From: Nakamurella flava
Lineage (GTDB): Bacteria > Actinomycetota > Actinomycetes > Mycobacteriales > Nakamurellaceae
Direction of reading: 5' to 3'
DNA length: 64,000 nucleotides
Assembly (NCBI RefSeq): GCF_005298075.1
Contig: NZ_SZZH01000004.1
Coordinates: 186,001-250,000, forward strand
The stretch's first letter is position 1; every line of letters starts with the position of its first letter. Below, in pieces: positions 1 through 64,000 of this stretch. The position numbers and the translations under genes are program-made. A model generated the notes under the pieces. The model was not told where the DNA came from. It saw nothing but the letters and a program-made list of their open reading frames with translations, and searched no databases.

Positions 1-528
1 GTCGCGGTGCCGTGTGCGCTGCGCACCCGGCTCCCCCGTCTGCCGCGCGTCGCAGCGGCGGCCGTCCTCGGCGGCGTCCTGCACCTGGACGGCGTTTCCC
101 TGCGGGTCGGTCGCCTCCTGGACGTCGGGGTGCCGCCGCTGCGGGCGGCGCGGCGGACCGCCGGACCCCCGCCCGGGGACGTGGCCACGATGATCGGCCG
201 CGGTGACGGCCTGACGCCGTACCAGGACGACGTGCTCTGCGGCTGGCTCGCCGTGCACCGCGCGGCGGGCATCGCCACCCCCGAGGTGGACGCGGCCGTC
301 CGGGCCCATCTGCACCGCACGACACTGCTGTCGGCCACGCTGTTGGACTGCGCCCTGCACGGCGAAGCGATCCCTGAGTTCGTCGCCTGGCTGGCCGCCC
401 TCGGCACTCCGGACGCGGTCCGACGGAGCGTTGCACTCACCGCGGTCGGGCACTCGTCCGGCCGCGGGCTCCGGCAGGGCGCACTCGCGGCCCTGTCCCA
501 GATCTCACCCGTGGAGGGAGCGGCATGA
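1..528 (+). CDS. allH: DUF2877 protein, AllH-like subunit of oxamate carbamoyltransferase (5' truncated)
   Basis: The reading frame is open from the first base, so the N-terminus lies outside the window; about 175 C-terminal residues remain, against roughly 270 in E. coli AllH (YlbF). It carries the DUF2877-type segment with GRGDGLTPYQDD near residue 65 of the visible part. Its stop overlaps the next start (ATGA at 525-528), and the next two genes are FdrA and a DUF1116 protein, the same trio as E. coli allFGH. In E. coli that trio encodes oxamate carbamoyltransferase, which splits oxalurate-type intermediates into oxamate and carbamoyl phosphate in anaerobic allantoin use. Function here is inferred from family and gene order. 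Confidence 0.75.
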   Translation, partial: VAVPCALRTRLPRLPRVAAAAVLGGVLHLDGVSLRVGRLLDVGVPPLRAARRTAGPPPGDVATMIGRGDGLTPYQDDVLCGWLAVHRAAGIATPEVDAAVRAHLHRTTLLSATLLDCALHGEAIPEFVAWLAALGTPDAVRRSVALTAVGHSSGRGLRQGALAALSQISPVEGAA

Positions 529-1934
529 GCCATTTCCATGTCGAGCTGCGGCCCGGCGCCTACGCCGACTCGGTCGCCCTGCTGCAGGTCAGCCGGTCGG
601 TCCAGGGCATCGACGGGGTCCTGGCGGCCCAGGTCGCGATGGCCACGCCGTTGAACGTGGACGTGCTGACGCAGATGGGGTTCGCCGTTCCCGAGCGGGC
701 CACCCCCAACGACATGGTCGTGGCCGTCCACCTCCGGGACCCCGCGCGGCTCGACGCCGCGATCACCGGCGTCGACAACGCCCTGCGTGATGCCGGCCGC
801 CGCTCCGAAGGCGCCACCGAGGTGGCCGCACCGCGCACCACCGCCGCCGCCCTGCGGCGGGACCCCGGTGCGCTCACCGTCGTCTCGGTGCCCGGCCCGC
901 ACGCCATGGTCGAGGCGATGGACGCGGTCGAAAGCGGCAGCGACGTCATGATCTTCAGCGACAACGTGCCGCTGGACCACGAGGTCGCCCTCAAGCGGGC
1001 GGCAGCCGAGCGCGGCGTGCTGGTGATGGGACCCGACTGCGGGACCGCGGTGGTCGACGGGATCGGGTTGGGTTTCGCCAACGTCGTGTCCCCCGGCCCG
1101 GTCGGCATCGTCGCCGCCTCCGGCACCGGGTGCCAGCAGATGCTGGCCCTGCTCGACCACGCCGGGGTGGGGGTGTCGTCCGCACTCGGCGTGGGCGGCC
1201 GCGACCTGTCGTCGACCGTCCGGGGTCTGGCGACCCGGGAGGCGCTGCGCCGGCTGGACGCCGACCCGGGGGTGGAGCTCATCGTGCTCATCTCCAAGCC
1301 GCCGGCCGCCGACGTGGCCGACGAGATCGCCGATGTGGCGGCGGGTCTGGCGACCCCGGTCGAGTTTGCGCTGCTCGGTCCGGGCCGGCCCGACCTCACC
1401 GCAGCCGCCGAGGCCGTGCTGCGCCGGCTCGACCGTGAGGTGCCGGACTGGCCCGCCGAGCGACCGGCCGGTGCCCGTGACCCCGGCCGCGGCGCGCGAC
1501 TGCACGGCCTGTTCGTGGGCGGGACCCTCAAGAGCGAGGCCGCGCTGATTGCCGCCGAGACCCTGGGTGCCGACCACGGCCACACGTTCGTCGACTTCGG
1601 CGACGATGCCTATACGGCCGGACGGGCCCACCCGATGATCGATCCCACCCTGCGCCTGGAGCATCTGCGGCGGGCCGCCGCCGATCCCGAGACCGCCGTC
1701 ATCCTGCTCGATGTCGTCCTCGGCCACGGCGCCGAGGACGATCCGGCGTCGCTCCTCGCCCCCGCCGTTGCGGCGAGCGACCGGCCGGTCGTCGTGGCCG
1801 TGGTCGGCACCGCCACCGACCCGCAGCATCGCGACCGGCAGGTCCGGGCCCTGGTCGAGGCCGGCGCCGAGGTCCACCTGTCCGACGCGGGCGCGACCCG
1901 ACGGGCCATTGAACTGTTGGGAGAACGCGCATGA
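525..1934 (+). CDS. fdrA: FdrA / AllF, acyl-CoA synthetase-like subunit of oxamate carbamoyltransferase
   Basis: This 469-residue cytosolic protein has the FdrA layout: an N-terminal region, a Rossmann CoA-binding-like part (MIFSDNVPLDHEVALKR, then MGPDCGT near residues 165-175) and a C-terminal succinyl-CoA-synthetase-like ligase part. E. coli FdrA is longer (about 555 residues). It is joined by 4-nt overlaps to the upstream DUF2877 gene and the downstream DUF1116 gene (ATGA at 1931-1934), so the three are almost certainly co-translated. In E. coli the same three proteins are all needed for oxamate carbamoyltransferase. I infer the same complex here. No allantoinase or carbamate kinase is visible in the window. 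Confidence 0.85.
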   Translation: MSHFHVELRPGAYADSVALLQVSRSVQGIDGVLAAQVAMATPLNVDVLTQMGFAVPERATPNDMVVAVHLRDPARLDAAITGVDNALRDAGRRSEGATEVAAPRTTAAALRRDPGALTVVSVPGPHAMVEAMDAVESGSDVMIFSDNVPLDHEVALKRAAAERGVLVMGPDCGTAVVDGIGLGFANVVSPGPVGIVAASGTGCQQMLALLDHAGVGVSSALGVGGRDLSSTVRGLATREALRRLDADPGVELIVLISKPPAADVADEIADVAAGLATPVEFALLGPGRPDLTAAAEAVLRRLDREVPDWPAERPAGARDPGRGARLHGLFVGGTLKSEAALIAAETLGADHGHTFVDFGDDAYTAGRAHPMIDPTLRLEHLRRAAADPETAVILLDVVLGHGAEDDPASLLAPAVAASDRPVVVAVVGTATDPQHRDRQVRALVEAGAEVHLSDAGATRRAIELLGERA

Positions 1935-3334
1935 GCACCACCGACAGCGTCGTGACCGTCGGTACCGAGCTACTCGCCGATGCCGTGGCCCGGCAGGCGG
2001 TCGGGGTCACCCAGGTCGACTGGCGACCGCCGATGGAGGGCACTGCGGCCGACCTCGCCGCCGTCGCCGCCGACCCGCTGCGGGCGGCGGCCAACGAGCG
2101 CGCGGTGGCCGCGATGCTCGAGGTCACCGCCACCCTGGTCGACGTCCTGCCGGCCTCCGCGGCGTTGGGCCTGCAGACCGGGCAGTTCCTGCATGCCGGT
2201 CCGCCCATCACCTGGGACCGGGCCTCGGGTCCGTTGCGCGGCGGGCTGATGGCCGGGGCGGCCCTCGAGGGCCTGGTCGACGACCCGGAGGACGCGCCCG
2301 CGCTGTTCGAGAGCGGGTCGGTGTCGCTCGAACCGTGCCACCACCGGTCGGCCGTCGGGCCGATGGCCGGGGTGGTCACCCCCAGCATCTGGATGTTCGT
2401 CCTGCAGGACGCAGCCAGCGGCCGCCGCACCTACTGCTCGCTCAACGAGGGCCTGGGCAAGGTGCTGCGCTACGGCGCCTACTCCCCCGAGGTGCTGCAG
2501 CGGCTGCGGTGGATGAACGGCGTCCTCGGCCCGCTGCTGCAGCAGGCGGTCCGCCGGGCCGGGCCCGTGGACGTCACCGGCATCCTCACGCAGATGCTGC
2601 AGATGGGCGACGAGGCCCACAATCGCAACCGGGCCGGCACTCTCATGCTGCTGCGGGACCTCGGTCCGGCCATGGTGACCAGCGGGACCGACGCCGCCGA
2701 CGTCGCCGAGGCGCTGCGGTTCGTCGGCGCGAACGACCACTTCTTCCTCAACCTGGCCATGCCCGCGTGCAAGCTCGCGCTCGACGCGGCGCGCGGCATC
2801 CCCGGGTCCACGATGGTCGTGGCGATGGCCCGCAACGGCACCGACTTCGGCATCCAGGTGGCCGGCACCGGCGACGAGTGGTTCACCGGTCCGGCTCAGC
2901 TGGCCGACGGCCTGTTCCTGGGCAGCTACACCGCCGACGACGCCAACCCGGACATCGGCGACTCGGCCATCACCGAGACGGCCGGCATCGGCGGATTCGC
3001 GATGGCGACCGCGCCGGCCATCGTCAGATTGGTGGGCGGGTCGGTGCCGGATGCTCTGGCGACCACGCGGCGGATGCACGAGATCACCCTGGCCGAGAAC
3101 CCACGGTGGACCGTCCCGGTCCTCGACTTCCAGGGCACGCCGACGGGTATCGACGTGAGCAGGGTCTGCCGCACCGGCATCCTCCCGCAGATCAACACGG
3201 GCATGGCCGGCCGGGTCGCCGGGGTCGGTCAGGTCGGGGCCGGGCTCGTCACCCCGCCGGCGGAGATCTTCCCGGCCGCCCTGCGCCGCCTGGCCGAGCT
3301 CGCGCGGGACCGCGCCGCGGTCGCGCGGGGCTGA
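1931..3334 (+). CDS. allG: DUF1116 protein, AllG-like subunit of oxamate carbamoyltransferase
   Basis: The 467-residue product matches the DUF1116 (YlbE) family over its whole length. Typical segments are the N-terminal VDWRPP, EPCHHRSAVGPMAGV near residue 135, DEAHNRN near 230 and GANDHFFLNLAMPACKLALDAA near 270 (quoted partly). It is the third gene of the allH-fdrA-allG set and starts inside the fdrA stop codon. The family is the large subunit of E. coli oxamate carbamoyltransferase. A short gap follows and the next gene has its own ribosome binding site, so the operon probably ends here. Confidence 0.85.
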   Translation: MSTTDSVVTVGTELLADAVARQAVGVTQVDWRPPMEGTAADLAAVAADPLRAAANERAVAAMLEVTATLVDVLPASAALGLQTGQFLHAGPPITWDRASGPLRGGLMAGAALEGLVDDPEDAPALFESGSVSLEPCHHRSAVGPMAGVVTPSIWMFVLQDAASGRRTYCSLNEGLGKVLRYGAYSPEVLQRLRWMNGVLGPLLQQAVRRAGPVDVTGILTQMLQMGDEAHNRNRAGTLMLLRDLGPAMVTSGTDAADVAEALRFVGANDHFFLNLAMPACKLALDAARGIPGSTMVVAMARNGTDFGIQVAGTGDEWFTGPAQLADGLFLGSYTADDANPDIGDSAITETAGIGGFAMATAPAIVRLVGGSVPDALATTRRMHEITLAENPRWTVPVLDFQGTPTGIDVSRVCRTGILPQINTGMAGRVAGVGQVGAGLVTPPAEIFPAALRRLAELARDRAAVARG

Positions 3335-3424
3335 CCGGGGACCGTCGGGTCGCCGCCCGACGGGGTGCCGCACACTGGGCTGCGGCCGGCACCACTGCCG
3401 CCCCGTACCCCCAGGAGGACAGAG

Positions 3425-3877
3425 ATGACCACCTCCGAGCCCCTCGCCGTCGCCGTCGCCGTCGCCGGGATCCTCGGTGTGGACCACGTCGGTGTCGCCG
3501 TGCCCGATCTGGACACGGCGATCGCGTTCTACACGACCACCCTCGGCGGGCAGTTGCGCCACCGGGAGGAGAACGCCGAACAGGGCGTGGTCGAGGCGAT
3601 GATCGGGTGGGACGGCGGCGCCCAGCTGCAACTGCTCGCCCCGCTCACCCCGGAGTCGACCATCGCGAAGTTCCTGGATCGCAGCGGTCCGGGTCTGCAA
3701 CAGCTGGCCTACCGGGTCGCCGACATCCACGCGGTGAGCGCGGCCTTGCGGGAGCGGGGGCTGCGCCTGCTCTTCGACGCACCCCGGCGCGGAACCGCCG
3801 GCTCGGCCATCAATTTCGTGCACCCGAAGGACGCCGGCGGCGTACTCGTCGAACTCGTCCAACCGGCACAGCACTGA
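3425..3877 (+). CDS. Methylmalonyl-CoA epimerase-like VOC protein
   Basis: A 150-residue vicinal-oxygen-chelate protein. ATG 3425 was chosen because AGGAGGA at 3412-3418 gives a strong ribosome binding site. The core begins VDHVGVAVPDLDTAIAFY and has the second-half metal ligands expected of the fold: H near residue 21, QLQLL near 69-73, QQLAYRVADI near 93-102 and a terminal VLVELVQ glutamate. These match methylmalonyl-CoA epimerase, which interconverts the R and S forms in propionate metabolism. No mutase is nearby, so the exact substrate is not proven; other glyoxalase-type activities are possible. Confidence 0.75.
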   Translation: MTTSEPLAVAVAVAGILGVDHVGVAVPDLDTAIAFYTTTLGGQLRHREENAEQGVVEAMIGWDGGAQLQLLAPLTPESTIAKFLDRSGPGLQQLAYRVADIHAVSAALRERGLRLLFDAPRRGTAGSAINFVHPKDAGGVLVELVQPAQH

Positions 3878-3927
3878 ATCCGGTTCGCGCTTCGCCCGGA
3901 CGGTGAGTCAGGCCACCACGGCCCGGT

Positions 3928-3949
3928 AACCGGTACGGTCGTACCAGTT
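3928..3949 (+). promoter_or_regulatory. Candidate TetR operator upstream of the SMR gene
   Basis: An interrupted inverted repeat AACCGGTAC-GGTC-GTACCAGTT has 8 of 9 positions matched between arms and lies 45 bp before the SMR start. A TetR gene forms the second half of the same operon, so autoregulation is the simplest reading. This is inference from position and symmetry. Confidence 0.5.
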
Positions 3950-3993
3950 TGTTGCTAACCTGGAATCCGCAACGGATTCAGGAGGTGGCCACC

Positions 3994-4317
3994 ATGGCGT
4001 GGCTCGTACTGGTGCTGTCGGGGCTGCTGGAAGCCGGCTGGGCCCTGTCCCTCAAGGCGTCGGCCGGCCTGACCCGGCTGGGGCCGTCGGTGTCGTTCGT
4101 CCTGCTGCTCATCGCGTCGATGGCCGGGCTCATGTGGGCGCTGCGGACCCTGCCGGTCGGCCCCGCCTACGCGGTATGGGTCGGGATCGGTGCGGTGCTG
4201 ACCGCGATCATCGGGATGACGTCGTTCGGCGACCCGGTCCGGCCGCTGACCATCGCCTCCATCGTGCTCATCGTCGCCGGCGTCGTCGGGCTCCAGCTGG
4301 CCGGGTCGGGGCATTGA
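3994..4317 (+). CDS. SMR-family exporter, Gdx/SugE type
   Basis: A 107-residue protein with four hydrophobic helices, the size of small multidrug resistance transporters. It aligns along its length with E. coli SugE/Gdx: conserved Glu13 in SGLLEAGWA, the LK near residue 20, LPVGPAYAVWVGIGAVLTAI around 51-70 and a C-terminal GLQL. The Gdx subgroup exports guanidinium; other SMR members export quaternary ammonium compounds. The start is fixed by GGAGGTGG at 3981. The TTG start of the downstream TetR gene overlaps its stop codon, so exporter and regulator are co-translated. No guanidine riboswitch was recognised upstream. Confidence 0.85.
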   Translation: MAWLVLVLSGLLEAGWALSLKASAGLTRLGPSVSFVLLLIASMAGLMWALRTLPVGPAYAVWVGIGAVLTAIIGMTSFGDPVRPLTIASIVLIVAGVVGLQLAGSGH

Positions 4318-4946
4318 CCGTCCGAGCGCCCCGCCAGCAACGGGGGCAGGACCGCCGGGAGGTGTTGTGCGCCGCGGCGACCCGGTTGGCCGCCGAACAC
4401 GGCCCGGCCGCCTGCACCGCCCGGGCCATCGCCACCGAGGCGGGCCTGCCGCTGGCGGCGGTGTCCTACTACTTCCCCGACCTGTCGGTGCTGGTCGGCG
4501 AGGCCGTGCACCGGGTCTGCGCCCGGTGGCGGGAGCACGCCACACACGTCGCCCGCGGGTACTCCGGCGCCCGCCCCGGCCCGGGCGGTCATGCTGGGCT
4601 GGCCGACGCGATCAGCAGGGCGATGCTCCCGCCCGGCGGGGGGTCGGGCGCCGCACCGGTCGACGGGGACGCGCGCATCCAACCTGGTCGGTCCGCCGTC
4701 GTCAGCCGGTACCGACACCTGCTGGCCGCGGCCGACAGTCCCGCCGTCACGGCCGAGATGGCAGCTCTGCGCGCCGATCTCGTCGCCGTTGTCAGCGGGA
4801 TGCTGCCGCGCCCGGACACCCGGGCCGCCGATCTGCTGGTCACCGTCGTCGACGGCGCCGCCCTGGGCGCGGTGGCCGAAGGCGACCCCGACCCGGCCGG
4901 CCGGGTGGTGACGGCGGTCCGGGCCGCCCTCGATCGGTTGCGCTGA
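4314..4946 (+). CDS. TetR-family transcriptional regulator
   Basis: The product is 210 residues if translation starts at TTG 4314, which overlaps the SMR stop as TTGA. The N-terminal helix-turn-helix is clear: ACTARAIATEAGLPLAAVSYYFPD, with the typical SYYF recognition helix near residue 45 (positions approximate). The C-terminal ligand domain is not recognisable. Being coupled to the exporter, it is likely the repressor of this two-gene operon, acting at the inverted repeat at 3928-3949. An upstream start in the same frame would run through the SMR gene and was rejected. Confidence 0.8.
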   Translation: MTVRAPRQQRGQDRREVLCAAATRLAAEHGPAACTARAIATEAGLPLAAVSYYFPDLSVLVGEAVHRVCARWREHATHVARGYSGARPGPGGHAGLADAISRAMLPPGGGSGAAPVDGDARIQPGRSAVVSRYRHLLAAADSPAVTAEMAALRADLVAVVSGMLPRPDTRAADLLVTVVDGAALGAVAEGDPDPAGRVVTAVRAALDRLR

Positions 4947-4954
4947 GCGTCCGG

Positions 4955-5932
4955 TCAGGCCCGGGGAACCACGTCGCGGACGCCCGACACCATCAGGCCG
5001 GTCGCCCCGGCGGCCAGGGCCCGGTCGGCCTGCGCCGGGGTGGCCACGACGTGGGCGATCACCCGCTTTCCGGTTGCCAGCATCCGCTGGTACACGGCCG
5101 TCGGTGCGTCCTGGTCGATGCCGAGGAGGTCGAACCGGCCCTGCGTCGCCTCGAACTGGTCCATCTGGTCGGCGTAGTAGTACCCCCAGGTCGTGTACCC
5201 CCGGGCGTGGGCGGCGGTCGGGGTCTTCACCGTCTGCCAGTAGGACTTGATCACCGCGCGGCCGGCGCCGCCGTGCTGGTCCAGCAGATCCAGGAGCTCG
5301 TCGACATGGGCGTCGTCCTTGTCGTCGACGAACAGGATGCGATCCGGCGACACCTGGTCCAGCAGATCGGTGTCCAGTCGGCTCATCGGCTGATGACCCC
5401 GGATCGACCGCAGCGTCGAGAGCTGCTCCCAGGTCGACGTGGCGATGGTCAGATCGGTCCCGTAGACCGGCCCCGTGCTGGCGTCCTCGGACCCGACCCA
5501 CACCCCGTCCGCCGTGCGGCGGGCGGAGAACTCCAGGGCCAGATCCGGGTTCCAGTCCCGCGACTGCTGATAGGCCGTCGGCGACGCGGCCGGCCAGCTG
5601 GCCGAGCCGCCGTGGTGGGCGATCTCCACCACGGGCGCGGAGAGCCACCGGCCGAGCGCGGTGGCCGGCGTCGGGGCGATCCCGCCCCCGGTGCCGGCCG
5701 AAGCCGGCTCCGAGGAGAGCGCTGCGGCCGGTGCTGACGACGACGCACCACCGGTCGGCGAGGACGGCCCGGCAGGTGCGCCGGACGTGCACGCGGCGAG
5801 CGCCGTCGTCATCACCACGGTCACCGTGGCGACGGCCCGTCCCCGGCGCCACCGGCCGGGCGACCGGCGTGGCGGGGAGCAGCGAGAGAGGTAAAGCACC
5901 TGCGCATCGTCCTCGACCGATCTGGCCGACAC
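4955..5932 (-). CDS. Lipoprotein with a degenerate glycerophosphodiester phosphodiesterase fold
   Basis: 325 residues from GTG 5932; GTG 5899 is an alternative that would shorten the signal peptide by 11 residues. A basic, hydrophobic N-terminus ends in lipobox LAAC (Cys48), followed by a Ser/Pro/Ala linker, so an outer-face lipoprotein is expected. The body resembles GDPD barrels: VVEIAHHGGS, LEFSARRTADG, VWVGSED and a C-terminal GKRVIAHVVATPAQADRALAAGATGLMVSG (in parts). However, the second catalytic His of the family's HD motif is replaced in SED, the metal-binding Asp after Glu is Ser, and the PENT Glu is absent. Catalysis is therefore doubtful. Confidence 0.65.
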   Translation of the reverse strand: MSARSVEDDAQVLYLSRCSPPRRSPGRWRRGRAVATVTVVMTTALAACTSGAPAGPSSPTGGASSSAPAAALSSEPASAGTGGGIAPTPATALGRWLSAPVVEIAHHGGSASWPAASPTAYQQSRDWNPDLALEFSARRTADGVWVGSEDASTGPVYGTDLTIATSTWEQLSTLRSIRGHQPMSRLDTDLLDQVSPDRILFVDDKDDAHVDELLDLLDQHGGAGRAVIKSYWQTVKTPTAAHARGYTTWGYYYADQMDQFEATQGRFDLLGIDQDAPTAVYQRMLATGKRVIAHVVATPAQADRALAAGATGLMVSGVRDVVPRA

Positions 5933-6036
5933 CCGGCATAGGGATGTGACCGGACTGGGAAGCGGCCGGAAGCCACCCGATAGTCTCCGCTCCCCGGCGG
6001 GTCCGCCGGCCAGCGACAGCGAGGAAGGTGGAACCG

Positions 6037-6618
6037 ATGGTGGACATCCCCTGGGGTGACGGCCGGTGGACCAACGCTCCGGCGGACGTCGTCGAACGCG
6101 ACGGCGACCTGCTCGTGACGGCCGTCGAAGGCAGCGACGCCTGGCGCATCACCTCCTACGGGTTCGTCCACGACAACGAACACGCCCTGCTGGCCCCCTT
6201 CCCCGACGGCACCGCCGTCGAGGTCGAGTTCACCGCCGCGTTCTCGCAGCAGTTCGACCAGGCCGGGCTGTTCGTCCGGGTGTCGGACGAGCGATGGATC
6301 AAGGCCGGCGTGGAGTTCGCCGATGGCCGGGCGCAGGTCGGCGCGGTCGTCACCGACGGCATGTCCGACTGGTCGCTGGCCCCCGTCCCCGACTGGACCG
6401 GCCGACGGATCACGGTGCGAGCCAGCCGGGAGGGCACCGCCATCACCGTCCGGGCCGCCCCCAGCGGCCAGGAACTGCAACTGGTCCGGGTCATCCCGTT
6501 CGCCACCGACCTGGTCGCCGAGGCCGGGCCGCTGGTCTGCGCGCCCACCCGTGCCGGTCTGCAGGTGCCCCTGCACCGTTGGACCCGCACCACCCCGGAC
6601 GACGGGCTGCACCCCTGA
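6037..6618 (+). CDS. DUF1349-type beta-sandwich protein
   Basis: A 193-residue protein without signal peptide or membrane segment. ATG 6037 is preferred over GTG 6028 because GAGGAAGG (6021-6028) is well placed for it. The sequence has the concanavalin-like DUF1349 pattern: FSQQFDQAGLFVRVSDERWIKAGVEF near the middle and WSLAPVP after it (quoted in parts). Family members such as yeast and bacterial YksA-type proteins have no settled function; carbohydrate binding is a guess from the fold. It stands alone between opposed genes. Confidence 0.7.
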   Translation: MVDIPWGDGRWTNAPADVVERDGDLLVTAVEGSDAWRITSYGFVHDNEHALLAPFPDGTAVEVEFTAAFSQQFDQAGLFVRVSDERWIKAGVEFADGRAQVGAVVTDGMSDWSLAPVPDWTGRRITVRASREGTAITVRAAPSGQELQLVRVIPFATDLVAEAGPLVCAPTRAGLQVPLHRWTRTTPDDGLHP

Positions 6619-6640
6619 CCGACCAGGAACGCTCGGCGGT

Positions 6641-7432
6641 CTAGGCGCCCCCGCCCGATCCACCGGCGCCGGCCGACGGGCGCGGGCGCCGGGTCGAGAG
6701 CTCGCCGGTCATGGTCAGCTCCTCCGCGATGTCCCGGACCTTGCGATTGGTCACCGACGACGTCCGCATCAGCAGCGCGAAGGCCTGGTCACCGGTCATC
6801 TTGTGGCGTTCCATCAGGATGCCGGTGGCCCGTCCGATCACCTCCCGATGCTGCACGGCGGCGAGCAGGTTGTGCTGGCTCTCGGCGCCGACCATCGCCA
6901 CCGCGGCGTGGCTGGCCAGCAGCAGGCCGATCTGTTCGGTGCTGTCGTCGAAGACGTGCGGCTCGCGGGAGTACAGGTTGAGCGCCCCGAGCTCGCGGTC
7001 CCGCACGAAGAGCTGGAAGGACAGCATCGACTTCACGCCGAGTTCCAGGGCGCGCGCGGCGAACCGGGGCCAGCGTTCGTCGGCCTGCAGGTCGTCGCAG
7101 CGGATGGTGGCGTCGTACCGGATGGCGTCCAGACACGGACCCTCGTTGGTCTCGTACTGGGCCTGGTCGATGCGGGGGACGAGCTCGTCGGTCGCGGCCG
7201 GGGTACCGACGCGGCCGTTGCGGTCGATCCGGGTGATGCCGGCGTAGTCGGCCCCGGCGATGTTGTCGGCCGCCGCCCCCACCACCGCCTGCAACGTCTG
7301 GTCCAGGTCGGGCTCGGCCTGCAGGGACCGGGCGAGGTCACTGAGCTGCTGCGCCAGCCCCGGTGGGTTGGGTTGGCCCTGGCTGTCCCGCCCGCGCCGG
7401 TCGTCGTCTTCGGCAGGATGCGCGCCAGTCAT
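6641..7432 (-). CDS. GAF-ANTAR domain RNA-binding regulator
   Basis: 263 residues from ATG 7432 (an in-frame GTG 7480 is possible). A GAF sensor domain covers about residues 30-170 (ADYAGITRIDRNGRVGTPAATD, NEGPCLDAI, LGALNLYS, in parts) and a C-terminal ANTAR domain about 180-240 (HREVIGRATGILMERHKMTGDQAFALLM). ANTAR domains bind paired RNA hairpins and act as antiterminators. This GAF-ANTAR pairing is common in actinobacteria; the GAF ligand is unknown. It lies directly downstream of purC on the same strand with a 63-nt gap, so it could be read from the same transcript. Confidence 0.85.
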   Translation of the reverse strand: MTGAHPAEDDDRRGRDSQGQPNPPGLAQQLSDLARSLQAEPDLDQTLQAVVGAAADNIAGADYAGITRIDRNGRVGTPAATDELVPRIDQAQYETNEGPCLDAIRYDATIRCDDLQADERWPRFAARALELGVKSMLSFQLFVRDRELGALNLYSREPHVFDDSTEQIGLLLASHAAVAMVGAESQHNLLAAVQHREVIGRATGILMERHKMTGDQAFALLMRTSSVTNRKVRDIAEELTMTGELSTRRPRPSAGAGGSGGGA

Positions 7433-7495
7433 ACCGGCCCTGTTCCCCGAGGCCCCCGTTCCCAACTGGGCCCCACCCACCCGGTCGCCGACCGC

Positions 7496-8395
7496 TCAGC
7501 CGATCCAGTCGGCGAACGACAGTCCCGAGATGCGTTCATAGGCCTCCACGTACCGGTCCCGGGTCGCCGTGACCACGTCGCCCGGCAGCGGTGGCGGCGG
7601 GCCGTCCGCGGCGCGATCCCAGCCGGACTCGGCCGAGGTCAACCAGTCCCGGACGAACTGCTTGTCGAAGGAGGGCTGGACGGCACCCGGGGCGTAGCCG
7701 TCGGCCGGCCAGAACCGCGACGAATCCGGGGTCAGCACCTCGTCGCCGAGGACCAGCTCCCCGCCGAGCATTCCGAACTCGAGCTTGGTGTCGGCCAGCA
7801 GGACCCCCCGGGTGGCGGCGTGCTCGGCCGCTCGCCGGTAGACCGTCAGAGTGGCGTCCCGCACCTGCGCCGCCCGCTGGGCGCCGATGGTCGCGACGAC
7901 CGCCTCGAAGGACACGTTCTCGTCGTGCTCGCCGATCTCGGCCTTGGTCGCCGGGGTGAAGATCGGTTCCGGCAGCCGCGACGCCTCGACCAGCCCGTCC
8001 GGCAGGGCGATGCCGCAGACGGCCCCCGTGCGGCGGTAGTCGGCCAGCCCCGACCCCGTCAGGTAGCCGCGGGCGACGCACTCGACCGGCAGCATGTCCA
8101 GCCGGCGGACCAGCAACGCGCGACCGGCCACCTCGGCGGGGATCCGCCGGTCCTGTACCGCGACCACGTGGTTGGCGAACGCCGGGCCCGTGCCGTCGGC
8201 TCGGGCCAGCAGGTCGAACCAGAACATGCTCATCGCCGTCAACACCCGACCCTTGTCCGGGATGGGCGTGGACAGCACGTGGTCGTAGGCGCTGATGCGG
8301 TCCGAGGCGATCATGAGCAGCAGCTCGTCGTCGACCTCGTAGAGCTCACGCACCTTGCCGGAGGCCAGGTGCCGGTAATCGTCCAGGCGGGTCAC
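7496..8395 (-). CDS. purC: Phosphoribosylaminoimidazole-succinocarboxamide synthase
   Basis: The 299-residue product is a full-length SAICAR synthetase, which joins CAIR and aspartate using ATP in purine synthesis. Family signatures are [27 protein letters not shown] at the N-terminus (in parts), [14 protein letters not shown] near residue 105 and DTKLEFGML near 200. It starts with GTG that overlaps the stop of the M3 peptidase gene (GTGA at 8392-8395), so the two are co-translated. The other pur genes here (purB, purD, purA) are scattered rather than in one operon. Confidence 0.95.
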
Positions 8396-10485
8396 GGGCG
8401 CAGGGTAGCCGACTCCGTCCGGTCACCGGAGTCGAGTCCGTGCCGGCGGAGCAGCGGGCCGATCTCCGGGTCCCGGCCGCGCAGCTCGCGGAACCCGTCG
8501 AGGATGTCGCGGGAACCACCGACCGCGAGGATCCCGGCCCGGAACCTGTCCCCCAGATCCCTGTCCAGGCCGCCGTTCTCGACGAACCACTCGCTGGTGT
8601 CGGCATCGACCAGCTCGGCCCACAGGTACGAGTAGTACCCGGCGGCGTACCCCGCTCCGGCGAAGATGTGCTGGAAGTAGCGGCTGCGGTACCGCGGCGG
8701 GATGTGCGGGTCGGCGATCCCGGCCCGCTCGAGCGCAGCCGCCTCGAAAGCGTCGACGTCGTCGACCTGTTCGCCCGGGGCGAGCCGGTGCCAGGCCAGA
8801 TCGAGCAGCGTCGCCCCGAGCATTTCGACCATCCGGTAGCCGCTGCCGTCCCGCGAGGCCGCGAGCACGGCCGCCACCTGGGCCGGCGGCAACGGTTCGC
8901 CGGTCACCACGGAACGGGCGAACCGCGGGAGCAGCTCGGGCCAGTACATCCACAGCTCGTTGACCTGGCTGGGGTACTCCACGATGTCCCGCGGCACGGC
9001 GGTACCGGACAGCCGTGGGTAGCGCACCCGTGAGAACAGCCCGTGCAGAGCGTGCCCGAACTCGTGGAACGCGGTGCGGACCTCGTCCAGCGTCAACAGC
9101 ACCGGCTGACCGGGGGCGGGCGGGGCGATGTTGAGATTGTTGGTGACGACGGGCTTGTCGCCCAGCAGGTCGGACTGCAGCACCAGGCTGTTCATCCAGG
9201 CCCCGCCCCGTTTGCCCTCCCGCGCGAAGAAGTCGCCGACGAACAGGCCGATGGTCTGCTCATCGTCGGCGCCCGGGGCGGCCTGCTGCCGGACCTCCCA
9301 GACGCGCGCCTGCGCCGTGTGGCCGACCAGGTCGGGCCGCTCGACCATGCGGATGCCGTAGAGCCGCTCGGCGGCCGCGAACACCCCTTCCTGCAGCACG
9401 GTGTCGAGTTTGAAGTACTCCCGCAGCGCGGCGGCGTCCACCTGGTGCCGACGCCCCCGGGCCCGCTGGGCGTAGAACGCCCAGTCGTGTGCGGCGAAGT
9501 CGTCGATGCCGTCCGCCGCGGCCAGGGCGACCAGTTCGGCGCGTTCGGCGTCCGCGACCACCCGCGCCGGCCCGACCAGCCGGGAGAGGAAGTCGTCGAT
9601 GGCCTCGACGGACCCGGCGGTCTGGTCGGCCACCACGCTGTCGGCGTGCCCGGCGAAGCCGAGCAGACCGGCTCGCTCGGCCCGGACGGCGGTCAACTCC
9701 CGCAGCACCGGCCCGGTATCGGTGTCGGGGTCGTGCGGGCCGCCGCGACCGGTGGACGCCGCCAGCAGCGCCTGACGGGTGGCCCGCCGGGTGAGGCGGG
9801 CCAACGCCGGCTGACCGGTGGGCAGGACCAGGGCCAGCTGGTACCGGCCGGGGTGTCCGGCCCGTTCCGCGGCGTCGGCGGCCGCGGCGATCGCATCGGC
9901 TGACAGACCGTCGAGCTCGTCGGCGCGGTCGACCAGCAGGGCCCGACTTTCGGCCGATCGCAGCAGCAACTGCTCGAACCGGGTCTGCAGGGCGGCGATG
10001 CGCTGGTTCAGCTCGGTCAGCCGGGCCCGTCCGGCCTCGTCCAGCCGGGCACCGGCGAGCACCCGGTCCCGGTGGTGGCGTTCCACCAGGCGGCGGTCCT
10101 CCGGGGTGAGACCGGTTGTGGTGGGAAGGCTCTGGTGGATCGCCTCGATGCGGGCGAACACCGCGGGATCCAGGGTCACGGCGTCGTGGTGGGCGCAGAG
10201 CAATGGGGAGTAGGCCGCGTCGATGGCCCGGAGTTCGTCGGTGGACCGGTTCGCGACGAGCGCGCCGAGCACCGTCATGGCCCGGTCGAGCAGGGCGCCG
10301 GAGCGCTCGAGCGGGACGAGGGTGTTGACGAACGTCGGTGGGGCGGGATCGGCGGCGATGGCCGCCACCTCCGCACGGTGCTCGGCCATGCCGGCATCGA
10401 GCGCGGGCGCGAGATGCTCGGGTGAGATCGCCGCGAAGTCCGGCAGTCCCAACGGCAGGGTGGACGCGTGCAGCAGCGGGTTCAT
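8392..10485 (-). CDS. dcp: M3 family metallopeptidase, peptidyl-dipeptidase Dcp type
   Basis: 697 residues, the usual length for Dcp/oligopeptidase A. The zinc site is HEFGH with His474, Glu475 and His478, and the third ligand Glu lies in the following helix. The Dcp-like ending [23 protein letters not shown] (in parts) and [10 protein letters not shown] favour peptidyl-dipeptidase over oligopeptidase A. It has no signal peptide, so it acts in the cytosol on short peptides. It is the upstream partner of purC in a coupled pair. A strong terminator for an upstream minus-strand transcript ends only about 33 nt before its start, so it needs its own promoter or read-through. Confidence 0.9.
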
Positions 10486-10517
10486 CCTGCGAGGGTGACA
10501 CAGCCCGCTGGACCGGG

Positions 10518-10677
10518 AAGAAAAGCGGCCGGGGGCGCCGCCGCCAACGGTGCGCCCCCGGCCGGACGACAGGTGGTACTCGCGGACCCGATACCCTCCA
10601 CGGACCGATCGGGAGCTCAGCTCCGTCCCCGCCGCGGGACTTCACCGATGCGCTCCGAAGGGGTCTCCCTGTCGAAC
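10518..10677 (-). ncRNA. Candidate iron-responsive small RNA
   Basis: On the minus strand, a promoter overlapped by an IdeR-type operator is followed by about 155 nt with no convincing protein and then by a strong hairpin plus T-rich run (CTTTTCTT). Start near 10677 and end near 10518 are predicted from promoter and terminator spacing. An internal short hairpin GGAGC-TGA-GCTCC is visible. Mycobacteria have an IdeR-controlled sRNA (MrsI), so the concept has precedent, but no sequence similarity is claimed. A leader that attenuates dcp is the main alternative. Confidence 0.45.
10526..10564 (-). terminator. Strong intrinsic terminator
   Basis: Two perfectly complementary 13-nt arms, CGGCCGGGGGCGC (10526-10538) and its complement (10552-10564), flank a 13-nt loop. 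On the minus strand the stem is followed by CTTTTCTT. It points away from the IdeR-type promoter and towards dcp, so it ends a short transcript that starts near 10677. Confidence 0.8.
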
Positions 10678-10713
10678 AAGGTTAGCCTAACCTGACCTTC
10701 GCGCCGATGGCAA
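10677..10713 (-). promoter_or_regulatory. Minus-strand promoter overlapped by an IdeR/DtxR box
   Basis: Positions 10677-10695 match 16 of 19 bases of the IdeR/DtxR consensus TTAGGTTAGSCTAACCTAA; the core AGGTTAG-C-CTAACCT is intact. On the minus strand TTGCCA (10713-10708) and TAGGCT (10689-10684) are spaced by 18 bp, so the box covers the -10 element as in iron-repressed promoters. Repression by iron-loaded IdeR is inferred. Confidence 0.7.
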
Positions 10714-10824
10714 GTCCCCCTCGCGCACTCCGGTGACGCCCCGTCACCGTCGGGCCCACCGACTACGCTGACCCTGCCCGGCGGAGCCCGTCCGAGCGCG
10801 GACGAGCACACGACCGGGAGCGAC

Positions 10825-12546
10825 ATGACTGACGACGAACGGCCCGTCGGTCGCGGGCCGGGCTCGTCGGGTCCGGACGACGCCGACGGCCGCACCGAAG
10901 CCCTGGGGGCGACCGCCGGTTTCCCGGTCCCGCCGACCCGCGGCGTCCCGACCGGCACGGTGCTCAGCGGCCGGTACGTCCTGGAATCCCTGCTCGGCCG
11001 CGGCGCCACCGCCGAGGTCTTCCGCGGACGCGACGAACTGCTCGCCCGGCCGGTGGCCGTCAAGGTGTTCTGGGTCGGCGGCGGCGACGCCACCACCGTC
11101 GCCCGGCAGCGCACCGAGATGCAGGTGCTGGCGATGCTGCACCACCCGAACCTGGTCACCGTCTACGACGCCCGGGTCGGCACGGACGAGAGCACGATGA
11201 CCGGCGCGGCGGATCCGGCCGCCGACACCTCCTACCAGGGCCCCACCTACCTGGTCATGGAACTGGTCAGCGGGGGCACGCTGGCCGACCGCATCGCTCC
11301 CGGCGGCCTGCCGTCCGCCACGGTCAGCCAGATCGGCGCCGCCATCGCCGACGCCCTGGACACCGTCCACTCCCACGGCCTGGTGCACCGGGACATCAAG
11401 CCGGCCAACATCCTGCTCACCGAGAACGGCACCGCCAAGCTCAGCGACTTCGGCATCGCGCGGGAACTGGCGGCTGAGCGGCTGACCGCGGCCGCCGACG
11501 TCATCGGGACCGCCGCGTACCTCAGCCCGGAACAGGCCCGCGGCGGCGAGGTCGGGCCACCGACCGACGTCTACGCCCTCGGCCTCGTGCTGCTCGAATG
11601 TCTGACCGGTCGCCGGGAGTTCCCGGGCAAGGCCATCGAGTCCGCGATGGCCCGGTTGATGCGCGACCCGGTCGTCCCCGACGACCTGCCGGCGCCCTGG
11701 CCGCGACTGCTGCGGGCGATGACCGCCGCCGACCCGCAGTACCGGCCCACGGCTCAGCAGGTCGCCGACACCCTGCGCCGGCCGGGAGCGGCCGTCGGTC
11801 TGCCGCTCCCACCGGCCGGACCGACCGCCACGCTGCCGCAAGGCATCCCGGTCGTGCCGGCGGCCGCCGCAGCTCCGGCGAAGACCGGCGCCACGGCCGG
11901 GGTCCCGGTGGCGTCCGCGCCGCCCCGCCGCCGCAGCGCGGGCACCGTGTTCGCCATCTCGTTCCTGGTGGTGGCCCTGATCGCCGTCGGTGTCGTCGCG
12001 GTGGTCGCCCTCGTCCGCAACGCGGGAAACGACAATCCGTCGCCGGTGGCCCCGACGAACACGACGACGACCGTGACGACCGGGGCCAGCACGCCCCCGC
12101 CGACCTCGGCCCCGGCCACGAGCACCGCGCCGACCACCCGCACCACGGCGACGACACCGACGACGTCCACGACTGAGACCACCCCGACCACGCCGACGAC
12201 GGAACCCACGACGCCGACGACCCCCACCACCGCGACGACCCCCACCACGCCCACGACCCCGACGACACCCACTACCGCGACCACGCCGACGACCCCGACG
12301 ACACCCACCACGCCGACGGCGCCCACCACCCCGACCGCTGCGTCGACCGCCGGCGCGGAGCCCGGTGGCGGCAACGGCAACGGCGGTAACGGGAATGGGA
12401 ACGGGAATGGGAACGGCGGGACCAACGGCAACGGAAATGGCGGCGGCAACGCATCGGGGACCGGCGCCGGGGCGACGCCGGCGAACGTCACCACGACGGC
12501 GACGACAACCGCCGTCGCGGATCGGGTCCCGTCGGCGTCCGCCTGA
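10825..12546 (+). CDS. Membrane-anchored Ser/Thr protein kinase (PknB-like kinase domain)
   Basis: 573 residues. The kinase domain (about 50-310) is complete: glycine loop LGRGATAEVF, VAVKVF lysine, HRD at 188-190 with K and N downstream, DFG from Asp208 and the SPEQARGG segment. One transmembrane helix follows at about 376-397. The outer part has no PASTA repeats; it is a long TTPTTP tract (about residues 430-505), then a Gly/Asn-rich run and a Thr-rich end. Such a tail may span the cell wall or be O-mannosylated; that is inference. Substrates are unknown. A TACGCT -10-like element is at 10764. It converges on the phasin-like gene with a shared terminator. Confidence 0.9.
   Translation: MTDDERPVGRGPGSSGPDDADGRTEALGATAGFPVPPTRGVPTGTVLSGRYVLESLLGRGATAEVFRGRDELLARPVAVKVFWVGGGDATTVARQRTEMQVLAMLHHPNLVTVYDARVGTDESTMTGAADPAADTSYQGPTYLVMELVSGGTLADRIAPGGLPSATVSQIGAAIADALDTVHSHGLVHRDIKPANILLTENGTAKLSDFGIARELAAERLTAAADVIGTAAYLSPEQARGGEVGPPTDVYALGLVLLECLTGRREFPGKAIESAMARLMRDPVVPDDLPAPWPRLLRAMTAADPQYRPTAQQVADTLRRPGAAVGLPLPPAGPTATLPQGIPVVPAAAAAPAKTGATAGVPVASAPPRRRSAGTVFAISFLVVALIAVGVVAVVALVRNAGNDNPSPVAPTNTTTTVTTGASTPPPTSAPATSTAPTTRTTATTPTTSTTETTPTTPTTEPTTPTTPTTATTPTTPTTPTTPTTATTPTTPTTPTTPTAPTTPTAASTAGAEPGGGNGNGGNGNGNGNGNGGTNGNGNGGGNASGTGAGATPANVTTTATTTAVADRVPSASA
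12160..12345 (+). repeat. Short-period repeat coding for the Thr-Thr-Pro tract of the kinase
   Basis: The DNA repeats a loose 9-base unit of the type ACSACSCCC with synonymous drift, coding for TTPTTP-like residues in the extracellular part of the kinase. It is a candidate for length variation between strains. Confidence 0.75.
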
Positions 12547-12563
12547 CCGACCCCGGACACACC

Positions 12564-12593
12564 GATCGCGGTGAGCCAACGCCCACCGCGATC
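12564..12593. terminator. Bidirectional hairpin between kinase and phasin-like gene
   Basis: Perfect 10-bp arms GATCGCGGTG and CACCGCGATC enclose a 10-nt loop in the gap between two convergent genes. No long T run follows on the plus strand; the minus-strand gene ends 44 nt away. Shared terminator by position. Confidence 0.55.
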
Positions 12594-12637
12594 AGTCGAA
12601 AAGCGATTCGGTTCCGGGTACCTCGGTCCGGCAGCGG

Positions 12638-13531
12638 TCAGGCGCCCTGCAGCCGCTCACGCAGCTCGGCCACGTTCCCTGACTTCGGCAACCCCCGCGC
12701 GGTCAGCTCGGCCTGCAGCTCGGCCTTGGTCATCGTCGAGTAGTCCGGCGCGGACGGACGGCTCTCGGCCGGCTTGGCCGTCGGCGCGGGAGCCGGATCC
12801 GCAGTCTCCTTCGCCGCGCGGGTCCGCGTCGCCGGCTTCTCCTCCGTCGCCGCCTTCGACGCCGCGGGCTTGCGAGCCGCGGGCTTGGCGGCCGGCTTGG
12901 CGGACTCGGCGGCTGCCGTGGCCTTCTCTGTGGTCTTCTCAGTGGCCTTCTCAGTCTCGGCCGCCACCGTGTCGGCCGCGTCCTGCGCGGTGGCCGTGGC
13001 CCGGCGGGTCAGAGTGCTCATCGCCTCGACGGCCGGCTTCGTCATCGCCTCGGTGGCACCGCGGGCCGCCTCCACGAACTCCTCGGAGCGCTGACGGGCG
13101 GCGGAGACCGCGTCCTCGACGACGGCGCCGGCCTTCTCCCAGGCCGCCGTAGTCGTCGCCTCGGCCTGCTCCCGGGCGGCGTTCAACGAGGCCGCTGCGG
13201 CCGACGCCCGCTGCCGGGCCGCCTCGGCCGTCTGCTCGGCCGACTCGGACCACCGTTCCTGCAGGGCGCTTCCCGCGGCCTGCGCCTGCTCGACCCACTT
13301 GTGTCCGGAACCGACCATCGACTTGGCCATCGTCCGTTGCCCTTCGAGCATCCGCTCGATGAGATCGAAGGTCTGGTCGATGAACTCGACCGGCGACGCG
13401 GACGCACCCGGCGTCGACGTCATGGTCCCGACCGCGCGCTGGGCCATGGAGGCCCAGGCCTGGACGGCCTCCGAGGCCGTGGTCTGCGCGGTGCGAATGG
13501 CGGCGGTGAACTGTTCCTGCGGATTGGTCAT
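12638..13531 (-). CDS. Phasin-like protein with C-terminal SAP domain
   Basis: 297 residues from ATG 13531, preceded by GGGAGGA. The first 200 residues are an Ala/Glu/Gln-rich amphipathic helical region (SPVEFIDQTFDLIERMLEGQRTMAKSM, in parts) typical of phasins, which coat polyhydroxyalkanoate granules. A Lys/Ala/Pro linker (about 195-255) resembles histone-H1-like tails. The end, MTKAELQAELTARGLPKSGNVAELRERL (in parts), is a SAP DNA-binding motif. The combination suggests a granule protein that also touches the nucleoid, as in PhaM/PhaF-like proteins; this is inference. The divergently placed neighbour is a PHB depolymerase-like esterase, which supports a storage-polymer role. Confidence 0.7.
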   Translation of the reverse strand: MTNPQEQFTAAIRTAQTTASEAVQAWASMAQRAVGTMTSTPGASASPVEFIDQTFDLIERMLEGQRTMAKSMVGSGHKWVEQAQAAGSALQERWSESAEQTAEAARQRASAAAASLNAAREQAEATTTAAWEKAGAVVEDAVSAARQRSEEFVEAARGATEAMTKPAVEAMSTLTRRATATAQDAADTVAAETEKATEKTTEKATAAAESAKPAAKPAARKPAASKAATEEKPATRTRAAKETADPAPAPTAKPAESRPSAPDYSTMTKAELQAELTARGLPKSGNVAELRERLQGA

Positions 13532-13639
13532 CGCGGTCCTCCCGGATTGTCGGCCGCCCGTCGACCTGGCATTTCCCGCGGACGGTTCACTGATCTGCGG
13601 GTTCACGGTATCGCCCCATCCGCGTGATCGGCGGCCTGA

Positions 13640-14824
13640 ATGCGTACCACTACACAGATCACTGAAGGAAATACGGTCGGGGGTCGGCGGCCGTGGCCGG
13701 ACGAGCTCTGGTCGACCCGGGCGACTACCGTCGAGCCGGTGCCCGCCCGACGTTCCACCCGCCATGCGGCGGCGTCACCCGCCGCGGCGCTCTTGCGGGC
13801 GTGGTCACCACCGACGCCCCGCCGGCGGCGGCCCCGCCTGCCCACCGCCCCGAGCATCGTCCCCGGTCTGCCCCTGCCGGCTCCGGCCGGTCGGCGTGGA
13901 TCCCGCTCGGCGCCACCCCGTCCGGCACCGCGCGGGACCGGGCGCTGGGAGCATGGGCGCTTCGACAGTCCCTTCGGGAGCAGGACTTTCGATCTCTACA
14001 TCCCGTCGGGGCTGCGGGGCCGCGGCCCCGTTCCACTGCTGGTCGCCCTGCACGGCTGCGCCCAGACCGCCCGGGACTTCACCGCGGCCACCCGCTGGGA
14101 CGAACTCGCCGACCGCCGCGGGTTCCTGCTGGTGCTCCCCGAGCAGACGGTGACCCGGAACGCCCAACGGTGCTGGCGATGGTTCGAGAGCGACCACCAG
14201 CAGCGCGGCCAGGGCGAGCCGGCGATCATCGCCGGCATCGTCGGCCAGGTGGCCGGTCACCGTTCGCCGACGGTCGACCGGTCCCGCATCTACGCGGCGG
14301 GACTGTCCGCCGGGGCAGCGATGTCGGTCACCCTCGGCTCGCAGTACCCGGACGTCTTCGCGGCGGTCGCCGCGCATTCCGGCCCGGTCCCCGGATCGGC
14401 CAACGGGGCACGACAGGCCCTCGCCGGGATGCAGGCCCTGACCCCGCTGCCGGCACCCGACCCCGGATGGCCCCGCTGGGCCCCGCTGATGGTCGTCCAG
14501 GGATCGGCCGACCGGACCGTCAGCCCGCGCAACGCCGACCGGCTGGCGCAGCAATGGCTGGCGCACTCCGACAGCGCGGCCGCCCTGCGCCGGCGTGACG
14601 TCGACAAGCGCGTCGTGGGCAGCGGTTCCGCGCGGACACCCCGGCCCCACCACATCAGCCGGTGGTACGCCGGCCGGCAACGGGTGCTGGAGGTCTGGGA
14701 GATCGCCGGGCTCGGACACGCCTGGTCCGGCGGCGCGAACGGCGGGTCCTTCAGCGATCCCCGAGGCCCACGGGCGACCACCGCCATGTGGGACTTCCTG
14801 GCCACCCACCGCCTTCCGGGGTGA
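13640..14824 (+). CDS. PHB depolymerase-family esterase
   Basis: Up to 394 residues; the start is uncertain because the first 90 residues are a low-complexity Arg/Pro/Ala stretch, and GTG 13739 is an alternative. The catalytic domain begins near GRWEHGRFDSPFGSRTFDLYIPSG (in parts). It has the oxyanion LVALHGCAQTA segment, lipase box GLSAG, the Asp region VVQGSADRTVSPRNADRL and the His in GLGHAWSGG. This is the esterase/PHB-depolymerase layout of single-domain intracellular or secreted enzymes. No obvious signal peptide is seen. It diverges from the phasin-like gene across 108 bp. Confidence 0.75.
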   Translation: MRTTTQITEGNTVGGRRPWPDELWSTRATTVEPVPARRSTRHAAASPAAALLRAWSPPTPRRRRPRLPTAPSIVPGLPLPAPAGRRGSRSAPPRPAPRGTGRWEHGRFDSPFGSRTFDLYIPSGLRGRGPVPLLVALHGCAQTARDFTAATRWDELADRRGFLLVLPEQTVTRNAQRCWRWFESDHQQRGQGEPAIIAGIVGQVAGHRSPTVDRSRIYAAGLSAGAAMSVTLGSQYPDVFAAVAAHSGPVPGSANGARQALAGMQALTPLPAPDPGWPRWAPLMVVQGSADRTVSPRNADRLAQQWLAHSDSAAALRRRDVDKRVVGSGSARTPRPHHISRWYAGRQRVLEVWEIAGLGHAWSGGANGGSFSDPRGPRATTAMWDFLATHRLPG

Positions 14825-14839
14825 ACCGGCGGCCCGGTC

Positions 14840-15478
14840 TCATTCCGGGTCGGCCAGCCCCCGGGGTTCGAAGCCGCCGCGCTCGGCCTTCTCCAGCAGA
14901 CGCAGCGGCAGGAGCAACCACAGGCCGAGCAGCACCAGGGCGATGACCACCGCCGCGACCACGGCGGCGGCCCGTCCGAGCACGACATCGAAGATCAGCA
15001 GGACGATCCCGACCAGGGCGACGGCCAGCAGACCCAGACCCACCAGGGCCAGGCGGTGCGCGACCTGCACGGTGACCCGCCGGGCCCGCCGCCGGAACAA
15101 CACCCGGTGCAGGGCCACCGGCGCGATGAGCAGGCCACCGGACAACACCGCGCACACCAGGGTGACCAGATAGACCGACTGCTGGAACGTCGACAGCTGC
15201 ACGAACCGCGGCTGGAACGGCAGGGTCAGCAGGATGCCGGTCAGGAGTTGGATGCCGGTCTGCACCACCCGCAGTTCCTGCAGCAGCTCGGTCCAGTGGC
15301 GGTCCAGCCGTTGCAACGGCGTCTCATGACGTGTCCACGCACTCCACTGCTCGTCCGCGGTGTCGCCATCGGCCGACGCGCGGGCGAGCCGCGCGTCCGT
15401 GTCCCCGTCATCCCCGTCGGCACCGAGCGGACCGCCGGGAACTGCCGCTGCGCGCCCGGGATCACGGGGAGTGGTCAT
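14840..15478 (-). CDS. DUF6328 membrane protein
   Basis: A 212-residue protein with an acidic N-terminus, the family start ETPLQRLDRHWTELLQELRVVQTG (in parts, about 52-75) and four hydrophobic helices from about residue 76 to 200. The charged loop RRRARRVTVQVAHR lies between helices 2 and 3. The family is common in actinobacteria and has no assigned function. It is convergent with the esterase gene and stands alone. Confidence 0.75.
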   Translation of the reverse strand: MTTPRDPGRAAAVPGGPLGADGDDGDTDARLARASADGDTADEQWSAWTRHETPLQRLDRHWTELLQELRVVQTGIQLLTGILLTLPFQPRFVQLSTFQQSVYLVTLVCAVLSGGLLIAPVALHRVLFRRRARRVTVQVAHRLALVGLGLLAVALVGIVLLIFDVVLGRAAAVVAAVVIALVLLGLWLLLPLRLLEKAERGGFEPRGLADPE

Positions 15479-15513
15479 GGACCGGTTGTACCCGAATCGC
15501 CGACCATCCAGGC

Positions 15514-15906
15514 TCAGGCGTGGTGCAGGGTGGCCTCGTCGACCAGGGTCGGCGTGCGCTGCCGGGGCAGCGGGATCGGCTCCCGCGCCGCCGTGGCCAG
15601 CACCCGGGCCGTCGGGCGACCGAAGACGTCCGGTTGCCAGGGGCCCCGTCGGGACCAGCCGATGCGGTCGAGGGCTGCGTCGGCCGCCTCGTCCGTCAGG
15701 TCGGGAGCGGCGACATCCGAGACGCGGCGATCGTTCTCGTCGAGGATGAACACCGTCGCCCCCGCCGCTCCCGGGTCGTCCGGCTGGTGGACGGGCCAGT
15801 CCATGTGGAACGACGTGGCCGTCTCGCGCACCGCGCGGAACGACGTCCAGGTCACCGACGACGGGTCGACGCCCGTCGCCGTCACGTCATCATCCCCGTG
15901 AACCAT
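15514..15906 (-). CDS. Conserved-looking hypothetical protein
   Basis: 130 residues, ATG 15906 preceded by GGGAGG at a good distance. It is acidic, soluble and without recognised motif; the middle contains ATVFILDENDRRVSDV and the end a Pro/Arg-rich segment. I do not recognise the family. It lies downstream of DUF6328 on the same strand order but 35 nt upstream of that gene's start, so the two may be co-transcribed. Confidence 0.6.
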   Translation of the reverse strand: MVHGDDDVTATGVDPSSVTWTSFRAVRETATSFHMDWPVHQPDDPGAAGATVFILDENDRRVSDVAAPDLTDEAADAALDRIGWSRRGPWQPDVFGRPTARVLATAAREPIPLPRQRTPTLVDEATLHHA

Positions 15907-16040
15907 GACAGCCTCCCAAGGCCGAACGCACTCTGCCTTGAATGCGCGTCGTCACCCACCAAGCCCCCGAGGTGAGTCACAACCAGCCTACTGACGGTAG
16001 TGAGCTTCCGCCAGGGTGACACGGGGTGGCCGGAGCCGCC

Positions 16041-16415
16041 TCAGTTCGCGGTGTCGTCCGGCTCGTGGGGGGCGTGCTGGTGCCGGTCGTGCGCGTGGGG
16101 GGCGCCGACGAAATGCAGCAGCTCGTGCACGTCGTCGCTGACCACCCACCAGCGGCGTTCCCGACCCGCCGGCTCGGTGCGCAGGATGCCGCGCATCCGC
16201 AGACCGGCCAGGGCGTGCGAGGTCGCGTTCGCACTCATCCCCACCGTCTCGGCTAACTCGGTGACATTGCTGCCGGGGCGGTAGTGCACCGCCACCAGCA
16301 GCCGCAGCCGGTTGCTGTCGGCCAGCGCGCCGAACAACTCGGCCCACTCCTCGGTCGACCGGTGCTGACCGGGCGTCGTCCGCCCCGGGTCCGCCCCGTC
16401 CGTCGCTCCGTCCAC
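16041..16415 (-). CDS. ArsR/SmtB-family metal-responsive repressor
   Basis: 124 residues from GTG 16415. The winged-helix core is clear: LFGALADSNRLRLLVAV, VTELAETVGMSANATSHALAGLRMRGIL, then a wing WWVVSDD (quoted in parts). The last helix has DVHELLH followed by a His-rich tail APHAHDRHQHAPH. A D-x-H pair followed by distal histidines is the alpha-5 metal site type of CzrA and NmtR (Zn, Ni/Co). The exact spacing differs, so the metal is not predicted. No metal transporter is adjacent, only purB upstream, so the target is unclear. Confidence 0.85.
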   Translation of the reverse strand: MDGATDGADPGRTTPGQHRSTEEWAELFGALADSNRLRLLVAVHYRPGSNVTELAETVGMSANATSHALAGLRMRGILRTEPAGRERRWWVVSDDVHELLHFVGAPHAHDRHQHAPHEPDDTAN

Positions 16416-16432
16416 CGTGTCCCGCCCCGGCC

Positions 16433-17944
16433 CTAGAGGATCGCGGCCGGCCGGTACGCCGCCGCCTGCGGGTGTTCGGCGGCGATGGCATCGATGCGGG
16501 CCACCACCGCGCCCACCTGATCGACCGCCGTACCGGTGAACGACAGCGGATCACCGAGGGCCGCCAGCAGGGCCGGCCGGTCCAGGGGTAGCCGGCCGTC
16601 CGCGGCCAACCGATCGACGAGATCGTTGTCCGTCTGGCCCTGCTCGCGCATCGCCAGGGCCACGGCGACCGCGTGTTCCTTGATCGCCTCGTGCGCGGTC
16701 TCCCGGCCGACCCCGGCCCGGACCGCGGTCATCAGCACCTTCGTCGTGGCCAGGAACGGCAGGTACCGCTCCAGCTCGCGGTCGATGACCGCCGGGTAGG
16801 CCCCGAAGTCGTCGAGGATCGTCAGGAACGTCTCGTACAGGCCGTCGATCGCGTAGAACGCGTCCGGCAGCGCGACCCGGCGCACCACCGAGCAGAAGAC
16901 GTCACCCTCGTTCCACTGCGCACCGGCCAGGTCCGCGGCCATCGTCGCGTAGCCGCGGAGGATGACCGCCAACCCGCAGACCCGTTCGCACGACCGGGCG
17001 TTCATCTTGTGCGGCATCGCCGAGGAACCGACCTGGCCCGGCTGGAAGCCCTCGGTCGCCAGTTCCGCTCCGGCCATCAGGCGGATCGTGGTCGACAGGG
17101 AGGCCGGGCCGGCGGCCAACTGCACCAGCGCGGACAGCACGTCGTGGTCGAGCGAGCGGGGATAGACCTGGCCGACGCTGGTCAGCACCCGACCGCTGGG
17201 CGAGAGCTCCCGGGTGACGCGCTGCTCCAGCTCGGCCACCGCCTCCGGCGAACCGAGCAGGTCGAGCATGTCCTGTGCCGTGCCGACCGGCCCCTTGATG
17301 CCGCGCAACGGATACCGCCGCAGCAACTCCTGCACCCGTTCGTACGCCAGCAGCACCTCGTCGGCGGCCGAGGCGAACCGCTTGCCCAGCGTGGTGGCCT
17401 GCGCCGGGACGTTGTGCGACCGACCGGCCATCACCAGCGAGGAGTACTCGGCGGCCCGCCGGGCCAGTGCGGCCAGCACCGCCACCGTGCGGTCCCGCAG
17501 CAGCTCGAGCGACTGCAGCACCTGGGCCTGCTCGACGTTCTCAGTGAGGTCGCGGCTGGTCATCCCCTTGTGCACGTGCTCGTGCCCGGCCAGCGCGTTG
17601 AACTCCTCGATCCGGGCCTTCACGTCGTGCTTGGTGACGCGTTCCCGGTCGGCGATCGAGTCGAGGTCGACGTGCTCGACGACGGCCTCGTAGTCGGCCA
17701 GCACCCCGTCCGGAACCGTGACGCCCAGGTCGGCCTGCGCGCGCAGCACGGCCAGCCACAGCCGGCGCTCCGCGACGATCTTGTTCTCCGGTGACCAGAT
17801 GCGCACCATCTCGGCCGAGGCGTACCGGCCGGCGAGGACGTTGTCGACCCGCGGCTTGGCCGGCCGGGAGGACGGCGTGGCCGTCCCGTCATCGAGGGCC
17901 GGGGGGCTGGACGGGTGGGCCGGGCTGGTCGCGGAGCTGCTCAC
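16433..17944 (-). CDS. purB: Adenylosuccinate lyase
   Basis: 503 residues from GTG 17944; an extended N-terminus of about 30 Ser/Pro-rich residues precedes the conserved start VDNVLAGRYAS. The enzyme removes fumarate from SAICAR and adenylosuccinate in purine synthesis. Visible signatures are the GHEHVHKGMTSRDLTENV segment with the catalytic His/Thr-Ser region, and the mobile loop GSSAMPHKMNARSCERVCGL near residue 300 (in parts). It ends 17 nt before the ArsR start and may be co-transcribed with it. Confidence 0.95.
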   Translation of the reverse strand: MSSSATSPAHPSSPPALDDGTATPSSRPAKPRVDNVLAGRYASAEMVRIWSPENKIVAERRLWLAVLRAQADLGVTVPDGVLADYEAVVEHVDLDSIADRERVTKHDVKARIEEFNALAGHEHVHKGMTSRDLTENVEQAQVLQSLELLRDRTVAVLAALARRAAEYSSLVMAGRSHNVPAQATTLGKRFASAADEVLLAYERVQELLRRYPLRGIKGPVGTAQDMLDLLGSPEAVAELEQRVTRELSPSGRVLTSVGQVYPRSLDHDVLSALVQLAAGPASLSTTIRLMAGAELATEGFQPGQVGSSAMPHKMNARSCERVCGLAVILRGYATMAADLAGAQWNEGDVFCSVVRRVALPDAFYAIDGLYETFLTILDDFGAYPAVIDRELERYLPFLATTKVLMTAVRAGVGRETAHEAIKEHAVAVALAMREQGQTDNDLVDRLAADGRLPLDRPALLAALGDPLSFTGTAVDQVGAVVARIDAIAAEHPQAAAYRPAAIL

Positions 17945-18015
17945 CGGACGATTGTCCCAGCCGGGACACCCGCACCGCACCGCCCGGCCCGACCCGCGCC
18001 GGCTGCCGGGCCGGA

Positions 18016-19227
18016 CTAGCCGGCCGCCGAGGCGTCCGCCACCGCCTGCGCCCCCTGGAGCAGCTCCTCGACGGTGGCCGCCCCGAGGGTCGGATCGCCG
18101 GCGTCCACCCCGTCGGGTGCGATCATCGCCTCCCAGCCGGAGGCGTAGGCGTAGACGGTCAGCTGCCCGGACGCGGTGGAGCCGATGTACTGCCCCTGCC
18201 CCATCGGCACGCAGGCCGGCGACATCGTCTGGCAGGCGCCGTCGGCGGTCCGGGTGACGGTGACGGTCAGCGCGGGTTGATTCTGGGTGCTCGGGACGGA
18301 CGCCCCGTAGACGCCGTCCGGACGGCACCCCGTGGTCAGGGGTTGCGGATCGCCGTACGACCCGCCGGGCAGGGCACCGCTCAGCGCCGTGGCCACCGGC
18401 GCCGGCAGCGGCGCCCAGGAACAGCTGCCGAGGCCGGCCGCACTCCCGGCCGCGCCCGACTCACCGTTCTCCGGGCCCGCGGACGCGGCGCCGGACTGCA
18501 GATTCTCCGGCACGAACGACGACAGCGGGGCGGCGGTGGTCGCCCCGAGGTCGCCGTTCGACAGGGCACCCCCTTCGCCGGGGGCGCCCAGGGTGGTGGT
18601 CGCGGACTCGCGGCCGGGCTGACCGGCCCCGCCGGCCGCGGAAGCGGCAGCCGCCGGAGAAGTCACGGAGGTCGCCGCCGCCGGGGCGGAAGCGGTGGTG
18701 GAACCGGAACCGCCCCGCGAGAGGGCGAACGGGATCGCCACGGCGGCCACCCCGACGCAGGCCGCGGCGGCCAGGATCGCCAGCCGGCGACGCCGCCGCA
18801 CCTGGCGGGCCGCCAGCACGGAGGCCGGGACCGCGGCCGCGCTGCTCGACCACACCGGCGTCGGCACCGGAGCGGCCGGCGCGTCGGCGGCCGACGCCGC
18901 CGGGTCCTGCACGACCAGTGGCCGGGCGTACACGGGTGGGACGTAGCGGGGCCGGCCGGTCGCGGGGTCGATGTCGGTGACCCGCTCGATCTCGGCGTCG
19001 GAATCGGCGGCGGACGTGCGCTGCGCAGCCGCCAGCACCGAGGTGATGGTGACCGAGCTGGGCGGTGCCGACGGGTCGTCCGCAACCTCGGACAACAGGA
19101 CCCGGACCGGGTGGTCGTCGGGCACGTCATCGGCCCGGGGCAGGTCGAACGCCGGATCGAAGGGCGATCGCAGCTCGTGGGCGGCCGGGTCGTCCGCCGG
19201 CCGGCCGGCGCCGTCGTGGTCGGTCAT
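18016..19227 (-). CDS. Single-pass membrane protein, likely anti-sigma partner
   Basis: 403 residues. The N-terminal half is cytosolic and acidic (SVTITSVLAAAQRTSAADSD near 58-77), a transmembrane helix follows RRRRRLAILAAAACVGVAAVAIPFAL (in parts, about 145-170), then an Ala/Ser/Gly linker and an extracellular domain with at least four cysteines (GSCSW, TTGCRPDG, ADGACQ, SPACVP). Its start overlaps the stop of a SigE-family sigma gene (ATGA at 19224-19227), the standard place for an anti-sigma factor. No zinc-binding HxxxCxxC is seen, so the role is inferred from linkage and topology. Confidence 0.65.
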   Translation of the reverse strand: MTDHDGAGRPADDPAAHELRSPFDPAFDLPRADDVPDDHPVRVLLSEVADDPSAPPSSVTITSVLAAAQRTSAADSDAEIERVTDIDPATGRPRYVPPVYARPLVVQDPAASAADAPAAPVPTPVWSSSAAAVPASVLAARQVRRRRRLAILAAAACVGVAAVAIPFALSRGGSGSTTASAPAAATSVTSPAAAASAAGGAGQPGRESATTTLGAPGEGGALSNGDLGATTAAPLSSFVPENLQSGAASAGPENGESGAAGSAAGLGSCSWAPLPAPVATALSGALPGGSYGDPQPLTTGCRPDGVYGASVPSTQNQPALTVTVTRTADGACQTMSPACVPMGQGQYIGSTASGQLTVYAYASGWEAMIAPDGVDAGDPTLGAATVEELLQGAQAVADASAAG

Positions 19228-19754
19228 CCGAGCCCCGCCCCCTGGGTCAGCTCGGTCAACGCCGATCGGAGCGCCGCCAACCCGCGCGCCGTCTGGGACT
19301 TCACGTTCCCCTCCGAACAATCCATCGCCCGGGCCACGTCGGACACGCTCAACCCCTCGTAGAAGCGCAGCACCACCATCGCCCGCTGCCCCCGCGGTAC
19401 CCGGCGCAGCGCCGTGCGCACCAGATCGCGGTCGGCGACCAGATCGGCCAGGTCGTCCACGTCGCCGGCGGTGCCGGCCGCGGGACCGTCCGGGACCTCG
19501 TCGGTGGACTGCTCCCGCCGCCACGGCCGCCGTGACTCGTCGATGGCCGCGCGCATCAGGCACGACCGGACGTAGGCGTCCAGCGCGGCGTAGTCGCGGA
19601 TGCGTTCCCAGGCGCCGTACAACTTCACGAACGCGATCTGCGTGAGGTCGTCGGCCTTGTGCCAGTCCCCGCACACCAGGTACGCGGTCCGCCGAACCCG
19701 GTCGCGACGCGCAGTGACATACACGGCGAACTGCGCCTCCTCCTCCGGCCGCAC
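19224..19754 (-). CDS. SigE-family ECF sigma factor
   Basis: 176 residues from GTG 19754, which has GGAGG seven bases upstream; longer reading frames in the same frame lack such a site. Region 2 reads AQFAVYVTARRDRVRRTAYLVCGDWHKADDLTQ (in parts) and region 4 RGQRAMVVLRFYEGLSVSDVARAMDCSEGNVKSQTARGL (in parts), the actinobacterial SigE-family pattern. The overlapping downstream membrane protein is its likely antagonist. No matching target promoter could be deduced. Confidence 0.88.
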   Translation of the reverse strand: MRPEEEAQFAVYVTARRDRVRRTAYLVCGDWHKADDLTQIAFVKLYGAWERIRDYAALDAYVRSCLMRAAIDESRRPWRREQSTDEVPDGPAAGTAGDVDDLADLVADRDLVRTALRRVPRGQRAMVVLRFYEGLSVSDVARAMDCSEGNVKSQTARGLAALRSALTELTQGAGLG

Positions 19755-19895
19755 GCGAACCTCCTGCCGTAGGGAACGGACGGACCGTACCCTGCTGCGG
19801 GTTGCACGAGACGACGAACCGCCTGCCGACCTGCACCTTCCGCCGACGGCCGTCCGTGCGACGCGCCCCCCGATTGCCTGTGGAGGTCCCCTCTG

Positions 19896-20690
19896 ATGTC
19901 CCCCGAATCCGCGCGGATCGACAGCCCGACGACCCCGGCCGTGGACGGGACCCGGATCGCCTATCAGGTGCGCGGTGAGGGTCCGCCGCTGGTACTGCTG
20001 GCCGGTCAGGCCAACAACCACCACTGGTGGGACGGCATCCGGGAACGGTTCACCGGGCGGCGCACGATCACCCTGGACTGGCGCGGGGTCGGGGACAGCG
20101 ACAAGCCGGACGGTCTGTACTCGACCCCCGTCCTCGCCGCGGACGTGGTCGCCGTTCTCGACGCGCTAGGAGTCGACCGGGCCGATGTCTACGGGACGTC
20201 GATGGGGGGCCGGGTTGCGCAGCACCTGGCCATCGACCACCCCGACCGGGTCGGTCGGCTGGTCCTCGGCTGCACCAGCCCCGGCGGGCCGAACGCCGTC
20301 CACCGGGACCCGGCGGTCACCCGGTCACTGGGCGGCCCCGGCCCCGAGGCGCTGCGGGCGCTGCTCGAGCTGATGTACACCCCGCGGTGGCTGGCCGAAA
20401 ACCCCGGGCCCTACCAGGTGGTCGGGGACGAGAGGATGACGCCGGTGTCCCGGCGCGGGCATCTACGGGCCAGCAACCGGCACGACGCCTGGGCGGAGCT
20501 ACCGAGAGTGCAGGCACCGACGCTGATCCTGCACGGCTCCGACGACCTGATGACCCCGGTGGCCAACGCCGAACTGCTGCACGGGCTGATCCGCGGCTCG
20601 GAACTGGCGGTGCTCCCCGGGTCGCGGCACGCGTTCTTCCACGAGTTCGCCGACGTGGTGACGCCGCGCGTGCAGGAGTTCCTGGGCTGA
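19896..20690 (+). CDS. Alpha/beta hydrolase
   Basis: 264 residues. The fold is complete: oxyanion segment PPLVLLAGQANNHHWW, LDWRGVGDSDKP, nucleophile elbow GTSMGG (Ser near residue 103), acid in LHGSDDLMTP and His in SRHAFFHEF. It belongs to the 3-oxoadipate enol-lactonase/BphD-like group, but GTSMGG is shared by many esterases, so substrate is not predicted. It is divergent from the sigma factor gene and convergent with the DUF779 gene. Confidence 0.85.
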   Translation: MSPESARIDSPTTPAVDGTRIAYQVRGEGPPLVLLAGQANNHHWWDGIRERFTGRRTITLDWRGVGDSDKPDGLYSTPVLAADVVAVLDALGVDRADVYGTSMGGRVAQHLAIDHPDRVGRLVLGCTSPGGPNAVHRDPAVTRSLGGPGPEALRALLELMYTPRWLAENPGPYQVVGDERMTPVSRRGHLRASNRHDAWAELPRVQAPTLILHGSDDLMTPVANAELLHGLIRGSELAVLPGSRHAFFHEFADVVTPRVQEFLG

Positions 20691-20697
20691 CCGCAGG

Positions 20698-21171
20698 CTA
20701 TTCGCCGGTGGAGTACCCGACCCGCTCGAAGTGCTCGACCTCGGCGTCGGTCAGCAGCCGGGAACGGATCATGAACCGCACCCCGTACGGCGCTTCGAGG
20801 GAGAAGCCGCTGCCCCGGCCCTTGACCACGTCGATGGTCAGGTGGGTGTGCTTCCAATAGGCGAACTGGGATTCCGACATCCACACCGGGATCGTGGGAA
20901 TGGGCGGGGCGTCCGCGGCCCCGGGGTCGTTGACGTCGAGATCGCCGAGCCGGACGTCCACGGCGCCGGTGATGAAGTCGCCCTGCGGGTAGCACATCGG
21001 CGAGGACCCGTCGCAGCAGCCGCCCGACTGGTGGAACATCAGCGGCCCGTTGCGGTCGATCAGGGAGCGCAGCAGCTCGGCCGCGGCCGGGGTGACGTCC
21101 ACCCGGTGCGGGTCGACGACATCAGGTGCCGGCGTCTCGAGGTCGGTCGACGGTGTCGCGTACTCGGTCAT
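20698..21171 (-). CDS. DUF779 protein, partner of ExaC-type aldehyde dehydrogenase
   Basis: 157 residues with the full DUF779 pattern: GPLMFHQSGGCCDGSSPMCYP near residues 42-62 (in parts), a Cys-rich segment that looks metal-binding, WKHTHLTIDVVKGRGSGFSLE and GVRFMIRS. The family is almost always next to acetaldehyde-type aldehyde dehydrogenases, as here, and its role is unknown; maturation or activity control of the enzyme is a guess. A 128-nt gap with a strong hairpin separates it from the dehydrogenase, so its level is probably set separately. Confidence 0.85.
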   Translation of the reverse strand: MTEYATPSTDLETPAPDVVDPHRVDVTPAAAELLRSLIDRNGPLMFHQSGGCCDGSSPMCYPQGDFITGAVDVRLGDLDVNDPGAADAPPIPTIPVWMSESQFAYWKHTHLTIDVVKGRGSGFSLEAPYGVRFMIRSRLLTDAEVEHFERVGYSTGE

Positions 21172-21234
21172 GGTCCGACTGTGCCCCTGTCCACCGGACT
21201 TCGCTGTCCGGCACCGTTCGCCACGAAAGTGGAT

Positions 21235-21274
21235 CCGCCGCTCCCCCGGCCGTGGCGAACCGGAGGAGCGGCGG
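21235..21274 (-). terminator. Hairpin between aldehyde dehydrogenase and DUF779 genes
   Basis: Perfect 10-bp arms CCGCCGCTCC and GGAGCGGCGG with a 20-nt loop. On the minus strand it follows exaC closely and lacks a long T run, so it may be a partial terminator or an RNA-stability element that lowers DUF779 expression. Confidence 0.5.
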
Positions 21275-21299
21275 CGTTCTGCGTCTACTGCCGAGGGGT

Positions 21300-22823
<1,524 letters not shown>

Positions 22824-22904
22824 GGACGAACTCCTCACCACGTTGTGAATACCGGGTCGCAGCTGGCCCCGGCGGCAGTTGTCGGTGACCGTAGGCCGGG
22901 TCAC

Positions 22905-22943
22905 GCTGCAACCCCGCTGCACGAGGCGCAGCGTGGGTGCAGC
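22905..22943 (-). promoter_or_regulatory. Candidate activator site upstream of exaC
   Basis: Arms GCTGCAACCCCGCTGC (22905-22920) and GCAGCGTGGGTGCAGC (22928-22943) are complementary at 14 of 16 positions with a 7-bp spacer. It lies 82 bp upstream of the exaC start, a typical distance for an activator. The GAF/winged-helix regulator at 26644-27939 is the best candidate to bind it; this is inference. Confidence 0.45.
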
Positions 22944-23084
22944 ACCATGGGCATCACGTCCCGAACCGGCGCAGTTCGGGTACTGCCGGGTTCGGGTACG
23001 GACCCGGAGCGACCCACCCGGGCCGTCGACGACTGACGCCCGGGCGACCGACCGACCTCCCATCGCCTGAAGGGACCGTCACCC

Positions 23085-25484
23085 GTGACGTCATTCGAGC
23101 CCCGCCCGACGCGGACCACCGACGACCCGACCCCCGGGGACGTCGCCGACGCGACCGGCGCGAGCGCCGCGGAGGAGACCGAGCAGGCCCCGGAGCAGCT
23201 GCTGCCGGAAATCTCCTTCGACGAGAAGTTCTATCCGGCCCGCCCCCGCGCCCTCGGGCCGCGGGCGCGGCTGCGCACCCTGCCGGAGTCGCCGCCGCCG
23301 TTCGCGGCGGACGCCCGCAACCCGGCCTATGTCGACTGGCTCGAGAACATGTCGATGCTGGGCGACGCCCGCAGCCTCGGCCGGCAGCTGTCCGGCCAGG
23401 CCGGCATGTGGCTGAACCCGTACGCCTACCCCAACCCGCGGGCCGCCGTCGAACGGGCCTCGGTGTGGTTCACCGCCTACCCGATCTCGCTGATCACCGC
23501 GCCGGGGCAGTCGTTCCTGGCCGCGCTGGGCGAGGAGGAATTGTGGGGGGCGTTCGAGCAGATCGGCATCGACGCCGTGCACACCGGGCCGGTCAAGCGG
23601 GCCGGCGGCATCTCGGGCTGGGAGTACACCCCCAGCGTCGACGGGCACTTCGACCGCATCTCGATGGCCATCGACCCGTTGTTCGGCACGGAGAAGGAGT
23701 TCCGGCTGATGTGCGCCGTGGCCTCCGCGCACAACGGCACGATCATCGACGACATCGTCCCCGGCCACACCGGCAAGGGCGCCGATTTCCGGCTCGCCGA
23801 GATGAACTACAAGGACTACCCGGGGATCTACCACATGGTCGACATCCCCGAGGAGGACTGGCACCTGCTGCCCGACGTCCCCCCGGGGCAGGATTCGGTG
23901 AACATCGACGCCGCGACCGAGAAGGCGCTGCAGGACACCGGGTACATCATCGGCCAGCTCCAGCGGGTCATCTTCTATGAGCCCGGGGTCAAGGAGACCA
24001 ACTGGAGCGTCACCCGCCCGGTGCACGACACCGAGGGCAAACTGCGCCGCTGGGTCTACCTGCACTACTTCAAGTCCGGGCAACCGTCGATCAACTGGCT
24101 CGACCCGACGTTCTCCGGCATGCGGCTGGTGATGGGCGACGCCCTGCACTCACTGGTCGACCTGGGTTCCGGTGGCCTGCGGCTGGACGCGAACGGCTTC
24201 CTGGGCGTGGAGAAGAGCGCCGAGGAGACCCCGGCCTGGTCGGAGGGTCACCCGCTGTCCGCGGCGGCCAACCAGCTCATCGGCAGCATGGTCCGCAAGG
24301 TCGGCGGGTTCACGTTCCAGGAACTGAACCTGACCATCGACGACATCAAGGAGACGTCGGCGGCCGGGCCCGACCTGTCGTACGACTTCATCACCCGGCC
24401 CGCCTACCAGCACGCACTGGTCACCGCGGACACCGAGTTCCTGCGCCTGACCCTGCGGGAGGCGATGCGGGTCGGCATCGACCAGGCGTCGTTGGTGCAC
24501 GCCATGCAGAACCACGACGAGATGACTTATGAGCTGGTGCATTTCGCGACCCGCCACAAGGACGACGTCTATTCCCTCGGCGGCGTCGAGTACGTCGGGT
24601 CGGACCTGGCCGAGCACATCCGGCAGACGCTGCGCGACAAGCTGACCGCGCCGGCGTTCGACTACAACCTGATCTTCACGCAGAACGGCATCGCGTGCAC
24701 CACGGCGACGATCATCTGCGCGACCCTGGGGATCGCCGATCCGGTGGCGGTCGACGAGGAGCAGATCCGGCGCATCCGCCAGGTGCACCTGCTGCTGGCG
24801 ATGTACAACGCCTGGCAGCCCGGCGTCTTCGCCCTGTCCGGGTGGGACCTGTGCGGCATGGTCACCCTCGACCGGTCGCAGGTGGAGAACCTCGTCTCCG
24901 GGGGTGACACCCGGTGGATCGAGCGGGGCGCGCACGACCTGATGGGCGTCAACCCGACCGCCCAGGGGTCGGCCTCGGGCATCCCGAAGGCCCGCAGCCT
25001 CTACGGGACGCTGCCCGACCAGCTGGCCGACGAGACGTCGTTCGCCCGCCAGCTGGCCCGCATCCTGGACGTGCGCAAGCGACACCAGATCGCCACGTCG
25101 CTGCTGCTGGACGTCCCCGAGGTCTCGGCACCCGGGCTGCTGGTGCTGGTCTGCGCGGCGGTCAACGGGCCGCTGGCCGTCACGGTGCTGAACTTCTCCC
25201 CCGAGCCGACGACGGCCGTGGTGCAGTCCAGCTACCTGCCGGTGGGCGGGGCCGTCCTGGACGCGGTCGACGACCTCACCCTCGGGGTGATCGGCGCGGC
25301 GGACCCGGGGGCTGAGGCCGTCGGGGCCGGCTTCGCCGCGCCGGCCGGAACGGGTGACGACACGGCGATCGGGCGCTTCGAGGTGGAAATGCCGGGCTAC
25401 ACCGGCCGGGTCCTCATCGTGCACCCGGCCGCGGAGACCACGGCCGAGACGACCGAGGGCTCGGCGTTCGTCACGTCCACCTGA
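23085..25484 (+). CDS. GH13 enzyme, divergent maltose alpha-glucosyltransferase (TreS-like)
   Basis: 799 residues. The GH13 catalytic set is visible: nucleophile Asp in [10 protein letters not shown], acid/base Glu in FTFQELNL and the transition-state Asp in [11 protein letters not shown]. The NHDE-x-T-x-E arrangement resembles trehalose synthase (maltose to trehalose), but the N-terminal 130 residues and the Glu region are unlike standard TreS, and no maltokinase or GlgE is nearby. It ends with an all-beta domain and an acidic tail. It is divergent from exaC. Amylosucrase-like or sucrose-type activities are alternatives. Confidence 0.65.
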
Positions 25485-25532
25485 TCCCGGTCCGGGAACC
25501 GGGGATGTGCATGGCCCGACCCGGGAACCCTG

Positions 25533-25569
25533 ATCCACGACGAGCGCGGCACTCGCGCTCGTCGTGGAT
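25533..25569. terminator. Perfect 16-bp hairpin downstream of the GH13 gene
   Basis: ATCCACGACGAGCGCG (25533-25548) is followed by GCACT and then its exact complement (25554-25569). It lies 49 nt after the GH13 stop. No T run follows, but stem length makes it the most likely 3' end of that transcript. Confidence 0.65.
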
Positions 25570-25609
25570 GCCCCCGCGGGCATCCCCCCGTCCATCGGTG
25601 GGAGACCCC

Positions 25610-25771
25610 ATGACACGCCCAGACAGCACGCCGGCCGACGGCCGCGCCCCGGATGCCGCGACGGTCACCCGGGGCTCGGAAGCCCCGCGCGATCCGGTGA
25701 CGGGACGCGACGACAACCCGACCGGCGATGCCCAGGCGGCCGAGAACGAACGCACCGACCCCGTCGCCTGA
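25610..25771 (+). CDS. Small hydrophilic protein, hypothetical
   Basis: 53 residues with GGGAGA five bases before ATG 25610. The product is rich in Asp, Pro, Thr and Ala, has no hydrophobic segment and looks disordered. It lies between the GH13 hairpin and the cold-shock gene. Coding is uncertain; it could be chance in GC-rich DNA. No family recognised. Confidence 0.35.
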   Translation: MTRPDSTPADGRAPDAATVTRGSEAPRDPVTGRDDNPTGDAQAAENERTDPVA

Positions 25772-26005
25772 GTGCCGGGTCGGCGTTCGAATGTTTCAGC
25801 ATCGACCGGGGTAGTGGATCACCCATCGACGCGGTCGGTGTGAGATAGTGAGTGGCGAGGTCAGATTTTTCGTCGTTCACCCTGTGCTTGACGGTTTTCA
25901 CCACTGCGTGACTTCCGGATGTTGCTCGTGATGACGTCGATTCAGACGGTCTCAGCACGTGCCGACAACATCCTCGGCGCTACACCCTCCGGAAGGAAAT
26001 GCAAC

Positions 26006-26209
26006 ATGGCTCAGGGCACTGTGAAGTGGTTCAACGCGGAAAAGGGCTTCGGCTTCATCACCCCGGCTGACGGCGGACCGGACGTCTTCGTCCACTACTC
26101 CGAGATCCAGGCGACCGGCTACCGCTCCCTCGAGGAGAACCAGCAGGTCAGCTACACCGTCACCGCCGGCACCAAGGGCCCGCAGGCCACCGGCGTCACC
26201 CCCGTCTGA
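26006..26209 (+). CDS. Cold-shock protein (CspA family)
   Basis: 67 residues, the standard length. RNP1 (KGFGFITP) and RNP2 (VFVHYSEI) are intact, and the start [15 protein letters not shown] is typical of actinobacterial CspA. It binds single-stranded RNA and DNA and acts as an RNA chaperone. GGAAGGA at 25991 gives the ribosome site. The stretch upstream from 25772 is AT-richer (a TTTTT run at 25867) and probably holds the promoter and a long leader as in other csp genes; I could not assign -10/-35 firmly. Confidence 0.95.
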
Positions 26210-26247
26210 TCGGGAGCGTGATCGCTCGGCACTGCCGAACGTGAACT

Positions 26248-26279
26248 CAGGGGCCGTCCGACTCGTCGGGCGGCCCCTG
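26248..26279 (+). terminator. Terminator of the cold-shock gene
   Basis: CAGGGGCCGTCCG (26248-26260) pairs with CGGGCGGCCCCTG (26267-26279) through 13 positions including one G-T pair, followed by ACTCGTTT. It is 38 nt after the csp stop. Confidence 0.75.
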
Positions 26280-26365
26280 ACTCGTTTCTGCACGCCGTCA
26301 CCCGTCCGAATGACGGCGGGCCCGACATCCCCGCCGGGCGCCGGTGACGGTGTCACGCTCCGGCG

Positions 26366-26653
26366 ATGCAGGTCCACCTCGTCTGGCACGTCCGGCACCA
26401 CGCCACCGGCGGGCAGGTGGTCCACGCCCGCGACGGTGAGCTGAGCTGGGAAGAGACCGACGGCGACGACGTCAAGCTGCTCGGCGTGTTCAGTACCCGG
26501 GACCGGGCGGACGAACGGATCGCGCTGGCCCGGACCCAGCCGGGCTTCCGGGACGAACCCGACTGTTTCCTGGTCGACGCCTACACCGTGGACCTGCCCG
26601 CCTGGGACGAGGGCTTCGGCCAGTGGATCCCGCAGCGGGCGAGTCAGCCGTAG
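26366..26653 (+). CDS. DUF7336-like small protein
   Basis: 95 residues, soluble. The pattern VKLLGVFSTRDRADERIALARTQPGF and the end YTVDLPAWDEGF (quoted in parts) is that of small actinobacterial proteins with a DUF7336-type domain, function unknown. It overlaps the convergent GAF-regulator gene by 10 bp at their 3' ends. Confidence 0.65.
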   Translation: MQVHLVWHVRHHATGGQVVHARDGELSWEETDGDDVKLLGVFSTRDRADERIALARTQPGFRDEPDCFLVDAYTVDLPAWDEGFGQWIPQRASQP

Positions 26654-27939
26654 AGCCGATCGAGCCGCCGGGCCTCCCCCTCGGCCAGCGGTCGCAGCGG
26701 GGAGTCGGGCGGCAGGATCCGCGCCTGACGCCGCCACATCTCGACGTCGTCGGCCCCCCAGCGGGCCCGCGTCCAGGCCACCATCAGGTCGGCGTCCCCA
26801 CTGGCCAGCACCGCGGACCGGAGCTGCTGCTGCAACTGGTCGCGGCGGTCGACGACGGCGGGCGCCTCCGAACGCGGCAGCAGAGGACCCCGGTAGGCCC
26901 GCAGGGCCGACCGGACGTCGCCGACGGTGAGCCGCGCCGTGACCTCCAACCAGTCGGCCTCGACGGGCACCTGCAGGCGGTAGGGCCGGGACTGCAGCAC
27001 GTCGGGCCCGAGCAGGGACCGCAGCCGGGTCATCTCGGCGCGCACCGTCGACAGGCTGACGTCCTCCGCGTAGGCCTCGACGGCGAGCTGTTCACCGGTG
27101 ACGCCGTCCGGTCGCTCGGCGAGCACGATGAGGATCTCGCTGTGCCGGGAGCTGAGCCGCAGCGACCGGCTGCCGGTGTCGACCTGGCAGTCGGGGCGCC
27201 CCAGGGCGTCGACCCGCAGGCCGACGACGTTCAACGGCGCCCACAGGCCGGCGCTCGTCGTCCGGCCCCGGCCGACCGCGGCCAGCCGGCCGAGTTCGGC
27301 CTCGGCCATCCGGGCCGCGGCCCGCACCATGGCCAGCGTCTGCGGGGTGCCGACCGCGTGACCACCGGTGACGTCCACGACGCCGAGCAGCGTCTGCGTC
27401 TCCGGGTCGTGGATGGGCGCGGCGGCGCACGACCAGTTCTGCACCCGACGGGCGTAATGCTCGCCCGCGCGGATCTGCACGGCGGCGTCCAGGCGCAACG
27501 CGGTGCCGGGCGCGTTCGTGCCGGCCTCCCGCTCGGCCCAGACCGCGCCCTCCATGAAGTGGATCTGTTCGGCCTTGCGCAGCACGCTCGGGCGGCCGCA
27601 GACCCAGAGCAACTTGCCCTCGGCGTCGCCGAGGGCCATCACCGCGTCGCAGTCCTCCGCCGCCGCCCCGAGCACGTCGTAGAGCAACGGGAAGACGCGG
27701 GACAACGGGTGGTCGCTGCGACGATCGGGGATCTCGTCGATGTCGTCGGCGACGGGGGCCACGCCGTCCTCGGCGTCGACGCCGGCCGCGGCGGAGCGCA
27801 TCCAGGAGTCGACCACCAGCGCCCGGCCGGGGGCGTGCTCGACCGGGCGGGACGGTGACCGGACCCCGGCGCCGGACGGACGCCGAGCTGGCGGTCCGTC
27901 CGCCCGGGACGGCGGCCGACGTTCGGGTGGGGCCGACAC
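26644..27939 (-). CDS. GAF-domain transcriptional regulator with winged-helix domain
   Basis: 431 residues from GTG 27939, which has GGAGG nearby; a start at 28005 is also open. An AcoR-type GAF sensor spans about residues 60-230 (EREAGTNAPGTALRLDAAVQIRAGEHYARRVQNWSCAAAPI, in parts). The C-terminal part has a winged-helix unit (LSSRHSEILIVLAERPDGVTGEQLAVEAY, in parts) instead of the sigma-54 activation domain. In actinobacteria these proteins usually sit near alcohol or aldehyde dehydrogenase genes. Here exaC is 4 kb away with a paired TGCA-containing inverted repeat, so control of exaC is a reasonable guess. Confidence 0.8.
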   Translation of the reverse strand: MSAPPERRPPSRADGPPARRPSGAGVRSPSRPVEHAPGRALVVDSWMRSAAAGVDAEDGVAPVADDIDEIPDRRSDHPLSRVFPLLYDVLGAAAEDCDAVMALGDAEGKLLWVCGRPSVLRKAEQIHFMEGAVWAEREAGTNAPGTALRLDAAVQIRAGEHYARRVQNWSCAAAPIHDPETQTLLGVVDVTGGHAVGTPQTLAMVRAAARMAEAELGRLAAVGRGRTTSAGLWAPLNVVGLRVDALGRPDCQVDTGSRSLRLSSRHSEILIVLAERPDGVTGEQLAVEAYAEDVSLSTVRAEMTRLRSLLGPDVLQSRPYRLQVPVEADWLEVTARLTVGDVRSALRAYRGPLLPRSEAPAVVDRRDQLQQQLRSAVLASGDADLMVAWTRARWGADDVEMWRRQARILPPDSPLRPLAEGEARRLDRLYG

Positions 27940-28005
27940 TGGCGCCTCCGAGGGCTGGGGATGTACCCCATTGTGCGGTATGCCACGCCGGGTTGACCCG
28001 CCCAT

Positions 28006-28041
28006 CCGACGCCGACCCTCCCGCGGGAGAGTCGGCGCCGG
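28006..28041. terminator. Hairpin between the GAF regulator and rskA genes
   Basis: A near-perfect palindrome with arms CCGACGCCGACCCTCCCG and its imperfect complement lies just after the rskA stop on the minus strand. It probably ends the sigK-rskA transcript. Confidence 0.55.
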
Positions 28042-28046
28042 CCGGG

Positions 28047-28829
28047 TCAGGTCAGCGTGACCGCCCAGAGCGGGGCCGAGGTGGGCTGCGGCGACCCTCC
28101 CGTCGGCTCGGCGGTGATGCCGATGGCCGTGTCACCGGCGCGGGTCGTCGCGGTCCACTCCTGCGACTGGCCGGTCGCGGCCGTGTCGAGCAGGGTCACC
28201 GAGCGGGCCTGGTCGCCGGCCAGCACCCACAACTGGTAGGTGCGACCGGACGGCAACGCGGGCAACCCGCTGACGTCGACGACCGCGGCACCACACGAGG
28301 GCGCGAACCGCACGACCCCGTCGGCGGCGGCCCCCGGGTTCAGGACCCGGGTGTCGGGCGCCGCCGACACGCAGTCGGCCAGCGCCACCTGGGTGTCCGG
28401 AGTGGGGGTGACGGAGCGGACGACCCCGAAGGTGCCGACCGCCAGGACGGCCGCGGCCGCCGCCGCGGTCAGCCAGGCGGCGGGCCGCTGGTACCAGGCC
28501 CGGGCCGCCTTCGCCCGGGCCGGCCCGGCCGGCGCCCGGTGCCGCGCCTGGTCGGCGACGACCGGCGGGAGCTGCGGGGTGCGCCGGGCCGCGGCCAGCA
28601 CGGAGGTGCGCAGCGACGCCGGCGGTGCCTGGGCGAAGGTCGAGCCCAGCAGCGCGACGGTCTCCCGGAAGCCCTGGAGTTCCAGCGCGCAGGACGAGCA
28701 CCCGTCGAGGTGGTCGAGGAAGCGTTCGGCCTCCTCGTCGGACAGCGCGTGCAGGGCCATGGCCCCGGTGTCCAGGTGCGGATCGGTCCCATCGGTCCCG
28801 GTCCGGCCGGGATCAGCGAAGTGGGTCAT
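28047..28829 (-). CDS. rskA: Anti-sigma factor RskA-like
   Basis: 260 residues. The N-terminal anti-sigma domain has the zinc-type motif HLDGCSSC near residues 39-46, a single transmembrane helix follows (AWLTAAAAAAVLAVGTFGVV, about 118-137), and the extracellular C-terminal domain is the RskA type (GLPALPSGRTYQLWVL). It holds the sigma factor inactive until proteolysis releases it. Its start overlaps the sigK stop as ATGA (28826-28829), as in mycobacterial sigK-rskA. Confidence 0.9.
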   Translation of the reverse strand: MTHFADPGRTGTDGTDPHLDTGAMALHALSDEEAERFLDHLDGCSSCALELQGFRETVALLGSTFAQAPPASLRTSVLAAARRTPQLPPVVADQARHRAPAGPARAKAARAWYQRPAAWLTAAAAAAVLAVGTFGVVRSVTPTPDTQVALADCVSAAPDTRVLNPGAAADGVVRFAPSCGAAVVDVSGLPALPSGRTYQLWVLAGDQARSVTLLDTAATGQSQEWTATTRAGDTAIGITAEPTGGSPQPTSAPLWAVTLT

Positions 28830-29473
28830 GACGCCACCCCCAGGCAGTCGCGCAGCCGGATGAGGCCGTCGCGGAGTCGTGTCTTGACGGTGGGCAGCGG
28901 CGTGGAGAGCAATTCGGCCACCTCCCGGTAGGTGTATCCGCTGTAGTAGGCCAACGTGATGGATTCACGTTGGCGGTCGGTGAGCGTGCCCAGGCATCGC
29001 TGGACGGCCCGCCGTTCGAAGCGCTGCTCGACCTCCTCGACGACGGTGTCGACGTCGCGCTCGGTGGTGGCGGCGGCGACCCGTACCTCGCGATCGGTGG
29101 CCGCCTGCGCCGACCGGACCCGGTCGACGGCCCGGGCGTGGGCCAGGGTGAGGACCCAGCCGGTGGCCGAGCCCCGACTCTCGTCGAACCGACTGGCCCG
29201 TCGCCAGACCTCCAGGAACACCTCCTGGGCCACCTCCTCGGCCTGGCCGGGGTCGCGGACGACCCGCCGGACCAGCCCGAACACGCGGGACGCGAACAGG
29301 TCGTAGAACCGTTCGAAGGCGTCCTCGTCGCCGCGGGCGACCCGTTGCAGCAGGACCTCGGCCTCACCGCCCTGGGACCGGCCGTCGCGCTGCCGGACGC
29401 CGGAGTCGGCGGGACCGGGGTCGGGCACCGCGGCGAGCGCGGGCCTGTCCGGTTCGTGAGCGGGTGATGGCAT
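28826..29473 (-). CDS. sigK: ECF sigma factor SigK-like
   Basis: 215 residues from ATG 29473, with AAGGAGG eight bases upstream; the longer frame from 29494 lacks this. Region 2 (AFERFYDLFASRVFGLVRRVVRDPGQAEEVAQEVFLEVW, in parts) and region 4 (LTDRQRESITLAYYSGYTYREVAELLSTPLPTVKTRLRDGL, in parts) match the SigK/RskA group. The pair with RskA and the fasciclin lipoprotein 2 kb away mirrors the mycobacterial SigK regulon. Its own promoter (29554-29581) fits the SigK consensus, implying autoregulation. Confidence 0.9.
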   Translation of the reverse strand: MPSPAHEPDRPALAAVPDPGPADSGVRQRDGRSQGGEAEVLLQRVARGDEDAFERFYDLFASRVFGLVRRVVRDPGQAEEVAQEVFLEVWRRASRFDESRGSATGWVLTLAHARAVDRVRSAQAATDREVRVAAATTERDVDTVVEEVEQRFERRAVQRCLGTLTDRQRESITLAYYSGYTYREVAELLSTPLPTVKTRLRDGLIRLRDCLGVAS

Positions 29474-29553
29474 CCGCTGTTCCTCCTTGATCACCGGCCC
29501 GGGGGCTGTCCGGTCGTTCCCACGCCGGGGTCCTCATCCCAGCAGCTGTCTCT

Positions 29554-29581
29554 CATTCGTCGCCGACCGCGACCCGGATGG
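29554..29581 (-). promoter_or_regulatory. SigK-type promoter of sigK-rskA
   Basis: On the minus strand CCATCC (29581-29576), a 16-bp spacer and CGAATG (29559-29554). This fits the mycobacterial SigK consensus CCATCC / CGAATA with one mismatch. The start of transcription would be about 75 nt before the sigK start codon. The rest of the 29474-29776 gap holds this and the divergent promoter. Confidence 0.7.
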
Positions 29582-29742
29582 GCGGTGTCGGTGTGGTCGT
29601 GGCGAACCGTGGGCATCGAGCGGATGTCGTCGACCTCCGAATGACGGGCGTCCGTGGAGCTCCCACCCCGCGCACCCCTCGAGACGGTGACAGCGATCGG
29701 GACCGCCGCCGGCGACTCCGGGTCACGACCACCCGTTCGATC

Positions 29743-29770
29743 CCATCCGGACACCCGCCCGCATCGAAGG
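29743..29770 (+). promoter_or_regulatory. SigK-type promoter of the molybdopterin oxidoreductase
   Basis: CCATCC (29743-29748), 16-bp spacer, CGAAGG (29765-29770). The -10 element ends six bases before ATG 29777, so the transcript would be leaderless or nearly so. Same spacing as the sigK promoter. Confidence 0.6.
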
Positions 29771-29776
29771 ACCCAC

Positions 29777-31390
29777 ATGAACACCGACAGCCTCACGACC
29801 CCCGGTGCCCCCGCCCGCGAACCGTCCACCTGGCGGCCCGGTGTGGGCGTCGCCGCGCTCGGCGGCCTGGTGTCCATCGGGCTCGGGCTGGCGTTGGCCG
29901 AGCTGCTGGCCGTGCTCGGCGGCCGACTGTCGCTGACCGGCGCGGCGGCCTCGCCGCTGACCTCGCTCGGCCAGTCGTTCATCGGCCTCACGCCGGAGTG
30001 GCTCAAGCAGTTCGCCATCTCGACGTTCGGGCAGAACGACAAGGTCGCGCTGACCGTCGGCATGGGGGTGACGGTCGCGATCGCCGCCGCCGTCATCGGC
30101 ATCGTCGCGCGGTGGCGGCTGACCGTCGCCGTCGTCGTGGCGGCCGCCCTGCTGGTGGTGGCCGGCATCGCGATCCTGACGCGCACCGGTTCCGGACCGG
30201 TCGATCTGCTGCCGCTGGTCATCGGCGGGGTGGCCGGCGTCGCGCTGCTCATCACCCTGTTCCGCCGGGCCGGCGACCCTGAGGCTGCGCTGACCGGTGA
30301 GGTGCACAGCGGGTCCGGTGGCCGCGCCGACCGCCGCCGCTTTCTGCAGTGGGCGGGCATCGGCGCAGCGGGTGCCGCCGTGGCCGGTGTGGCCGCCAGG
30401 TTCCTGCCCAACTCGGCCCAGTCCGCGGCGAGCCGCGGGTCCATCACGCTCCCGACGCCCACGGACGTCCAGCAGATCGCGTCGGACGTGGCGCTCGACG
30501 TCCCGGGACTCACCCCGTTCGTCACCGACAACGCCAACTTCTATCGCGTGGACACCGCGTTCGTCGTCCCGCAACTGACCACGCAGGGATGGCAGCTGCG
30601 TATCCACGGCCTGGTCGATCGCGAGATCACCCTCGACTTCGACGCGTTGACCGGGCGTCCCGCCCTGCAGCGGATGATCACCTTGACCTGTGTCTCGAAC
30701 CCGGTCGGCGGCGACCTGGCCGGTAACGCCACCTGGCAGGGTGTGCGCCTGGCCGACCTGCTGGCCGAAGCCGGCCCCCAGGACGGCGCCGACTGCGTGC
30801 TGTCGACGAGTGTCGACGGCTTCACCGTCACCACTCCCCTGGCCGCCCTGACCGACGGCCGGGACGCCCTGCTCGCCTACGCCATGAACGGCGAACCACT
30901 GCCGGTGGAGCACGGGTTCCCCGTGCGGATGGTCGTTCCCGGTCTGTACGGCTACGTCTCGGCGACGAAGTGGGTGGTCGATCTCGAGGTCACGAAGTTC
31001 GCGGACGTCAGCGCCTACTGGACCGACCGGGGCTGGGCGGCGCAGGCGCCGATCAAGACGGCGTCCCGCATCGACGTGCCCGCCTCGTTCGCCAACCTGC
31101 CCGTCGGCACGGTGACCGTGGCGGGAGTGGCCTGGGCCCAGCACCGCGGCGTCGCCAAGGTGCAGGTCCGGGTGGACAAGGGCGAGTGGCAGGACGCGAC
31201 GCTGTCCGGTGACGTGAGTGTCGACACCTGGCGGCAGTGGGAGTGGCAGTGGCCGGCCGACCGCGGCCAGCACACCATCGAGTGCCGCGCCATCGATGGC
31301 AACGGCGACGCCCAGGCCGAGCAGGTCGTCGGCACAGTACCCGACGGAGCGACCGGACTGGATTCGCGCGTCGTCACGGTGACCGTCTGA
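29777..31390 (+). CDS. Membrane-anchored molybdopterin-dependent oxidoreductase (SUOX/YedY-like)
   Basis: 537 residues. The N-terminal 155 residues form about four hydrophobic helices, then [20 protein letters not shown] (about 175-195) resembles a Tat motif placed internally. The periplasmic domain is a sulfite-oxidase-type molybdenum fold: Cys305 in [12 protein letters not shown] is the expected molybdenum ligand, followed by GVRLADLL and a C-terminal Mo-co dimerisation-like immunoglobulin domain ([22 protein letters not shown], in parts). It probably reduces or oxidises small S- or N-oxides at the membrane. Linkage to sigK-rskA and the shared promoter type place it in the SigK regulon. Confidence 0.85.
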
Positions 31391-31473
31391 CCCGCTCGAC
31401 GGCCGCTGGACGTACCCCGTCGTTCGTTCGGACCCACCTGACCAATTCGTTACGAAATTTCCTGCCTACGCAC

Positions 31474-31501
31474 CAATCCGCCTGGGTACGTGCACCGAAG
31501 A
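31474..31501 (+). promoter_or_regulatory. SigK-type promoter of the fasciclin lipoprotein
   Basis: CAATCC (31474-31479), 16-bp spacer, CGAAGA (31496-31501): one mismatch to each half of the SigK consensus and the same spacing as the two other promoters. The gap 31391-31632 also has a small palindrome TTCGTTACGAA at 31456-31466 and a leader of about 120 nt. Confidence 0.6.
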
Positions 31502-31632
31502 GCAATCAAGACAGCAGCTTTCAGGCAGGTACCTCGAACGAGGACTCCAGATCGCTTTTGTCGCAATGCTTTTCCTTTCCCGTCCCCCTGGTCGCACCAC
31601 CCGGTGACGATCGCCGAACAAGGAGAGAATCC

Positions 31633-32385
31633 ATGGCCTTCAAGCGCACCGCAGGACTCATCGCCGCCGCCGGCACCTGCCTCGTCCTCGCCGCCTGTGG
31701 TGGCGGAGCCGGCTCCGCCGTCTCCAGCGCCACCTCCGCGGCCGGGAGCGTCGCGAACGGCGCGACCTCCGCCGCCGGCAGCATGACGTCGGCCGCCGGC
31801 AGTGCCATGTCGAGCATGACGTCTTCCTCGCCGTCGTCCTCGTCGGCGATGGCTTCCGGCTCCATGAGCTCCGGCGCGATGGCCGAGGGTGCGAGCCTGG
31901 TCGGCCCGGGTTGCGCCGACTACGCCGCCGCGGTTCCGTCCGGCGCCGGCTCCGTCGAGGGCATGGCCGCCGATCCGGTCGCCACCGCCGCCTCCAACAA
32001 CCCGCTGCTGAAGACCCTGACCGCGGCCGTCTCCGGACAGCTCAACCCGCAGGTCAACCTGGTCAACACCCTCAACGGCGGCGAGTTCACCGTCTTCGCC
32101 CCGGTCGACGAGGCCTTCGCCAAGGTGCCCGCCGCCACGCTCGAGACGCTGAAGACCGACTCCGCCACGCTGACCAGCATCCTGACCTACCACGTGGTGT
32201 CCGGGCAGCTGTCCCCGGACCAGGTCGTCGGTGAGCACACCACCGTCGAGGGCAAGACGCTGACCGTGACCGGCTCCGGCGACTCGCTGAAGGTCAACGA
32301 CGCGAACGTCATCTGCGGTGGCGTCAAGACCGCCAACGCGACCGTCTACCTGATCGACGGTGTGCTGACCCCGCCGGCCAGCTGA
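31633..32385 (+). CDS. Fasciclin-domain lipoprotein, MPT70/MPT83-like
   Basis: 250 residues. Signal peptide with lipobox LAAC (Cys22), then an Ala/Ser/Gly/Met-rich linker (about 25-90), then one FAS1 domain (about 105-248): [63 protein letters not shown] (in parts). The extended [17 protein letters not shown] start is shared with mycobacterial MPT83/MPT70. There, these are major SigK-dependent surface proteins, and here the gene lies beside sigK-rskA with a SigK-type promoter. AGGAGAG precedes ATG 31633. The linker length may vary. Confidence 0.92.
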
Positions 32386-32441
32386 TCTCACCGGCGTGCC
32401 GTCAGGCACGCCAAGGGGAGCACCGCTTCCCACCACCGAGC

Positions 32442-32479
32442 CCGAAGGCCCGACCGGAGACGTCCGGTCGGGCCTTCGG
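32442..32479. terminator. Strong hairpin between convergent genes
   Basis: A perfect 16-bp stem (CCGAAGGCCCGACCGG and its complement) with loop AGACGT lies between the fasciclin gene and the convergent epimerase gene. It probably serves both. Confidence 0.75.
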
Positions 32480-32501
32480 CCTGTCCGGGAACGGGCAGCT
32501 T

Positions 32502-33590
32502 TCAGCTCACCCGGCGCCGGGTGATGGGCCCGTCCGCGAGCCGGTCGGTGAGCTGGTTCAGGACCGTTCGGCGGCGCAACACCGGACTGCCGGTCGCGTC
32601 GGCCGCCCGCACGCCTGCCACCGTCTCGTCCAGTGCATCCAGCGAGCCGTAGCCCGGCTCCCACCCGAGAAGCTCACGGGCGCGGGTGGTGTCGAGCAGC
32701 GGGACGGCGTAGGCCAGGTCGATCCAGCCGGCGTCGATCCGGGAGACCCGGGCCGCGAAGGCGAGGCGCGCGGCGCGGCCGATGGCCCACGGCGGGAGGT
32801 CCACCGACCACGCCCGCAGGCGATCGGCGATGTCCACCCCGGTGATCGGCGGGTCGCTGGCGAGATTGAACGGCCCGGCGGCCCGGCGGTCGACCGCCGC
32901 CAGCAGCGCGGCGGCCACGTCGTCGGCGTGCACCACGGGGACGTTCAGCGACCGCCCGACGGGCAGCACGGGGAGCAGCGCCGGCGCCCATGACGGCAGC
33001 AACGCGGGGGCGCCGTAGCGCAGCAGACTGCTGCCGGCCGCCCGCTGCAGCACCAGACCGGGGCGCAGCCGGGTGATCACCGGATCCCGACCGGTCTGTT
33101 CGAGTTCCGCGCGGTCCAGCAGCCGTTCCGCCGCCGCCTTCTGCCGGCTGTAGACCGACGTGGCGATGCCGTCCGTGGGCCACGACTCGTCCACCCGCTC
33201 CTTGCCGGCCGGCCCGGTCGGTCCGGCCCGGTAGGCGCCGACGGACGACACATGGACCAGATGCGGCACCGCCGCCTCCCGGGCCGCGGCCAGTACTGCC
33301 GTCAGGCCCCCGACCCCGACCGCCGCCAACCGTTCGGGATCCCGGGCGGGTTGGAAGCCCCACACCAGATTGACGACCGCGTCCGCACCGCGGAAGACGC
33401 CGGCCAGCCGCCCGGCCGTGTTCTCGGCGGTGACATCGACGGCCACCCACTGGGACGTGTCGTACGGAGGTTCCGCCGCCGGGATCCGCCGGGCCACCGC
33501 CACGACGTCGACATCGGTCCGGTCGCGGCGGATGCGGTCGAGCAGGGCGGTGCCGAGGTTACCGCTGGCTCCCATGATGACGATGCGCAT
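32502..33590 (-). CDS. NAD-dependent epimerase/dehydratase-family protein
   Basis: 362 residues from ATG 33590. Extended short-chain dehydrogenase: N-terminal GASGNLGTAL nucleotide loop, LVHVSSVGAYRAG with YSRQKAAAERLL giving the YxxxK pair (about residues 150-154), and FNLASDPPITGVDIADRL near 245. It resembles actinobacterial NAD(P)-dependent oxidoreductases acting on sugars or steroids; substrate is not predicted. It stands alone. Confidence 0.8.
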   Translation of the reverse strand: MRIVIMGASGNLGTALLDRIRRDRTDVDVVAVARRIPAAEPPYDTSQWVAVDVTAENTAGRLAGVFRGADAVVNLVWGFQPARDPERLAAVGVGGLTAVLAAAREAAVPHLVHVSSVGAYRAGPTGPAGKERVDESWPTDGIATSVYSRQKAAAERLLDRAELEQTGRDPVITRLRPGLVLQRAAGSSLLRYGAPALLPSWAPALLPVLPVGRSLNVPVVHADDVAAALLAAVDRRAAGPFNLASDPPITGVDIADRLRAWSVDLPPWAIGRAARLAFAARVSRIDAGWIDLAYAVPLLDTTRARELLGWEPGYGSLDALDETVAGVRAADATGSPVLRRRTVLNQLTDRLADGPITRRRVS

Positions 33591-33632
33591 GGCCGGACAG
33601 TTCCCCACTCCGGCCGTCCGGACCGGACTGGC

Positions 33633-34628
33633 TCAGCCGCCGGTCGTCCCCCGTCGGGCCCGGGCGCGACGCTTCCCCTCGTGCATCGCGGCGACCCGGG
33701 CCACCGGGATGGTGTGCCCCTCGGCGACGATCTCGGCCGGGACGAGCTGCGGCGGCGGCCGCTCATCCCGCCAGGGATCGGCCGCGGCCAGGCGCTTCGG
33801 CACGACGTCGACGGTCAGGTCCGACACCCGGCCGACCGCGTCGAGCTCGAGCCAGGACAGCGGGCAGGAGACGGGTACTCCGGGGCGGACCCGTGGGCTG
33901 TAGGCGGCGATCACGGTGGCGCCGCGGGACCGTGTGGCGTCGACGAAGATCCGGCCGCCCCGGTCGGCGACGATGTACTCGGTGGTGGACAGCCCGGGAG
34001 CCAGCGCAGCGGCCCGCACGGCCAGGGCCCGGGTAGCGGCCGCGGCGTCGTCGCTGCTCAGGGCGTCCGTCCCGGCCGTCTGGAGCGGGACGACGAGGTG
34101 GAGCCCCTTGGACCCGCTGGTCTTCACCGCCGCGTCCAGTCCGACGTCGGCCAGCGCCTGCCGCGCGGCGCGGGCGACGACCACGACGTCGGCGAACTCC
34201 GCCCCGGCCGGCGGATCGAGGTCCAGCACCAGGGCATCCGGAGGCGCGGCCTGCGGGTCGTGCCCCCGGTGGAGCGGCACGTGGAACTCGACGGACCGCT
34301 GGTTGCCCAGCCACAGCAGCGTCCGCCGGTCGTCGACGACCGGATACCGCACCTGCCGGTGGGAGGCCTCCGACCAGACGGTGATGGTGGGGATCCAGTC
34401 CGGGGCGTACTCGGGCAGGTTCTTCTGCATGAACGCGGGCTGCCCCGGGCGGACCCGGACGACCGACAACGGCCGACCGGTGAGCTCACCGATCAGCCGG
34501 TCGGCCATCACGTCCAGGTAGTCGATCAGCTCTCGCTTGGTGACCCCGGTATCACCGGACAGCGGTTGGTCGAGCGAAGAGAGCTCGACCCCGCCGCGGG
34601 TCTCGTCGGGCGCGCGCCGGGCGCTCAC
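33633..34628 (-). CDS. Stand-alone LigD-type primase/polymerase domain
   Basis: 331 residues, only the polymerase (PolDom) part of LigD. The catalytic aspartates are in ALVLDLDPP (about 131-139) and the third in SWLELD; TSGSKGLHLVVPLQ (about 167-180) is the conserved nucleotide-binding segment. In mycobacteria LigD fills ends during non-homologous end joining, and stand-alone Prim-PolD proteins act in lesion bypass or repair. Neither Ku nor a ligase domain is in the window, so the pathway is inferred. Confidence 0.85.
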   Translation of the reverse strand: MSARRAPDETRGGVELSSLDQPLSGDTGVTKRELIDYLDVMADRLIGELTGRPLSVVRVRPGQPAFMQKNLPEYAPDWIPTITVWSEASHRQVRYPVVDDRRTLLWLGNQRSVEFHVPLHRGHDPQAAPPDALVLDLDPPAGAEFADVVVVARAARQALADVGLDAAVKTSGSKGLHLVVPLQTAGTDALSSDDAAAATRALAVRAAALAPGLSTTEYIVADRGGRIFVDATRSRGATVIAAYSPRVRPGVPVSCPLSWLELDAVGRVSDLTVDVVPKRLAAADPWRDERPPPQLVPAEIVAEGHTIPVARVAAMHEGKRRARARRGTTGG

Positions 34629-34648
34629 CGTCCGGACTCAGCGGCGGT

Positions 34649-34837
34649 TCAGCGCCGGTAACCGCCGACCTGGCCGCGCTTCTTGTTGTTGGCGATCGCG
34701 GTGACGGCCCAGATGCCCAACGCGATCAGGGCGATCCAGAACAGGCCGGCGAAGACCTTGCCGATCAGCCACAGCACCAGGCTGACCGCGAAGAAGATGA
34801 CGACCGCCGCGCCGACGATCTTGAGTGCCTTGTCCAT
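34649..34837 (-). CDS. Small membrane protein
   Basis: 62 residues from ATG 34837, preceded by GAGAGGA. Two close hydrophobic helices (about 5-25 and 28-49) are followed by a basic tail NNKKRGQVGGYRR. Family not recognised; similar short proteins occur widely in actinobacteria. The gap 34838-35052 behind it shows nothing clear. Confidence 0.65.
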   Translation of the reverse strand: MDKALKIVGAAVVIFFAVSLVLWLIGKVFAGLFWIALIALGIWAVTAIANNKKRGQVGGYRR

Positions 34838-35052
34838 GATCTGAGTCCTCTCGTGGTGAGTTCGGCCGGGGTCGGTCGCATTCCTCGTCGGCGGCGGCAC
34901 GTGCCCCCACCGTCGATGTCCACTGTGCTCCCCCGGGCACGGTCGGCGCCTCCGGCAAAACCCCTGATTCCCCACCCTGATGATGCAGGTGGATCAGCCA
35001 ACGGAACCGAACCGACGACCGGCACTCTTCCCGTTCCCCGTCGGCCGCCGTT

Positions 35053-36234
35053 TCAACGGCCGAGGAAGGTGCGCAGGGCCGCGAGGGCCCCATCCACGGT
35101 GGCGGTCGCCCCGGCGAAGGAGAACCGGACGAAGCGGTGACCGTCGACGGGGTCGAAGTCGATACCGGGCGCCGCCGCCACCCCGGCCTCGGCCAGCAGG
35201 CGGTCGGTGAAGGCCAGGCTGTCGGGGGTCGTTTCGTCGAGCAGGTGGCCGATGTCGGCGTAGACGTAGAAGGCGCCGTCGGCCGGGGCAGTGCGGTCGA
35301 TCCCGAGATCGGCCAACCCGCGGAGCAGGCGACGGCGGTTCTCGGCGTAGCGGACGACGTGGCCGTCGCATTCGGCCGTGCCGTCGAACGCGGCCAGCGC
35401 CGCGTACTGGGCCGGGGCCGGCGGGCAGATGGCGAGGTTGCCGCCGAGGTCGTCGATGGATTCCCGCAGGTCGTCGGGGGCCAGCAGCCAGCCGATCCGC
35501 CACCCCGTCATCGAGAAGTACTTCGAGAACGAGTTGACGACGACGCCGGACCGGTCGGTGCTCCAGGCGCACGAGGTCCGCCCGCCATAGGTGATGCCGT
35601 GGTAGATCTCGTCGGAGATCAGCCGGACGCCCGTCCGGGCGCAGTGGCTGGCCAGAGCGGCCAGCTCATGCTCGTCGAGCATGGTGCCGGTGGGGTTGGC
35701 CGGGCTGGCGACGACCAGCCCGTCCAGGCCGGATTCGGCGACCATGTCCACCGTCGGCTGGAACCGGGTCTGCGGACCGCAGGGCAGATCGACGACCTCG
35801 CAGCCGAGGCTGTGCAGCAGGTTGCGGTACGCCGGGTAACCCGGGCGGGGAACCCCGATCCGGCTGCCGACGTCGAACGCCGTGAGGAAGGCCAGCAGGA
35901 ACGCCCCGGACGAGCCGGTGGTGACGACCACGGAGTCCGGGTCGACCGACAGGTCGTAGCGCCGCCGGTAGTGGCCGGCGATCGCCCGGCGGAGCGGAGC
36001 GATCCCCGTCGTCTCGGTGTAGCCGAGGATCTCCTCGTCCAGCATCCGGTGCGCCGCGGCCAGGACCGGGGCCGGGGCGGGTGTGGACGGCTGACCGGCA
36101 GCCAGGTTGTGGACCGGGAGACCGGCGTCCAGCCGGCGCTGCGCGGCGGCCCACACCTTCATGACGTAGAACGGCGGCGCCGCGGCCCGTCGCGCGGGAC
36201 CGAACGGGCGCGCCGGCGGGCCGCCGATCGTCAT
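35053..36234 (-). CDS. PLP-dependent aminotransferase, class I/II
   Basis: 393 residues, full fold-type I enzyme. Signatures: GQPSTPAP start, PGYPAYRN, ASPANPTGTML (Asn contact), DEIYHGITYGG and the PLP lysine in NSFSKYFSMTGWRIGW (Lys near 243). It resembles aspartate/aromatic or LL-diaminopimelate-type transaminases; substrate is not determined. It begins 4 nt after the purD stop, so it is co-transcribed with purD. Confidence 0.88.
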   Translation of the reverse strand: MTIGGPPARPFGPARRAAAPPFYVMKVWAAAQRRLDAGLPVHNLAAGQPSTPAPAPVLAAAHRMLDEEILGYTETTGIAPLRRAIAGHYRRRYDLSVDPDSVVVTTGSSGAFLLAFLTAFDVGSRIGVPRPGYPAYRNLLHSLGCEVVDLPCGPQTRFQPTVDMVAESGLDGLVVASPANPTGTMLDEHELAALASHCARTGVRLISDEIYHGITYGGRTSCAWSTDRSGVVVNSFSKYFSMTGWRIGWLLAPDDLRESIDDLGGNLAICPPAPAQYAALAAFDGTAECDGHVVRYAENRRRLLRGLADLGIDRTAPADGAFYVYADIGHLLDETTPDSLAFTDRLLAEAGVAAAPGIDFDPVDGHRFVRFSFAGATATVDGALAALRTFLGR

Positions 36235-36238
36235 GACG

Positions 36239-37504
36239 TCACGCCGTCCCGGGGACGCTCACCCGGCCGTCGACCGCGGCCGCCGCGATGTCGGTGCGGA
36301 ACTGCGCGCCCCGCAGACTGATCTGCGCGACCTTGCCGTAGGCGTTCTCCCGGGCCTGGGCCAACGTGTTCCCGGTGGCCGTCACCGACAGCACCCGACC
36401 GCCGTTGGACACCACCGAGCCGTCCTCGCGACGGACGGTGCCGGCGTGCAGCACACCGTCGAGGTCCGCGCCGGTGATGACATCGCCGGTGGTCGGGCTA
36501 CCCGGGTAGTTCTCGGCCGCGACGACGACGGTGACCGCCGACCACGGCCCCCAGGAGAGCGGACCGACCGAGCCCAGCTTGCCGTGGGCGGCGGCGTCGA
36601 GCAGCCGGCCGAGCCGGGAGTCGAGCAGTTCCAGGACCACCTGCGCCTCGGGATCACCGAACCGGCAGTTGAACTCGATGATCTTCGGCCCGTCCTTGGT
36701 CAGTACCAGGCCGGCGTACAGCAGACCGGCGAACGGCGTTCCGCGCGAGGCCATCTCGGCCAGCACCGGGTCCAGGACAGTGCGCTGCACCGTCTCCACC
36801 AGACCGGGCGGAGCCCAGGGCAGCGGCGCGTAGGCCCCCATCCCGCCCGTGTTGGGGCCGGCGTCACCATCGCCCAGACGCTTGAAATCCTGAGCGGGCA
36901 GCAGCGGGACGGCGATCTCGCCGTCGCAGATGGCGAAGAGCGACACCTCGGGTCCGGCGAGGTATTCCTCGACCAGGACCGGGTGCCCACCGGCGAGCAC
37001 GGCCCGCGCATGGTCCTCGGCGGCGGCCCGATCGGTGGTGACCAGGACGCCCTTGCCGGCGGCCAACCCGTCGTCCTTGACGACGTACGGCGACCCGCAG
37101 GCGTCCAGAGCGCCGGCGATGCCGTCCTCGGCGGTCACGGCCACACTCGCCGCGGTCGGGACACCGGCGGCCGCCATGACGTCCTTCGCGAACGCCTTGG
37201 AGCCCTCGATGCGCGCGGCGGCGCGGGTCGGCCCGAACGCCGGGATGCCCCGACGGACCAGTTCGTCGACCGCGCCGTTGACCAGAGGCAGTTCGGGACC
37301 GACCACCACCAGATCGGCCTTGATCTGTTCAGCCAGGTCGGCGACGGCGATCGGATCGGCCACGTCCACCGGGTAGGTGGTGGCCAGGGCCGCGGTACCG
37401 CCGTTGCCGGGCGCCACGGACAGCGCGGACACCCCCGGGTCACGGCCGAGCGCTCGCAGCAGCGCGTGTTCGCGGGCCCCGGAGCCGATCACCAGAATGT
37501 GCAC
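36239..37504 (-). CDS. purD: Phosphoribosylamine-glycine ligase
   Basis: 421 residues from GTG 37504 (VHILVIGSGAREHAL). ATP-grasp enzyme that makes GAR from phosphoribosylamine and glycine in purine synthesis. Family segments: VAPGNGGTAAL, GPTRAAARIEGSKAFAK, DDGLAAGKGV, GPNTGGMGAYAPLPW and FNCRFGDPEAQ. Lead gene of a two-gene unit with the aminotransferase. Confidence 0.95.
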   Translation of the reverse strand: MHILVIGSGAREHALLRALGRDPGVSALSVAPGNGGTAALATTYPVDVADPIAVADLAEQIKADLVVVGPELPLVNGAVDELVRRGIPAFGPTRAAARIEGSKAFAKDVMAAAGVPTAASVAVTAEDGIAGALDACGSPYVVKDDGLAAGKGVLVTTDRAAAEDHARAVLAGGHPVLVEEYLAGPEVSLFAICDGEIAVPLLPAQDFKRLGDGDAGPNTGGMGAYAPLPWAPPGLVETVQRTVLDPVLAEMASRGTPFAGLLYAGLVLTKDGPKIIEFNCRFGDPEAQVVLELLDSRLGRLLDAAAHGKLGSVGPLSWGPWSAVTVVVAAENYPGSPTTGDVITGADLDGVLHAGTVRREDGSVVSNGGRVLSVTATGNTLAQARENAYGKVAQISLRGAQFRTDIAAAAVDGRVSVPGTA

Positions 37505-37663
37505 GGACCTGAGGTTATCGGCAGCGGCGGGTCCGTCGGAAACGTCGCGGACCACGGCGCCGGCGGTCCTGACCGGCACCCGGACGCCCGGGAGGTTCCG
37601 GACATCCCGCTCGCACGGCGATCTGACCCGTCACGGATGCGGTGATCATGTGATGCTGCCCGT

Positions 37664-38464
37664 ATGTCCCGCGCCGCCCCTGCCCCCATGACCGTTGCGA
37701 CGGCGTTGCAATTCCTGCGGCGGGAACGCGATCTGATGGTCGAGACCATCGGCGACACCGACCCCCGGGACCGGGTGGTGACCGCGCCGGAGTGGCGACT
37801 GGTCGACCTGGTCGCGCACGTCTCCGGCGTGCACCGCTGGGCGACGGCCGTGGTGCGCGACGGTCGCACCGAGAACCTGTCCGACGACGAGCTGGCTCCC
37901 CTCTTTGCCGGTCCGGGTCGGCGGGGCAGCGCGGCCCTGCAGGACTGGTTCGCCACCGGGGTCGACCGGTTGGCCACCGCGCTCGAACAGGCCCCCGACG
38001 ACCTACCGGCCTTCACCTTCCTGGCCGATCCCCTTACGCCGCGACTGTTCTGGGCCCGCCGACAACTCCACGAGACCACCATCCACCGGGTCGACGCCCT
38101 CACCGCCCGCCTCGGCCGGCTGGCCTCGACCCACGAGGCCGACATCGACACCGCCGTGGCCGCCGACGGTATCGATGAACTGGTGACCGGTTTCGTACCG
38201 CGCCGGCGGAGCCGGCTGCGCAGCGACGAGACGTTCCGGTTCGTCATCGCCCCGACGGACCTCGACCTGGCCTGGACCGTCACCGTCTCTGAGGAACCGC
38301 CCGTCGTCGTCCGCGAAGCCGCGCCCGACGCCACCGCCGTCATCTCCGGCACCGCCGCCGGGGTCTACCTCGGCCTCTGGAACCGTGGCGACGACATCGC
38401 CGAGACCGGCAGTGAGGACGCCCTGGGCCTTTGGCGGGAGACGGTGCGGATCAGCTGGGTGTGA
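37664..38464 (+). CDS. Maleylpyruvate isomerase-family (DinB-like) protein
   Basis: 266 residues. Metal-binding four-helix N-domain of the mycothiol-dependent maleylpyruvate isomerase type: WRLVDLVAHVSGVHRWA carries one histidine set (about residues 45-61), and LHETTIHRVDA (about 143-153) carries another; the C-terminal MDMPI domain ends the chain. Many actinobacterial members use mycothiol as cofactor, but the substrates are mostly unknown. A later in-frame ATG (37688) is possible. Stands alone, divergent from purD. Confidence 0.78.
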   Translation: MSRAAPAPMTVATALQFLRRERDLMVETIGDTDPRDRVVTAPEWRLVDLVAHVSGVHRWATAVVRDGRTENLSDDELAPLFAGPGRRGSAALQDWFATGVDRLATALEQAPDDLPAFTFLADPLTPRLFWARRQLHETTIHRVDALTARLGRLASTHEADIDTAVAADGIDELVTGFVPRRRSRLRSDETFRFVIAPTDLDLAWTVTVSEEPPVVVREAAPDATAVISGTAAGVYLGLWNRGDDIAETGSEDALGLWRETVRISWV

Positions 38465-38542
38465 AGGTGCTGCGTGCGTTCGCCAGCTACCTGCCGAGCT
38501 CACCCAGGCCTTCACTGGTCGGCTAGCTAGCCAGCTTTCTTG

Positions 38543-38613
38543 ATAACCAGAAATACGGATTACCGTATTGCTGGTAATTGAATACTTGACCCGCGGTAAA
38601 TCGCTGCTACAGT
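38543..38613 (+). promoter_or_regulatory. 36-bp inverted repeat followed by a sigma-A-type promoter
   Basis: Arms at 38543-38558 and 38563-38578 (left arm ATAACCAGAAATACGG) match at 14 of 16 positions around ATTA. Eight bases on, TTGACC (38586-38591), a 16-bp spacer and TACAGT (38608-38613) form a good promoter for the gene at 38664. A perfect palindrome GGCTAGCTAGCC lies at 38521-38532. The line 38521-38580 is about 43% GC, far below its surroundings. Likely an operator for an unseen regulator. Confidence 0.6.
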
Positions 38614-38663
38614 TCGGCCTGCCGACGGCGAAACGCGCTGCATGACGGGGAGGGTTTGACCCG

Positions 38664-39743
38664 ATGAGGGCCTGGGCTCGCAATTTATTGAAATGGCCAG
38701 CAGTCGCCAGCCTGCTGGTCAACCATGTATTCAATCAACTGGGCGGCACCCTGGCAGCAGTCGCTGCGCTGGCGTGGCTCGCGGTTCGAGAGCCGCGCCA
38801 CTGGGCAGACATTGCGGCGGGCACGCCGGCATCCACATTCCCCCGGTGGGTTTTCGACTACGGCGCCCGGCTACTGTGGGCCGCAGCAGCCATCACCGTC
38901 GGCCTGCGGGTCAACGAAACCAGCGACCTTTTGTGGGCCGTCCCGGTGGTCATCTGCGCCGCGTACATCATCTTGAACGACCCCACCCACGGGTTCTGGA
39001 CCCGCGCCGCGACCATCTCGGTCGGCCTAGCCATTGTGGCGACCACAACCGTAGCATTCGACGCCATTCGAGCACTTATCGACCGTCTCGAATCAATTGA
39101 CGCCACCTGGTCCGGATTGAGCGTGGCGATCATGACAGCAGGCATGACACTCGTCGGCGGATATTTGATTCTGTTCCGCGCCTCACCCCGAGTCGTGCTC
39201 ACACTGATTGGTACACCTTTCGCCATTGCCGGCGCGGTGTCCACCACCCTCGCCGCACTGGAAGCAAACGGATCCACCCCATCCTCGACGATATGGGGCA
39301 CGAATGATCATCACTTCGCGGGGATATTCACCATCGCGGGTGGCGCAGGGATGGTGTTCCTTGCCTTGGCCGTTGTCGCTCACCGGCGGTCTGTACAGAA
39401 CCATGCCAGTTTTTGCGTCGCCGCACTCTTGGCCGGGGGCGTCACGACCTGGGTAGCGGGCCTCCAACAGTTCGCCGTGGCGACCACTGCTGCGTCGCTC
39501 GCTCTGGGACTCGCACTATCGGTGACCCTGACGAGCCGGCGGGCGCGACTGGTCTTCACCTCGGTACTGCTCGGCGCCTCACTCCTGGTTGCGTTAATCC
39601 CTCTGTGCGTCAGTGCATCGCAGGACACGCCATTGCTCGCCTCGTCCCCCGTCGTCGGCGGCGTCGCGGTCCTCACGGTCGTCACGACAGTTGGATGGAA
39701 GGTCCATTCGATGACCGACGCGGACATCGCCGCGATGCCATGA
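38664..39743 (+). CDS. Polytopic membrane protein of unknown function
   Basis: 359 residues with about nine to ten hydrophobic segments and no recognised family. Charged loops are short; the end KVHSMTDADIAAMP is cytosolic by charge. Codon use is visibly less GC-rich than in neighbours (several ATT, TTT, TTA and GGA codons), which together with the AT-rich upstream region suggests recent transfer. It has its own promoter and a ribosome site GGGAGG before ATG 38664. No partner gene is adjacent. Confidence 0.75.
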   Translation: MRAWARNLLKWPAVASLLVNHVFNQLGGTLAAVAALAWLAVREPRHWADIAAGTPASTFPRWVFDYGARLLWAAAAITVGLRVNETSDLLWAVPVVICAAYIILNDPTHGFWTRAATISVGLAIVATTTVAFDAIRALIDRLESIDATWSGLSVAIMTAGMTLVGGYLILFRASPRVVLTLIGTPFAIAGAVSTTLAALEANGSTPSSTIWGTNDHHFAGIFTIAGGAGMVFLALAVVAHRRSVQNHASFCVAALLAGGVTTWVAGLQQFAVATTAASLALGLALSVTLTSRRARLVFTSVLLGASLLVALIPLCVSASQDTPLLASSPVVGGVAVLTVVTTVGWKVHSMTDADIAAMP

Positions 39744-39833
39744 GCCCCCCGGTTGTCGACCTGGGCAGCAGGTGGGCAACCAGCACTACGTTTTCGCCGT
39801 CTCGTCAAGGCTGATGCATCTGGGAGAACACAT

Positions 39834-39871
39834 GTACGAACTAGACACACGTTCGTACTAGCGGTTACGAT
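39834..39871 (+). promoter_or_regulatory. Promoter with flanking inverted repeat of the DUF222-HNH gene
   Basis: GTACGAAC (39834-39841) and GTTCGTAC (39851-39858) are perfect complements with a 9-bp spacer. TAGACA (39842-39847) in the spacer and TACGAT (39866-39871) are 18 bp apart and form the promoter. The -10 ends 5 bp before ATG 39877, so the transcript looks leaderless. A protein bound to the repeat would cover the -35 element. Confidence 0.6.
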
Positions 39872-39876
39872 GAGGC

Positions 39877-41262
39877 ATGTTCGTCGCAGACTCCCCGCTG
39901 GCGCAGTGGCGTTTCGATGTCGCGTCCGCTCCGCCGTCGGGGTTGGCTCCCTTGTTGGGGTCGCGGCCGGAGCGTCCGGTGGGGTGTTCGGCGCGGGACT
40001 GGGCCAACGTGCTGTTGGACGCGGTGATCGCCCGGCAACGGTGGGTCGCGTACGAGTCGGCGCAGCAGATCCATGATCTGGTTGAGTTGTCGGCGGCGGC
40101 GTCTGAGGATCCGGGCGGGGTACAGGAGTTCCTGGCCACCGAACTGGCCCTCGCGCTCGGGGTCGCCGAATCGACGGCGGGTCGTTACCTGCTGGAGGCG
40201 ACGGAGTTGACGGCCCGCTGCCCGGCCACCCTGGACGCGTTGGAGCAGGGCCGGATCTCCCCGGGCAAGGCGTCGGTGATCTGCCGGGGCACCGCCGACC
40301 TGACCGCCGAGACCACCGCCCAGGTCGAAGCCGATGTCCTCCCGGGCGCGGGGGCGTCGACCATCCCGGGCTTGCGCAACCTCGTGACCCGCTCGGTGAT
40401 CCGCCGAGACCCCGACGGCGCGCAGCGCCGCCACGAAGCCGCCCGCCGCCGCCGGTACGTGTCCCGCCGTAGTGAATCGGATGGGATGGCGTGCCTGTCG
40501 CTGTACGGGACCGCGCAGGACGTCGCGGTGATCTGGGACTGCCTGACCGCCGCCGCCGACGCCGCCAAGACCGACGCCGCAACCGGGGATGACCGGTCGA
40601 TCGGGGAACGGCGGGTCGATGCCCTGGTCGACGTGTGCACCCACATCCTCGACCGCGGCCTGCTCCCCACCGACCAACTGCTACCCACGGCGCAGCGGCG
40701 ACGCCCCCACCTGCTGGTCACCCTCCCCGCCACCGCCCTGCTCGACCCGGAGTCCGGGCGTGGGGAGGTCGCCGAGTTGGTCGGGCACGGACCCATCACC
40801 CCCGCCCAAGCGAGGGTCATCGCCGCCGACGCCACCTGGCGGCGCCTGGTCTGCGACCCCGTCACCGGAACCCTGCTCGACTACGGGCGCACCACCTATG
40901 CGCCACCCACAGCGCTCACCGATTTCGTCCTCACCCGCGACCAGAGTTGTGTGATGCCGGGCTGTCGGCAACCCGCCCACCGCTGCGATGTCGACCACCG
41001 CGAACCCTTCCACCCCGGCCGACAGATCGGCGGCGACACCTCGGCCGAGAACCTGGCCGTCCTGTGCCGCCGCCACCACCGCGCCAAAGACACCGGCGGC
41101 TACCAGCTCCTGCGCACCGAAGACGGCGACCACCACTGGACTACCCCCCTCGGCCGCACCTACACCCGACCACACACCCGACATTGGGAGCCACCCGAAC
41201 CCAGCTCGGCAACAGCACTTCTCGAGAGAGAGGCAGACGGCGATGACCCGCCACCGTTCTGA
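39877..41262 (+). CDS. DUF222 / HNH endonuclease (13E12-repeat type)
   Basis: 461 residues. DUF222 covers about residues 45-320; the C-terminal HNH nuclease reads CVMPGCRQPAHRCDVDHREPF, then ENLAVLCRRHHRAKDTGGYQLL (in parts), with the two Cys and three His expected. Such genes are multi-copy in many actinobacteria (13E12 family of M. tuberculosis) and are often called mobile or selfish, though biological function is unknown. Its upstream repeat and leaderless promoter suggest controlled expression. Confidence 0.88.
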   Translation: MFVADSPLAQWRFDVASAPPSGLAPLLGSRPERPVGCSARDWANVLLDAVIARQRWVAYESAQQIHDLVELSAAASEDPGGVQEFLATELALALGVAESTAGRYLLEATELTARCPATLDALEQGRISPGKASVICRGTADLTAETTAQVEADVLPGAGASTIPGLRNLVTRSVIRRDPDGAQRRHEAARRRRYVSRRSESDGMACLSLYGTAQDVAVIWDCLTAAADAAKTDAATGDDRSIGERRVDALVDVCTHILDRGLLPTDQLLPTAQRRRPHLLVTLPATALLDPESGRGEVAELVGHGPITPAQARVIAADATWRRLVCDPVTGTLLDYGRTTYAPPTALTDFVLTRDQSCVMPGCRQPAHRCDVDHREPFHPGRQIGGDTSAENLAVLCRRHHRAKDTGGYQLLRTEDGDHHWTTPLGRTYTRPHTRHWEPPEPSSATALLEREADGDDPPPF

Positions 41263-41303
41263 GGCGGCGGGTTTCCAACCCGCGCCCGTGCTACACGTTG
41301 AGC

Positions 41304-41755
41304 ATGCCCCGCACCTCGATCGCCTTGGTCGCGGTGACCCCCGAGCACACCAATCTCATCTGGGGCTGGCTCGACGACGATCCCGACGGTCAAACTCACT
41401 CGGCTTCTTCCGTGACCCGACGGCATGGTTCCCGCTGCTGTCCGCCCAGCGGCATGGGTGGATCGCCGTCACCGACGACGAGTCCGTGGGCCTTCTCGAC
41501 CTGCAGGTGGACGGCCCTACCGGGTTCTTTTCGTACTACATCGCGCCGCAGTTCCGCCGACGTGGCCTCGGCACGGCGCTGCTGCTCGGCTTGCGAATGC
41601 GGTGCGCGGAGCTCGGCGTCAATCGGGTGCTCGGATACGTCGAACCGACCAACACCCCCAGCCTGGCCACCCTCCGCCGAGCCGGCTTCACCGTCGCCGA
41701 CCACCTCGACGACGAGGGCATGCTGGAGGTGAGCAGGGCCCTGGCCGAACCGTGA
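41304..41755 (+). pseudogene. GNAT acetyltransferase with a frameshift
   Basis: The first 30 residues (MPRTSIALVAVTPEHTNLIWGWLDDD, in parts) are in one frame; from about 41399 the rest (LGFFRDPTAWFPLLSAQ, YYIAPQFRRRGLGTALLLGLRM, YVEPTNTPSLATLRRAGF, in parts) continues in the -1 frame to 41755. Both pieces fit one GNAT protein with the acetyl-CoA site RRRGLGT. No classical slippery heptamer is at the junction (41388-41401), so a deletion/insertion mutation or a sequencing error is likelier than programmed shifting. Substrate unknown. Confidence 0.7.
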
Positions 41756-41761
41756 CCGCGC

Positions 41762-43822
<2,061 letters not shown>

Positions 43823-43869
43823 GCGCACCCGGCGTCGGTTCCGGCCGTCCGGGATGACACTCTGATCGG

Positions 43870-45090
43870 ATGCGGCAGGTCACCCAGAGCTTGAAGTTGC
43901 GCGGCGTCCGGTACGACGTGCGAGGACCGATCCTCCAGGAGGCCGAGCGCCTCGAGGCCCAGGGCCACAAGATCCTCAAGCTGAACATCGGCAACACCGC
44001 ACCGTTCGGCTTCGAGGCCCCGCCGACGATCCTCGCCGACATGATCCAGCACCTGCCGGACTCGCAGGGCTACAGCGACTCCCGGGGCATCTACTCGGCC
44101 CGGACCGCCGTCGCGCAGTACTACCAGTCCAAGGGCCTCATCAACACCCAGGTCGACGACATCATCATCGGCAACGGCGTGTCCGAGCTGATCTCCATGG
44201 TGCTCACCGCCTTCGTCGACGACGGCAACGAAATCCTCGTCCCCGCGCCCGACTACCCGCTCTGGACGGGGGCGGTGACGCTGGCCGGCGGCAAGGCGGT
44301 GCACTACCGCTGCGACGAGGAGAACGGCTGGATCCCCGACCTCGCGGACATCGAGTCCAAGATCACCGACCAGACCTACGCGATTGTCCTCATCAACCCC
44401 AACAACCCCACCGGCGCGGTCTACTCGCCCGAGGTGCTCCGGGCGTTCATGGACATCGCCCGTCGCCACGACCTCGTCGTGATGGCCGACGAGATCTACG
44501 AGAAGATCATCTTCGACGGCCGCATCCATCACCATGCCGCCGCCATCGCCGGTGACGACGTGCTGGTGCTGACCTTCAGCGGCCTGTCCAAGGCCTACCG
44601 GGTGTGCGGCTACCGGGCCGGGTGGGTGATGATCTCCGGCCCGAAGCACACCGCCAAGGACTTCCTCGAGGGCCTCACCCTGCTGGCCAACATGCGGATG
44701 TGCGCGAACGTCCCCGGTCAGCACGCGATCCAGACCGCCCTCGGCGGCTACCAGTCGGTCAATGAACTGATCGTTCCCGGTGGCCGGTTCTACGAGCAGT
44801 CCAAGCTGGCCTGGCGGATGCTCAACGAGATCCCCGGGGTCAGCTGCACCGAGCCGGAGGGCGCCCTCTACTGCTTCCCCCGGCTCGACCCGGAGGTCTA
44901 TCCGATCGAGAACGACCAGGATTTCGTGGTCGATCTGCTGCGCACCAAAAAGATCCTGGTCACGCACGGCACCGGATTCAACTGGTTCGAGCCCGACCAT
45001 TTCCGGCTGGTCACCCTGCCGGACGTGTCCGTCCTGGAGGAGGCGATCACCCGGATCGCCTCCTACCTGGAAACGTTGCGAGCCGGCTGA
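43870..45090 (+). CDS. Aminotransferase, AlaA-like
   Basis: 406 residues. Close to the AlaA/AspC-type group of fold-type I enzymes: RYDVRGPILQEAERLEAQGHKILKLNIGN (in parts), LINPNNPTGAVYS, DEIYEKIIFDG, PLP lysine in TFSGLSKAYRVCGYRAGW, and the AlaA-like ending THGTGFNWFEPDHFRLVTLP (in parts). The likely reaction is glutamate-pyruvate transamination. It is one of two class I aminotransferases here. It follows the conserved purA-neighbour gene by 47 nt on the same strand. Confidence 0.88.
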   Translation: MRQVTQSLKLRGVRYDVRGPILQEAERLEAQGHKILKLNIGNTAPFGFEAPPTILADMIQHLPDSQGYSDSRGIYSARTAVAQYYQSKGLINTQVDDIIIGNGVSELISMVLTAFVDDGNEILVPAPDYPLWTGAVTLAGGKAVHYRCDEENGWIPDLADIESKITDQTYAIVLINPNNPTGAVYSPEVLRAFMDIARRHDLVVMADEIYEKIIFDGRIHHHAAAIAGDDVLVLTFSGLSKAYRVCGYRAGWVMISGPKHTAKDFLEGLTLLANMRMCANVPGQHAIQTALGGYQSVNELIVPGGRFYEQSKLAWRMLNEIPGVSCTEPEGALYCFPRLDPEVYPIENDQDFVVDLLRTKKILVTHGTGFNWFEPDHFRLVTLPDVSVLEEAITRIASYLETLRAG

Positions 45091-45119
45091 GCCGGCCTCG
45101 TTCGCCGACCGAACGGCGA

Positions 45120-45527
45120 CTACGGGAGCAGTTCGGCCGGGATCTCCGGGTCCGCGTCGAGCAGGAAGGCCCGGACCCGGGTGACCTCGTCGGTCTCCTC
45201 GATGAGCGCCGCCGCCTGCCCGAGAGCCGACAGGGCGCGCAGGAAGCCGCGGTTGTTCTCCGTCGCCCACGGCACCGGACCGGCGCCCTTCCAGCCGTGC
45301 CGACGCAGCACGTCCAGACCGCGGTGGTAACCGACCCGCGCGTAGGCGTACCCGGTCACGTCCTGCCCGGCGTCCAACGCCTGTTCGGCCAGGACAGCCC
45401 ACACCAGGCAGGACGCGGGGTAGGACCGGGCGACGTCGATGGCCGGCACCCCGGCCGCGAGATCGGCGGCGGCCGGATCCTCCGGCAGTGAGACCGGCGG
45501 CGGGCCGAGCAGGTTGACGGGGCTCAT
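45120..45527 (-). CDS. DUF3151 protein
   Basis: 135 residues from ATG 45527. Matches the actinobacterial DUF3151 pattern: NLLGPPPVSLPEDP start, RSYPASCLVWAVLAEQAL, YAYARVGYHRGLDVLRRHGWKGAGPVPW (in parts) and NNRGFLRALSALGQAA. The family is tetratricopeptide-like in looks and often near purA; no function is known. Confidence 0.85.
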   Translation of the reverse strand: MSPVNLLGPPPVSLPEDPAAADLAAGVPAIDVARSYPASCLVWAVLAEQALDAGQDVTGYAYARVGYHRGLDVLRRHGWKGAGPVPWATENNRGFLRALSALGQAAALIEETDEVTRVRAFLLDADPEIPAELLP

Positions 45528-45625
45528 CGGGAGGCCGCCGAGGGCAGGTTCGGGCACACGATCATGGGCTCGATCCTGCCATCGCCGGCCGGCCCGACCA
45601 CCCGGCCACCGTGCGCCCGGCGCGC

Positions 45626-45910
45626 TCAGCCGAACTGCGCGGCCATGGCCGCGTCGACCTGCCGGTAGCGGACACCCGCATCCCCGACGCTGACGGCGAG
45701 TTGCTGCAGCATCGCCTGCCGCGCGTCCGCCGCGGCATCCCACCGGGACTTCAGCGCCCGGTACGCGGTCAGCGTCTCGGCCGACATGTCGCCGGTCGCG
45801 GCCACCTGACCGTCCAACTGCGAGAGCAGGCCCTCGATCCGCGACCACGTCGCGACCAGTCCCTCCGAGCCGGAGGCCAGGGCCGCGTACGACACCGTGA
45901 TGGTCGCCAT
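45626..45910 (-). CDS. WXG100-like protein with YxxxD secretion signal
   Basis: 94 residues of helix-turn-helix hairpin type. The turn contains SRWDAAAD, where WXG is relaxed to WDA, and the C-terminal helix has VRYRQVDAAM, i.e. YxxxD, the type VII secretion signal. It follows a second such gene by one base, the usual arrangement for an EsxA/EsxB-type heterodimer. No EccC or other secretion component is in the window. Confidence 0.75.
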   Translation of the reverse strand: MATITVSYAALASGSEGLVATWSRIEGLLSQLDGQVAATGDMSAETLTAYRALKSRWDAAADARQAMLQQLAVSVGDAGVRYRQVDAAMAAQFG

Positions 45911-45911
45911 G

Positions 45912-46211
45912 TCACACCGCCCCCGGGACGGCCGCGGCCAGGGCGGATTCGGTCGCGGCGAACCGGCCGGCGACGTCGGACAGCGCGGTGCCCTGGCTGA
46001 GCAGGGCGTCCTTGAGCTGGGACGCCTCGAGCAGGTGGTTCTCCATGGCGGCCGCGAACCGGGGCGCCGCCTCCGACGACTGCCAGCCGGACCGGATCTG
46101 CCCCAGCAGGTCCTGCATGGTGCCGATCTCCCGGGCCAGCGCGGCGCTGGTGTCGGTCACGGCCGACGCGGTCCCGGCCACCCTCTCGGTGGTGAGCTGC
46201 AATGTGGTCAC
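45912..46211 (-). CDS. WXG100-like protein (partner)
   Basis: 99 residues from GTG 46211 with GAGAGGGA upstream. Two helices around the turn SGWQSSEAAPRF (W-Q-S in place of W-x-G), size and hydrophobic pattern of the WXG100 family. It lacks a clear YxxxD at its end, which fits the asymmetric pairing of EsxA/B-type dimers where only one partner carries the signal. First gene of the pair. Confidence 0.75.
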   Translation of the reverse strand: MTTLQLTTERVAGTASAVTDTSAALAREIGTMQDLLGQIRSGWQSSEAAPRFAAAMENHLLEASQLKDALLSQGTALSDVAGRFAATESALAAAVPGAV

Positions 46212-46381
46212 GGTGCGGTCCCTCTCTGACCCGGCCGGCTTCTCCGGCGTTGACCAGGATGCTGCCGTCGGGGGTGCGCACACCCCAGCGCCGTCGATCG
46301 GTTGTGGATGGTGCGCCGGTATGTGGACAGCTCCCCCCCGCCGCGGGGTGGCTCTCGCACGTCTGGCCGGCAGTGGGCAGG

Positions 46382-47638
46382 ATGCGCGTCGTGACGACGC
46401 GCAGGCGGGGTGACGGATCAGCCGACCAGGCTCCGACGGGGTCGGCGGCCGAGGTGTTCCGGGTGTTCCTGCGGCTCGGACTGACGTCGTTCGGCGGGCC
46501 GGTCGCCCACCTCGGCTACTACCGCGCCGACCTCGTCGAGCGGCGCCGATGGCTGACGGACGCCGCCTACGCCGACGTCGTGGCCCTCTGCCAATTCCTG
46601 CCCGGGCCCACGTCGAGCCAGGTCGGCATGGTGCTCGGGCTGCAACGGGCCGGGTACCGGGGGATGCTCGCCGCCTGGGTGGCGTTCACGATGCCGTCGG
46701 CGCTGCTGATGATCGGCCTGGCGTACGGCATCGATGCCGTGCCGACCACCGGGGCCGGCTGGTTGCGCGGACTGCTGGCCGCCGCCGTGGCCGTCGTCGC
46801 GCTCGCCGTGCTGTCGATGGCGCAGACCCTGACCCCCGACGCCCGCCGGGCGACCATCGCCGTCGGCGCCATGATCGCGGTCCTGGTGCTGCCCGGGCCG
46901 TGGACGGCCCTGCTCGTCCTGCTCGGCGCCGGGCTCGTCGGGGCGGTCTGGCTGGCCGGAGCGACGGCGGGGACCGGTGCCGCGGACGCGTCGGTCCCCG
47001 CCCGGTCCCCCGTCTCCCGTACCGCGGCGGCGTCCTGCCTGGTCCTGGCGACCGTCCTCTTTGTCGCGCTGCCGGCGCTGGCCACCGCGACCGGGAACGG
47101 CGCGCTCCGCCTGGCCGAGGTCTGCTACCGGGCGGGCGCGGCGGTGTTCGGCGGCGGTCACGTGGTGCTGCCGCTGCTCGAGTCGTCCGCAGTGCCGGCC
47201 GGGCTCATCGACCAGGACGTGTTCCTCGCTGGATACGGAGCCGTGCAGGCCGCGCCCGGCCCACTGTTCTCGGTCGCCGCCTTCCTCGGCGCGGCCAACG
47301 AGCAGTCACCGTCCGGCGTGGTCGGCGGTCTCGTCGCCCTGGTGGCGATCTTCCTGCCCGGCGCACTGCTCGTCGTCGGGGTGTTGCCGTCCTGGGCCTG
47401 GCTGCAGCGCACCGGGGGCGACGGAGCCCGGCGGACCCGACGCGTGGTGGCCGGGGTGAACGCGGGTGTCGTCGGCGTCCTCGCGGCCGCCCTCTACACC
47501 CCGGTCTTCACCAGCGGGGTGACATCCGTCGGATCGCTCGCCGTGGCCGCCGCCGCCTTCGTGGCGCTGAAGATGTGGCGGGTGCCCCCGTGGGCGGTGG
47601 TGGTGGCCGCGGCGGTCGTCGGCGCCCTGCTGCTCTGA
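46382..47638 (+). CDS. chrA: Chromate transporter ChrA
   Basis: 418 residues, the two-domain (long-chain) form. The two CHR halves begin at FLRLGLTSFGGPVAHLGYY (about 28-46) and YRAGAAVFGGGHVVLPLLES (about 248-267); each carries the family FGG motif, and LCQFLPGPTSSQ and AVQAAPGPLFSVA are the matched loops. About 10-12 helices are predicted. The family exports chromate and confers resistance. Start ATG 46382 or GTG 46391. No ChrB regulator is adjacent. Confidence 0.88.
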   Translation: MRVVTTRRRGDGSADQAPTGSAAEVFRVFLRLGLTSFGGPVAHLGYYRADLVERRRWLTDAAYADVVALCQFLPGPTSSQVGMVLGLQRAGYRGMLAAWVAFTMPSALLMIGLAYGIDAVPTTGAGWLRGLLAAAVAVVALAVLSMAQTLTPDARRATIAVGAMIAVLVLPGPWTALLVLLGAGLVGAVWLAGATAGTGAADASVPARSPVSRTAAASCLVLATVLFVALPALATATGNGALRLAEVCYRAGAAVFGGGHVVLPLLESSAVPAGLIDQDVFLAGYGAVQAAPGPLFSVAAFLGAANEQSPSGVVGGLVALVAIFLPGALLVVGVLPSWAWLQRTGGDGARRTRRVVAGVNAGVVGVLAAALYTPVFTSGVTSVGSLAVAAAAFVALKMWRVPPWAVVVAAAVVGALLL

Positions 47639-47884
47639 CCCCCGAACCGGGCATCACGGATGATCAGGGCAGCAACCGGAACAGGCGAATTCGTCGGCAC
47701 TTTCGCGTATTTCCCGCGGCGCTGCCGACTCCTTCACGCGCGGGCCGCGGCGGCCAACCCGACTGGGTCGCCGCGGCCCTGCCTACGATGGGTGGGACGA
47801 CCGGTCCGGTGTCGGCCCCGAGCCCACCGCATCCCGGGGATGCCGCACCGACAGCCGCACAGCCGCGAGGAGACGAACAGCCCG

Positions 47885-49093
47885 ATGACCGATCTCGACC
47901 TGGGTGGCGGCTCGTCCGCCACCGGAGCCTCGTCCACCGACCTCGTGCTCACCCCGCCCGCCCCGGTGCAGGTCGTGCAGCCGCAGCAGGCCGCCAGCGC
48001 GGTCCCGGTCGCCGATCCGCGTAAGAACGAGTTGCAGCAGCGCGCCTCGTCGTTCGCCATCGAACTCGCGGCGATGGACGTCCGCTCCCCCGACTTCACC
48101 CGCAAGATCGAGTCGATCACCAACCTGGGTGATCGCGAGATGCGCGAGTCGGCCAACGTCTCGAACCGGATGCTGGAGCGGCCGGCGGCGGCCCTGTCCG
48201 GCAAGAAGGGCGACGCCCAGACCCGGGTCGCGTCCACCCTGTCCGACCTGCGGGTGACGATCACCGAACTGGACCCCAACCGGGCCGACCTGACCGGGAT
48301 CAAGAAGGTCCTCAAGTGGATCCCGGGCGGCGACAAGATCGACCGGTACTTCGCCAAGTACCAGTCCGCCCAGTCCCACCTGGACGCCATCGTGCGTTCC
48401 CTGGCCTCCGGCAAGGACGAGCTGGCCAAGGACAACGCGGCCATCGAGGTCGAGAAGAACAACATGTGGACCCTGATGGGCAAGCTGGGCGAGTACAACC
48501 AGCTCGCCGAGGCCCTGGACGCCGCGGTCGCCGACCAGGTCACCATCCTGGAGAACCAGGGCAAGACCGACGAGGCCAACACCCTCAAGTCGGACGCGCT
48601 GTTCCCGATCCGCCAGCGCCGCCAGGACATCCAGACCCAGATGGCCGTGGCCGTGCAGGGCTACATGGCTCTTGACCTGGTCCGCAAGAACAACCTCGAG
48701 CTGATGCGCGGCGTCGACCGCGCCCAGACCACCACCATCGCCGCGCTGCGCACCGCGGTCATCGTGTCCCAGGCCCTGTCCCGGCAGAAGTTGGTCCTGG
48801 ACCAGATCACCGGGCTGAACAACGCGACCGGCGACCTCATCGCCCGCACCTCGGAGCAGCTCAAGATCCAGGGTGCGGCCATCAACGAGCAGGCCGCCAG
48901 CGCCACCGTGTCGGTCGAGAAGTTGCAGCAGGCGTTCGACAACGTCTTCCAGGCGATGGACGCCGTCGACACCTTCCGGGCCCAGGCCGTCGACAGCATG
49001 GCCCAGACGGTCAACGCCCTGGAAGGTCAGATCCAGCGGGCCCAGCCCTACCTGGAGCGGGTCCGCCGCGGCGAACTGTCGTCCGGCTCCTGA
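47885..49093 (+). CDS. telA: TelA-family toxic anion resistance protein
   Basis: 402 residues. After a disordered start (MTDLDLGGGSSATG) the chain is a long helical TelA/KlaA domain (about 45-395) with RVASTLSDLRVTITELDPNRADL, IPGGDKIDRYFAKYQSAQSHL and NAATGDLI near the end (in parts). The family is linked to tellurite resistance and to membrane stress. It heads the ter block; the next genes follow without promoters of note. The 246-bp gap upstream contains a TACGAT -10-like element at 47784 and no other signal I can assign. Confidence 0.88.
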   Translation: MTDLDLGGGSSATGASSTDLVLTPPAPVQVVQPQQAASAVPVADPRKNELQQRASSFAIELAAMDVRSPDFTRKIESITNLGDREMRESANVSNRMLERPAAALSGKKGDAQTRVASTLSDLRVTITELDPNRADLTGIKKVLKWIPGGDKIDRYFAKYQSAQSHLDAIVRSLASGKDELAKDNAAIEVEKNNMWTLMGKLGEYNQLAEALDAAVADQVTILENQGKTDEANTLKSDALFPIRQRRQDIQTQMAVAVQGYMALDLVRKNNLELMRGVDRAQTTTIAALRTAVIVSQALSRQKLVLDQITGLNNATGDLIARTSEQLKIQGAAINEQAASATVSVEKLQQAFDNVFQAMDAVDTFRAQAVDSMAQTVNALEGQIQRAQPYLERVRRGELSSGS

Positions 49094-49110
49094 TCCGATC
49101 GGACGTCACC

Positions 49111-49614
49111 GTGGTGCTCAACCGGCTGTTCGGCCGTTCCCCGGGCGAGGCGGCGTCGGCCGTCTCGAACGCGCTGGCGCCCGAACCGCCGGACAGCCCG
49201 AAAGAACTGGCCGCCGAGCTCTTCCGGGTGGTGCGGTTCGTCAACGCCTCGGCCGGTCAGCTCCCACCCGCGGCCGTGGTCACCGCCCGGCGGATCACCG
49301 ACACCATCAACCAGGTACTGCTGACCACCCGGGACCGTGAGCTAGACATCCACGCCCGGGTGTCCCTCAACGGCATGCTGCGCGACTACCTGCCGACCAC
49401 CCTGCGCACGTTCCTGGCCCTGGACCCGGCGGGCCGGGCCCGGCCGGCGCCCAACGGGATCACCCCCACCATCGCCCTCACCGAACAGCTCGACTTCCTG
49501 CTCGGGGCCGCTCTCGAGGCGCTCACCGCGGTCCGCAACGATGACGCCAACGCCCTGCTCGCGCAGGGCAGCTTCCTGCGCACCAAGTTCGCCCGATCGG
49601 AGCTCGATCTCTAG
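49111..49614 (+). CDS. Ter-cluster helical protein, hypothetical
   Basis: 167 residues from GTG 49111. All-helical, soluble (LAAELFRVVRFVNAS, HARVSLNGMLRDYLPTTLRTFLAL, in parts). No recognised domain; proteins of this size sit between telA and terD in other actinobacterial ter loci. The stop is immediately followed by the ATG of the next terD gene, so they are translationally coupled. Confidence 0.65.
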   Translation: MVLNRLFGRSPGEAASAVSNALAPEPPDSPKELAAELFRVVRFVNASAGQLPPAAVVTARRITDTINQVLLTTRDRELDIHARVSLNGMLRDYLPTTLRTFLALDPAGRARPAPNGITPTIALTEQLDFLLGAALEALTAVRNDDANALLAQGSFLRTKFARSELDL

Positions 49615-50181
49615 ATGGCCCCCCCGCTCAAGCGCGGCGCCAACGTCGCGCTGACCCAGGAGATCCCCCACCTGCGCGGCGTCGTCCTCGGCGTGCGGTT
49701 CAACGCCGGCGCCGAGGCCGCCCTGGCCGGCAACCTGGTCGCCGCGACCATCCTGTGCGACCAGGACCACCGGGTCCCGTCGGGCGACCACTTCGTCTTC
49801 TTCAACCAGCTGACCAGCCCCGACCTGTCGGTCAGCCAGCTGACCCAGGCGCTGGGCGACGACAGCGAACAGATCGAGGTGGACCTGTCCGCCGTTCCGG
49901 CCGACATCGAACGGATCGTCGTCGCGCTGTACATCAACGAGGGCCCGGGAGCCCGGCGTACCCTCGGCCAGCTGCGCGAATGCGCGATCCGGGTGCTCGA
50001 CCTGGCCAACGGTCAGGAGCTGATCCGCTCCGAGAACCTGGCCCCGGCGCTCCGTTCGGAGACCGGGATCTGCCTCGGTGAGCTCTACCGGCACTCCAGC
50101 GGCTGGAAGTTCAAGGTCATCGGCCAGGGCTACGACAACGGCATCACCGGGATCGCCGCCGACTACGGGGTGCCGCTGTGA
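49615..50181 (+). CDS. TerD-family protein lacking the usual calcium motif
   Basis: 188 residues. TerD fold throughout: LKRGANVALTQE start, DHFVFFNQLTSPD, VDLSAVPADIERIVVALYI and GELYRHSSGWKFKVIGQGYDNGI (in parts). However, the DLDASAL calcium-binding segment of classic TerD is replaced by GNLVAATILCD. It probably keeps the beta-sandwich and assembly role but may not bind calcium. Its stop overlaps the next gene by 4 nt. Confidence 0.85.
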   Translation: MAPPLKRGANVALTQEIPHLRGVVLGVRFNAGAEAALAGNLVAATILCDQDHRVPSGDHFVFFNQLTSPDLSVSQLTQALGDDSEQIEVDLSAVPADIERIVVALYINEGPGARRTLGQLRECAIRVLDLANGQELIRSENLAPALRSETGICLGELYRHSSGWKFKVIGQGYDNGITGIAADYGVPL

Positions 50182-51635
50182 CCCTGGCCCCGGACCAGGC
50201 CCGACCCCGCCCCGACCTGACGTTCCTGCGTCACCGGCGGAGGCCGGCGACGTCCAACCCGGTCATCGCGGAGTTCATCGCGAGTCACTCCCCGCGGCCT
50301 GGGGCCGCACGGCCCCCCGCGGTGGCGGCCCCGGCGGCCGCGTCCCGACCGGTAACGCGAACCGCCCCTGCGCCCCGCCCGGCGGCAGCCGCCCCACCGT
50401 CGTCCCGCCCCGCCGCCAGCACATCCCTGGACCTCGACGCACCCGCGGCCGGCGGCGCCCCGACCTCCCTGGATCTCGGTGGTCCTCCGGCCGTCCCGAC
50501 GAGTGGAACCACGTCCCTGGACCTGGACGCCCCCGCTCCCGCTCACGCTCCCAGCGGGGGCTCCACGTCCCTCGACCTCGACGCGCCGCCGGCTCCTCCG
50601 ACGCCCGCCGGCTCCACGTCCCTGGACCTGGACGCCCCGGCCCCCGCGACCGGTGGTGGATCCACCTCCCTCGACCTCGGCGGACCACCCGCGGCCCCTG
50701 CGCCGCCGGCACCGTCCAGCTCGACATCACTCGACCTCGGCGGACCACCCGCGGCCCCCACGCCGCCGGCACCGGCCAGCTCGACATCACTCGACCTCGG
50801 CGGACCACCCGCGGCCCCTGCGCCGCCGGCACCGGCCAGCTCGACATCACTCGACCTCGGCGGACCACCCGCGGCCCCGGCGCCGCCGGCACCGTCCAGC
50901 TCGACGTCACTGGACCTCGGACCGACCCCGACAGCCAGTCCTGCCCCGGCTGCCCGCGCGACCGGTTCCGGCACGTCCCTCGACCTGGGTGGCGGCGGAT
51001 CGCCGTCGGCGCCGGCTCGTCCGACCGGCCCGGCGACCCCGCCCAGCACCTCGATCTGGCGCCCGGCCCGGACCGACAACCGCATCCCGACCGTTCTGCA
51101 GCCGAGCGCACCCGAGGTGGTGCTCGACCGCCGTCAGTCGGCGATCGGAACGCTGACCATCGACGCGGTGGTCGGCCCCGGCGTGGGCGATCTGCGGCTG
51201 GGTGCGGCCTACCAACTGACCTCCGGACTGGCCTCCACCGTGCAGCACTCGACCGGTCGGCGCTTCGGACCGGCGCACGAACGGCAGCGACCGATCGTGC
51301 TCGCCTCGCGCGGACCGGCCGAACAGCTGGAGATCGATCTGCGTCAGGTCCGGGACCTGGAACGGGTGGTCGTCTACGCGTTCTCCGGCAACGGGGCCCC
51401 GCTGCAGTGGGGCGGCACCCTGCGCATCACCACGTTCGGCGGCGCGAAGATCGAGATCCCGCTGGACCAACCGCCGAGTGCGGTGGTCACGGTGGTGGCC
51501 GCGATCTACCAGGTCGACGGCGAGCTCGTCGTTCGGGCTGAACGGGATCTGGCCGGTCGCACCGTCAAGGAAGCGTGCCGGGCCTACGGGTTCGACCGGA
51601 TCAGCTGGCTGGACGACCAGACGCCGGTCGACTGA
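50178..51635 (+). CDS. TerD-like protein with an 11-fold TSLDL linear-motif tail
   Basis: 485 residues. An N-terminal basic region and Ala/Pro linker lead into residues of about 75-275, where TSLDL[D/G] recurs 11 times separated by Pro/Ala-rich spacers. The last 190 residues form a TerD-like beta domain (LTIDAVVGPGVGDLRLGAAYQL, IEIPLDQPPSAVVTVVAAIYQVDGELVVRAERDLAG, in parts) that also lacks DLDASAL. Linear repeats of this kind usually act as multivalent docking sites, perhaps for the ter proteins encoded alongside; TelA itself starts with a similar LDLGGG. Four copies are exact 60-bp units in the DNA. Confidence 0.8.
   Translation: MTLAPDQARPRPDLTFLRHRRRPATSNPVIAEFIASHSPRPGAARPPAVAAPAAASRPVTRTAPAPRPAAAAPPSSRPAASTSLDLDAPAAGGAPTSLDLGGPPAVPTSGTTSLDLDAPAPAHAPSGGSTSLDLDAPPAPPTPAGSTSLDLDAPAPATGGGSTSLDLGGPPAAPAPPAPSSSTSLDLGGPPAAPTPPAPASSTSLDLGGPPAAPAPPAPASSTSLDLGGPPAAPAPPAPSSSTSLDLGPTPTASPAPAARATGSGTSLDLGGGGSPSAPARPTGPATPPSTSIWRPARTDNRIPTVLQPSAPEVVLDRRQSAIGTLTIDAVVGPGVGDLRLGAAYQLTSGLASTVQHSTGRRFGPAHERQRPIVLASRGPAEQLEIDLRQVRDLERVVVYAFSGNGAPLQWGGTLRITTFGGAKIEIPLDQPPSAVVTVVAAIYQVDGELVVRAERDLAGRTVKEACRAYGFDRISWLDDQTPVD
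50671..50910 (+). repeat. Four tandem 60-bp coding repeats
   Basis: Four consecutive 60-bp units starting TCGACCTCGGCGGACCACCC, nearly identical at the nucleotide level (a few changes each), code for the 20-residue unit LDLGGPPAAP-APPAP-SSSTS in the TerD-like protein. Recent duplication or length variation by recombination is likely. Confidence 0.9.
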
Positions 51636-51642
51636 ACCCCGA

Positions 51643-52146
51643 CTATCCCCCCGGCGGCGGGGCCGCGGCTCCGGCCCGGCCATTGCCGGCCTCGGCCCCG
51701 GCCGAACCCTCGTTCGCGAAGAACGACACCTGACCGTTGGCCTCCAGGACGGCCAGCCGGATATCGGCGAACCGTTCGAAGCCCTGCTGCCGGGCCGCGG
51801 CCATCAGGTCGTCCAGCGACATCCGCTCGGCCCGCAGGGTGTCCAACAGCGGCTCACCGTGCTGCACGACGACGATGGCGACGCCGTGGGTGACGGCGCG
51901 GATCGCCGGCCACCGGGCATTCGCCCAGGACAAGGCGATGGTCAACACGGCGAAGACGGAGACGGCCAGCACTCCCCCGGTGACCGAGTAATCCTGCTGG
52001 GTCACCGCCTGCTGGATCATGTCGCCCATCGTGATGAACAGGATGAGCTGGAACGTGCTCAGCTCGCCCAGGGTCGACCGGCCGACCACCCGGGTGACCA
52101 GCCACAGGAAGAAGAACATCGCGGCGGCCCGAAAGACGATCTCCAT
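51643..52146 (-). CDS. DUF421 / YetF-like membrane protein
   Basis: 167 residues. Three N-terminal helices (about 8-80) with GRSTLGELSTFQLILFITMGDM (in parts), then the conserved soluble unit LRAERMSLDDLMAAARQQGFERFADIRLAVLEANGQVSF (in parts), the DUF421 pattern. The tail is Gly/Ala/Pro-rich. In spore formers YetF/YdfS relatives are unknown-function membrane proteins. It is inserted on the opposite strand inside the ter block and forms a unit with the gene upstream of it. Confidence 0.8.
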   Translation of the reverse strand: MEIVFRAAAMFFFLWLVTRVVGRSTLGELSTFQLILFITMGDMIQQAVTQQDYSVTGGVLAVSVFAVLTIALSWANARWPAIRAVTHGVAIVVVQHGEPLLDTLRAERMSLDDLMAAARQQGFERFADIRLAVLEANGQVSFFANEGSAGAEAGNGRAGAAAPPPGG

Positions 52147-52173
52147 GCCGACTCCTTCCGACGGGCCGCCCGC

Positions 52174-52773
52174 TCAGGGCAGCAGGGTGGTGGTGATGTC
52201 GACGGCGGCGACCTCCTGCTCCTGGCCGTCGACCGGGATGAGCAGCGCGATGCGGCTGTTCGCGCCCAACTGGGCCGACGGTTGGATGTAGGCGTCGAAG
52301 TCGGCCTGGAAGACGGCGGCGTCGGCCGGGGTGTCGAACTCCAGCTCCACCCGGTCGCCGTCACCGGTGGACGATGACGGGTCGGGGTTCCAGCCCTGGG
52401 TCTCGAACAGGTCCAGGTAGGCGCGGTCGATGGCCAGGGTGACCGGCCGCTGCGCCAGCGGGCCGGGCGCCTGGACCCGGATCGACAGCGGGACGTCCCA
52501 GCCGGCCCGGGCGGTCGCCGCGTAGGTCACCGTCAGCGACCACGTCCCGTCGCCGCCGGTCACTGTGGCCGTCCGGGTGTCGGACCGAACCCCGAGCAAC
52601 CCCGCACCCCCGGCGATCACCAGGGCGACGAGCGCCGCGGTCGCCGATCGACGGGCCCACAGGGCGGCCGGTGGCCGTCGCCCGACCCGGACGGCCCTCA
52701 GCGTCGAGTCACCGTCGTCGGTGACCGGTCGGTGCGGGCGGAAGTACGTGACCGGCGGATCGCTCACCTCCAC
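52174..52773 (-). CDS. Single-pass membrane protein upstream of yetF-like gene
   Basis: 199 residues. Cytosolic Arg-rich start, one transmembrane helix (about 47-62, TAALVALVIAGGAGLLGV) and an extracellular beta-rich domain (WSLTVTYAATARAGWDVPLSIRVQAPGPL, in parts). Family not recognised. It is 27 nt upstream of the DUF421 gene and very likely co-transcribed with it. Divergent from the next terD gene across 125 bp. Confidence 0.7.
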   Translation of the reverse strand: MEVSDPPVTYFRPHRPVTDDGDSTLRAVRVGRRPPAALWARRSATAALVALVIAGGAGLLGVRSDTRTATVTGGDGTWSLTVTYAATARAGWDVPLSIRVQAPGPLAQRPVTLAIDRAYLDLFETQGWNPDPSSSTGDGDRVELEFDTPADAAVFQADFDAYIQPSAQLGANSRIALLIPVDGQEQEVAAVDITTTLLP

Positions 52774-52898
52774 AGCAGTACCCGGTCGGACCGATTCGTC
52801 ACGGTCGAGGATGCGTACCCTGGTAATCCCTGCCTCCGGTGACCGTCACGACGGCCCCGCGAGCGGGCCGGACGCGTCGACGAAGGGGTGGATCGACC

Positions 52899-53477
52899 AT
52901 GGGTGTGAGCCTGACCAAGGGCGGCAACGTCAGCCTGACCAAGGCGGCGCCCAACCTGACGACCATCGCGGTCGGGCTCGGCTGGGACGTCCGCTCGACC
53001 GCCGGCCAGGACTTCGACCTGGACGCCAGCGCGCTGGCGCTCGGCGCTAACCACAAGGTGCTCGGGGACGAGTGGTTCGTCTTCTTCAACAACCTGACGT
53101 CACCGGACGGGTCGATCGCCCACCAGGGCGACAACCTCACCGGCGAGGGCGAGGGTGACGACGAGGTCGTGGTCGTCGATCTCAGCGCGGTCCCGCCGCA
53201 GGTGTCCTCCATCGTGTTCCCGGTGTCGATCTACGACGCCGAGACCCGCCAGCAGTCGTTCGGTCAGGTCCGCAACGCGTTCATCCGCGTGGTCAACACG
53301 GCCAACGACGACGAACTGGCCCGCTACGACCTCACCGAGGACGCCTCGGTGGAGACCGCGATGGTGTTCGGCGAGGTGTACCGGCACAACGGGGAATGGA
53401 AGTTCCGGGCGATCGGCCAGGGGTACGCCAGTGGCCTGGCCGGCATCGCCCGCGATTTCGGCGTCAACGTCGGCTGA
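52899..53477 (+). CDS. terD: TerD-family protein (canonical)
   Basis: 192 residues from ATG 52899 (AAGGGG upstream). Canonical Ter[13 protein letters not shown] start, GLGWDV, calcium motif [22 protein letters not shown] and [18 protein letters not shown]. First of three tandem canonical paralogues; TerD proteins bind calcium and assemble with TerB/TerC-type partners in chemical-stress and tellurite resistance. TerC and TerB are not in the window. Confidence 0.95.
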
Positions 53478-53519
53478 CCCAGCCGACCCACACCACTACG
53501 CGGACGAAGGAGTTCACGC

Positions 53520-54095
53520 ATGGGGATCAGCCTGGTCAAGGGCGGCAACCTGTCCCTGACGAAGGCGGCGCCCGGGATGACGGCGGTGACCGTCGGTCTC
53601 GGCTGGGACGCCCGGACCACCACCGGCGCCACGTTCGATCTGGACGCCAGCGCCCTCGGCCTGGGCAGTGACGACACCGTGCTGTCGGACGCCTACTTCA
53701 TCTTCTTCAACCAGAAGCGATCCCCCGAGGGTGCCATCGAGCACCAGGGCGACAACCGCACCGGCGAGGGCGGCGGCGACGACGAGGTGATCGCCGTCGA
53801 TCTGGCTGCGGCACCCGACACCCTGACCAAGGTGGTCTTCCTGGCCTCCATCTACGAGGCCGAGGCCAACGCCGTCACCTTCGGTCAGGTCCGCAACGCC
53901 TACATCCGGGTCGTCAACTCCGAGGACGGCACCGAACTGGCCCGCTACGACCTGTCCGAGGACGCCTCGGTGGAGACCGCGATGGTCTTCGGCGAGCTGT
54001 ACCGGCACAACACCGAGTGGAAGTTCCGGGCCATCGGCCAGGGCTACTCGACCGGCCTGGCCGGCATCGCCAAGGACTACGGCGTCAACCTGTAA
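53520..54095 (+). CDS. terD: TerD-family protein (canonical)
   Basis: 191 residues with GAAGGAG before ATG 53520. Close paralogue of the preceding gene: [81 protein letters not shown] (in parts). The 42-nt gap to the gene before suggests one transcript. The pair probably arose by local duplication. Confidence 0.95.
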   Translation: MGISLVKGGNLSLTKAAPGMTAVTVGLGWDARTTTGATFDLDASALGLGSDDTVLSDAYFIFFNQKRSPEGAIEHQGDNRTGEGGGDDEVIAVDLAAAPDTLTKVVFLASIYEAEANAVTFGQVRNAYIRVVNSEDGTELARYDLSEDASVETAMVFGELYRHNTEWKFRAIGQGYSTGLAGIAKDYGVNL

Positions 54096-54132
54096 CACCT
54101 GCATGTCCCTGTTCCCCAGCGAAAGGTGCACC

Positions 54133-54717
54133 GTGGCAGTCAATCTCAGCAAGGGCCAGACCGTCAGCCTGACCAAGGACAACGGCGGAGGCCTCTCGCA
54201 GGTCCGCATGGGCCTGGGCTGGGACGCGATGAAGAAGAAGGGCTTCTTCGGGGGCACCAAGGAGGTGGCCGTCGACTTGGACGCTTCCGCCCTGCTGCTG
54301 GACGCCCAGGGTCAGGTGCTCGACGTCGTCTACTACGGCAACCTGCGCTCGCGGGACAACTCGATCATCCACACCGGCGACAACCTCACCGGAGCGGGCG
54401 ACGGGGACGACGAGTCGATCATGGTCGACCTGCCGCGGGTGCCCGCCGCCGTCACGCACATCGTCTTCACCGTCAACAGCTACAGCGGCCAGAACTTCGG
54501 CCAGATCGAGAACGCCACCGCCCGGGTGGTCGACTCCGCCGACCACGACAAGGAACTGGTCCGCTACACGCTGACCGGGTCCGGCTCGCACACCGCCGTC
54601 GTCATGGCCCGGCTGTCCCGCTCCGGGACCGGCTGGACCTTCACCGCCATCGGGGCCCCCGGCAACGCGCGTACCGCCGACCAGCTGGTGCCGCTGGCCC
54701 GGCAGTCGCTCTCGTAA
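54133..54717 (+). CDS. TerD-family protein (TerZ-like variant)
   Basis: 194 residues from GTG 54133 with AAAGG six bases upstream; the longer frame from 54103 lacks a site. It keeps NLSKGQTVSLTKD and VDLDASALLL but has an insert KKKGFFGGTKE before the calcium motif and a shorter distinct C-terminus (SRSGTGWTFTAIGAPGNAR), features closer to TerZ/TerX than to TerD. Third of the tandem set, 38 nt after the second. Confidence 0.9.
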   Translation: MAVNLSKGQTVSLTKDNGGGLSQVRMGLGWDAMKKKGFFGGTKEVAVDLDASALLLDAQGQVLDVVYYGNLRSRDNSIIHTGDNLTGAGDGDDESIMVDLPRVPAAVTHIVFTVNSYSGQNFGQIENATARVVDSADHDKELVRYTLTGSGSHTAVVMARLSRSGTGWTFTAIGAPGNARTADQLVPLARQSLS

Positions 54718-54721
54718 TCCC

Positions 54722-54777
54722 GGGTCGGTGAAGAATGCCGCAACCACGCCAGTGGTAGCGGCATTCTTTACCGACCC
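54722..54777 (+). terminator. Long-stem terminator of the ter block
   Basis: Arms of 20 nt (GGGTCGGTGAAGAATGCCGC and its complement) match with a single G-T pair around a 16-nt loop that itself can form a small hairpin (ACCAC...GTGGT). It begins 5 nt after the last terD stop and lies 23 nt before the convergent eutC end, so it probably serves both strands. Confidence 0.8.
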
Positions 54778-54799
54778 ACACCGGGATCGGCGCCGGGCG

Positions 54800-55591
54800 T
54801 CAGTCCAGGGCGCTGCGTTCGGCCGCCTCGACGGCCGCCCGTGAGGTGTCCTTGAGGGCGACCCCGGAACGGCCCAGCGCGCGGGCCCCTTCGACGAGAC
54901 CGGCCACCACCCGGGCGGCCTGGGCGTAGCTCAGGCCGCCGGGCGGGTGGATGTTCGAGACGCAGTTGCGGTCCGCGTCGGTCAGCCCCACCCGGGGTCC
55001 CTGGGTGAGGTAGACGCCCAGGCTGTCGGCCACGCTTAACCCGGGCCGCTCCCCGATGACCACGATCAACGTCCCCACCTCGAGCGCGGCGCCGATGTGG
55101 TCGCCGAGTGCGACCCGGGCCTGGGTGGCGATCACCGGCGGCGCGATCGACCACCGGTCACCCAGCGCCTCGACGATGGCGCCGACCAGCGGAGCCCCGT
55201 GCTCGGACAGGGCCCGGGGCGACAGCCCGTCGGCCAGCACGACGGCGATGTCCCGCCCGCGGGGGACGTCGTCCAGGGGGCCGAGATCGGCCGGGTGTCG
55301 GCCGAAGTCGGGGCGCCGCAGGTACTCGCTGCGCCCGGCGGCGCGGCTGGCGACCGTCACCGGGTCACCCAGGCCGAGGGCCGTCACCTGCTCGGTCAGG
55401 GCCGCGACATCCAGCGGCTCGTGGACGGCGTCGCGGGCGGCGGCGTGCGCCGACCGGAACTCCAGCAGGTGCCTCGTGGTGATCGCGTCGCCGGTACGGG
55501 CGAGCCCGATCCGCGACGGCGTCGTCTCCCGCAGCCGGGTCCAGAAGTCGGGGCCGGTCGGCGGTCCGGTGGTCTCCGGGGTGGTGCTCAT
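54800..55591 (-). CDS. eutC: Ethanolamine ammonia-lyase small subunit
   Basis: 263 residues. EutC pattern: RIGLARTGDAITTRHLLEFRSAHAAARDAVHEPLD (in parts), DIAVVLADGLSPRAL and NCVSNIHPPGGLSYAQAA. With EutB it forms the adenosylcobalamin-dependent enzyme that splits ethanolamine to acetaldehyde and ammonia. Its start overlaps the eutB stop by one base (TGATG). Confidence 0.95.
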   Translation of the reverse strand: MSTTPETTGPPTGPDFWTRLRETTPSRIGLARTGDAITTRHLLEFRSAHAAARDAVHEPLDVAALTEQVTALGLGDPVTVASRAAGRSEYLRRPDFGRHPADLGPLDDVPRGRDIAVVLADGLSPRALSEHGAPLVGAIVEALGDRWSIAPPVIATQARVALGDHIGAALEVGTLIVVIGERPGLSVADSLGVYLTQGPRVGLTDADRNCVSNIHPPGGLSYAQAARVVAGLVEGARALGRSGVALKDTSRAAVEAAERSALD

Positions 55592-57003
55592 CAGGACACC
55601 GCCGTCAACTGCTGCAGGGCCGAGCCGGAAGGGTCGATGAGCCGGATACCGCCGCGCTCGTCGCTCAGACCCACGGTCTGCAGCCAGGTCTCGAACTCCG
55701 GTGCCGGCCGCAGCCCGAGGACGGAACGGGCCGAGAGCACGTCATGGAAGGCCAGGCTCTGGTAGCCGAGCATCACATCGTCGGCCCCGGGCACGGCGAT
55801 GACGAACCCGACCCCGGCCGCAGCGAGCAGCATCAGCAGGCTGTCCATGTCGTCCTGATCGGCCTCGGCGTGGTTGGTGTAGCAGACGTCCACGCCCATC
55901 GGCAGGCCGAGCAGCTTGCCGCAGCAGTAGTCCTCCAGCCCGGCCCGGATGATCTGCTTGCCGTCGTAGAGATACTCGGGTCCGATGAAGCCGACCACGG
56001 TGTTGACCAGCAGCGGGTGGAACTCCCGGGCCAAGCCGTAGGCCCGCACCTCCAGGGTCTGCTGGTCGACCGGCCGGCCGTCCACCCCGAGGTGCGCGCC
56101 GGCCGAGAGGGCCGAGCCCTGGCCGGTCTCGAAGTACATGACGTCGTTGCCGACGGTGCCGCGTCCGAGGTTGAGCGCCACATCTCTGGCTTCGGCAAGC
56201 ATCTCGATCTCGACGCCGAAGGAGGCATTGCCGCCCTGGGTGCCGGCGATCGACTGGAAGACCAGGTCGACCGGGGCGCCCTGCCGCATCAGGTCCAGCG
56301 TGGTGGTGACGTGGGTGAGAACGCAGGTCTGGGTGGGGATGTCGAACCGGGAGCGGATGTCGTCGAGCAGCCGCAGCAGCTCGGCGACGGTGGCCGGGGA
56401 ATCGGTCGCCGGGTTGATGCCGATGACCGCGTCACCGGAGCCGAGCAGCAGACCGTCCAGCACCGCGGCGGCCACGCCCTTGGCGTCGTCGGTCGGGTGG
56501 TTGGGCTGCAGCCGGGTGGCCAGCCGGCCGGGCAGGCCGATGGTGTTACGGAACGCCGTCGTGACGCGGGCCGCCTTGGCCACCGCCATCAGGTCGGCGT
56601 TGCGCATGAGTTTGCTGACCGCGGCGACCATCTCGGGCGTCAGGCCCGGCGCCAAGGGGGTGAGCACGTCGGCGGCGTCCGGTCGGGCGGCCACCGCCAG
56701 CAGCCAGTCACGGAACTCGCCGACGGTCAGTGAGCGGACGGGCGCGAACGCGGCGGCGTCGTGCCGGTCGATGATCAACCGGGTCACGTCGTCGGTCTCG
56801 TACGGCATCACCGGGTGCTGCAGGAAGGTGGCCAGCTCGACGTCGGCCAACGCCCACTGCGCGGCGGCCCGTTCCGCGTCGCTGGTGGCGGCGCAGCCGG
56901 CGAGCTCGTCGCCCGAGCGTTGCGGGGTTGCCTTGGCGAGCAGGTCGACGATGCCGTCGAAGGTGTAGGTGTGCCCGTCCAGCGTCTGCCGATAGACCGT
57001 CAT
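55591..57003 (-). CDS. eutB: Ethanolamine ammonia-lyase large subunit
   Basis: 470 residues, full length. Family segments include VMRNADLMAVAKAARV-like KLMRNADLMAVAKAARV, TFRNTIGLPGRL, GDAVIGINPATDS, LVFQSIAGTQGGNASFGVE and FIGPEYLYDGKQIIRAGLEDY (in parts); these hold the B12 and substrate contacts. It starts inside the stop of the permease gene (ATGA). No shell-protein or EutA reactivase gene is nearby, so this is the compartment-free actinobacterial form. Confidence 0.96.
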   Translation of the reverse strand: MTVYRQTLDGHTYTFDGIVDLLAKATPQRSGDELAGCAATSDAERAAAQWALADVELATFLQHPVMPYETDDVTRLIIDRHDAAAFAPVRSLTVGEFRDWLLAVAARPDAADVLTPLAPGLTPEMVAAVSKLMRNADLMAVAKAARVTTAFRNTIGLPGRLATRLQPNHPTDDAKGVAAAVLDGLLLGSGDAVIGINPATDSPATVAELLRLLDDIRSRFDIPTQTCVLTHVTTTLDLMRQGAPVDLVFQSIAGTQGGNASFGVEIEMLAEARDVALNLGRGTVGNDVMYFETGQGSALSAGAHLGVDGRPVDQQTLEVRAYGLAREFHPLLVNTVVGFIGPEYLYDGKQIIRAGLEDYCCGKLLGLPMGVDVCYTNHAEADQDDMDSLLMLLAAAGVGFVIAVPGADDVMLGYQSLAFHDVLSARSVLGLRPAPEFETWLQTVGLSDERGGIRLIDPSGSALQQLTAVS

Positions 57004-58457
57004 GGCTCAGTGTGCTTCAGGTCGTCCTCGGCCGCCGCCAGAGCCGCGAATTCCTCGTCGGGCGAGGCGGCGACCAGGTGGTGCCGACTGTAGAACCCGA
57101 ACCAGGCCATGAACGCGGCGAACGCCCCGAGGCACCAGAGGGCGGCGGTGCTGTCGACCAGGAACGTGGCCACGACGGCGAGGACGGCGACGACGAGCGC
57201 GAACCCGGTGGTGATCACCCCGCCCGGCGTCCGGTACGGCCGGGGCATCTCAGGTTCGCGGACCCGCAGCACGATGTGGCTGACCATCATGAGCACGTAA
57301 CTGACCGCCGCGCCGAAGACGGCCATGTTGAGCAGCATCGCGCCCTGCCCGGTCAGCGACAGCGCGAAGCCGATGACGCCCGGAACGATCAGGGCGAGCG
57401 TCGGGGCCTTGCGCCGGTTGGTGATCGACAGGCTGGTCGGCAGGTAGCCGGCCCGGGACAGCGCGAAGAGCTGGCGCGAGTACGCGTAGATGATCGAGAA
57501 GAACGAGGCGATCAGGCCGGCCAGACCGATGTAGTTGACGACGGTGGCCGCCGCGCCGCTGCCCAGCGCCTCGACCAGCGGGTTGCCCGACTCCGACATC
57601 GCCGCCGCGCCACCGATCCCGGGGACCAGGAACAGCACGACCGCCCCGCTGACCAGCAGCACCGCCATCGCGGCGATGATGCCGCGGGGCACGTTGCGGG
57701 TCGGGTCGGCCGCCTCCTCGGCGGCCAGCGGCACCCCCTCGACGGCCAGGAAGAACCAGATCGCGAACGGGACCGCGGACCAGATGCCCAGGTAGCCGAA
57801 CGGCAGGAAGTCGGTGGCCCCGGCCGCGTCGGTCGGGGCGATGTCGAACAGGTTGGCCCAGGAGAAGCCGCCGATCGCGGCGACGGCGAAGACGACCAAC
57901 CCGACCAGCGCGATCGCGGTGATGACGAACATGACCTTGAGCGCCTCACCGACGCCGGCCAGGTGGATGCCGATGAAGAGGGCATAGACGGCCAGGTAGA
58001 TCCACCAGCCGTCGGTGATGCCGAACAGGCCGAGTGACTCGACGTACGCCCCGATGAAGGTGGCGATGGCCGCCGGGGCGATGGAGTACTCGAGCAGGAT
58101 CGCCGTTCCGGTGGCGAACCCACCCCACGGTCCCAGCGCGCGCCGGGCGAAGGTGTAGCCGCCGCCGGCGGCCGGCAGGGCCGACGACATCTCGGCCATA
58201 CCCAGCACCATGCACAGGTACATCGCCGCGATGACGACGCCGGCGATCAACAGGCCGCCGAACCCGCCCTCGGCGAGACCGAAGTTCCAGCCGGAGTAGT
58301 CGCCGGAGATGACGTAGCTGACCCCGAGACCGGCGAGCAGGATCCACCCGGCCGTTCCGGTGCGCAGTGATCGCCGAGCCAGATAGTCGGATTGGGCGGT
58401 GTTCTCGCCGGCTCCGGCGGGGAGTGCGGTGGTGGCGGATGTGTCCGACGGCTTCAT
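57000..58457 (-). CDS. eat: Ethanolamine permease
   Basis: 485 residues with 12 hydrophobic segments; APC superfamily (Eat type) with GVSYVISGDYSGWNFGLAEGGFGGLLIAGVV near the start (in parts) and SYVLMMVSHIVLRVREPEMPRPYRTPGG in the second half (in parts). It takes up ethanolamine for EutBC. First gene of eat-eutB-eutC. Its upstream region (58458-58568) has no assignable -10/-35; the operators at 58569-58614 lie close enough to affect it. Confidence 0.92.
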   Translation of the reverse strand: MKPSDTSATTALPAGAGENTAQSDYLARRSLRTGTAGWILLAGLGVSYVISGDYSGWNFGLAEGGFGGLLIAGVVIAAMYLCMVLGMAEMSSALPAAGGGYTFARRALGPWGGFATGTAILLEYSIAPAAIATFIGAYVESLGLFGITDGWWIYLAVYALFIGIHLAGVGEALKVMFVITAIALVGLVVFAVAAIGGFSWANLFDIAPTDAAGATDFLPFGYLGIWSAVPFAIWFFLAVEGVPLAAEEAADPTRNVPRGIIAAMAVLLVSGAVVLFLVPGIGGAAAMSESGNPLVEALGSGAAATVVNYIGLAGLIASFFSIIYAYSRQLFALSRAGYLPTSLSITNRRKAPTLALIVPGVIGFALSLTGQGAMLLNMAVFGAAVSYVLMMVSHIVLRVREPEMPRPYRTPGGVITTGFALVVAVLAVVATFLVDSTAALWCLGAFAAFMAWFGFYSRHHLVAASPDEEFAALAAAEDDLKHTEP

Positions 58458-58568
58458 GGTCGACGACCCCTCGTCCGGGAATGCCGGTGCAGCGATGACG
58501 GCGTCAGGCTAGGAGCGTCATGTAAGGACATTGTTTCGGGCACGGGTCGGTTGGTGGTCGGGGCGGCT

Positions 58569-58614
58569 CGTCAACGTCCCTTGACGGAGGAGCCACCGTC
58601 AAGCAAAGTTGACG
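58569..58614 (+). promoter_or_regulatory. Two perfect tandem operators and promoter of the small HTH gene
   Basis: CGTCAA-N6-TTGACG occurs at 58569-58586 and again at 58597-58614, both with exact arms, centres 28 bp apart. The first copy supplies TTGACG as -35 (58581-58586) and CAAAGT (58604-58609) in the second is 17 bp on as -10. The start codon follows 3 nt after the second copy, so the transcript is likely leaderless and repressed by the HTH protein itself. Confidence 0.65.
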
Positions 58615-58616
58615 GC

Positions 58617-58862
58617 ATGATCGCGCGCGACGAGGAGGTGGCCGAGTTGGCAGCACTGGTGGCCCGGGCGGCGGACGACGACCCTCTGGAGGCATTGGCC
58701 GCGTTGGCCGCGGCCCGCCGCCAACTGGAGACGCTCGAGGAACTGGCCGTGCGCCGCGCCCGGGTCCGGTCGGCGTCCTGGGCCTCGATCGCCCTGGCCA
58801 TGGGCGTGAGCAAACAGGCGGCGCACCAACGGTTCCGCCTCTGCCGCTGGGGCGACCGCTGA
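58617..58862 (+). CDS. Small HTH protein, probable autorepressor
   Basis: 81 residues from ATG 58617. Helical N-terminal half (LAALVARAADDDPLEALAALAAARRQLETLEELAV, in parts) for dimerisation and a C-terminal helix-turn-helix SWASIALAMGVSKQAAHQRFRLC of the small actinobacterial type seen in many short regulators. Two perfect operators lie on its promoter. Its stop codon overlaps the CTG start of the ABC exporter, so it is co-translated with the exporter gene, and it could also control the divergent eat-eutBC operon. Role inferred. Confidence 0.75.
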   Translation: MIARDEEVAELAALVARAADDDPLEALAALAAARRQLETLEELAVRRARVRSASWASIALAMGVSKQAAHQRFRLCRWGDR

Positions 58863-60721
58863 CCGAGCCCGCGACCCTGCCACCCGACGCCAAGGACCGA
58901 CGAGCCGGGCTGCGCAGCCTGCTGCCCTACCTCCGCGCCCACCGCGGACCGCTGGCCGCCGCCGCGGCCCTGTCACTGGTCACCGCGGCCACCGGGCTGG
59001 CCCAGCCCCTGCTGGTCCGGCAGGTCATCGACGGCGTCCAGGTCGGTGCCGCCGTCACCGGGACCGTCGTCCTGGTGGTCGTGGTGCTCATCGCCGGCTC
59101 GGTGATCGGCGCGTTCCAGGAGTTCCTGCTGCAGCGGACGGCCGAGGGCATCGTGCTGCACACCCGCCGGCGGCTGGTCGACCGGCTGCTGCGGCTGCCG
59201 GTCGCCGACCTCGACGCCCGCCGCACCGGCGACCTGATCTCCCGGGTCGGCTCGGACACCACGCTGCTGCGGGCGGTGGTCACCTCGGGTCTGGTCGAGG
59301 TGGCCTCGTCGGCGCTGCTGGCCGTCGGCGCCGTCATCGCCATGGCCCTGGTCGACCTCACCCTGCTGGGCGTGACCCTGCTGGCCGTCGGCGTCGGGGT
59401 GACCGCCGGAGTGCTGGTCGGCCGACGGCTGCGCGCGCTGGCCCGTCTGTCGCAGGAACGGGTCGGCGCGATGACCGCCGCCGTCGAACGGGCGCTCGGC
59501 GCGGTCCGCACCATCCGGGCCTCCGGGGCCACCGACCGGGAAGTCGCCGCCGTCGGGGTGGCCGCGGAACAGGCCTACGACGCCGGAGTGCGGGCGGCCC
59601 GGGTGCGGGCGGCCATCTCCCCGCTGGTCGGCGTGGCCGTGCAGGGCGCGTTCGTCGCCGTCCTCGGCGTCGGCGGCTACCGGGTGGCCAGCGGCGCGTT
59701 GACCGTGGCCGACCTGGTCGCCTTCATCCTGTACCTGTTCCTGCTGGTGCTCCCGCTCGGCCAGCTGTTGGGGGCCTACGCGCAGCTGCAGCAGGGGTTG
59801 GGCGCCCTGTCCCGGGTCGAGGAGGTGCTGGACCTGCCCGAGGAGGACCCCGGCCCGCCCACCGTCCCGACGTCGCCGCGCCCGCCGTCGGGCGCACCGC
59901 TGCTGGCGGTCGAGCGATTGACCTTCGTCCATCGCGGTGGCGACTCACCGGTGCTGCAGGACGTCTCGTTCACCGCGGCGCGGGGCACCCGCACCGCGCT
60001 GGTCGGGCCGTCCGGGGCCGGCAAGTCCACCCTGCTCGGCCTGTTGGAACGGTTCGACGACCCGGCGGCTGGCCGCATCCGGCTCGACGGCGTCGACCTG
60101 CGCGACCTGCCCCGGGCCGCCCTGCGGGCCCGGCTCGGCTACGTCGAGCAGGAGGCCCCGGTGCTGGCCGGCACGCTGCGGGAGAACCTGCTGCTGGCCG
60201 CGCCGGACGCGACCCCGGCCCAGGTCGACGCCGTGCTGGTGGCCACCGGCCTGACCGCGGTGGCGACCCGTTCCCCGCTGGGGCTGGACGCGCAGGTCGG
60301 GGAAGGCGGGGTGCTGCTGTCCGGCGGCGAGCGTCAGCGGCTGGCGATCTGCCGTTCGCTGCTCGCCCGCCCGGAGTTGCTGCTGCTCGACGAACCGACC
60401 GCCAGCCTGGACGCCCGCAACGAGGCCGCCCTGGCCCAGGCGTTGCGGGCGGTGCAGCAGCACGGCGACGGGACGGCCCTGGTGGTCGTGGCCCACCGCC
60501 TGTCCACCGTGGTCGACGCCGACCAGATCGTGGTGCTCGACGGCGGCCGGGTGGTGGGGGTCGGCACCCACACCGAACTGCTCGACCGCACCCCGCTCTA
60601 TCGCGAACTGGCGGCCACACAATTGCTGGTGGCCGACGAGGGTGTCGCGCCCCCGCGGCCGGACGCGCCGCCCGTCGCCATCCCGACCCCCGGCCCTACC
60701 GACGAGGAGAAGATGTCGTGA
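58859..60721 (+). CDS. ABC exporter, fused membrane and ATPase domains (apparent CTG start)
   Basis: 620 residues if it starts at CTG 58859 (CTGA overlap with the previous stop). From the GTG at 59075 it would be only 548 residues and would lose the first 72, including the first membrane helix. The chain then reads TEPATLPPDAKDRR, helices 1-6 (about 35-330), Walker A GPSGAGKST, signature LSGGERQRLAI, Walker B LLLLDEP and the H-loop. No ATG, GTG or TTG occurs in this frame between about 58741 and 59074. Export substrate unknown; drug or lipid-like molecules are typical. Confidence 0.85.
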   Translation: MTEPATLPPDAKDRRAGLRSLLPYLRAHRGPLAAAAALSLVTAATGLAQPLLVRQVIDGVQVGAAVTGTVVLVVVVLIAGSVIGAFQEFLLQRTAEGIVLHTRRRLVDRLLRLPVADLDARRTGDLISRVGSDTTLLRAVVTSGLVEVASSALLAVGAVIAMALVDLTLLGVTLLAVGVGVTAGVLVGRRLRALARLSQERVGAMTAAVERALGAVRTIRASGATDREVAAVGVAAEQAYDAGVRAARVRAAISPLVGVAVQGAFVAVLGVGGYRVASGALTVADLVAFILYLFLLVLPLGQLLGAYAQLQQGLGALSRVEEVLDLPEEDPGPPTVPTSPRPPSGAPLLAVERLTFVHRGGDSPVLQDVSFTAARGTRTALVGPSGAGKSTLLGLLERFDDPAAGRIRLDGVDLRDLPRAALRARLGYVEQEAPVLAGTLRENLLLAAPDATPAQVDAVLVATGLTAVATRSPLGLDAQVGEGGVLLSGGERQRLAICRSLLARPELLLLDEPTASLDARNEAALAQALRAVQQHGDGTALVVVAHRLSTVVDADQIVVLDGGRVVGVGTHTELLDRTPLYRELAATQLLVADEGVAPPRPDAPPVAIPTPGPTDEEKMS

Positions 60722-61692
60722 CCCAGGAGATCGTCGGCGGCGGCCTGCCTCTCGGCTCGCTCGGACTCGGCGGAGCCCCGCTGGGCAACCTCTTCACCAG
60801 GATCGACGACAGCACCGCGCAGGCCACCGTCGACGCCGCCTGGGAGGAGGGGGTGCGATTCTTCGACACCGCGCCGCACTACGGGCTCGGGTTGTCCGAA
60901 CGTCGACTCGGCCGGGCCCTGGCCCACCGCCCGCGCGACGAGTACGTCGTTTGCTCGAAGGTCGGGCGGCTGCTGGTCGAGCAACCGGCGGCCGGCCGAC
61001 GTGACGACGAAGGTTTCGACGTCCCGGCCACCCACCGTCGCGTCCGCGACTACAGCCGCGACGGGGTACTGCGCTCGATCGACGCCACCCTGCGGCGGAC
61101 GGGGCTGGACCGGCTGGACGTCGTCCTCGTCCACGACCCTGACGAACACTGGGCGCAGGCCGCCGAACAGGCCATCCCGGCATTGGCCGAGCTGCGCGAT
61201 CAGGGCGTCGTCCGAGCGATCGGGGCCGGGATGAACCAGAGCGGCATGCTCACCCGGTTCCTCACCGAGACAGCCGCGGACATCGTGCTGCTGGCCGGCC
61301 GCTACACCCTGCTCGACCAGCAGGCCCTCGACGATGTCCTGCCCGCCGCCGACCGGCTCGGCAAATCCGTGATTGCCGCCGGCGTCTTCAATTCCGGACT
61401 GCTCGCCGACCCCGACCCGGACGCCACCTACGACTATGCCCGGGCGCCGGGTCATCTCGTCGAACGCGCCCGCCGCATCGCAGCGGTCTGCGCCGACCAC
61501 GGCACCACCCTCACGGCCGCCGCCGTCGCGTTCCCACTGCTGCACCCGGCCGTCGTCTCCGTCGTCGTCGGAGCCCGCTCGCCCGAGGAGATGCACGCCG
61601 ACGCCCAGGCCCACCGCGCGGCCGTCCCCGCGGCGGTGTGGACCGCATTGCAGGCGCGGGGCCTGCTGCGGCCGGACATCCCGGTGGGCTGA
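60718..61692 (+). CDS. Aldo/keto reductase, D-threo-aldose 1-dehydrogenase-like
   Basis: 324 residues, GTG start overlapping the ABC stop (GTGA). AKR barrel: FFDTAPHYGLGLSERRLGRAL with catalytic Tyr, VCSKVGRLL for Lys, LVHDP for His, and GAGMNQSGM. This L-fucose/aldose dehydrogenase subgroup oxidises aldoses such as L-fucose or D-galactose to lactones. The galT-galE-galK operon is next door on the other strand, so a galactose-related role is possible. Confidence 0.82.
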   Translation: MTQEIVGGGLPLGSLGLGGAPLGNLFTRIDDSTAQATVDAAWEEGVRFFDTAPHYGLGLSERRLGRALAHRPRDEYVVCSKVGRLLVEQPAAGRRDDEGFDVPATHRRVRDYSRDGVLRSIDATLRRTGLDRLDVVLVHDPDEHWAQAAEQAIPALAELRDQGVVRAIGAGMNQSGMLTRFLTETAADIVLLAGRYTLLDQQALDDVLPAADRLGKSVIAAGVFNSGLLADPDPDATYDYARAPGHLVERARRIAAVCADHGTTLTAAAVAFPLLHPAVVSVVVGARSPEEMHADAQAHRAAVPAAVWTALQARGLLRPDIPVG

Positions 61693-61745
61693 CCGTCAGG
61701 TCAGCCGGGCCTCGCGGCGGTGCGGGACGGTCCCGGCCGTCGCGG

Positions 61746-62900
61746 TCAGTCCCGGCGGGCGCCGGCGGCCGGGCTGACCGGACGGACCACTGGCGCTGTC
61801 CAGCCACGCTCGGCGAACGCGGCGATGACCGCGTCGCCCACGCCCGCGGCGGACGCCGTGGGGACCAGGGCGATGATCGACCCACCGAATCCGCCGCCGG
61901 TCATCCGGGCACCCAGCGCACCGGCGGCCAGCGCCACCTCGACCGCCACATCGAGCTCGGCGCAGGACACGTCGTAGTCGTCGCGCAGCGAGACGTGGGA
62001 TGCGGTGAGCAGGTCCCCGATCTCGTCGATCCGGCTGGCCCGCAGCAGCTCGACCACCTGCACGACCCGCGCGTTCTCGGTGACGACGTGGCGGACCCGG
62101 CGGCGCAGCTCGTCGTCCGGCAGGGCGGCCAGGGTGCCGGCCAGATCGTCCAGCCGTAGGTCGCGGAGCTGCTCGACACCGAGGATGTCGACGGCCCGCT
62201 CGCAGGAGGCGCGGCGGCGGCCGTACTCGCCGTCGGCCAGCGAGTGGGACACCCGGGTGTCGACCACCAGGACGGACAGGCCGGCCGCACCAGGATCGAA
62301 CGGGATGTGGTCGATCGTGCCGGCCCGGGTGTCGAACAACAGCACCGAGCCGGCCTCGGAGGCGGCCGAGGCGGTCTGGTCCATCGGGCCGCAGGGCACC
62401 CCGACGAACGCGTTCTCGGCCCGCTGGGCGATCCGCGCCACCTCCAACGGTTCCAGCGACTGGCCGGCCAGACCGGCGACCGCCAGGACGACGGCGCATT
62501 CCAGCGCGGCGGACGAGGACAGTCCCGCCCCGCTGGGCACCGTCGAATCCAGCGCCAGCGCCAGGCCGGACACCGCGACGCCCGCCTCCCGGGCGGCCCA
62601 GACGGAACCGGCGACGTAGGCCGCCCAGCCGTCCACCGCACCCGGAGCCAACCCCGCCAGCGGGACGGTCACCACCGCACCGGGCCGCTGCGCCGACACC
62701 ATGCTGACCAGGCCGTCATCGGTGCCGGCCGCGGCGATCACAGCGCGGGCGTCGATGGCGAACGGGAGCACCAGTCCCCCGCTGTAGTCGGTGTGCTCGC
62801 CGATCAAATTGACCCGGCCGGGGGCGGAGAACACTCCGTCCGGCTCCCGGTCGAAACTGGCGCGGAAGAGCGCACGGACGTCGATGTCGGCAGGGCTCAT
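61746..62900 (-). CDS. galK: Galactokinase
   Basis: 384 residues from ATG 62900. GHMP kinase: substrate motif GRVNLIGEHTDYSGGLVLPFAI (in parts), ATP loop VPSGAGLSSSAALE and the third motif ARMTGGGFGGSII. It phosphorylates galactose in the Leloir pathway. Third gene of galT-galE-galK; its start overlaps the galE stop (ATGA at 62897-62900). Confidence 0.95.
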   Translation of the reverse strand: MSPADIDVRALFRASFDREPDGVFSAPGRVNLIGEHTDYSGGLVLPFAIDARAVIAAAGTDDGLVSMVSAQRPGAVVTVPLAGLAPGAVDGWAAYVAGSVWAAREAGVAVSGLALALDSTVPSGAGLSSSAALECAVVLAVAGLAGQSLEPLEVARIAQRAENAFVGVPCGPMDQTASAASEAGSVLLFDTRAGTIDHIPFDPGAAGLSVLVVDTRVSHSLADGEYGRRRASCERAVDILGVEQLRDLRLDDLAGTLAALPDDELRRRVRHVVTENARVVQVVELLRASRIDEIGDLLTASHVSLRDDYDVSCAELDVAVEVALAAGALGARMTGGGFGGSIIALVPTASAAGVGDAVIAAFAERGWTAPVVRPVSPAAGARRD

Positions 62901-63859
62901 CGGATGGTCGTTCCCGTCGTGTGGAAGTGCCAGGCGTCCTCGATCATCTCCGACAACCCGAGCTCCGGGGTCCACCCCAGCCGGTGGCGAGCCACCGCGG
63001 AGGAGGCGATCAGCCGCGCCGGGTCGCCGGCCCGGCGCGGGCCGACCGAATGCGGCACCGCATGCCCGCTGACGCGCTCCACCGCGGTGAGCACCTCGCG
63101 CACCGACGAACCGTCGCCGCTCCCCAGGTTGCAGATCAGGTGCTCACCGGGCCGGGCCGCGGTCAGGGCTCGCACGTGAGCCCGAGCCAGATCCAACACG
63201 TGGACGTAATCCCGGATCGGGGTGCCATCCGGCGTGGGCCAGTCGTCACCGAACACCTGCAGGGGTTCACCGAGCCCGCGCGCCGCGCGGATGGCGTTCG
63301 GGATGAGATGGGTCTCCACACCGTGTCTCTCGCCCACCCCGAGGGCGGCGCCGGCGACGTTGAAGTAGCGCAGCGACACCGCGGCCAGCTCGGTGGCAGC
63401 GCACTCCCCCGTGATCATCATGTCGACCGCGAGCTTGCTCGCCCCGTACGGGCTGGTCGGTCGGGTCGCTGCGGACTCGAGGATGGGCACCGTCTCCGGG
63501 TCACCGTAGGTCGCGGCCGTGGACGAGAACACCAGCACCGGGACCTGGTACTCGGTGATCGCGTCCAGCAGGGCCCGGGTGCCGACGACGTTGGTCCGCC
63601 AGTACAGACCGGGCTCGCGAACCGATTCACCGACCAACGACTTGGCGGCGAAGTGCAGCACTGCGTCGAACCCGGCTCCGGCCAGGACCGAGCCCGCGGT
63701 GCCGATGTCGGCCCGGACCAGTTCGACGCCCGACGGAACCGAGTCGGCGTGGCCGGTGGAGCAGTCGTCCAGGATGACCACCTCGTGGCCCTGGGACAGC
63801 AGCAGCCGGGTGACGACCGACCCGATGTAGCCGGCCCCACCGACCACCAACGCCTTCAC
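62897..63859 (-). CDS. galE: UDP-glucose 4-epimerase
   Basis: 320 residues from GTG 63859. Rossmann loop GGAGYIGSVVTRLL, VFSSTAATYGDPE with YGASKLAVD providing the catalytic Tyr/Lys, LRYFNVAGAALG and IRDYVHVLDLARAHV. It interconverts UDP-galactose and UDP-glucose. Overlaps galT at its start (GTGA) and galK at its end. Confidence 0.95.
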   Translation of the reverse strand: MKALVVGGAGYIGSVVTRLLLSQGHEVVILDDCSTGHADSVPSGVELVRADIGTAGSVLAGAGFDAVLHFAAKSLVGESVREPGLYWRTNVVGTRALLDAITEYQVPVLVFSSTAATYGDPETVPILESAATRPTSPYGASKLAVDMMITGECAATELAAVSLRYFNVAGAALGVGERHGVETHLIPNAIRAARGLGEPLQVFGDDWPTPDGTPIRDYVHVLDLARAHVRALTAARPGEHLICNLGSGDGSSVREVLTAVERVSGHAVPHSVGPRRAGDPARLIASSAVARHRLGWTPELGLSEMIEDAWHFHTTGTTIR

Positions 63860-64000
63860 AGCACTCCCTCCCCAGCAGTCTCCAGGACGACATCGCGCAG
63901 CCGCTGGGCAGCCGACTCCGGGGCGATGTCATTGACGAAGGCGCCCATCGCCGACTCGGAGCCGGCCAGGTACTTGATCCGTCCCTCGGAGCGGCGGATG
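63856..64000 (-). CDS. galT: Galactose-1-phosphate uridylyltransferase, C-terminal fragment
   Basis: Only the last 47 codons are in the window; the gene runs off its right edge. The visible end reads SEGRIKYLAGSESAMGAFVNDI, then PESAAQRLRDVVLE, the GalT C-terminal pattern (KYLAG-SE-GAFIND). It is the first gene of the galT-galE-galK operon and its TGA overlaps the galE GTG. The promoter is outside the window. Confidence 0.85.
   Translation of the reverse strand, partial: IRRSEGRIKYLAGSESAMGAFVNDIAPESAAQRLRDVVLETAGEGVL

Follow-up and report, generated by a model that had tools for sequence, protein, structure and literature searches.

The stretch of DNA analysed here, 64,000 nt in length and referred to below as the window, carries the genes sigK and rskA, a gene for a molybdopterin oxidoreductase of the sulfite-oxidase fold and a gene for an MPT70/MPT83-like fasciclin lipoprotein, together with three predicted SigK-type promoters (Table 1). 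A GAF-domain regulator gene (26644-28005, minus strand; Pfam GAF) adjoins rskA, and further along the product encoded at 33633-34628 (minus strand) resembles by eye a LigD-type polymerase domain.

Table 1. Genes, predicted promoters and protein segments of the sigK locus, in window coordinates
Feature	Position	Strand	Details
rskA, anti-sigma factor	28047..28829	-	overlaps the sigK stop; Pfam RskA_C 78.7 bits, zf-HC2 24.3 bits
sigK, ECF sigma factor	28826..29473	-	ATG at 29473 behind AAGGAGGA; Cys160/Cys210 aligned to the cysteine pair of M. tuberculosis SigK
sigK-rskA SigK-type promoter	29554-29581	-	CCATCC-N16-CGAATG; -35 CCATCC 29576-29581; -10 CGAATG 29554-29559; predicted leader ~74 nt
Oxidoreductase SigK-type promoter	29743-29770	+	CCATCC-N16-CGAAGG; -35 CCATCC 29743-29748; -10 CGAAGG 29765-29770; ATG 6 nt beyond; predicted leaderless
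Molybdopterin oxidoreductase, sulfite-oxidase fold, 537 aa	29777..31390	+	Pfam PF00174 150 bits (scored without the first codon); model pLDDT 89.7; Foldseek
Fasciclin lipoprotein SigK-type promoter	31474-31501	+	CAATCC-N16-CGAAGA; -35 CAATCC 31474-31479; -10 CGAAGA 31496-31501; predicted leader ~125 nt
MPT70/MPT83-like fasciclin lipoprotein, 250 aa	31633..32385	+	Pfam Fasciclin 99.5 bits; lipobox LAAC ending at residue 22
Methionine-enriched Ser/Ala linker of the lipoprotein	31699..31902	+	6 Met in 68 residues

The sigK product is placed in the SigK (ECF18/19) group by the model NCBIfam NF007228 (285 bits, cut-off 226 bits), and its nearest solved chain is M. tuberculosis SigK (4nqw). C160 and C210 both align with cysteines of that chain (133 and 183 in M. 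tuberculosis numbering) and are at least 90% conserved as a pair among 19 sequences; according to passages in PMC7509140, the paired SigK cysteines are important for redox coupling in M. tuberculosis. The rskA product belongs to the RskA family by its RskA_C domain, its hydrophobic membrane segment and the adjacency of its gene to sigK. It has the motif H40-x3-C44-x2-C47 ahead of a single hydrophobic segment, delimited by hydropathy only, and Cys153 and Cys179 after it. Exactly two cysteines past this segment are found in the window (28293-28373) and at all 12 genus loci, and such cysteines are absent from all six other loci of the order and from 71 of 75 loci in a set of named SigK relatives. 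This set holds the best 80 of 588 relatives and favours close relatives of SigK; it is called the best-80 set below.

Searching the window with the strict motif CMATCC-N16-CGAAKR gives four matches, compared with a mean of 0.04 and a largest value of 1 in 100 dinucleotide shuffles. Three of these are the promoters of Table 1, whose letters, positions and 16-bp spacers, as given in an earlier note on this DNA, were borne out and exceed chance. The fourth (39279-39306, plus strand) lies within an ORF without a Pfam match (38664-39743) and is taken as a chance occurrence. The whole 4.84-Mb genome contains ten strict matches, and one match to the reversed pattern, a weak control in which the words are changed. 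At the shuffle rate of the window about three matches are expected per genome, so that isolated matches mean little and three inside 2 kb mean much; with about three of the ten attributable to chance, the evidence lies in position and conservation and not in mere occurrence. The genome matches at C1:934963, C1:1518508, C3:142520 and C5:29486 are not claimed, as they fall inside ORFs or have no clear gene downstream. The strict pattern is present in 16 of 17 genus genomes, with many matches away from the sigK locus; one genome that has sigK (G059) contains none.

Relatives were scored against the 10-base core CMATCC-N16-CGAA. The -10 element proposed in the earlier note, CGAAKR, was too narrow, as CGAA is followed in the relatives by any of the four bases. 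The 16-bp spacer is found at all three window sites, as that note says, and in most relatives; the spacer before the oxidoreductase is 15 bp in L075 and 17 bp in L080 and L104.

The site upstream of sigK matches the core completely in the window, at 12 of 12 genus loci, at five of six other loci of the order, and at 40 of 79 loci in the best-80 set, where a further nine score 9/10. Order-level counts here and below rest on 60 oxidoreductase regions fetched out of more than 100 matches listed; 18 of the 60 hold sigK. The region upstream of rskA, taken as a control, has a complete core in 1 of 96 cases and a 9/10 site in two more. For 30 of the 79 sigK genes of the best-80 set, the stretch searched has no site at 9/10 or 10/10, and some of their starts are perhaps misjudged. 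With a SigK-type site before sigK at all 12 genus loci, autoregulation of sigK-rskA, implied in the earlier note, is likely. The conservation of SigK sites outside mycobacteria has already been published (PMC7509140, in a passage citing Veyrier 2008).

The predicted oxidoreductase comprises hydrophobic N-terminal helices, a twin-arginine segment (R186-R187), a Moco domain with Cys305 and a C-terminal beta domain. SorA and sulfite oxidase are its closest relatives in both fold and sequence. The protein scores below the cut-offs of the sulfite dehydrogenase models (SoxC, 117 vs 420 bits; SorA, 105 vs 600 bits; SorT, 74.5 vs 570 bits) and of the MsrP model (55.8 vs 207 bits). We compared it with SorA at Arg55, His57, Arg109 and Tyr236, which we take to be the catalytic positions, the numbering of His57 and Arg109 being likewise assumed; the variants R55M and Y236F are named in PDB titles. 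Arg55 is kept, His57 aligns with an invariant Asp259, Tyr236 aligns with an invariant Trp420, and Arg109 lands in a stretch that is absent from the oxidoreductase family. Since only one of the four active-site positions is kept, sulfite is no obvious substrate of this enzyme.

The oxidoreductase is detected in 92 of 121 genomes of the order. In the best-80 set, 20 of the 80 SigK loci hold it within 8 kb, 23 hold a fasciclin gene and 18 hold both; judged by gene neighbourhood, the molybdopterin oxidoreductase is a recurrent gene of SigK cassettes. A site was called leaderless when it scored at least 9/10, had a spacer of 15-17 bp and was followed by an in-frame ATG or GTG 5-8 nt beyond the -10 element. 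Such a site precedes 36 of 81 oxidoreductase copies. It is found in 32 of the 49 copies with sigK or a fasciclin gene in the fetched stretch, compared with four of the 32 others, which bear it even so, and with 6 of 1620 shuffled stretches. From the -10 element to the start codon there are 6 nt in 34 of the 36 copies and 7 nt in two, though 5-8 nt were allowed, and the window copy also starts 6 nt past its -10 hexamer (ATG at 29777). Transcription is thereby expected to begin at the start codon itself, so the oxidoreductase promoter looks leaderless and the mRNA start can be predicted to the base. The attribution of the oxidoreductase to the SigK regulon, made in the earlier note, thus finds support in its own conserved promoter and in linkage in several genera. 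Among the best-80 loci, only 4 of 13 oxidoreductase genes that follow sigK in the same orientation carry a leaderless site of their own; cotranscription, which we assume, would be a likely explanation for such copies without a site, for example those behind rskA on the same strand (Actinoplanes, L176). Other ECF factors of the genome could read similar words. Tandem oxidoreductase pairs occur in L072, L073 and L081, with a leaderless site on one copy only.

The lipoprotein aligns with MPT70 (1nyo) over residues 88-249 with an E-value of 4.5e-67, which places it among the MPT70/MPT83 fasciclin proteins. Its SigK site is perfect in the window, as the earlier note had it, but less well conserved than the other two: with starts estimated roughly, a complete core is found in only 5 of 10 genus copies, 2 of 12 order copies and 3 of 22 copies from the best-80 set. 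The linker behind the lipobox is rich in methionine, with 66 Met in 527 residues for eight genus linkers, 21 in 341 for ten order linkers and 29 in 568 for sixteen linkers of the best-80 set, against a background of 1.4% Met in SigK, RskA and the oxidoreductase. Excluded from this count are eight linkers in which the lipobox or the second motif was not recognised (genus 1, order 1, best-80 set 6) and fasciclin hits below 110 bits. Across the 2.48 Mb of fetched DNA, counted with its overlaps, a single rule applied to every lipoprotein gave 131 Met in 1653 residues for 42 fasciclin linkers (three had none), compared with one Met in 596 residues for 17 other linkers (Mann-Whitney p 2e-8, for homologues that are not independent). 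The 17 controls were obtained under looser rules; the first, stricter rules gave two.

The earlier note described the three sites as defining a compact regulon, and neither word is supported, as further sites lie beyond the window. The genome scan that it proposed returned the ten strict matches described above. Sites before a sortase gene, an Nramp transporter gene and UfaD/UfaO-like operons indicate that the regulon extends beyond the window. A search for the leaderless form across the genus gives 22 matches in 13 of 17 genomes, six of them at oxidoreductase genes; several others open short frames only. The four matches in the genome under study are the oxidoreductase, the sortase (C1:306683), the Nramp gene (C1:306760) and C1:626760, which is left uninterpreted and not claimed. 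The sortase and Nramp sites are perfect and divergent, lying between the two genes (G000:C1:306683-306796). Their support among relatives is modest: the sortase site is complete in 2 of 21 matches and scores 9/10 in three, and among 15 Nramp loci of the genus it is complete in two, at 9/10 in four and missing from nine, where shuffles reach 9 in 32 of 900 cases. A relative of the sortase sits in the sigK locus of a genus member (L071).

Fatty-acid genes form another group of candidate targets. Genes for a FAD oxidoreductase and a DUF1365 protein stand beside sigK in 10 of 80 loci of the best-80 set, mostly with CMAS and DUF1295 genes. Judged by domain, these proteins resemble UfaD, UfaO (DUF1365) and UfaM of the furan-fatty-acid pathway of R. 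sphaeroides described in passages of PMC7380195. A complete site precedes the FAD gene in 9 of these 10 loci, compared with 0 of 12 for the DUF1365 gene as a control. DUF1365 is found in 12 of 17 genus genomes, and a site scoring 9 or 10 of 10 precedes 9 of the 12 FAD genes examined in the genus (three of these sites being 10/10), where shuffles reach 9 in 17 of 1200 cases; the three without a site are preceded on their strand by CMAS and DUF1295 genes. In the genus, 7 of the 11 closest orthologs of the CMAS-type methyltransferases have a 9- or 10-of-10 site, compared with 0 of 9 paralogs. The genome under study has a one-mismatch site before its UfaD/UfaO-like operon (CCATCT-N16-CGAATC, 9/10, at the FAD gene), and its own CMAS gene (L299) has no SigK-type site.

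Taken together, these data make it very probable that the locus is the core of a SigK-RskA regulon, with CMATCC-N16-CGAA promoters for sigK-rskA, the leaderless oxidoreductase and the fasciclin lipoprotein; the identity of the promoters and the inclusion of the oxidoreductase are drawn from sequence comparison. We propose that the membrane anti-sigma factor RskA would hold SigK until an envelope signal frees it, after which RNA polymerase would start at the CMATCC-N16-CGAA promoters. One of these promoters would drive sigK-rskA and thereby autoregulation, another a membrane-anchored and probably Tat-exported oxidoreductase from a leaderless mRNA beginning directly at its start codon, and the third the lipid-anchored fasciclin protein. 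The regulon products would act outside the membrane, most likely guarding the envelope against oxidants. The conserved promoter signature before the molybdenum enzyme and, in relatives, before protective fatty-acid genes suggests that SigK/RskA defends the envelope against oxidation.

That the sites are chance words in GC-rich DNA is extremely improbable in view of their clustering, position and conservation, even with about three matches per genome expected at the shuffle rate. We also consider it unlikely that the oxidoreductase is an ordinary sulfite dehydrogenase that neighbours sigK by accident: SorA and sulfite oxidase are nearest to it in fold and sequence, but Arg55 alone is kept among the four SorA positions, and the gene has its own conserved promoter and cross-genus linkage to sigK. 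Copper or metal handling, with the linker binding Cu(I), Nramp taking part in a metal response and the oxidoreductase incidental, would fit the methionine-rich linker and the Nramp sites, perfect in the genome under study and found at 9/10 or better in six genus loci. Since nine of the 15 genus Nramp loci have no site and the fatty-acid genes are left unexplained, we regard it as quite improbable.

Compatible with the SigK-RskA core regulon, and tentatively possible as its purpose, is an envelope defence against singlet oxygen and photo-oxidation that works like RpoE-ChrR of Rhodobacter. SigK would then run furan-fatty-acid genes, a Met-rich lipoprotein that soaks up oxidants and a molybdoenzyme that acts on oxidised sulfur. 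The UfaD-like FAD and DUF1365 genes beside sigK and the sites before FAD genes in both the best-80 set and the genus argue for this function. Passages of PMC7074977 report that cfaS, RSP_1090/91 and a fasciclin belong to the RpoE regulon of R. sphaeroides, and that RpoE-ChrR of R. capsulatus is nearer to SigK-RskA; elsewhere, parts of the published record describe the removal of the R. sphaeroides furan fatty acid by singlet oxygen exposure (PMC7380195) and the induction of mpk83/mpk70 by light in M. kansasii (PMC9861118). However, M. tuberculosis SigK-RskA is described in PMC7509140 as stabilised by oxidation, with SigK freed by reduction, which is the opposite of simple activation by an oxidant. 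The CMAS gene without a site and the 9/10 site of the FAD gene in the genome under study also weigh against it, as does the homology to the Rhodobacter Ufa proteins being judged by domain. A bolder version is rather doubtful: SigK-RskA would be the envelope singlet-oxygen response of actinomycetes, comprising furan-fatty-acid enzymes, a sacrificial Met-rich lipoprotein, a sulfur-recycling molybdoenzyme of new specificity and, in this genus, a two-cysteine extracytoplasmic switch in RskA that senses the envelope directly. If it were true, the poorly understood trigger of MPT70/MPT83 expression would be photo-oxidation; for SigK-RskA, PMC9861118 notes that the environmental stimuli 'remain obscure'.

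The mpt83-sigK-rskA cassette and its conserved SigK sites are already published. The locus shares with the mycobacterial SigK regulon the SigK and RskA families, the SigK cysteine pair, the MPT83-like lipoprotein and the sites before sigK and the lipoprotein gene, and adds the molybdopterin oxidoreductase with its leaderless-type promoter and the Met-rich linker. Its RskA keeps the Hx3Cx2C motif and has two extracytoplasmic cysteines, whereas a passage of PMC7406223 describes M. tuberculosis RskA as not reliant on such a motif. In gene content, the only aspect compared, it resembles RpoE-ChrR of Rhodobacter in combining an ECF factor and its cognate anti-sigma factor with fasciclin and Ufa-type fatty-acid targets (passages in PMC7074977 and PMC7380195), although the ChrR of R. 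sphaeroides shares just 13% identity with the RskA-like one of R. capsulatus, according to PMC7074977. The BcrS-AbcS/BcrXQP system of Brucella and yedYZ-mrpX of Azospira, as outlined in parts of PMC8315932, likewise place an ECF factor over a Met-rich sacrificial protein and a sulfite-oxidase-family enzyme; here, in contrast, the enzyme is nearer to SorA than to MsrP and the methionines sit in a lipoprotein linker. The sulfite dehydrogenases SorA, SorT and SoxC have the same fold and Moco cysteine, whereas the present enzyme does not keep three of four compared active-site positions and has an N-terminal hydrophobic domain.

Newer here are the leaderless oxidoreductase, the Met-rich lipoprotein linker, the two extracytoplasmic cysteines of RskA in the genus and the RpoE-ChrR-like gene set. 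Among the literature matches listed, none connects this oxidoreductase or furan fatty acids with SigK, and an earlier mention is possible; PMC7074977 contains both SigK and furan fatty acids, the latter in its reference list only. The core SigK regulon would be extended by a molybdoenzyme, and a class of leaderless SigK transcripts is predicted to the base. The conserved neighbours and promoters provide a testable proposal for the signal, namely envelope oxidation, with singlet oxygen as the first candidate.

A Ser/Pro-rich protein of a genus relative (L269:766-1503, minus strand), taken by eye for an FMN-binding protein until Pfam gave nothing, is also encoded behind a perfect leaderless SigK-type site.
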